Source: Pleurotus ostreatus/Saccharomyces cerevisiae fusant (taxonomy: Eukaryota > Opisthokonta). From it: 38,344 nt of DNA. Position numbers and translations under genes: made by a program. Positions 1 to 38,344 of this stretch are shown here, piece after piece; position 1 is the stretch's first letter, and each line of letters begins with the position of its first letter. The stretch is taken from positions 1 through 38,344 of the forward strand of contig JAMQCK010000210.1 of NCBI GenBank assembly GCA_024196135.1, read 5' to 3'. A model generated the notes under the pieces. It was not told the origin of the DNA, did not search any database, and saw only the letters and a program-made list of their open reading frames with translations.

Positions 1-1218
1 CTCTCGCTCCTGCTTCCTAGTCTGCCTCTCGCCTGCGGCCCAGCCTCTTGCCGCCGCCTGCGCTCGATCCAGCCCCTCGCCATCATCACACGTCTCCTTC
101 TTTGCTAGACAGACGTCCTATTCAACCCTATATCGCTACAGTGACAGCCTATCGTGCCAGAGACACGTCTCGGTCTTTTCTATACACTTACCCTCTCTCC
201 ACCAATTGCGCCCTGCTATGCTGCCCGCGCCGATGGACAGCACGTTCCCTCGCGCCGATGGTCAGTATGGTCACTCGCGGCGACTACAGCACGGTCCTTC
301 GCGCTCTGCTGTGCTGCCCGCGGCGGCTGTTGGTGTTGCCCTTCGCGGCGACTACAGACGGGAAAGAGAGCGGAGCGGAGAAACGGGAAGAAAAGAGCAC
401 TGCACTGCTGGACTATCAGTGATCAAGAGGCCGAACGAGACGCTGAACGGTGAGACTAGTCACCGGTGCGCAGAGCTCGTTACCCTTCCCTCCTTCGCTT
501 CCTTCCCTCCCACACCTCTCCGCACCCTCCGCACCCACTCGACTCGTTCGTCGACCACCTCGACCCGACCGAATTGACACATCGTCGCTCCTCCTACCCT
601 CTCACCACCCCCTCTCTTCGCCCCCACTCGTTCCAACACGGCGTCGACCACCTCGACTCGGCACGCTGCCGACCCCCCACCCTCCCTCCCTCTCCCCATC
701 TCCCCATCTCCCCCCCCTCCCTCCCTTCCCTCCCTTCCTCCAACTTTTGCTTCCTCTGACACCCCCTCCCTCCCTCCCTCCTTCTTTGTATTTTTATTTA
801 TCACCCTACCACAAGCTCATTCCCTCTCTCCTCCCCCACTCCTCTCCCCCCCCCTCTCCCTCTCCTCCTTCCCTCCCTTTTCCTCCCCCTTTTCCTCTCT
901 CCGCTCCTCCCCCCCACCGTGCTTCCCTTCCTTCCCTCTCCGCCCCCCTCTTCCTCTCCTCCTCTCACCCTCTCTTCCGCCTCCTCTCACCCTCTCTTCC
1001 GCCTCCTCTCACCCTCTCTCCCGCCCCTCTCTCCCACCCTCTCTCCTCTCCCGCCTCTCCCTGCCTTCCTCGCTAACCCACTGCACCCAATGGACTCGAG
1101 GGGCAAGCGACCAGGCGGAGGAGGGAGGGAGGTGTGAGGGGAAAAGCGACCGCCCCTCGTAGACGAAAAGGGGAGAAGGGAGATGGGAGAAGAGGAGTAC
1201 GATCTCGGGCGAGAGAGC

Positions 1219-1374
1219 GAGTCGAAATGGGTAGCCCGCGACTCGAGTCGAAATGGGTAGCCCGCGACTCGAGTCGAAATGGGTAGCCCGCGACTCGAGT
1301 CGAAATGGGTAACCCGCGACTCGAGTCGAAATGGGTAACCCGCGACTCGAGTCGAAATGGGTAGCCCGCGACTC
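1219..1374. repeat. 26-bp tandem repeat, six units
   Basis: Six contiguous units of exactly 26 bp begin with GAGTCGAAATGGGTA and end with CCCGCGACTC. Units 4 and 5 carry GGGTAACCC where the others have GGGTAGCCC. Each junction creates a CTCGAG palindrome, because the unit starts with GAGTC and ends with GACTC. There are no spacers. The array reads through as open frames only because it is repetitive. Confidence 0.95.
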
Positions 1375-1427
1375 GAGCGGCGCCCCTCTCCCCCTCTCCT
1401 CTCTTCACCCCTCTCCCTCTCCGCCCC

Positions 1428-1970
1428 TCGACCGGTCGCACGGCGCCCATCTCGAGCCTCGTCGCACGCACGACTCCCTCGAGCATCGCACCTTGCCCAC
1501 CCTCGACCGGTCGCACCCCCGACCCCGACTCGCGCCCACCTCGAGCGGTCGCACGCACGACCACGACTCGTCACAGCCCAACCACCCTCGCCCGGTCGCA
1601 TCACGCCCACGACTCGGCTCGACCAGCTCTCGCGACGCACCGCGCCCACGACTCGAGCGATCGCAGCGCACCCCGACTCGATCGTCACAGAACCCGACCG
1701 CGAACGGCGCACGCGCGCCCAGCTCGACCAGTCGCACCCCGCGCCCACATCTCGCGCGTCGCAGCCCACCCTCGCGCGTCGCACCCGCGACCCCGACTCG
1801 ACCGGTCGACGCCCGACCACGACTCGATCGTCGCCGCCTGATCACGAATCGACCGGTCGCAGCCCGACCATCACTCGAGCCTCGTCACAGCCCGACCACC
1901 CTCGAGCGTCAAACCCGACTCGCCTCGCGCGTTGCACCGCGACCACCTATCTCTCCACTGCGTCCAGCGA
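1428..1970. repeat. degenerate satellite built on CGACCGGTCGCAC-like motifs
   Basis: The motif CTCGACCGGTCGCAC and variants (CTCGAGCGGTCGCAC, CTCGCCCGGTCGCAT, CTCGATCGTCACAG) recur irregularly every 20-60 bp, mixed with CCCACGACTCG and CCCGACTCG blocks. It looks like an old, diverged tandem array. The CpG content is high, with no obvious loss by C-to-T decay. No gene is supported. Confidence 0.7.
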
Positions 1971-2039
1971 CAGCTCGCTATCCTCGTCAAAAAGTCGCAT
2001 TAACCCCGCGGTGGACATCGGTCGCACGTACCCACCTGC

Positions 2040-2150
2040 TAGCGTGGGCCTTCCCCTCCAGCTCGCTACCGCTAGGGGTGGGTGGGCCTTTCCCCCCGGC
2101 TCGCTACCGCCAGGGTGCTTCAGCTCGCTAGGGTGGGCCTTCCCAACCCC
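2040..2150. repeat. GCTCGCTA / GTGGGCCTT tandem repeat, about three degenerate units
   Basis: Blocks containing CAGCTCGCTA and GGTGGGCCTTCCC recur in the same order about three times in 110 bp with small length differences. They lie at the edge of the preceding satellite. Confidence 0.6.
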
Positions 2151-2381
2151 CTCACTTCCCGCTCGAGGGTCGTCCAGCGCACCTCCTCTCCCGCACCCTC
2201 CCTCTTTTCCCGCCCCCGCGCCCTCCCTCCTGCGTCCCACCGTCCCCCCCGTGTTGCCTCTCCTCCCTTCGCTCCTTATCGTACCCGCCCCCCCTCCCAA
2301 TCACCTCCCTCCGGGCGGGGGAGCGAGGGCGCGGAGGCGAGGGAGCAAGGGGGTCGCTTCTCCCTTCTCCCCTTCTCAGTC

Positions 2382-2525
2382 AAGAATCGTGGAGCGACCC
2401 CCTTCTCAGTCGAGAATCGTGGAGCGACCCCCTTCTCACTCGAGAAGTGGGGCAACCCTCCTTCTCACTCGAGAATCGTGGCGACCTCCCTTCTCGGTCG
2501 AGAAGTCGGGCGACCTCCTCTCGAG
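2382..2525. repeat. about 30-bp tandem repeat, five to six degenerate units
   Basis: Units of the form CTTCTCAGTCGAGAATCGTG followed by a short GAGCGACCCC tail repeat five to six times and become more diverged to the right. The CTCGAG-type core is related to that of the 26-bp array at 1219-1374, so the two may share ancestry. Confidence 0.75.
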
Positions 2526-2544
2526 CGAGCCCGTCTATGCTCTC

Positions 2545-2628
2545 CCTCCCTCTCACCCTCTGCCCCTCTCACCCTCTGCCCCTCTCACCCTCTGCCCCTC
2601 CCTCTCACCCTCTGCCCCTCTCCCTCGT
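2545..2628. repeat. 16-bp CTCACCCTCTGCCCCT tandem repeat
   Basis: At least four copies of CTCACCCTCTGCCCCT occur in a row, with one CCTCC interruption. It is a pyrimidine-rich minisatellite. Confidence 0.8.
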
Positions 2629-2714
2629 TTGGGGTGGGACCAGGGAAAGAAAAAGAGTCAACTCCCAATTCAGGCGGGGGATCCAGCTTGAGGTTGAGTG
2701 CTTGCCTGCGATAT

Positions 2715-2780
2715 ATAGTACCCACACCATTCCGCTATAGTGCCCACGCCATTCCGCTATAGTACCCACGCCATTCCGCA
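2715..2780. repeat. 22-bp tandem repeat, three units
   Basis: Three consecutive 22-bp units start with ATAGTACCCAC (one with ATAGTGCCCAC) and continue with RCCATTCCGC. They end directly before the inverted-duplication arm that starts near 2785, so the repeat marks the edge of the duplicated segment. Confidence 0.85.
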
Positions 2781-2784
2781 GACG

Positions 2785-3950
2785 ATGAGCAGAGAGCGTC
2801 GGTAACAAGGGACATACGAAATCTGAGGAATTCCAAGTTTGGTCCAGGGGCATGTGGCGTGAGAAATCCTTCTCTCGACTTGGTGTTTTGTGGCGCTAAG
2901 CGCTCAGACGTTGGTGCTCGCCTCGAACTTGCACATCGCCGCCTCTGCTTTTAACCGTTCATGGCTCTAGTTTTACTCTCGATGCCCTCGCTAGTACTGA
3001 CCTCCGAGAATTGGTGTCACGGTCTACATGCTTGAATAAGCCGTCATTAATCCGTCCAGCAAGCCGATCTCGCAGACCGTGAACGCGACGCGATTGTCGC
3101 TCTTCGACCTTGAATACTAGAATACCTCGCGCGGCATGGACAACCTGACGACCTCCAAGAACCCTTCTTGCGTTCGCTTGGATAGTAAAAGGGATTACTT
3201 AGCCCAGCAGACGACTGCAGCCGATGTCCTCCCTGAGACCATCTCGCCACGATCGTATTATGACAAGCCTGACGGGCCCGCCTTATGCGCTGTACGTCCC
3301 TGAGCACGAGGAATGACACGCGATGGGTATACAACCGGATGAAGGATGCACAAAACACGCGTACTCTCGCGCCGTTGAGCGCGACTGTAAAAGGTGCGCG
3401 ATTGGCCTTGCCTTGTGGAATACTTGCTGACGGCTTACCTTTAGACGTAGACCACTGGTCGAAATCCTCAAGCACCCACCTTCACTATGGGCGCCCTCTC
3501 TAGAATGCTTAGCGACACGTCCATCGAACGACCTGAACCCCGAACCCCCCACATTTTCTCTCGTCCGCGCCGTGTGCGGCGGTTCGATCGACCTATGCCT
3601 CGCCTCGCTTCCTCGTACCCCATCCTATGCGCCGCCGACGGTCACTACTAACCTCAGTCATGCTACCGGCGTCATCCTACTGCTCATACCCATGATCAAT
3701 ATACACATTTGCGCTATCTTCACGTTCATTCGCTAGAATCCTCTTTTGAACATTACCTGCGTTGTCCGACGCAGTACGGACGACCTCAAGTCTCAGGAAC
3801 AGTCCGAAAATGAATGGGCTGGCCCTCCGCGTCTCGAATATTCAGTTCATGAATGCGTACTTCCGGAGGCCTCTCAGCTGACCGCTCGCCGGCTTCTGCG
3901 TGATAGCTATCATAGTTTCAAGTCCGCACCTTCACCGTCATATTCAGTGT
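2785..3950 (-). repeat. left arm of a diverged inverted duplication (copy of an intergenic promoter region)
   Basis: Read on the minus strand, this gene-free segment matches the plus strand of the BTB-MYND intergenic region at about 7900-8810 through its length. Examples are the shared blocks CATGATCAATATACAC, TACGGACGACCTCAAGTCTC, CAGCAGACGAC, CACCACGATCG or CGCCACGATCG, and GGCATGGACAA. Its first 150 bp also match the sequence upstream of the third MYND gene (14440-14600), including the nearly identical block GACTTGGTGTTTTGTGGCGC. Short indels and many substitutions show that it is old. No BTB or MYND coding sequence remains at its ends, so it appears to be orphaned promoter DNA. Confidence 0.8.
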
Positions 3951-4342
3951 CATTGACCGTCTTCACCAGCGCAATCGCCCCGCAGGCGGAGGAGCTACAA
4001 CCTGCATGGCATCCATTGCTCTGGATGGAGTCGACGTATGCGCACCAGGACTCGATCTCAGTAAGCTTTTTGGAGACCTTTGGCGTCGTTTGTAAGCCGA
4101 AGGTTGAGGTCAGTAAGTATCGACCCCACGAAGCTTGCTCGCCGAAATCACTCGGAAATGACGCGACCGTCGCTCATTTGGACATGGAGGTTTGCGACGC
4201 CGAAGCGACCCTCGAGTCTGCTGAACGTCGACCTGGGCGTCGTTCATCTCCAGAGCCATAGCGTTGGTACGGCCGCCATTCCTTCTCAACTCTCCATCCT
4301 CTTATCGCCTACAGCCTTCGACCTCTTGTCTCCGGACATCAG

Positions 4343-4463
4343 CCTTCGCCTGCACAAGCATGAACCTTTGCTCTGCACGAGCAAGTAACTTCGTCTCCAC
4401 CAGTAGGTACCTTCGCTTACACGAGTAGGTATTTTCGCTTACACGAGTAGGGACCCTCGCCTT
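4343..4463. repeat. about 24-bp degenerate tandem repeat upstream of the transporter
   Basis: Units of the type AGTAGGTACCTTCGCTTACACG repeat about five times, with the leftmost most diverged (GCACAAGCATGAACCTTTGC, GCACGAGCAAGTAACTTCGT). They sit 180-300 bp before the MFS start codon and could carry repeated regulatory sites. That is speculation. Confidence 0.65.
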
Positions 4464-4513
4464 CATGGGACCCCGCATGTCGGACGCCCGGCCCGGGCCC
4501 CGGCGCGCGGCGA

Positions 4514-4520
4514 CATATAA
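4514..4520 (+). promoter_or_regulatory. TATA-like box of the MFS gene
   Basis: CATATAA sits in an otherwise very GC-rich stretch, about 120 bp upstream of the MFS start at 4640. This is a plausible distance for a fungal TATA element plus a short 5' leader. Confidence 0.4.
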
Positions 4521-4639
4521 CCCCGCGGCCCCGCCGCGGCGCCTTCTTCACTTCCCGCCATCGCTATCGGCGTTCCCGTGCATGATTTGGCATCTCTGAA
4601 GCGCCCTGCTTGTCCTGAACTTCGAGCAAGACCGCAACG

Positions 4640-6647
4640 ATGGCGACGCCCGAGGTCCAGTGCTCGAAAGCAGACATCCAGTGCTCGAAAGCCGTGCTCG
4701 CGGGGTCAGTGCCGCCTACGAAGCCGGAGGAGGAGACGGCATCGGTGCATGAGGGTGCGGGGGAGCGTGGGGGCGATGACGACTACCCGGATGGGGGGAG
4801 GAAGGCGTGGCTGGTGGTGCTGGGGACGTTCATGTACGCGTGCGCGGTGATGTGAGTGGTATCCACCTGAGTATTCTGGCCCTCCGCTGACTGGTTGTAG
4901 GGGATGGGCAATGTCGTTCGGTAAGGAGGAGAGCTCGAATGGATAGATTTGTATTGACCCTTCACAGGCGTGTTCCAAGACTACTATCACCGGCATGTCT
5001 TTCCAGATGTCGACGTTAGCCTGCTTACCCTTGTCGGTGGCGCTTTGAACTTCGTGAGCATTCGTCCGCTCAGCTCAACTTGCGCTTAACCCTTCTTCAG
5101 GCTCAAACATCGATGTCCTACCTATCTGGAGGTACTTCTCATGTTCCTCGACGAAGTGCTCGCACTGATTCCATCCCGAACAGGCCTGGGTGAACGATTG
5201 TACGTCGTCTTCGTCCGGCTTTGTCCGCCTACCTAACCCTCCCTCGTAGCGGCTACAAGGTCTGTGCGGAGCCCGTGCGCATGTAAATTCAAGTCGCTAA
5301 CCTCCCTACCCTCCCCCAGCGCATGATCGGAATAAGCTCCATCCTGAGCTTCCTCTGCATGTTCGCGACCTCGTGGTGCAAGAGCTTCGCCCTCGTCTTC
5401 CTCTTTCAGGGCTTCTTCCAGGGCATCGTCAACGGGCTGCAACTCCCCCTCATCATGTCCCTCCCCTCGCAGTGGTTCCTGCGCCGGAGGGGGCTCGCCA
5501 CCGGCCTCGCGGTCTCGGGCGCGGGAATCGGAGGCGCAGTCGTGAGCGTGGTGATGCGGAAGTTGTGAGTGTATACTCTCTCATTCGGAGCGGACGTCTA
5601 TTCGAGCTCACGCTTACGCTTACCCCAGGCTAACCTCCGTGGGCAACCACCACGCGCTCCTCATCTACAGCTTCGTGAACGGGGTCACGTACCTCGTCGC
5701 CTGGCTCCTCATCGACGCGCGACGACCCGCCGCGAAGCGCCGCTGGCTGCCGCGGAAGATTAACGGAAGCTTCTATTGCATGACGTTCTCGATGTTCTTC
5801 TCAAATTGGGGGTATCTGGTGAGTGAATTTTGCCCCGTTGAGCGGTTTTTGTGCTGTCGGGAGGGCTTGTGAAGCTAACTCCCTATCTGAAGACGCCATA
5901 CTTCTTCATCACGACATTCACGAAGGCGACGGTGCCCTCGCTGGATGAGAACTCGCTCTTGCCGGCCGTTCCGCTGATAGTCATGAGCGCGTGTAGTGCG
6001 TATCTTCACCGCTCCGCATGCTTGTCACTTAACTCACACCTCGTACAGATGGAATCGGCCGCGTACGTCTCCACCTTCCTTCCTCTCCTACTCGTAACCC
6101 ACGCACCCCATCTCCCCAGATCATCTCCGGCTTCGTCGCCGACGGCCTCGGGCCCATGAACAGCCTCTTCATGTCCTTCTTCCTCGGCGGCCTCTCCCAA
6201 ATTCTCCTCTGGACCTTCGCCAAGACCTACGCCGTCACCATCGCCTTCGCCGTCGTCTACGGCCTGCTCGGCGGCTGGTACGTGAGCCTCACGCCCGTGG
6301 TGTGTGCGCAGCTGTTTGGGATCGAGGGGCTGGGGACGATTACGGGGTGGATGGTGCTGATGACCGCGCCGGGTGAGTTTGGCTGCGTTGTCTGCATGAG
6401 AGGCGCTTTGTACTGACGCGGTTCGCATAACAGGTCAATTCGCTGGAGGCTCCGTTGGTGGCGCGATCCTCTCGGCCGCTGGCAACGACTGGCGCTCACT
6501 CTCGTTGTACGCAGGCGCAATGATGATTTTGGGTTCGCTGTTTGTGCTGTATGGTGAGTCTGGTCAAGCTTCGCCGACGGTCAGGCGGCTCATTCGCCTC
6601 TTCTAGCACGCATCAAAATGGATAAGCGCTTGATCAGCGCGGTATAG
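4640..6647 (+). CDS. MFS transporter, monocarboxylate-transporter-like
   Basis: Spliced exons: 4640-4851, 4901-4920, 4968-5053, 5101-5131, 5184-5199, 5250-5259, 5320-5564, 5629-5818, 5893-5995, 6049-6062, 6120-6372, 6434-6553, 6607-6647. All introns are GT-AG and the frame is kept, giving 446 residues. A charged cytoplasmic N-terminus of about 50 residues is followed by PDGGRKAW, the signature in front of TM1 in fungal monocarboxylate/riboflavin-type MFS proteins. Then come GWAMSFGVFQDYY, GLGERFGYKRM, GLATGLAVSGAGIGGAV and NGIGRIISGFVADGLGP, the expected order for TM1 to TM8, and about 12 hydrophobic segments overall. It should move a small organic acid or similar solute across a membrane; the substrate cannot be told. 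Four exons are only 10-20 nt. The N-terminus holds a small duplication (VQCSKA, IQCSKA). Neighbours suggest no pathway. Confidence 0.88.
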
Positions 6648-6857
6648 AGGGCTTGTCAGTACAACTAGGATCGATGCTTTGTATCACTAGAACAAATTAT
6701 GTAGCAACATTTCGATGCTTCTTATGTTCGAGTCAGCATCCCGAACTCAGGTGGGATGTGCGCTCGGGGACTCTCACTGAGGTCGCGACTTTTCGTCTCA
6801 AGAAGCGTCTCCCAAGACGGCAGCCCGCAGGGCAGGAAACTGTGCCCAAACCCGCAA

Positions 6858-7771
6858 TTACCACGCATTGTAATCACGCAGTTGGTCCGCAATGCACGTC
6901 TCGCACAGATCGCCGTCCTCGCAATCGTCGGGCATCATCTCAGCCAGCGCATGGAAAGGCGATTTATGGAACTCGGCGAGGAGATGCACGTCGAGCGTAT
7001 TCCGGCGCACCTCCGCGCACTTACGACCCCCGCATCCATAATCCGCGCTCAGGAAGCGGCGCCGGGGCCCTTGCATGGGCTCGGCAAACAGCTCCTTGTA
7101 GCGCCTGTACGCGACGAAGTCGTGCATTGTGAGCGTGTAGCTCTTCCGATAGACTTCCACCTCGCTGACCAGTTGATCGACGCGTAGCCCGAAGCGTATA
7201 ATATGATGACTGGTAAGAGCCAGAGCGCCTCCCACTCTCGCGCGAGTGCGGTCTCGAGCTTGAGCATATGCTACGAAGGGAAGGACACGTCGCGATAGTG
7301 CCTGCGTGCGGGGTCAGAGCCCACGTCGTCCCACGAGCCGGTGAATGCATCAGAGAGATGACCCGGTGTGTGCGGAGGGAGCAAAAGTTGCATTTGTGCG
7401 CCATACGCAAGACGGCGTAGAGAATCGGAAATAGCGTAGGGGAGGGATACGCGGGGAGGTAGCTGGGCTGTGCAGGTCAGAATCACAGAGACTGCTTCTA
7501 TCTGACTGGCTTATTGTGGGATGTGAACGGCGCTGTGTAGATGTTTCATATCTGAGGCGCTGTGCGGGAGTACAGAGAGAGGCATATCGTCGGATAGTTC
7601 GCGATTCTCAGGTGAGGATGCGCAGAGCATGTCTTCCATCAAACTGGAGTGGAGGGATAGGACGCTCTTGTGTACACGGAAAGCCCGATTGCCGGCCTGA
7701 ATGACGAGATTCCCGTCGTGGAACCATACCCTTTCCACGCGCTCGACGGTAGGCATAGCTCCAGGATCCAT
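6858..7771 (-). pseudogene. BTB/POZ domain protein, decayed
   Basis: The first exon (7771 downwards) reads VWFHDGNLVIQAGNRAFRVH and HKSVLSLHSS, the start of a fungal BTB/POZ domain as in the two BTB genes at 28967 and 30658. At the expected first intron the donor is gone: the reading runs into TAA in CACAATAAGCC, where intact relatives have AA followed by GT. Further on, family-like pieces lie in different frames: LRMAHKCNF, SDAFTGSWDDVGSD, an in-frame TAG at 7271-7273, LAREWEALWLLPV, and in another frame CEDGDLCETCI near the end (stop at 6858). A lost splice donor, a stop and at least two frame changes mean it cannot make the family protein. It is divergent to the MYND gene at 8917. Confidence 0.75.
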
Positions 7772-8916
7772 GTTATGAGGCAGTGCCTATTGAGGAAGTG
7801 AGAACGATTTGAGGTCCTCAGAGTTACAGGAGTCTTCGCGAACGCGAGAGTCAACGCGGCGCGCAGGGACGACGGCGGGGAGCAAGCATTTGCGGCGATT
7901 ACCGAGAGGCGTGGTTGTGACCCAACGTGATTAGCAGCGGGTGAAGCTGAAAGGCGCCTCCGGAAATACGCGTTCATGAATTGAACATTCGAGACGCGAG
8001 GGGCCAGCGCGTTCATATTCGGGCTATTCCTGAGACTTGAGGTCGTCCGCACCGCATCGGACATGCGAGGGTGGTGTTCAAAAGAGGGGATTCAGGCGAA
8101 TGAACGCGAAGGTGAACGCATACGTGTATATTGATCATGAGTATACTCTAGAGCGGTAAGATGACGCCGGTGGCAGGAAATAGGTTAGTACTGGCCGTCA
8201 GCCACGCACAGAATGGAACGCGAGGGGGTAAAGAGGCGGCTTCATCGTTCGAGCGCAGCGTTCGAAGGAGACGAGATGTGATGCAGCACGTAGAGCCTGA
8301 AGAACATAACGTCGCTGTTCGATTGAGGTAGAAGGCCTAACATCGTGGAGGGGATACCCGAGGAAACTGAATGCCACTTCCAATATGGCAGCAAACGTCA
8401 GTCAACATTCGACGCGACATGGCCGATCGCGCACCTCAGACCCCCGCGTCCCACCGCTGGAAAGCACGCGTATGCTTGCATACCTGACGCAGATCGTACC
8501 CTGGTTGAGAGTTGCGCACTGCATGGAGCAGGCGGGTCTCGCGATCGTGGTGAAATAGTACCAGGTAGGGCGTCGGTCAAGGTCGTCTGCTGACAATGGC
8601 CTGAGGGTGGCCCTTCGTTATCCGTGCGCTTATGCTTAGCACTCAAAGGAGAGAGGACTCCTGAGAAGTCTTCGGATTGTCCATGCCGTACGACTCGTTA
8701 CGAGGTCATCTAGAAGTACGCCAGTGAACACGCTTGGCGAAAGCACAGCGCCACAAAGTGCCACATCGGGAACGCAATACTTCCCACGCCACGTCGCCCT
8801 GACATCGACGTCCGAATTGCGCCAGCTCTTGAGAAGCGCCAGCGCCCCGCCGCAGAACCGAACCGCCTCCTGGCACCTACAACAAAACGGAAGCCTCAAT
8901 CTGTCCTCGACACGCC
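7772..8916. promoter_or_regulatory. shared intergenic region between divergent BTB pseudogene and MYND gene; right arm of inverted duplication
   Basis: About 1.1 kb without a gene, between the start of the BTB pseudogene (minus) and the first MYND gene (plus). Roughly 7900-8810 is the counterpart of 2785-3950 in inverted orientation. Near the MYND start it carries AGCGCCACA at 8747-8755 and a block (about 8746-8810) similar to 14485-14550 upstream of the third MYND gene. It presumably contains the promoters of both genes; no clear TATA box stands out. Confidence 0.65.
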
Positions 8917-10851
8917 ATGGCAACTTGGGCAAACGACATCGTCACTCTCAGTTACGCCCTCGAGCGATTGGGACGACGCGAAGCTACAACCCACACCCAG
9001 GAATTACAGGAGGAGAATTGGCAGCAATACGTGAAAGTCGTCAAACGGCTTCTGAAAAAGCGACCTCTACATATCCTTCTTCGTGCTCCTCACGACATCC
9101 GGCTCGACTCGAAGTCCTCGTCGTCCGCTTCGGCCTCGGCCAGCATGACCATCGAAACGATCATCGCCCTCAAGTCTCTTCATAAGGCTGCCAAAGGGAG
9201 CCTTAGCTCCCACTGGACCTTCGACGATACCATATGGACGCACGCTCTCCGCTGGATCCACTATCTTTTTCCTATCCGCGACTTCTCTAACTATCTCTCC
9301 TGGGCCGAGTCGATATCGCAGTCCACGACGCAAGCAATCTTCGGCGTTCTCGATAGCATAACAAAGCTCCCCGAATCGACGGCGCGAGTCATGCTCACGG
9401 CCAACGACGGACACGCACTTAATCTGCTCTTCGCGCTCTGGATTCGCTGGCCCATTCGCTTTCCCAACAACTCCTGCACACATATAAACTGCCAGAACGC
9501 GCTCTACTCCGTCTGGCGGTGTTTTGCACCGTCTCTCGATGATAACATGATCCTGGCGCCGATCCGGCGCATGACAGGCTCCCGACCAAAGCGCCTATCC
9601 CGCCTCTGCGGCGCTCACCTGAACATGATCGTAGCAGTGGGCGACACGGGTCGCGAGTTCATTCCAGAACAGCTCGAACTCATGGTTGCGCTCACGCGCG
9701 ACGGGGGATCCGCTCTTTCCAGGTCGTTCATAACAGCCATCATCAATGCCCTCGACGAGAATCTGACCAACAGTCCGCATCTTCACAACGCGTGGGGGAC
9801 CTCCTTGCACGTCCTTCATCATCTCTGCTCCCGCTCAGACTATAATTTGCTCTCTGCGACAAAGCGTGGTCTCGTCCCGCTGCTCATCCACGCGCGGCGC
9901 GTTTGTGACGAATGCTCGAGGCGACGACCCGATTCCTATGGTCATTGTCAGGATATCGACGTCACAGGCCTGCTTTTGATACTCATTGGCGACATTCTGT
10001 CTGCCCGTTGTGCTGTGCAGGGCTTGCACGAAGTGCGGAGGCTATGTGCTACGCGCATGCCTGACATGCCTCTACGCGAGGACGAAAAGGCGCTCCTCAC
10101 GTTATGCGAGCAGCGTTACTCTCTGCTTTTACTCGCGGATCGGGAGTGGCCTCAGATCGCTGTCTGCAGCAACCCGGAGGTACGTCTCGCGCATATTGTA
10201 CTGGAAGGAATAACAGCATTGCTCAGTGCTCAACGGTCCGAGGCGCCACTGTGCGCTCTTGTCCTTGCGGAGAGGTCCTCTACTGTTCGAAGCAATGCCA
10301 GCGGATGCACTGGAACAACGGCGAGCACCGCGCTGCATGTGCAAGTAGTCTCCTTCCTTCTGACGGTAATCCATCGCATCTCTTACTATCTCTCTCCCTG
10401 ATTCCATCTTCCAGTTCGCAACTCGATTCCCATGCGTGCCAGGGACGCACACTACCTCGCTGTCATTGCGCGCGCCTACATTGAGAGGCACTATATGGAC
10501 ATCATCAAGCAGTTTGGCGACACCGCCAATGCATACTACTATCTGCGCGTCGACATAAGCTTGCTACGCATGCGTGAAAACCTCCTTAGCGTCTCCCCTG
10601 GCCCTGCCGCGCCGTCTGGCTCGGATCCTTGCCGGTCTCCGACGATGGCTGTGCATATCCTGCACATGCGAGGCAACACCATGGAAACTCGGGTAGCTTG
10701 GCTCACGCCGCGCGCCGCGCCGCGACGCATTCCCAAAGACGTATTTGCGCGAGTGATGGATATATCCTATGGTGAGTGGGTATATCCTTTTCCCTGAATA
10801 TCGTTCGTGATGTCGTATTTTACAGATCCTCCTCTGATGTCCTGCACCTAA
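8917..10851 (+). CDS. MYND-type zinc finger protein, array copy 1
   Basis: Exons 8917-10179, 10227-10365, 10415-10771 and 10826-10851 give 594 residues. The start has a good context (GCCATGG). Residues 1-415 are helix-rich without a domain I can name and contain the family marks RPLHILL and TFDDTIWTHALRWIHY. The MYND finger (about 417-458) reads CSNPEC, SCPCGEVLYCSKQCQ and ends HRAAC, so all ligand positions of the CxNPxC...CxC...YCxxxC...HxxxC pattern are present. The first intron lies exactly before the second cysteine. The C-terminal module starts at ARDAHYLAVIARAYIE. MYND fingers bind zinc and usually contact proline-rich partners; there is no SET domain, so methyltransferase activity is not implied. 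Without the last splice the protein would end a few codons earlier, at 10797. Confidence 0.85.
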
Positions 10852-11146
10852 TCTGTCTCGTGCTGCTGTCTGAGGCTGTCGTGCGACTTGTGCGAGACAA
10901 TAGTATGATTTCCTCCTCATTCTCTTGTCGCTGGGTTCTGTTGGCATTGCGCCAAGCGAGTCATATTTCATCTACAAGTCGTCTGTCCTTAAGCGCCTTC
11001 CGGACAGTTCTGATAGTCATGCCCCCGCCACGCCAGCCAACGGGCGTTGTTCGACTTGACGATTCTTCTCAGCCGTCACGCTCGCGTGCGTGGCGTGGGT
11101 AACCCTCCGCTCTAGCTTTCATCATCAACTCTTTCTCTTCTCTTCG
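10852..11146 (+). other. intergenic region before MYND copy 2
   Basis: 295 bp between the stop of MYND copy 1 and the start of copy 2, in the same direction. It is moderately pyrimidine-rich close to the start codon (CTCTTTCTCTTCTCTTCG), a common feature of fungal core promoters. The AGCGCCACA element seen in front of copies 1 and 3 was not found here. Confidence 0.4.
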
Positions 11147-14100
11147 ATGGCGACGCTTTCTGATAACCTCATGACATATCTCCCTTTCTCCGCATACCCT
11201 GAACAAGAGGACATTGTCCGTCTATGCCAAGCCCTTGAAGTCATACAGAATCGCATTTGGGAAGAGCCAGGAGTTACTGGAGACGATGAAATGCGCAATC
11301 TAAGGATCTCCGGCCAGCTCCTGAGCAGCCGCCCGCTCCACATCCTCTACGACCCTCCTCCGCCGATTGCTTGCGAGGTCTTTGCGCCGTCACCCGAGGG
11401 CAGAACCATCATCACCGCCCTCTATACATTCAAGACCCTGCACTTCGTCACGACCCGCAAGCATAGGGCTCTCTGGCCCTTCAACGACTCTATCTGGTCT
11501 ACCGTTCTTCGCTGGATCGACTTCTTCCTCCCCACGTACGATTCCCACGCGCCCGACGTCATTCTGCAGATGGAAGATCGCGAAACGGCATCCCTCCTTG
11601 TCTCCGTCGTCTTGGGTATCCTCGGCTGCGTGTCTGGACTGCCGAAGTCCAAGGCGCGGGCACTTCTTCTCCAGGACGACGGCAGCCCGCTGCGCACGCT
11701 TGCCGCCCTTTGGACGTACTGGCCCAAGTTCGTCGAACACGTCGGCTTTGGCATGTCGTATGTCGCCAACAGCTCGTCAGTTTTCTCGATCATCTGGCAC
11801 ATCTTTGACCGCGACGTCGCCGAGGACGCCATCGGCGCCCAAGTCCTGCGCATGGCAGGTGTATGGGCGGTATAGTGTGCAAAAACCTCTTAATGAGGTT
11901 TTCGACACATGTCGCCGATGGGATTGAATATCGACGTACGATTTTGATGAACTTGCAAAAACGACGCACGCGATCGAAATATTCCGTGATGGCGGCCTTC
12001 AGTGCTGAGAACTCCGTCCGTTAGAAAGGGCGATGAGGGACGGAGGACTGTGGGCGGTGCCGTGGCTGGGATGGCCCGGGCTCGGGAATTGCCGACTGAT
12101 GGTAAGCGCCCGGCGCTAAAGCCGGGATACTCTTGTGTGATGTGAATACCAGCTCTCTGGACGACGCTCAAGCCTTGAATGGGTGTCCCTCACGAGTATA
12201 CAGCCCATCTTTAGGGGTCAGACGCGCTCGCTAACAATCGGAGGACATAGCTGGCTTCGCGCTGGCCCCGTCGTGCCCACCTCATCGCGCTGGACTGACT
12301 TCCGAGCAGACCATATCAACTGTCAAATCTATGGCCGCCGCAGGACGGTCCTACATATATCTCTAGATCTTCCTCCTCGGTGGCATCCACCGACATCGTT
12401 ATTCGCAGGCGCCTTGATCCGCCTCGAAGTAATTTCCCGTGCAAGGGCTCGAAATTTGGCGGGCCCGAAGCACTTAAGTATCCGTGCCTTGACAGACTCT
12501 TCGAGCAGCGCGTGCGCAGTATAGCCCTGGTGAGGGAAGAAGACTCTGGTATGGTGCGCTTGAGGCTGCGAGGACGGATCCGAAAGCGGCCAGAACTCAG
12601 TGCGTTTGGGTTGGGCTTATAAGCACTTATGGTCTTTGTTCATTGGTACATGACATACTCGCTCCCCTGAATAGAATGTTCAATTGCCATAGATACTCAC
12701 CTTGTGGAGAAGCAAAGATATATGGCCTTGAGAATGGAGGGCCAGCGAGCGAGACGAAGTTCAACTGGCAGCTCACGTGAGCGCGGGAATCGGTCGGCTT
12801 CGGGCGAAGCCAATATCGCCAGGCTCAGTGCGACCGCGACGCTCAAGGTCCCAATCTGCCGTGATCCAGCGTGAAACCTGCCTAATTAGAGCCTCCTTTA
12901 GAGGTAACCGAGTACTTCCATCCCGATCATATGCGTCGATTTTGCGTGTCCGTTGAACTCGTGCGTCGTTTTCGAGCCTCGGCGGTGGCATGTGTCGAAA
13001 ACCTCGTTCAGAGGTTTTTGCACACTATACCGCCCATACAGGTGGCAGCCCGAAGCAGGTCTTCCGCATCAGCGCCGCGCATATCCGCCTAACTTCCGCG
13101 ATGCGCGCCGCCGGGAATCCCGCGAACGACATGGGTCGACAGGTCGAGATCATATCGTTGCTCATGCAGAAGTTCGACTTCGGCGCACAGACGATCCCAG
13201 GGTCATTTGTCGCGACGGTGGCGGACGCTCTCAACACTCTCCTCGTCTCGGAGCCAGATGCGCGCGACGTCTGGCACTTATATTTGATGCTTCTTTACGA
13301 ACTGTGCCGTCGAACGGACCACGCTTCGAAGCTAGCACTCAAGCACGGCATCTTCCCTATCCTCGTCCGAATTCGCATGATTTGCTCCCATTGCTCTTCC
13401 GGCGCGCCACCCTATGGTACAGAGGCAGACTCGGTATACGGCACGACTGGAGCTCTCCTGCTGCTCATGGGCGACGTCCTCTACTTCCGACGCGCGGTTA
13501 CAGGATTCAGCAAGTCCTGCGAGACTTTCAAGAGTCGCATGCCGCCTATATCTCTGAGGGTAGATGAGAAGCGCTTCCTCGCTATCGCTAAGCGCCGCTT
13601 CGGTCTACTGGAGCGTGCTGCGAAGGAATGGCCTGTTGTCGCCGTGTGCTGCAACCCTCAGGTGCGTCGCGCGCACCAGACTCGTGAGCTTTCCGCCTCA
13701 CGCTTTTGCTCTGACAGTGCGCTACTACGAAAGGGGCGCCCGTTCGATCGTGCCCGTGCGGCGACGTGCTTTACTGCTCGAAGAGTTGCCAGCGCGTACA
13801 CTGGGATAGCGGGCTACATCGACAACAGTGCGAGAAGTACCTGATCCCTGCTCCCGGTACGCAAACATCGCTTCTCTGGCTTCACGTTCCTGACCAAAAT
13901 CATATTCTACAGATGGTGGGCTCGGTACCATGCACGCGAAGGACGTCCACTTCCTAGTGGTCATCGCGCGCGCCTATGTCGAGGAGAACTACGCTACGAT
14001 CATAGCCGGCGTCCCGGGAAACCTCGCATCGTACGAGTATATCATGGTCACCCTAGTCCTCTACAAGAATCGGGAAGAGTGCGCTGGTATAGAGGTGGGA

Positions 14101-14334
14101 CCCGCTGGTCCGCCGCACGATGCTTGTCGATACCCGAGCATCATCGTGCAGGCGCAGTATAATCAGGGCGACGGAATGCGCACGCGGACCGTCGGGCTCG
14201 TCCCGGCGACTGCTCTAAGGCGCTATAAGTGCACAGACTTCAAGCAGCTCACGCACACGTTCTATAGTACGAGTCGCGCAGTCGCTTCCCCGATGGCATT
14301 GCTCATTGATACCATAGATCCACCGTCTGCTTGA
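11147..14334 (+). CDS. MYND-type zinc finger protein, array copy 2, with a transposon-like intron
   Basis: Proposed exons: 11147-11858, 13042-13661, 13718-13856, 13913-14266, 14318-14334, giving 613 residues. The first exon ends in LRMAG and the second begins GGSPKQVFR, which together match the uninterrupted LRVSGGSAKS and LRLAGGSVKS of copies 3 and 4. Between them lies a 1,179-bp element with terminal inverted repeats. A GT-AG splice 11859-13041 removes it exactly, whereas without splicing the protein stops after about 240 residues. The MYND finger (about 440-482) reads CCNPQC, SCPCGDVLYCSKSCQ and HRQQC. The C-terminal module starts MHAKDVHFLVVIARAYVE. The last intron (51 nt) is a multiple of three, so both spliced and unspliced forms reach the same stop. 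No other lesion is seen, which argues against a dead gene. Function as for copy 1. Confidence 0.78.
11861..13039. mobile_element. non-autonomous DNA transposon-like element inside MYND copy 2 (candidate introner)
   Basis: The 1,179-bp element is bounded by 57-bp terminal inverted repeats (11861-11917 and 12983-13039) beginning GTATGGGCGGTATAGTGTGC. The outer 30 bp are identical and 4 of 57 positions differ. Each repeat contains a small hairpin, AAAACCTC and GAGGTTTT around a 5-nt loop. A subterminal inverted pair AAAACGACGCAC lies at 11958-11969 and 12961-12972. AGGT flanks both ends (11857-11860, 13040-13043) as a target site duplication; reading T/A as part of the termini would give GG instead. 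Internal frames are short and I recognise no transposase, so it would need one supplied in trans. The superfamily is undecided. Confidence 0.88.
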
Positions 14335-14829
14335 AGCTAAATGTGATCCTAGTCTTGGAGGAGCGCAGCAAAAGAGATGACCGTACGAAGGTTCTCGATG
14401 TATACTCTGTACCTTATAGCCCGTGGCGAATCATAAGTTCGTTTGTTCGAGGCGAGCAGTGCCGCCGAGCACCATATGAGCGCTTAGCGCCACAAAACAC
14501 CAAGTCGAGAGACGGATTTCTCACGCCACATGCCCTGGAACCAATCTTCCGACTCCGTATGTTCTTTGTCACCGACGCTCTTTCCTCGCCGTCTGTGGTC
14601 TGGCGTGGCTGCTAAGTACTATAGGAAAGCAATAGGCCTTCAAGCTGAGTCCCCCGCCTGTATCGCCTGTTGATCTTTCATCCCTTGGTCCCACCTCAAA
14701 CGCCGCCGCTGGGCACGATGACACGTCAATCATCGTGGCTTCTTCGTAGCTGGTTCTGGCGTTGCTTGACTGCCGCGGCCGGTTTCTTGTTCTTTTCCAC
14801 CATCCCTTCTTCACTGCCCGTCCTCGACC
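14335..14829 (+). promoter_or_regulatory. upstream region of MYND copy 3, with dispersed conserved block
   Basis: About 14440-14600 is strongly similar to the reverse complement of 2785-2940 and more weakly to 8746-8810, all in front of present or lost MYND genes. It contains AGCGCCACA at 14486-14494. No TATA box is obvious. A pyrimidine-rich stretch (TCTTTTCCACCATCCCTTC) lies just before the start codon. Confidence 0.55.
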
Positions 14830-16847
14830 ATGGCAGCGCTACCAGATTTCCCCCACCTGGGCTATTCGATTACCTCGCAGCAAGAAAACGACATACGGAG
14901 CCTTCACGATGCGCTCGCTGTCATAGAACAGCAGACCCCCGACGAATTCGCAGAGTTTACCCCCGAGAATTCTTCACGCTTGAAGACCGTCATGCGCCTT
15001 CTGCACTCGCAGACGCTCAACGTCGTGCTGACCTCTCCGCCCGACATCCCTTTCGAATATTACTGCAGGACGACATCTGGAGGTGCAATTTTCATGGCGC
15101 TTATGGCAGTCAAGCTTCTTCGGTTCTCGATGTCACGAAAACTCAGCCGTGACTTGTGGCCATTCGACGATTCAGTCTGGCCGCATCTCCTTCGTTGGGC
15201 CGACTACATCGTCCCAACTCACCACGTTCCACACGCCCTCATGCATATGCCCAAAGCGGAAGCCAACTATCGCATCTCCGCTGTCCTCGGACTACTCGAA
15301 TGCCTCGTGTCTCTTCCAAAGACGGAGGCACAGGGATACTTTCTCGCCGGAGACAATGACGCGTTGCACACGCTGGTTACTCTCTGGGTGCATTGGCCCG
15401 AAATCGTCTCGTACCAGCAGATGGAAATCGGAGCGATGTTGTGGTGCCCGGGGATCTTCCGAGCGGTGTGGAACATCTTCGACAACCAGGTCGCGGAGGA
15501 CGTTGTGGGCACGCAGCTTCTGCGCGTGTCAGGCGGAAGCGCGAAAAGCGTGCTCCGCACCTGCGCCGCAATGCTGCGCGCCCTATCGTCTACGGGCAGC
15601 ATCGCCCGTGAGGGGAACGAGCTCGGCCAGCAGGCGACGTTCGTCTTGACCCTTATCTCTCACTACAAGTTCAACCCGCAGACCGTCCCCAATTCGTTCA
15701 TCTCCACCGCGACCGCGATACTCTACGACAACCTCATCGCCGCGCCTGATAATCACGACGTCTGGTGTCTCCTTTTCCTGCTGCTCTTCCAGCTCTGCTC
15801 GCGCTCTGACCATGCGACGATGCTGGGCATCAAGTATGGGATGTACCCGATTCTCATCCGCATACGCGAACTTTGCTCACATTGCTCCTCCGGACCGCCT
15901 CCCCCTCCCACCGACCAGTCATACACGGGCGGGATGACCGGCACTCTGCTGTCTTTCATACGTGGTTCCTTCTGGTCGCGACGCGCTGTCGCTGACTTCC
16001 ACGAGGCTTGCGACAAGTATGCGGCGAGCATGCCAGGCATCCCTCTGCGAGAGGATGAGGAGCTGGTCCGCGCTACCGCCAAGGACCGCTATGCCCTTCT
16101 CCTCCAGGCAGAGGAGCAATGGCCGAGCATCGCGAGATGCTGCAACTTCAAGGTTAGTAAGGTCGCCATGCGTCTTCGACTGGAATCTGAGTATTCCAAA
16201 GAAGTGCCGCAGCTCCGAACTCGCCTCTCTACGCGCTTGTCCGTGCGGCGAGAACCTCTACTGCTCGAAGGAATGCCAGCGGGCGCATTGGAAGAGTAAG
16301 GGCCACCGAAACGACTGCGAGAAACATTTCGAGGGCTTGCGTGGTGCGTCTCCTCTCATCTTGTGGCCATCCCCTCGCCTGATAATCGCCTAGAAAGCAC
16401 CGCGCGCATTGTGAAGGCGAAGGATATCTACTTCCTGGTCGTCATCGCGCGCGCCTACGTCGAAGCTAACTACCGCCGGATTCTCGCCGCGCTGAACCGC
16501 AGCCGCTCGAGTCACATCTCATCCGTCTTCATCGACATTCCCTTGTTCTGCGACCCCGTGAGCCCTGAAGACTTCAAGGTCACCGGGTATGAGAACTCGT
16601 GCCGACCCGACCACTGCCCGTACCCCACCATCGTCGCCCAGGTTCTGTATGAACAGACGGACGGCATGCACACATGTGTGGTGTATCTCGTACCCAGAGG
16701 CGCCCCTTGGCGCTACTGGAAGGACGAGTTCATGCCGATTACATGCACTTTTTACGGTGAGCTCCGGATCGTCGCCTCGAGATGTACACGCTCAACTTAC
16801 ATCTACGCGTCTCAGATCCGCCGACAGACTGGACCGACCTCGACTGA
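14830..16847 (+). CDS. MYND-type zinc finger protein, array copy 3
   Basis: Exons 14830-16152, 16205-16343, 16394-16756 and 16816-16847 give 618 residues. The start ACCATGG is a strong context. The N-terminal part (1-435) contains DLWPFDDSVWPHLLRWADY and LLRVSGGSAKSVLR, the latter uninterrupted where copy 2 carries its element. The MYND finger (about 437-479) reads CCNFKC, ACPCGENLYCSKECQ and HRNDC, again with a phase-0 intron right before the second cysteine. The C-terminal module starts VKAKDIYFLVVIARAYVE, and the last exon ends DPPTDWTDLD, closely matching copy 4 (DPPTSWELD). Its closest relative in the window appears to be copy 4 on the minus strand at 35941, so it may represent the ancestral form of the array. 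Confidence 0.88.
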
Positions 16848-17211
16848 GGATGTATAGGAGGGTTCCATTGACTGCATCCAGGCAGCGTGGCTGGCGCTCG
16901 TCCATGGTCGCGGCGCTCACTGACTGGGAAAGACGACGGGAAGAAAGAAGGGGTTGCATGTCGGTAGTTTTCCGGTGGATGCTGTAGCTCCCAATCTATC
17001 GAAGACTTAAGAGCATAGGATGTGTTCGCCGGATGTCCACCGAGCAACCCATACCGCAGATCCGAAGCATTCACCGCGGGCGTTAGGCGATGGCGCAGCG
17101 CCACACCAGCGCCACATGATCGCATCGGAGAGTTCGATTCTCATGAGCGGCGTGTTCAGAACCATCAATCAGATTTCCTCTATCCTCCGGTGCTCATCGT
17201 TTTCAAGCTCG
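16848..17211 (+). promoter_or_regulatory. intergenic region before the F-box gene
   Basis: 364 bp with two copies of AGCGCCACA (17097-17105 and 17108-17116) about 100 bp upstream of the putative F-box start at 17212, the same nonamer as in front of several MYND genes. No other clear element was seen. Confidence 0.4.
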
Positions 17212-18998
17212 ATGCTCAACGTTCCAGAGCTCAGACTCTCCGTATTTCGCCACTTCTGGACGTCCGAAATATACTCCCTGAGGCTAGTATGTAGGGCCTG
17301 GTACCCGGAGGCAGATCAGGCGCTGTGGGAATCGATAGAGAGGCTCCCGACGGTCTTGCGTTTTCTTCCTGAGGATGCGTGTGAGCAGGACTATGTGAGA
17401 TATACTCGTAAACTGTGGGTGCTGGCGCTGACTTCATCCAGAGTATCTCCACCTATGGATCGGGGGACAAGTCGACGATCCACAAGTCTCCCACGACATT
17501 TGTGAATATGGGTTCTACATGCGCCTCGGGACACCGTCTCACTGGATTTGCAGAGGATAGTACGACCGCTTACGACGGAAGACTGGCTCCCCGTTGTCGG
17601 CCGCGCTCGCTGTCTAAAAGATTTCCGATTGTCGGGCATCTCGAATGCATGCACAAACGAGACCCTCGAAGCTATCATCGCGTGTCCTCCGCCGCGCGTC
17701 CCCCTCTTCCCAGGAGTACGTACCGCGCAGCTAAACCGCCCATACCGCGCCGGTCAGGAATCATTCGTCTACCACCGACTCCTCAGCATCCTTTTCCCCC
17801 CGCGCGGCATATCCAAGCTGAACTGCGCCGGTTACGAAGACGACATCCCCGACGCGCACGCCTTCCTCTCGCACTTCGCGTCCCTGGAATCATTGGAAAT
17901 GATCCTGGGCGCGGGCGAGTACGCGCACCGGCACTCGCAGTTCATCAATACGTGGCCGTATTTCGTCTTCGATCCCTCGCACGACCCGGCCAAGCGCTAC
18001 GACATCCAGTTCATCGAGGCTCTCAGAATATGCCCCAGGCTCCGCGACATCGACATTAGCTTCGAGCCGCGGATTACCGCGCACATTTTGGAGGCCCTCG
18101 CGCAGCTCCCGGCGCTCCAAACTCTGCGCCTGCGCTTCGGCAACCACGCGAACCCGTCTGAGAGCGTAGAAAGTAGCCTTGTCAGCCCGTCGTACTCGTT
18201 CCCGGCCTTCCCCGCGCTGCGATCTCTGACCATCGACGGGCTGGCTCCGAGCGTCGTGGCGCGCCTGTTGTCGACGCGCACGCCTACGCCGCTGCATGAC
18301 ATCCGTATTGAATGTCCCTACGGGCACGGCTACCTGGACCCATTGCACATGACGAAGGCACAGATGACTGCCCTGATTGAACTCGTAACATCCCAACTGG
18401 TCCCCTATAGCTCCCTGCGCACGCTGCACCTCGTCGGGTACGGGTATCAGAGGTACACCCTCGCTCTGGAAGACCCGAATTCCCGGAGCTGCGCGGTCTG
18501 AGTATAGGCATCCGCTCGACTACATTCAGCCTGACCGACGGGGACTGCGAGCGCATGGCGGGCTGGTGGCCGCATATCAAAACGCTTCTGTTAGGTCCAG
18601 AGATCTGCGGATACAGAGACACGGGGAAGGTCTCCCTCCTGGCCCTTCTTCATCTGACTCACCTTCGGCTCCCTCTCGACGCAAGCGATGTGCCGGAGAT
18701 TCAGCCCGCGCCTGGTCCGTATCCTAGGCTCTACATGCTCCACGTCGGCGACGCACCGATCGACAACGCCGCGCGCGTTGGGGAATTCCTCAAGGCGACA
18801 TTCCCAAAGGTTCGAGACCTGTGGTACGACTCTGATCATTACGACGACGAAGTCGACAGAAGGGAGGCGGCGTGGGATGTCGTGTATGAGATGCTGACGG
18901 GAAAGAAGGACTATGGGCCGGACTTTTCGCACATACGCGAGAAGAAGCTTGCCACTTCTACCGCTTCGAAGCAAGGGGATGCGTCGGAAAGGTGGTAG
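17212..18998 (+). pseudogene. F-box protein with LRR-like C-terminus, apparently disrupted
   Basis: From ATG at 17212 the product reads LNVPELRLSVFRHFWTSEI then LRLVCRAWYPEAD, a fungal F-box-like start, followed by LPTVLRFLPEDACEQD as in many agaricomycete F-box proteins. A good intron (17395-17441, GTGAGA to TTCATCCAG) follows. A long intact frame from about 17548 to 18477 has leucine-rich spacing (LPALQTLRLRF, PALRSLTIDG, SSLRTLHLVGY), but it is not reached in frame: an in-frame TGA lies at 17503-17505 and no simple splice bridges it. Near 18478 the natural continuation EDP then EFPELRGLSIGIR shifts frame by one base, consistent with loss of one G. It then runs to a stop at 18998. F-box proteins recruit substrates to SCF ubiquitin ligases. 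Either a pseudogene or a gene with two assembly errors. Confidence 0.6.
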
Positions 18999-19565
18999 GG
19001 TTGTGTACTACTAGCTTCTAAGTATTCTCCATTCACGTCTCTGTACATCAGAAAGACAGCCCACGGTCTCTGTCCGCGGACTTGAAGGTTCGACTTCCGG
19101 CCCGGCCGGCAGAGACTGCGGTCACGGGATCTGACGCGCCCATAATTGTCGCGCATTGTTCTTGCTTTACGCGTTCATGTACCCTTTCTCGTCGCAGACA
19201 TCCCGGCTCTATACGCGCTGGAATACGCTTCAATCTCTGGGATAGTCATGCATCTGGTATGTCCCCTCTCGTTGCAGCTCAATCGCGCATCGCCATGTCG
19301 CATATATGCACTTCGTGCACGCACCGGAACGCCTCCATAAGACAACACGTCATGCGCTCATAGATTAACTACTGGCATCCATTTCTGCGCCAGGCGCGTA
19401 GCCATTCCTCCCACTCTGTCCACTGGCACTCGCATTTTCCTAGATCCAAGCGACCTCGTATGTCGCGGGTCAGATAGAAATTCAGCCTCAGTCTGCCCTC
19501 ACATATGCAACAGCAGATGCAATCCTTGGACTCAACCTCGTCACCTTCTCGAGCATTTGAACACG
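18999..19565. other. intergenic region, nothing recognised
   Basis: 567 bp between the F-box locus and a weak hypothetical ORF. The short open frames on both strands have no domain-like sequence or splice-consistent continuation. No repeat or RNA gene was recognised. Confidence 0.5.
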
Positions 19566-20117
19566 ATGGCTGGGCCGGATGCAGCAGTCCGTGAATACTT
19601 GCAGTCCTGTGAGTCACATTCGGGATCTAATGGGTATGACATATTCATTCCATGCATCCCAACCTCGCTGACCATTCTCCCTGAAAATGAAGGGCATGAT
19701 ATGCATTCCCTTGGCTTTTATGCAAATTCCTGGTTGCCTATAACACATTGGTACTGCCCAGACAAACAATGTCACGTGATCAGGTTCGTTTTACGGCCAC
19801 CGTCCGGTTGCTCCTTTGTCCTTTGCTTTCCTGGCCGGAAACTTGAACTAATGAGTCTCAGATCTCGCTCATGCGTAACCATGCGAGGATTCAGAGTCTC
19901 GGACGACAACATTTGCTTCCGCGAACATCCGCTTCTCGATTTTGTCTCGGAGGTTGGCGTTTTCCCCTGGCTCTGCGGACGCTATCATCCTCAACAACAC
20001 GGATGCTCATCTGCTGCATTTTGTGTGCTGCCCCGCTCGACAGACAATGCACTCTTCATTGTTCAACCTGTGGGCGCCGGCGTGGCAAATTCGGCGCTCG
20101 GCCTCGTGGAATTTTGA
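19566..20117 (+). CDS. hypothetical protein, weak ORF
   Basis: A 183-codon frame starting MAGPDAAVREYLQSC and ending GVANSALGLVEF, with a good purine at -3. I recognise no family. It is fairly rich in Cys and aromatic residues, with no signal peptide or membrane segment. Codon choice is less GC-biased than in the neighbouring genes, which weakens the coding case. It lies just 121 bp upstream of the glycosyltransferase start, so it may instead be promoter or leader sequence of that gene, or an old remnant. Confidence 0.25.
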   Translation: MAGPDAAVREYLQSCESHSGSNGYDIFIPCIPTSLTILPENEGHDMHSLGFYANSWLPITHWYCPDKQCHVIRFVLRPPSGCSFVLCFPGRKLELMSLRSRSCVTMRGFRVSDDNICFREHPLLDFVSEVGVFPWLCGRYHPQQHGCSSAAFCVLPRSTDNALFIVQPVGAGVANSALGLVEF

Positions 20118-20238
20118 TGAATCCGAATTGAAATACGCTGCGGGGACAATGGACCGCACCGTGTTCTCCTCCTTCCCCCACCCGACGCCAGCCACACCAG
20201 CTACATCCCGTCCCCCTCCGCTCCTTTGACCTTTCGCC

Positions 20239-22437
20239 ATGGCCCTCGGCTTGCCCGGGCTCAAAATCCGCTTTGGCGGCGACGGCGACGAGCAAAAGTC
20301 CCGCGCCGACCTCGAAAAGGGAGGCGCCGCCCCGTCCTTCGTGGAGCACCATGTCGCGCGCACCCGCCGCTTCGTCTCCCAGAACCTCGCCTACATCATC
20401 ATCGTCTCCGCCGTCGTCGTCTTCGTGCGGATATACAGCACGCGCACGCTCATCACCCTCTCCAACGTCCCCGAGGCCGCGTTCGTCGAGGTCGACCCGC
20501 ACCCCATCCCGCGCCTGATCGCGGAGGCGGAGGAGCGCTTCGCGCGCAAGGTCGCGCGCCAGAGCCGGACGCTGCCCGAGGCCGCGGCCGAGTACCGCCG
20601 GCGCTACGGGCGCAACCCGCCCAAGGGCTTCGACAAGTGGTGGGCGTTCGCGCAGGAGAACGAGTTCGTGATGGTGGACGAGTTCGACGGGCTGATCGAC
20701 GACCTCGCGCCGTTCTGGGAGATCTCGGGCGAGGAGCTGTCGCGGCGCGCGCTGCAGGTGCGTGCGTGGCGCGAAACCCGCGGCTTCAACTGACCACTCG
20801 CAGGCCATCGAGCTCCCCTCCATCGACCTTGTGTCCATCCGCGACGGCAAGTGGGCCAACATCCGCAAGCAGGGCTTCGAGGACACCGAAGAAGGTGCCC
20901 GCGCCCACGGCTTCCGTGTCATGTTGGAGAAGTTCGCACACGAGGTGCGTCGCTAGTTCCCTTCCCCTTCACACAAGCTAAACCATCCCCCCAGCTGCCT
21001 GATCTCGTGTTCCCTATCAATGCAAAGGCGGAGGGGCGCATCATCATTCCCTGGGAGCATCGAGAATACCCTAACATGACCACGTACGACTACTCAGGTG
21101 CGTATCCGATCATCGCTTCATTACATTCTCTAACGATAAGACAGCTGGCATCGAATCTGTTCTCGGCGGCCCCTTCATTCCGAGTTGGACAGGTGACGGC
21201 AGCGTCTGGAACTCCTGGCGGCGAACATGCAAACCTACCGACCCCGCACGTCAGATCTATTCCGGCACACGCAACATATTCTCCCCTCCCCCTGTCGACT
21301 ATCTGAATACCTCCAAGTCAGCCAGCGAGCTTGGCCTCTCCTTCGAGAAAGACTTTCCATCCAAGATCGACTACTGCCAGCAGCCGGAGGAGCACTACAA
21401 TCAGGGACACTTCTTCTCTGACTGGCGGGTCATCCCCATGCTCTATCCCATCTTCTCCCCCGCAAACACCCCCGGTTTCTACGACATCAAGATTCCCAGC
21501 CATTACTACTATGGCGGGACGCCCGAGTACACGTACGCGTGGGACCAGGCGCACCTCGAGCAGAAGCCGGTCGACGACATGGAGAAGCCGTGGGACGAGA
21601 AGAGCGACAAGGTGTTCTGGCGCGGCGCAACGACCGGCGGCGGTGGCAACCCCCCGGGCTTCTCCGCGCAGTATCAGCGCCACCGCTTCGTGCGCATGGC
21701 CTCGGACAGTTCAGACATGCCCAAGCCCGTCACCTTCGCGCACCCCGCCGACTCGGTGAACTACACGACGGTGCCCGTGCCCGTGAGCGCGCTCAACGAG
21801 GAGATCATGGACGTCGCGTTCACGAAGGCGACGAACCCCGCGGAGTACCCCGGCGGCCTCGAGGCGCTGCAGGCCGCGCACCGGTTCGCCGACCCCGTCC
21901 CGCTGGGCGCGCACTGGTCGTACAAGTACCTCGTCGACCTCGACGGCATGAGCTACTCGGGGCGCTTTATGGCGTTCCTCGCGAGCGACTCCGTGCCCGT
22001 GAAGGCGACGCTCTACCGCGAGTTCTTCTCGGACTGGATCGAGCCGTGGGTGCACTTCATCCCCATGTCGCTCAACTACTCCGAGATCTACAACATCCAT
22101 TCATACTTCTCGGGCGGGCCGCAGGTCGCGCTTGACCTATTGGAGGCGGACGCGAGCGCTAACGCGACGGCCGAGGATGCGGACGCGGAGACTGCGCTGT
22201 CGGTTGTACAGGCGCGTGAGCGGCGACCAAGTGGCGACGAACGACTGCACAAGATTGCGCAGGAGGGCAAGAAGTGGAAGAACTCGATCGGCCGGAAGGT
22301 CGATATGGAGGGTGAGTACGCTCAGCCCTTCGTCATACATGGTACTAACGTCTTCGACAGTATACGTCTACCGCCTCTGCCTGGAGTACGCTCGGCTATC
22401 CGCCAGCGACCGCAGCTCCATGGATTACCTTGACTGA
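20239..22437 (+). CDS. glycosyltransferase family 90 (CAP10-like), type II membrane protein
   Basis: Exons 20239-20757, 20804-20944, 20995-21097, 21145-22311 and 22361-22437 give 668 residues; introns are 46-50 nt. A short N-terminal cytoplasmic tail with basic residues (ARTRR) precedes one membrane segment (about 50-66, LAYIIIVSAVVVFVRIY), as in Golgi type II enzymes. The CAP10/GT90 domain (roughly 220-640) shows GGTPEYTYAWDQ, DKVFWRGATTGGG (about 409) and WSYKYLVDLDGMSYSGRF (about 514), the family's best-conserved block. Relatives include the cryptococcal CAP10 group and xylosyltransferases, so it probably transfers a pentose or similar sugar to glycans in the Golgi; the precise donor and acceptor are unknown. 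A region of about 60 residues near the end is Ala/Glu/Asp-rich. Very high third-position GC suggests good expression. Confidence 0.9.
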
Positions 22438-22972
22438 TATGTCGAACCTGACCTGGGGGCTGGCCCCGCGCTACTGATAGTTCATGATGCTTCAGCTCTG
22501 GATGCTTTGACTCGCTAGGCTTTCTGACCACCACTAACCACTCGTGTGACCTCGCGTTTATGCGTCGAGCTTGAACACTTTTTACGCTCTTACTTACCCC
22601 GCCATCATTCCGCTGGTAGCTAGCGAGGCACGTATCCTAGAAGCGCTTGTAGACTAGTATTTATACAGGGATCGATCCAACTAATAACATTTCGTAAATG
22701 GCTTACCGTTTCTCGAACGAAAGCAGGTCAGTGCGCAGGTGTGATCTCCAGAAGAGCTGCAGCTTTCGACTTGCCTTGTTGCAAGTTGAACATCGGTATC
22801 ATGTGGATATCACCGCGTGTGCCCCAGCGGAGCTCGAAATTTGAACATGAAGTTCAGACTGGGCCATTGTTCGTCCGTTCGTCCGCCAACCTCTGCCCAG
22901 GTGGTTACCCTCTCCTACTTAATGTACGTGTACCCTGCTGCTTTGATAAAAATGGTGCTGACTTGCCGAAGC
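22438..22972 (+). other. intergenic region before the divergent MYND gene
   Basis: 535 bp with an AT-richer patch around 22655-22675 (GTATTTATACAGG) that could be TATA-like. A stretch from 22924 to 22981 looks exactly like an intron (GTACGTG donor, GCTGAC branch-like site, CTCAG acceptor). If it is a 5'-leader intron, the start codon of the next gene moves downstream. Confidence 0.4.
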
Positions 22973-24913
22973 ATGAACTCAGATACGTCCCTTGACGACT
23001 TGCCGTCCCCGCTGGCGAAGCTGACGCATGTCCTCATGGACATGCGAGAGACATTGGACCGCGACAGAACGGCCAAGGCTCTCAACAAGAAGACGCATCC
23101 GCTGACAAAGAAAGCCCTCGCACTTCTTCGGACGAACCCGCTCAAGGTGCTCTTCGAGCATCCGCCCTCGAACGAGCCGTACACCATGTTCCTTCTGAGG
23201 GACCGCGCTGGCGATGTTGTCTCGGCTCTTTACCCCTTTGGAATCCTGGCAGAACTCGTCAACAGAGGCGTGACCTCTCTCTGGGTCCTGGACAAGCCGG
23301 AGGTCGTGTGGGCGGGCGTCTTCAGGTGGGCCGAGTACCTGCTCGTCGATGCGGTGGACTTGCCGGCGGAATTAACGACCTTCGACATGCGTTACACTCT
23401 CAACAACGCCATTGACGCGGTGCACGCTGCGCTCGTTCAACTTCCGAGCTTACCGATGGAGCAGGCGCACGCCATCCTGCTGTCGAGCGAATACGACGCT
23501 GTACGACTCATTGTGGTCATTTGGCTGGAATGGCCGGCGTTCCTCCCCAGGATCGCAGTGAAGGACCATAAACCGTCGATAATCCCCTGCATCTCTCTCC
23601 TTCACGCCCTCTGGCCGGTCATAGGAAAGGACACCGACGCGCGCTCAGTGTTCCTAGCGCAGCTTCTTGGCGCGCGAAAAGGCAGTTCGCGGCGTCTGTT
23701 TCGCACCATCGCGTCACACCTGGAGGTTTTCGCGAACTGTGAAGAGTACCGCCTTCACCTCGACCTCATCCCTTTCATCCGGCTTGCGTCTGAGCTTGCC
23801 AGGATCCCCGAACTGCGCCATGAAGGTTTCCCCTCCAAAATGGTATCCGTCGCAGTATCTACTGTGAAGTTCGCCCTCGACAAATACCCGTCTGCGGCTA
23901 CAACGGCATGCTGGCTGCTATCCTGCCTATGCTACTGCGACGATCGCGCGATCGCCGTCGCCATCAAGCACGGCTCGTTTCCCTTGCTTGTTCAGACCCG
24001 GAACCAATACCCACAGTTGGATTCCTCAAAGGACTATGCGCTTATGCGGCATGCGCTAGCTCGTCCCACCGTGGTCAAACACTCCCACGAGAGCCTGGAG
24101 GCCCTCGACGACGGCCTGCAGCTCAGTCTGGACGAGGAAAGAACCGTGAAGCTCGCTCGTCATCGGTACGAGCTTTGGGAGGAAGCTGAGGTCGAGTGGG
24201 ACGAAGACGCTGTCTGCGGAAATGATTCGGTAAGCGGTCTCGCGCCTGTCTCCCAAGATGGCTGCTCAACTCATTCGCTATGCAGTGCGAAGCTGGAGAG
24301 GACGCGCCCCTTCGCGCGTGCGCGTGCGGAGAGGTCCTCTACTGCTCCGTCACCTGCCAGAGGGCAAATTGGAAGCAAAGACATCGCACCAGCTGTGCGT
24401 TCATCTCAAGGATTGGCGAGCCATTCGGTGCGTTCTACCGCCTGCCTGTGTCATGAGTATCCTACTGACGTCGCCATAGCAAGTCTTCCCCCACGGGAGG
24501 TTCACTTTCTCGCCATCATCGGGCGTGACTGGCTGGAGAATAACTACGCACGGCTCGCGCAGGAACACGGAGAATCGCTGGATCTCAAGCTGGATGTGTC
24601 GGAGGGAGAGTTATGCCGACTCGCCGAGCCCTTGTCGCCACAGCCTGGGATGGGTCTCCATATCGTCATGACGGACGTTGCATATTTCAGGAGACGGGCT
24701 CTCATATATCGCTCCTTCATGTTCCTCGCGGCCCCTAGGCGGGAGTGCAGCCCGTTCAAGACCTTAACCCAGGTGGTCTTCAGCACGGACCCGGACGGGG
24801 AAGACGATGAAGACGAGGAGGAGGAGGACGAGGACGGTGAAGACGACGCGAGCGACGAGGATGACGAGAATACTCCAAGGATGGGCTCGACGAAGGTGAA
24901 GCGAGCGGTGTAG
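22973..24913 (+). CDS. MYND-type zinc finger protein, divergent copy with acidic C-terminal tail
   Basis: Exons 22973-24229, 24286-24427 and 24480-24913 give 610 residues. The N-terminal part keeps the family plan (ALLRTNPLKVLFEHPP, VFRWAEYLL, AIAVAIKHGSFPLLVQTR) but is well diverged from copies 1-4. The MYND finger (about 415-457) reads CGNDSC, ACACGEVLYCSVTCQ and HRTSC; both phase positions of the flanking introns are as in the other copies, while the third family intron is absent. The C-terminal module (REVHFLAIIGRDWLENNY) is followed by a run of about 25 mostly Asp/Glu residues and a basic end (STKVKRAV). ATG 22952 is an alternative start in frame. A start further down (about 23030) is possible if the intron-like leader at 22924-22981 is real. 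Convergent to the MYND pseudogene at 25176-26889. Confidence 0.8.
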   Translation: MNSDTSLDDLPSPLAKLTHVLMDMRETLDRDRTAKALNKKTHPLTKKALALLRTNPLKVLFEHPPSNEPYTMFLLRDRAGDVVSALYPFGILAELVNRGVTSLWVLDKPEVVWAGVFRWAEYLLVDAVDLPAELTTFDMRYTLNNAIDAVHAALVQLPSLPMEQAHAILLSSEYDAVRLIVVIWLEWPAFLPRIAVKDHKPSIIPCISLLHALWPVIGKDTDARSVFLAQLLGARKGSSRRLFRTIASHLEVFANCEEYRLHLDLIPFIRLASELARIPELRHEGFPSKMVSVAVSTVKFALDKYPSAATTACWLLSCLCYCDDRAIAVAIKHGSFPLLVQTRNQYPQLDSSKDYALMRHALARPTVVKHSHESLEALDDGLQLSLDEERTVKLARHRYELWEEAEVEWDEDAVCGNDSVSGLAPVSQDGCSTHSLCSAKLERTRPFARARAERSSTAPSPARGQIGSKDIAPAVRSSQGLASHSVRSTACLCHEYPTDVAIASLPPREVHFLAIIGRDWLENNYARLAQEHGESLDLKLDVSEGELCRLAEPLSPQPGMGLHIVMTDVAYFRRRALIYRSFMFLAAPRRECSPFKTLTQVVFSTDPDGEDDEDEEEEDEDGEDDASDEDDENTPRMGSTKVKRAV

Positions 24914-25175
24914 CTATGGGGAACATCCAGCGGGCGGCGCGTCACAAGTACTGAAACATCAGTATGCTGCCCGCTATACTCGTGTACGCGAGGGTTGACA
25001 TTTGGGCAGTCGAGAACACATACCATCATACGACGTACATCTGGCGTAACGCTAGTGCAGATTAGCGACTACCACTTGATGCATACACCATTCAGAGTCT
25101 CTCCTACTCCGCCACCTGTTGTCCTACAACATCGTCATCGAATAGACTCAGCGGGACCTCCACGGACTCCAGTGC

Positions 25176-26889
25176 CTACTCCTGGCCGTCATGTGCCATA
25201 CCATCCTTCACAAAGACGAAGACGCAGCTCCTTCTGGAGCCCCTCTTACAATAGAACGCCTTCACGTTGGGCGCGTGGACGTCAACGCGAGGCCGATCAA
25301 CGAGTGTCAGGTTCAAAACCCGCGCTTTGGAAGTAATGTCGAGCTCCAGCAGCACCTTTTTCGTTCTGTCCACATCGACCTGGGCCGAAATTTCCTCCCA
25401 TCTCTCCCGCAGGTAGTCCTTGACAATACGCTCCATAAAATGGGCGTCACGAGCGTGGAGGGCACCTTTGGGATGTCAGAACCGAGACGCGACTGTTTGA
25501 GAGGGCCGCACACTTACCTATCTCTGAATCCGACCCTTCGTTGAGCAGACGACATCTCTCCTTATGCACCTTCCAATCTGCGCGTTGGCAGGTAGACGAG
25601 CCATGCCTTCCCGCAAGGACAGCCGCGCAGCCGGGCGTCTGACGCACAAGAGCACTAAACATATATTAAGGCAGGTCGAAAGAGCAGAGCGGCAGAGAGT
25701 GTACGTTCGGATTGCAGCAACGCACATTGGCTTCCCAATCCTGGGAAGCGACTGATAGCAAGGCTTTCCGTCTCTCAGCGAGCTCGCGAAGCTCGTTCTC
25801 CTCCGGGAGGACCCAAGACTGCCGAACCAGGTCGGACATGTCAGCATGCGCAGAGCAGAGCTCGACAGACTTTGGGAAAAGACAGTGCGCCGCTGATGAG
25901 CCCGCGAAGCTTCGTAAGACTGTCCTCATGACACAGATGTACGGCGTGCAGCTGAGCCAGGAGAGAGAAAATGCCGCAAGTGAGGGCCGTCGAGAGGGCG
26001 CGAGAGTCATCAGCGCAGAGGATGTTGAGCAACCTGAGGCAGATTTCGGAGAGGTGAGGGCGCTTGGCGGCCGCAAGCCGCGTGAAGATGGTCATAGAGT
26101 AGACCATGCCGCCAGGGACCAGACGCATACCCAGGTCGCGATAAAGCAGCAGGAATGAGAATATGATGACGAAGGACGTGGCATCGGCCCAAGCGGTGTC
26201 GTCGTCGCGTGCCAGCCGCAAGTTGGCTTCGTGTAGTTGGCGCTCGATGAATTTGAAGAGTCGTGTTGGCTTGTGAGAGACAGCGCGGAGAAACGTAGCG
26301 ATCAGCGCGTTGTCGTCATCAGTCTGGTCGAGAGCCTTCCATAGCGACTGTGGCAGCTGTATGCAGCGAGATCTGCGCTCCTCGTCCTTCTTCGTCTTCG
26401 TTTCTGCGAGGATCTCGGGCCAGTGTAGCCAGATGGTCACTATGTTGCTTATGGCGTCGTGACCTTCGGAGAGCAAGGCGGAGCGCGCGCTGTCCGGCGG
26501 CAGGGAGAGGACGTGCTGGAAGATGCCGATGCTGCCGTCCAGCAATTCGAGCATAATGTCGCGGTTGGCGGAGCGGTATTCCATCGAGAAACCTCTTTTG
26601 AGGGGCAAAAGATACGCAATCCATCGGAAGACGCGCGGATACAGATCCATCGGGTCGGGTAGCACCCACAGGGTTGGATGACCGCGTCTAACAGTACTCG
26701 GAGCATAGCGAGGGTGTAGAGTTGGGTAAAGACTTCATTGCAGCCCACAGTTCCCATAAATTCAGCGAGAGGCTTGTCTGGAGGAGCGTCGAGCAGCCTC
26801 TCAAGGCCGCCGGCCTTAATCAGGCGTATAGCCTCCTTGACGGAGGCTCGAAATTCCTTCGAGGCGGTTCCTGCGCCTGAAGTTCCCAT
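25176..26889 (-). pseudogene. MYND-type zinc finger protein, frameshifted
   Basis: Begins at 26889 (MGTSGAGTASKEFRAS) and resembles the divergent copy at 22973 in plan: LERLLDAPPDKPL, then RVFRWIAYLLPL, then AVSHKPTRLFKFIERQL, then NVRCCNPN, then the C-terminal DAHFMERIVKDYLRERW ending at 25176. The pieces need three frame changes: about one missing base near 26665 (before LWVLPDPMDLY), one near 25870 (before the SDLVRQSWVLPEEN block), and a small deletion within the finger near 25605, between GCPCGKA and SSTCQRADWK, which removes the conserved tyrosine. Family introns are still recognisable, with the first directly before the second cysteine codon. Long undisturbed stretches between lesions suggest fairly recent inactivation, or sequencing errors. 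Confidence 0.72.
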
Positions 26890-28966
26890 GAGATCTGAAA
26901 TCACTAATGCGAGCGCGATCGAGGGCGAGTTTCGCATTAGGCGAGGGCTTGTTCGATGCTGTAAAGGCGATTCAGCACGCACGCGAGGGGGCATCTGCGA
27001 AGTAGACTCGCCATCATGGGGAGTGGCGAGACAATACAGCAATAAAGCGTCTGAGTTATGTCTTTTCTGTATCGTAGATCGATATATGGCGCTGGACGAT
27101 GTGACTCTCGGCCAGGGCTGAGCGTTGCGGAAGAGATGCGACCGTGAGAACATTGCGAAGCTTTGTCTCTGTTTGCGCAGACGGCTATTTCCTAAAGGAG
27201 AAACCAGCCTCCACCGCTCTGGTTCAGAACGCAACAGAATCCAGATGCATTGAGTAGGATATGCTCATTGTATTGCTCTTCGCATATCGCATACCGTCCG
27301 TACAGGCACAACGATATACATGTAAGCGAAGGAAGACCGCAGGCGCAGCTTGGACCCCGAGATAGGACCAGCAAATGTCCTTCCGCCTACGCTAGACATC
27401 AGATGCCTAACATCAGGAATGGTGAGGAGGCAACGTAGCCACCACACATAGGCGAGACGAGGTGTCCATTTGGTAGCATCCGCGCTTGCAGCCTGGTCGC
27501 GTGCGATATCTGGCTACGCGACAAGTCATGGAGACTCGCTGAAGGGGGGTCCCGAAAGCTCAAATAGAGTAGTGCGATCTCGATGCTTGAACATGGTGTG
27601 GTATCGTGATGAGGAGGTGAGGGTTGATAGACCAGGCAGCTGGGGGAAAAACACGACAGCATAGTCTTGGAAATCGGCGTGTCGACAGGTAAGCACGTCA
27701 TGAAGTACGAAGAGATGGAAACGTACCAACGTCAACCGTCCTTCCGCAGAACACGCAACCAGCGGCTCCTCGTCCGATGCGAGCGCCTTCAACAGCTCGG
27801 CCCGCAAGGAACGCGGTGAGGCGCCCTCAAGGATGAGTTCGCGCGCGAGCTTTCGGAGGTGGCTCGAGCGTCGTCGTAGGGTGCGTCGGCGGCGTCGATA
27901 CTGATGCTAGTGCGCGCTTCGTAGTTAGGTCCGTATGCTGGATGATGCAGAGGCAACGGAAGAGGTAAGTGTGTAGAAGGGCGTCGATGGTTGACGGGGC
28001 TTGAGGCTTGAGAACACGATGCTGGCGACGCGCTCAGCTGAAGGTGGATGAGCCGCTGCACGTTTGACAGCGAGAAGGGTAACACACAGCAGTTAGCCCT
28101 TCCAGGCCAGCCGAGTCAATTGTACCCTTCTGGGGGTCGAGCGCTTCTTCCGGGGTCCTCAGTGCATCTCCATGGTGAACGTATGCGCCGTGCGCCAGCC
28201 CACGCAAGTACAGCGCAGGCATGCGTCTTGAGGAGCACGGCCGAGCTACGGCGCATGCCTAGGGTCGAATCATCAAGGAGCTCATGAGAGGATGTGTTCA
28301 GTACGCACCTGCAGTCCGGTCTCGCGCTCGCCGTCAACTACAGCGCGTGCGAGTGCATACGAAGCGCTCACTGCCCTAGTGCGGTCGCCGTCAGTACTTC
28401 AACTGGACGTACAAGGGAGCACGCACCTGGTTCTCATCCGATATAGCAAGCTTCCTTCCCACCGCGAGAGCCGGGAGAGTCGACTATGTGCGGAAGCTTT
28501 TGGCGACTGCTGAATTGACATTGACGCCGGGGGAAGAGACGTTTCTTGTTCTTCGGCCAGAGTCGGAGCGCCATAGTATCGCCGCAGGTGTAGAGGCGCA
28601 AGTGTTATAAAAAAAGGGCCGACGAGATGGAGGTCATGATGGTCGAGATCAAGTGCGGTGATCCGCGCAAGCCCTTTCGGGAAGTTCGAGCATCCGCTCC
28701 TTGTCTTCGACCACCATGGGCGAGTTTCTCGGCTGCTTGGCTTCCTGACAGCAGGCGGCGACAGACGTCGCCGAGGGCTCTATCTCTTACGCTTATGGGT
28801 GTCCTAAGTCATCGTTGCTACGCCCGACAGGAATATGATTCGTTGTTCTTCTTCGTGCGACTATTGTGCCATCACCATCCACAAACGGAAAGGCCTACAT
28901 AAATCGCCGGCGAGAAGCAGCTCTTCCTTCACACTGATCTTCTATGCTCTGTGTGATTCCTCAAGC
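26890..28966. other. 2.1-kb region with coding-like remnants only
   Basis: No complete gene was recognised. On the minus strand about 27640-27900 reads coherently (SSHLRKLARELILEGASP, LLKALASDEEPLVACSAE, LVRFHLFVLHDVL) but has no start, domain or clear exon partners. A second coding-like piece on plus at 28384-28610 is listed separately. The rest has only short frames. It may be the debris of one or two older genes. Confidence 0.4.
28384..28610 (+). pseudogene. unrecognised C-terminal exon-like fragment
   Basis: After an acceptor-like CTGCCCTAG, an open frame of about 75 codons runs to TAA at 28610 and looks like real protein (FNWTYKGARTWFSSDIASF, RVDYVRKLLATAELTL, FLVLRPESERHSI). I could not identify the family or find upstream exons. 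It is probably a 3'-terminal exon whose gene has been lost, or a remnant brought in by rearrangement. Confidence 0.35.
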
Positions 28967-30418
28967 ATGTCAACCTCTCCTTATCCGACCCTCGAAGACA
29001 GCGCCTCGAGCGCCACAACCTTCCGAAGCGATGGCTCGGCTGCTCCGCTGCTGGGAAGCAACGCGCCCAAGGCATCAGGACTTTATGGCGCGGTCGATAA
29101 TCAAGCTTCATCACCTCCATCTTTGCCATCCCCAGCGGCCTCTTCACCCCCGACTCTGCCACCTTCAAGTCCGACCTCTAGTCCACCTTTGAACCCCTCC
29201 AACCCTCCCAGTCCCCCCAGCACTCCGGCAATAATGGAAGACGACGGAGTATACTACGACTACCAATCCCGGTGGCCGCCTAGCACCCTCCTCCGCACCA
29301 CCAGCCCTCCCCCGCACAGCATGAACCGTCCGTCCTCCCCTTTGCCCATGTCCCCGCCCCTTCAGCCGCCCTTTGCTACCCCTATCCCGCACTTTCTAAG
29401 GCCCCGAAGCCCCGTCATCGCCCGCCACATTTGGCCCCTCAACTTCCCCGACGCCAATCTCGTGCTCACGGTCGGCCGCCACCGCTTCGCCGTGCACCGC
29501 AGCGTGCTCGAGATCCAGTCCCCCGAGTTCCTCCGCGGGGCGTACCGCGGGTCCGACGGGCGCGAGCATGTCAATTTGAGGCACTTATCTAGCAGGAGCG
29601 TGCAAAACTTCCTCATGGCGGTATACTATCCCAAGTGAGTTCCCCCCTCTCCTCAGCGCGTTTCCTCCAACCAGCTTGGAGCTGACCGCGCCACCAGCTT
29701 CTTCCCCTCACCCCTCGCGGACTTCCCGCTCGCCACAATTAGTGACGTCCTTCTCGTCGCCACTCAATACCGCGTTTACGCCATGCGCGCACGCGCCCTC
29801 GCGCACCTCCAGGCCCTTACCATGCACTGTATTGTCCCGCCGTCATCCCACCTCGCCCGTGCAGGCATCAGTGGCAACACGGCGCTCATGAAGGCCCTCG
29901 TTGAACTCGCCGAGCGCGCCAACGCTCCCTGGCTTCTCCCGCTACTCCTCTACTACCTATCATGTATCCCATCGAAGCGCCTAGCCCTGCTGGAAATGCA
30001 CGAGGGTGAGCCGTACGAGCTATCCTCCGAAGCACGCCTCCGGATCGCAGAAGGCTTTCGCCGCTCGCGAGATCCCAACCATGCATCACTCCCCGCGCTC
30101 ATGAGCATGAGATGCTGGCGCCCTTGGTGCCGTCGTGCGCGAAAAGCATTCCTTGCTAAAGAGACTTCTCATTTCTTCGCGGATCCACTCCGGCACGCAA
30201 TGTTATGGGACGCCATGCTGAAAGATGGGAAGGCGCCGATGAGAGGGATGTGCTCCGCATGTTGCGCGAAGCTGCGGAAGAACCTGTCACACTTCCAGCT
30301 CTCGTGCATTCGCTCGATTCCGGGTGATTTTGGACTTCCGACATTGGAAGAATTGGAAAAATTGCGAAAGGCTGATTTGGGTGTACATTACTCTGCGGGT
30401 GAAGATCTGCGTGTATAG
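28967..30418 (+). CDS. BTB/POZ domain protein with long Pro/Ser-rich N-terminus
   Basis: Exons 28967-29634 and 29698-30418 (63-nt intron) give 462 residues. Residues 1-150 are low-complexity, Pro/Ser-rich and probably disordered. The BTB domain starts near 160 (NFPDANLVLTVGRHRFAVHR, SVLEIQSPEFLRGAYRG) and continues across the intron into NFFPSPLADFPLATISDVLL. The rest follows the agaricomycete BTB pattern: ELAERANAPWLLPLLLYYLS, a late Cys pair (MCSACCAKL) and LPTLEELEKLRKADLGV at the end. BTB domains mediate dimerisation and can link to cullin-3 ubiquitin ligases; whether this one does is unknown. The long N-terminal extension is unusual compared with the neighbour at 30658. ATG 28967 is preceded by AAGC, giving a purine at -3. 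Confidence 0.82.
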
Positions 30419-30657
30419 ATGTAATACTATTTCGCTCGTAGCCTTGGGGAGTGCACTAAGGAAAGAGTGCCCTCTTGTGGGTCCAAGAGTGCACGCCATC
30501 GGCAGTCGCCGGGAATAATGTGGCGTCGGAAAGCATGACCAATTTAGGACACGTGCACGTTCTCTGCGACGGTCAGTCGGTAAACAACAGAGCCTCTCGA
30601 GGCAGCGGTGCTTTGCACCGCAGGGATCTCTTATCTTCAGTCGGCTGCTATATTAGC

Positions 30658-31578
30658 ATGTCCCTACCCACCCGCCATCGGGATTTGTGGTTTGAGGATG
30701 GAAATGTCGTGGTGAAGGCGGACGCATTGCTCTTCCGCCTGCATCGAGGTGTCCTCTCAATGCACTGCGAACACTTTCGCAGCGTCCTCTCAGTGAACTC
30801 TCCTCTCAAGTTGGAGCAGTTTGAGGGCCTAGCGCTGGTTGTTCTGCAAGAGGCTCAAGCAATGGACGCGGTTCACTTCCTCAAGGCCATGTATATACCC
30901 AAGTGCGTATCTCATCGCTTACTTTGGGCGAATCTAAACGAGATGTGCAGCTACTTTATGCCACCTCCCGCGCAGACCAGAATTGATGTCCTCGAAGGCA
31001 TTCTCCGCATGGCGCACAAGTACGACGCGCCCGCTATGCGCTGTCGCGCCCTACGCCATCTGGGATCAGCCTCCATGACGAACCTAGTCGACATGGACTA
31101 CCCACCGAATCGTACCTACCCTCTTGCGCCGACTGACGGGCCACAGGAGATCAAGGCCGTCATACGTCTCGCACGCGACGTCCAGGCGACGTGGCTTCTT
31201 CCGGCCGCTTTTTATACTACTCTTCAATACCCCGCGTCGTCTCTGCTCAGCAAGGGGGTGTGGCTCGGACGGGAGCGCTTCCTGTTTCCAGAAGATATTG
31301 CCGCATGCTTCTCCGGCTGCGAAGCCCTGCGCAAGAGGTTCCCCCACGCCGTGTTCTTCTCCCCGATCTTGGGGTGCGCTTCAGAGGGATGCATTAAGGC
31401 GCGACTGGCATCCTGCTCCGCAGACGACCGCGTTCGATTCGTGCAGCACCCCTTGACCTACTACACGCAGTGGGTGAACTCGGATGACGGTCTGGAAGAG
31501 ATGTGCTGGAAGTGCATGGACTCGATGCGCGCTAACTACCACGTTTGGCTGCGCGATGTCTGGCGGCGTTTGCCGTAA
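30658..31578 (+). CDS. BTB/POZ domain protein, probably C-terminally truncated
   Basis: Exons 30658-30902 and 30951-31578 give 290 residues. The BTB domain starts at once (RHRDLWFEDGNVVVKADALL, RLHRGVLSMHCEHFRSVL), with the family intron at YIPN/YFMPPP. Then come LEGILRMAHKYDAPAMRCRA, VIRLARDVQATWLLPAAFY and a Cys-rich segment (EEMCWKCMDSM). The stop TAA at 31576-31578 is followed in the same frame by FFNLPDWTALAEVRKLDLTV, the usual C-terminal motif of this family, so a single GAA-to-TAA change probably removed about 20 residues. The intron (48 nt) is a multiple of three, so retention would not change the frame. It lies 239 bp downstream of the other BTB gene in the same direction. Confidence 0.8.
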   Translation: MSLPTRHRDLWFEDGNVVVKADALLFRLHRGVLSMHCEHFRSVLSVNSPLKLEQFEGLALVVLQEAQAMDAVHFLKAMYIPKCVSHRLLWANLNEMCSYFMPPPAQTRIDVLEGILRMAHKYDAPAMRCRALRHLGSASMTNLVDMDYPPNRTYPLAPTDGPQEIKAVIRLARDVQATWLLPAAFYTTLQYPASSLLSKGVWLGRERFLFPEDIAACFSGCEALRKRFPHAVFFSPILGCASEGCIKARLASCSADDRVRFVQHPLTYYTQWVNSDDGLEEMCWKCMDSMRANYHVWLRDVWRRLP

Positions 31579-33679
31579 TTCTTCAACTTGCCCGATTGGA
31601 CGGCTCTGGCAGAAGTGAGGAAGTTGGATCTGACGGTGGGTGGTTTTATCAGCTTTTCGCGCTTTAGACTCAAGTTTTCCTTAGGAAGCTACCAGCCGGA
31701 AGAGGCAGGATCAAGAACTTGGCGCGAATGAGACAGCTATGGCACACTGACTCGTTTGGTGAGTTCCTTTCTTTTCTGGCAAGAAGCACAAAGCTGACGA
31801 ATCCGTCCCTTTGGGTCTTGCTTCGGGCTCAGATCTTCGCCGTCGTGACACATGCGTAGATCTTATTCTCGAAAGCTTGTCACCGCGATCTATTCTCCGA
31901 GAGCGCTGGAAGTATACGAATTGTCGAATGATTTTCGTGCGACGAAGCTCGTATGCCTGCCGCAAGAGAGCCAAGTCTCTTCTGGGTACGCATACTATCC
32001 GCATGCTGGCGTGCGCTAGGGACTCTCTTCTCCTTTCTTTCCCCTGTTCGGATCTGTCTGCTGCCGTTGACTGCTGACTCCTTACATGACTTACGGTTAC
32101 CAACGACGTGCGTCTGTTTCTCACTCACGATGTACCTCGCACCTCGCTCATTATCCCTTGTTTGATCAGTGCTGGATGTATTGACTGCACGGCGCTGCCG
32201 CTCAACAAGGCTCAGACTGCGACGAGAGCGCGCTTGCTTAGCAAAGCGAGGTACGTTCGTAACACAACACGCTCCCTCTTCGTTTGGAAGGCTGACCTAG
32301 ACTGATTAGCTGACTCATCTTCGACGCTGCGCGACGCTGAGTACGAGAAGCCTGTGCTCGAAACTGATATTTTGGAGTGTAGGCCGACCTGGCTTCGTCG
32401 CGTTCTACGAGCTGAGACTCGGCTGATTTACAGACAGCGGCTCCGAGCACGGCTGCATAGATGCAAATGCTCATCTACGCATCTTGGGAGCTTCGGACAT
32501 ACGCCCCCTTTTGTGAAAAGTACGCGTAGACCTCACGGCAGTACGGTTCAAGTTAAGCCGCGAAGACGATTGGGAGACGGCATTACAGTGGGACCGGAGG
32601 CTAGTTAGGCTCCCCGAGATAGACCCACCAGCGATCCGTGCGAGCCCGTTTGTTGATGACGCTGCGATACTCTTCGTGAGCATGCAGCAATATGACATCG
32701 CGTGAGTGAACTTGTTCCTCAAACATTGAATACTTCTCACGAGTTCTCTCTGCCCGAGATCCCGGAGGGACATGCCCACATCTCTTCCCGCACGCCTGCC
32801 GCTTGGGACGATATTGCTCGGAGCCGACATGAAGGCCAGTGGACACCGGATCGTGTGACGCCGACGCAAGACGATCCCTACGCAACATCACAAGCACGGA
32901 GGGCTGTGCGAGGACTGCTTCTTACCGGCAGTGGATTTAATTGAGAAGGCGGAGAAGAAGCATCGGGGATGGTGTAAGTCCTGAAACTCGATATAGTCGA
33001 CCATGCATGACGGTCATTCCGATCAGGGTGGCGGTGAGCCTGGGTGCGGGGCTAACAATGGGACAACTAGATTGGGGTAAGCGGTCTCTATTCCCTCAGT
33101 CACGCATCGGGGGACGCGATCAGCCCAACGCTGGTCATCCTCGAATCGCTCGCTGGTATGTGCCTGCCAAACGACGCTGCACCTTTCCAGTCGGGCCTAC
33201 TCTCAGTTACATTCCGGTATGCATGACTAAATCGCTCTCCAGGCCTTCAAACAGGTGAAGAGCACAGCAATTCTCCTCCGTCGCAAGCTCTGTTTGTTGG
33301 CTCGGACTTCGGTACCCGTACCTTCCTCGCGCTTCCTCTGATCGCTAGCACGCGGCGCGCTCTGCCGACGCGGCGCGGGAAGTCCGCCCCCTCCTGCTGT
33401 TCCCATCAATCGTCGGGGCGCGCATGTTGCGGTACCCGCCTCTTGATGCCCCCTATTCTATCCGTTCTCCACTGCAGGGGATGCAACATGGACTGCGTGT
33501 CTCGAGCTCGTTCCCGATGCTCGTCAGTGCAGTGCCCTGGTATGCTTCAGTGATCGTCGGGGACAACGACTTCTGACGCCGACGCTCACACGGGCTCGCG
33601 GGTTCAGGGCCTCATTATGTGGGGAAATATAAGATGAAGTGAGCATGGCTGGACTTATTCTCTTCACGTCGTCTTCGTC
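31579..33679 (+). other. 2.1-kb region with scattered coding-like islands
   Basis: Nothing complete was recognised. Coherent plus-strand segments with plausible splice borders are: about 31720-31760 plus 31834-31985 (RRRDTCVDLILESL, NCRMIFVRRSSYACRK); 32462-32525, running directly but one base out of frame into 32526-32701 (REDDWETALQWDRRL, RLPEIDPPAIRASPFVDD) before a GTGAGT donor; and 32889-32973 (LCEDCFLPAVDLIEKAEKKH) before a GTAAGT donor. The last resembles the Cys-rich C-terminal part of the BTB genes only weakly. A degraded multi-exon gene is the simplest reading. 33030-33679 has no support for coding. Confidence 0.4.
33627..33633 (+). promoter_or_regulatory. TATA-like box of the Zn2Cys6 gene
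   Basis: ATATAAG lies 46 bp before the start codon at 33680, followed by an AT-leaning stretch. The position is compatible with a short 5' leader. Confidence 0.4.
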
Positions 33680-35604
33680 ATGACCTCCTCGCCTCCTCCC
33701 AAAGAGACTTCGGGTGCATCTGGGAACTCAGGTCTGCGCCGAGGCGAGGCATGCACCAATTGCAGGTAAGTCTCGTTCCCTAAGCCCGCGCGTGAACGCG
33801 CTGATTGTCTTTTAGGCATAGGAAAATAGTGCGCCAGCCAGCTACCACCGTGGAGTACTGACTTACCGTCCGCTTAGCGTTGCGATGGCGTGAAGCCAAT
33901 CTGTGGTCCCTGCTCCCAGTCGACTACCGGACGGTGGCAGGAGTGCGACTTCGTTCCCTACAGTCGAACCGCCACTAGGGTCTTGAAGGAGCAGATCCAG
34001 TCCTTGGAGGCGCATATCGAAGAGTTACAAGCCGCCAAGTCATCGGCTGATGCGTCGGGTAAGCCTTCGCCAACGCGTCACCTCAAACCGCTGATTTTCG
34101 TGCTCTTCAGCTCGCGGTCAACAATCGTCTTCGCAGGGGATCTCGCTCGTTCCCGTCGGTGGGAAGGATTCTCCCCAGCCGTCTCAGCGCATGTGGTGCG
34201 TCGCCTCCGCTTCGCTGCCTGAACAGCGCTTGCTCATTCCTATCTCAGGCTTACTGCGTTCTTTGAACGCGCCCACGACTTGCATTTCTTCCTCGACATC
34301 CCTCGCTTCCGGCAGTCCTTTCAAACCCGCTCACCGGCCCCCCTTCCCGCCCTACTCGATGTCATCTACCTCTGGGGCGCACGGCTCTCATCCGATACGG
34401 CAGCGCACGCCTACGAGTCATCTCTCCTCGCGCGCTCCCGACAGAGCATCGCCACGGCATCTACGGCGCCCGACACCCTCTTGCAAACCATGCAAGCCCG
34501 CCTCCTCTACGGTCAATACTGCTACGCCATCGACAAGAACGTCGAGGGGTGTTACCACATCACAGGAGCCTGGTCTCTGGCGCTTGGGACCGGCTTGCAC
34601 CGTATAACGCAGGTGAACCCTACCCGCAGCGAAGACCGCGAGCGCGTCAACGCTTTCTGGCATACTGCGGATCTTGCATGCCTTTGGTCCTGCGCCGACG
34701 GCGCTCCTATGCCCGTCTCGTGCACCAGGGACATGACCGTCCTCACGCCTTGGCCCGGAGCCCCGCCGACTCCGGTGAGTCGTAGTGGATGATACTTCGG
34801 CGCAGCGCTCATTTTTGTATTGAACAGAGCATCGAAGGGAGAGGGACAATAGGCGACTTTTTCGCCGGTCACGAAGATGCAGGCGTCGGGTCTCTCGCGC
34901 TCCTCTCGAAGGCCGCGGTGCTCCTCCACCGCTGCACCTCCTTCCGCGTGGACACAACGGGAGATGGTACGTCAAATATTTTCCAATTTTACGCATCACT
35001 TAAAATTCGCAGCTCTAGCCAACGAAGGCATCGACATGCAGGTTCAGACCCTCGACGAGGTGATCACGGCACTAGGACAGCGGCTTCCACCTCTTCCTGA
35101 AGAACCGGGACCACTCCGCGCGGCCCTGCTGACGCACACGACACTCCGTGTCGCCGTCATCCAGCTTCATACTCCTCTGTCCGACTTGAACCCGTCGTCA
35201 CGCAGGCAACGGGCAGTAGCAGCCCGGGCTATCGCGCGCATGGCGAGCGAAGCCAATATCGCACGACTGGGGTACCTTAATCCCCTCATGGCGGTACGTA
35301 ACCATGCATACTAATCCAGAAGTTTGATTCGATAGCTAACTCCGCTCCAGGCGTTCTGGGCGGCAGCGTGCCATGCACTCATTGACGAGCTTGTCCTGCT
35401 GCGAGGAACGAACCCCGCCGAGGACGTGCGAGAGTGGCTAGGGGCGTTGGGCGCGCTAGAGGAAGCGATGAAGATCTTCGCCCCTAGATGCCCGATATTT
35501 GGTGAGCGCTCGATCCTGTTGCTTCTTGTCGACGAACTAATGCTATTCACGCAGAGTCAAAGCTGGCGATAGTCAGACAAGTCCGCGTGGCCGTGGGCGT
35601 ATGA
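33680..35604 (+). CDS. Zn2Cys6 fungal transcription factor
   Basis: Exons 33680-33765, 33816-33828, 33878-34058, 34111-34195, 34249-34774, 34828-34966, 35013-35293, 35351-35501 and 35555-35604 give 503 residues, with every junction in frame. The zinc cluster (about 24-54) reads ACTNCRHRKIRCDGVKPICG followed by PC and, ten residues later, EC, matching C-x2-C-x6-C-x6-C-x2-C-x10-C. It is split by two introns around a 13-nt exon. A short coiled-coil-like linker follows (VLKEQIQSLEAHIEELQAAK), then a Ser/Gln stretch and a middle region of the fungal-specific transcription-factor type (FFERAHDLHFFLDIPRF, LLYGQYCYAIDKNVEGCYH, LALGTGLHRI). It should bind DNA in the nucleus, typically at CGG-containing sites. 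No neighbour suggests a specific target. It is convergent with MYND copy 4. Confidence 0.88.
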
Positions 35605-35940
35605 TTCACGATCGTAGACAAGGACTTCCATCCTGGACACATTCTTTCCTCTTCTGGACTTTGACGTGCGTAGCGGACGCTTATCGGACTCACATATACC
35701 CTGCTTCTGCTGGACTTGCTCTCTGCTTCGTGGACATCTTCACTGGACTCGGACTTCGTACATACCACTACGGACGCTTGGACGGATTACCAAGTACTAC
35801 TTTCATTTCGTGCCTATACTTCCCCTCTTTCTCTAGTGTACAGTTTTATCTTACTTCACCTCTTTCAAGAAACAATTCGTCGACCCACTCCGTCCCCTCA
35901 CTCGGCTAAGCGCAATCGCGATAATCCCTCGCGCGCATGC
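35605..35940. other. convergent intergenic region
   Basis: 336 bp between the convergent ends of the Zn2Cys6 gene and MYND copy 4, presumably holding both 3' ends and polyadenylation sites. It is more T-rich than the surroundings. No gene or repeat was recognised. Confidence 0.45.
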
Positions 35941-37951
35941 TCAGTCTAGTTCCCAACTCGTCGGCGGATCTGATAAGGGACTTTTAGCCGCGAATCGTAT
36001 GGACCAGCGGCCAACACTGACCATAAAAGGTGGACGTGAGCGGCCTGAACTCGTCGACCGAGTACCGCCATGGCGCCATAGAGGGGACCAAGAAGATCAT
36101 GCACTTGTGCATCCCGTCCGTCTGCTGATACGCCACTTGCACGACGACGGATGGATAAGGGCATAAGTCGGGGGCAAGACCTGTCGGAGCGAGCTTGATT
36201 TGAAAGTCCTCGGACGCCTCGGGGTCGTGAAAGAGGGGAAGGCCGACAAAGACGACGTCGCTGGCGTTCGGCAGCCTGTCTAGCGCGACGAGGATGCGGC
36301 GGTAGTTGGTTTCGACGAAGGCGCGCGCTATGACGACGAGGAAGTGGACATCTTTCGCCTTCACGACGCGCGAGGTACTCTCTGCATGGAGTGTAAGCCA
36401 CTAGGCGAATGCACCAGAATACGATTTGCGTACCCGCGAGGAGGGTCGCGAAGTGCTCTTCGCAGTTATAACGATGTTCCTTCGTATCCCAATGCGCGCG
36501 TTGGCAATCTCTGGAGCAGTAGAGAGCCTCGCCACATGGGCAAGAACGAAGCGTCGTAGCTCCGGTGCTTGGGCACTGGTCGGTTGATTGGTTAATCACA
36601 GTCAATAAACGCGTCAGGCTTTCCTCACCTTTGGGTTACAGCATTTGGCGACGCTCGGCCACTCCTTCTCCGCCTGCATGAGCAGTTCGTAGCGGCTCTT
36701 CGCGATATCCAGGACCGCCTTCTCGTCCGCCCGCAAGCGAGTGGCAGGCATACGCATCGCGTATTTGACCTGCGCCAGGTGGAAGTCCATGACAGCCCGA
36801 CGCGACCAGAAGGAGTCGCGAATGAAGGACGTGAGAGTGCCGGTGGTGCCTCCGGTATAGGGAAAGCCTTCGCCAGAAGGAGGAGTCCCCGTGGAGCAGT
36901 GGGAGCATATGGCCCGCACGCGGACGACGAGAGGGAAGATGCCGTGCTTGATGGCGAGCATTGTTGCGTGGTCAGAGCACGTGCACAGCCTGAACAGCAA
37001 AGTCAAGATCTGAACCCAATTATCGTGCTCCTTGGGGGCGGCGGCGAGGACGTCGGAGAGTACCGTGACCACGTTGGCGATAAACGAGCTCGGGATCGTC
37101 TGCGGATTGAAGTCGTAGTGATGTAGGATAGTGGAGATGAAGACGGCATGCCACCCGAGCTCGCCGCCGTGGCGCACAAGGGCGCCAGTCGAAGAAAGCG
37201 CTCGAAGGTGCGCGCCGCAGGCGCGGAATACGCTCTTCACGCTCCCGCCCGCGAGGCGCAGGATTTGCGTTCCAATGAGGTCGTTCGCGACCTGCGGGTC
37301 GAAGACCTGCCACGCCGCGCGGAGGACGCACGGAGACCAAGCCACGGCGTCAGGGACCAACTTGTGAGTGGATACAAGCTCGGGCCAGCGCAGCCACATA
37401 GCGACGATAGTGTGTAGCGCATCACTGCTGCTGTCAAGGAAATATGACCGGGCTTCCTCATGCGGGAGGGAGGCGATGCATTCGAGGATTCCGAAAGCAG
37501 CGAAGACGCCCAGCTTTCCTGTGTCGTCGTCCATCCGCAACAGTGCATCGTAATCTTGTGTGACGGGGATGATGTAGTCCACCCAACGCAGAAGGTGGCG
37601 CCAAATGGATTCGTCGAATGGCCATAACTGTGGACTTGGCAATCGAAAGAGAGTGAAGTGAAGAAGCTTCATAGTGGTCAACGCTGAAAGCATTGTTTTT
37701 CCGGCCACCGTGCGAGCGTATGCTTCGAATGGTATGTCGGGTGGGCTCGCCAGAATGATGTGCAATGGACGCGAGCGCAGGATTCGCTGGACCATTTTGA
37801 GATGCAGAGCCTCCTCAGACGGGGAGATCGAGGATAACCCGCGGACCATCCTGTTGATGACATCGAGAGAGAACTCGAGGGTTCGTATATCTTTGTAAAG
37901 CTGCGAGCATGTCGAGAGGTTCGGCTGGACTGGTTCCGGGACTGTAGCCAT
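35941..37951 (-). CDS. MYND-type zinc finger protein, copy 4
   Basis: Minus-strand exons 37951-36629, 36575-36434, 36381-36022 and 35969-35941 give 617 residues. The N-terminal exon contains QLWPFDESIWRHLLRWVDY and an uninterrupted LRLAGGSVKSVFR. The MYND finger (about 437-480) reads CCNPKC, SCPCGEALYCSRDCQ and HRYNC, with a phase-0 intron exactly before the second cysteine, a phase-1 intron after the finger and a phase-1 intron at FYG near the end. The C-terminal module begins VKAKDVHFLVVIARAFVE, and the last exon ends DPPTSWELD. It is most similar to copy 3 by eye. It lies 18 kb from the array and in the opposite orientation. It provides an empty site for the transposon-like intron of copy 2. 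Confidence 0.88.
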
Positions 37952-38344
37952 TATCAGGACGCGCGAAGGATCGACGGTTAGATGAGGGTAAGAGGAGAGA
38001 TCGTTGGCGAGTGAGAGAATGACGGCTGAGCGGCGGGAAAATCCTCCTCGGGACAGGCGACGATCCCCGACGCGTCATCCTGTCAGTGAGCGGCTTTTGA
38101 GCTGGTTCGGGGCTTGCCGCTCAGACAGAAGACCTACAGTAAGATCCATGGACCTAGAGCTTTCAAGCGCAAGTTTGGGTACACTGCGAAGCTCATATGA
38201 TGTTCAGAGTCGAAGTGCTTGATGAAGGACAGAACGAGAAAACAACGGTGTCACGGCGGGAGTCGAACCTTCGCACCGAATATGTGGCGCTCATGAGGAC
38301 GCCAGAATCGAGTTCAGGTAGAGAGTGGGTATCCGGAAGAGAGG
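37952..38344 (-). promoter_or_regulatory. upstream region of MYND copy 4
   Basis: 393 bp to the window edge. On the minus strand AGCGCCACA occurs at 38291-38283, 332 bp before the start codon, as in front of copies 1 and 3. A tRNA-like T-arm at 38243-38270 was considered and rejected. Nothing else was recognised. Confidence 0.45.

Follow-up and report, generated by a model that had tools for sequence, protein, structure and literature searches.

Does a whole DNA transposon lodged in a coding exon of a mushroom gene serve as an intron, with both splice sites furnished by its own target-site duplication? The question arises at a MYND-type gene, MYND copy 2, which spans positions 11147–14335 on the forward strand of the 38,344-nucleotide contig analysed here (the window; contig C404). 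An element of 1177 bp with inverted termini (11862–13038) interrupts this gene between 11858 and 13042. The exon upstream of the insertion (11147–11858, with the ATG at 11147) has an open frame that joins the downstream exon (13042–13661), itself open and matched by paralogues, once 11859–13041 is removed. A zinc-finger exon (13718–13856) follows, with a predicted 56-nt intron on either side, and the spliced frame runs through the last exon to the stop (13913–14335). Without 11859–13041 and the two 56-nt introns, the joined frame encodes 630 aa with no stop. Its junction aligned without gaps to three paralogues that are continuous at this place (LRMAGGSPKQ compared with LRMTGSRPKR, LRVSGGSAKS and LRLAGGSVKS) and are 32–41% identical to copy 2. 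The initial annotation had read the locus as a transposon that created an introner-like intron; its statements that the joined protein matches intron-less paralogues and that the flanking exons are undamaged agree with this gapless junction and with a frame open over 630 codons.

The MYND finger of copy 2 is marginal: its zf-MYND match has an E-value of 8.6e-4 and scores 19.7 bits, where Pfam requires 22.7. The window contains at least five MYND-type paralogues (8833–10401, 11147–14335, 14770–16299, 22790–24913 and 36614–38074). Word-based protein-database searches returned no close annotated orthologue of copy 2 among the matches listed, with one weak match. When the genome was searched with the downstream part of the gene (13042–14335) for alleles or empty sites, the matches were the gene itself and three short ones.

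The genome searched comprises 40.05 Mb in 1277 contigs. A chaperonin product assembled from it matched one Schizophyllum commune entry at 100% identity over 499 aa, an S. fasciatum entry at 99% and a second S. commune entry at 97%. On these identities the host is Schizophyllum, and the species is probably S. commune. Chaperonin exon layouts were similar in the contig pairs C848/C585, C367/C243 and C1097/C1098, which suggests that both haplotypes are present in the assembly at some loci; allelic empty sites may therefore exist for other insertions.

The element begins and ends with TATGGGCG...CGCCCATA, and its terminal inverted repeats (left, 11862–11976, forward strand; right, 12924–13038, reverse strand) are identical over the outer 29 bp and imperfect beyond, with 90 of the first 115 positions matching. 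A repeat finder reported 124-nt arms at 77%, flanks counted in. A 17-nt degenerate version of the terminus occurred 28 times in the genome, 14 times per strand, compared with no occurrence of a reversed control pattern, so the ends of the window element are not a product of chance. Its own family consists of seven elements (six others with both ends), and further subfamilies have related ends. For comparison we used 16 elements with both ends, a set that excludes an unpaired end (C407:1263), an extra end (C700:8401), an internal-only copy on C785 and most unpaired terminus matches. The C785 copy is an internal fragment at 18046–18718 (query 198–878, 71% identity) from which the termini are absent.

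An exact 6-bp duplication flanked 11 of the 16 elements; five of six bases were alike in one further element, only 4 bp in another, and no duplication was seen in three. The exact duplications were CAGGTG at the window element (left copy, 11856–11861; right copy, 13039–13044; forward strand) and CTGACA, CGTGGT, CCATTC, CGACAG, CTACAA, CCCGTG, CATATA, AATATA, AACTAT and TCGTGA elsewhere. Of the ten other exact copies, five (C318, C218, C232, C47 and C785) had an empty site, complete or nearly so, in joined-flank searches of the same genome. In all six empty-site alignments the joined flanks continued across the junction without a gap; agreement over the six bases was complete for C218 and C47 (twice), and extended to five positions for C318 and C785 and to four for C232. 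Four other copies, on C218, C1138, C700 (C700a) and C483, had stretches of 200–253 aa open across the joined site.

Because the duplication comprises six bases, as the exact copies and the empty sites indicate, the element is limited to 11862–13038. The 4-bp AGGT duplicate of the initial annotation gave way, in the comparison of 16 elements, to the 6-bp CAGGTG, as did a 5-bp alternative. Nor did we count a terminal C with the element: this base is present, with no element, at the empty sites of C318, C218 and C232, and that of C785 has T. G 11861 and C 13039 thus belong to the duplication. The annotated element between inverted termini and flanking duplicates is therefore real but measures 1177 rather than 1,179 bp, and its inverted repeats, also correctly recognized, are identical over 29 outer base pairs, not 30. 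Copy divergence was discarded as a measure of insertion age, as the 22% that separates the window element from its nearest copy includes change that preceded insertion, and transposition does not equalize the two inverted repeats.

These features place the element near the IS3EU superfamily. In rust fungi, IS3EU families are described with 6-bp duplications, inverted repeats of more than 30 bp and the ends TAYGG..CCRTA (PMC12730594, section 3.1.3), and complete IS3EU families are characterized by TA..TA ends and by duplications that are usually 6 bp long (PMC10045372). The window family shares the 6-bp duplications (11 of 16 exact), inverted repeats of more than 30 bp and the ends TATGG..CCATA, which conform to TAYGG..CCRTA. 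It differs in that the 16 Schizophyllum elements measure only 627–1304 bp and contain no open frame above 145 aa (stop to stop), so none of them can encode a transposase. Three open reading frames of the window copy matched no Pfam family, and among the 16 elements with both ends, whose ends are never more than 1304 bp apart, and two further terminus-like sites, there was no autonomous copy or transposase. The two sites were dismissed as ends of longer elements: they resemble chance matches, and the longest open reading frame there is an F-box-like gene. The search for an autonomous relative also gave one alpha-kinase match. Since no autonomous copy was found, assignment to IS3EU draws on the ends, inverted repeats and duplication, and by these marks the window element is an ordinary non-autonomous IS3EU-like transposon.

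How could such an insertion acquire splice-ready borders? We envisage that an IS3EU-type non-autonomous cut-and-paste transposon inserted into a MYND-type exon in Schizophyllum and that insertion duplicated the six bases CAGGTG. As these contain AG/GT, the left copy could give the donor (CAG/GTG, GT at 11859) and the right copy the acceptor (CAG/GTG, AG at 13040–13041), which would permit frame-perfect removal of the element plus one duplicate. The resulting candidate intron (11859–13041, forward strand) is a GT..AG intron of 1183 nt in phase 1, and its exact excision leaves the coding sequence unchanged, as is expected of introners. Neither GT nor AG is present at the boundary of the element itself. 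Thus, the initial claim that removing 11859–13041 takes out the element and one duplicate and restores the frame is borne out by the 630-aa open frame, as is the notion of a DNA transposon whose duplication furnishes both splice sites.

The term introner-like, by contrast, was not supported as a property of the element. With the ends TATGGG..CCCATA, exact splicing should require GGTNNN, AGGTNN, NAGGTN, NNAGGT or NNNAGG in the sense of the gene. The background was counted over sense six-mers from spliced MYND copy 2 and from eight long open reading frames in the window that we treated as coding: 426 of 13336 were compatible (3.2%), as were 87 of the 4469 starting with C (1.9%). CAGGTG qualifies, whereas none of the ten other exact duplications does on either strand (1 of 11 in total). 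Because none of these others qualifies and the element supplies neither GT nor AG, splice compatibility is, from these counts, a chance property of the target and not of the family. Other copies with a duplication of another length or sequence and no splicing had been named beforehand as evidence against intron creation; they were found in part, in that the other duplications differ in sequence, have a true length of 6 and are all splice-incompatible.

To judge whether the candidate would be spliced, we compared its signals with those of 60 introns predicted in eight chaperonin and eight window stretches (37 from the chaperonin and 23 from window genes). The annotated norm of 46–65 nt was about right (42 of 60; median 52.5 nt), and so was the caution that the signals are weak. 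The candidate departs from a typical intron of this genome (donor GTRNGT, branch motif CTNAY, short length) on all three counts: its donor, GTGTAT, is without G at +5, the 100 nt preceding the acceptor contain no CTNAY, and it is 1183 nt long. Among the chaperonin introns, 34 of 37 have G at +5 and 28 of 37 have CTNAY 6–48 nt upstream of the acceptor, compared with a background of 371 of 1892 YAG sites, although prediction with a consensus prior means that the set overstates the strictness of native signals. The 23 window-gene introns gave lower counts: 19 with G at +5, 14 with CTNAY and one with the donor GTGTAT itself. Of 122 in-frame donor–acceptor pairs that enclose the element, the exact pair was 20th by consensus score. 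CTNAY was missing at 25 of 32 element ends, which is close to the background rate. If the insert is retained, translation would end at a stop after 242 residues.

The predicted fold of the transcript has a minimum free energy of −527.3 kcal/mol (given without shuffles at such a length). In this fold, the inverted repeats pair with each other in a single long helix, whose 112 base pairs link the outermost 140 bases at either end. Both splice sites lie at the base of the hairpin; pairing covers the donor from +2 and includes the A of the acceptor AG. Such a helix could either hide the splice sites or bring them together.

One other copy was shown to be exonic. At C232:15358–16336, a family member interrupts what appears to be a coding exon, a single base ahead of the native-looking donor AAG/GTACGC, and its duplication, CTACAA, is splice-incompatible. 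The host gene has an in-frame stop downstream of the insertion that is absent at that place from a paralogue, which we compared at the stop position and the insertion site; the empty site of this insertion was found in a nearby paralogue (C232:36418–36616). Directly past the C232 insertion, a tract of about 100 nt shows no difference from the paralogue, against 80% agreement across the full stretch compared; this tract looks like recent gene conversion. An intact window gene beside a stop-bearing C232 host is the pattern expected of working splicing, although two cases prove nothing.

Taken as a whole, the locus is best explained, with a probability of about 70%, as an ordinary IS3EU-like insertion into a target that is splice-compatible by chance, mostly not spliced, and thus a candidate newborn intron rather than a member of an introner family. 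Given the signals, we expect retention or low-level splicing to be likelier than efficient splicing. Several observations sit uneasily with this explanation: the frame of the host is intact over 630 codons while that of the C232 host has a stop, an exact 6-bp duplication is missing in 5 of 16 elements, and no transposase supports IS3EU. An overlapping reading, to which we give roughly even odds, is a recent loss-of-function insertion in a gene that is disrupted but has not yet decayed, or that yields a truncated 242-residue product. It accommodates the early stop upon retention and the failure of word-based protein searches to list a close annotated orthologue, and tandem paralogues could buffer the loss. 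However, it makes the compatible duplication a coincidence, which we would put at 2–3% per exonic insertion and at about 4–6% for two.

Efficient splicing at CAG/GTGTAT..ATACAG/GTG, with a functional gene and complementary inverted repeats that join the two sites, is in our view unlikely. Frame-perfect geometry, undamaged exons, the consensus CAG before the donor, a predicted 112-pair helix with both sites at its base and the presence of the incompatible exonic copy in a stop-bearing gene all speak for such a working intron. Against this, the donor is weak and, in the predicted fold, possibly hidden by pairing from +2; the branch motif is absent; the intron would be 1183 nt long; and undamaged exons are equally expected from a young insertion. 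A little more doubtful still is a newborn mushroom intron, in which an IS3EU-type transposon would be spliced exactly through its own target duplication while its inverted repeats fold the 1.2-kb insert and offset the missing branch consensus. That the elements form a splice-adapted introner family that is spreading introns is very improbable. Beyond the perfect geometry of one exonic copy, this idea faces ten other duplications without a compatible one, element boundaries without GT or AG, CTNAY at no more than background frequency at the element ends, and published introner families with median lengths of 30–654 nt (in the family data of PMC9860276).

Among known systems, Florenciella has introners that draw both of their splice sites from the sequence into which they insert (PMC9860276, legend to Fig. 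2E). There, as here, the element itself carries neither splice site; the Schizophyllum case differs in being a single candidate of 1183 nt, with putative splicing, in a basidiomycete. The introner-bearing fungi named in PMC9860276 are Pezizomycotina, its ascomycete families are given without target duplications or inverted repeats, and its introner families have five or more copies each; of the 11 Schizophyllum copies with an exact duplication, only one is splice-compatible, short of the many copies that define introners. Recently gained fungal introns reported in PMC8476143 contain the DNA transposons Kolobok-H, PIF/Harbinger and TcMar-Fot1 and thus share with the window a DNA transposon inside a recent or candidate fungal intron. 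Those cases were recognized by comparing orthologues and were interpreted as remnants, whereas the window element is complete and flanked by an exact duplication.

In word searches of the open-licence literature, with subscription papers outside their scope, we encountered neither an IS3EU element described as forming an intron nor any mushroom introner. One model of intron gain invokes tandem duplication of AGGT, with the two copies providing donor and acceptor. A potato case of this kind has been described (PMC4974935). The window locus has in common with the model that a duplicated AGGT furnishes both splice sites, but here the duplication was made by transposition and foreign DNA lies between the copies.

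If the element is spliced, an entire DNA transposon would have given a basidiomycete gene an intron in one step, which would indicate that a target duplication alone can furnish both splice sites of an intron, in a genus whose strains can be compared and transformed. If it is not spliced, the locus becomes a useful negative: with a 6-bp duplication, perfect AG/GT geometry is cheap (about 3% of coding six-mers) and is not to be read as intron gain. In either case, a non-autonomous IS3EU-like family is added from Schizophyllum. A sister family of 641–660 bp, with TATGGGCGTTATAATGTTCGGAAA-like ends, is represented by at least five elements (C47, C503, C507, C700 and C1041), three of them with an exact 6-bp duplication; its size is reminiscent of the S. 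commune transposon 'scooter'.
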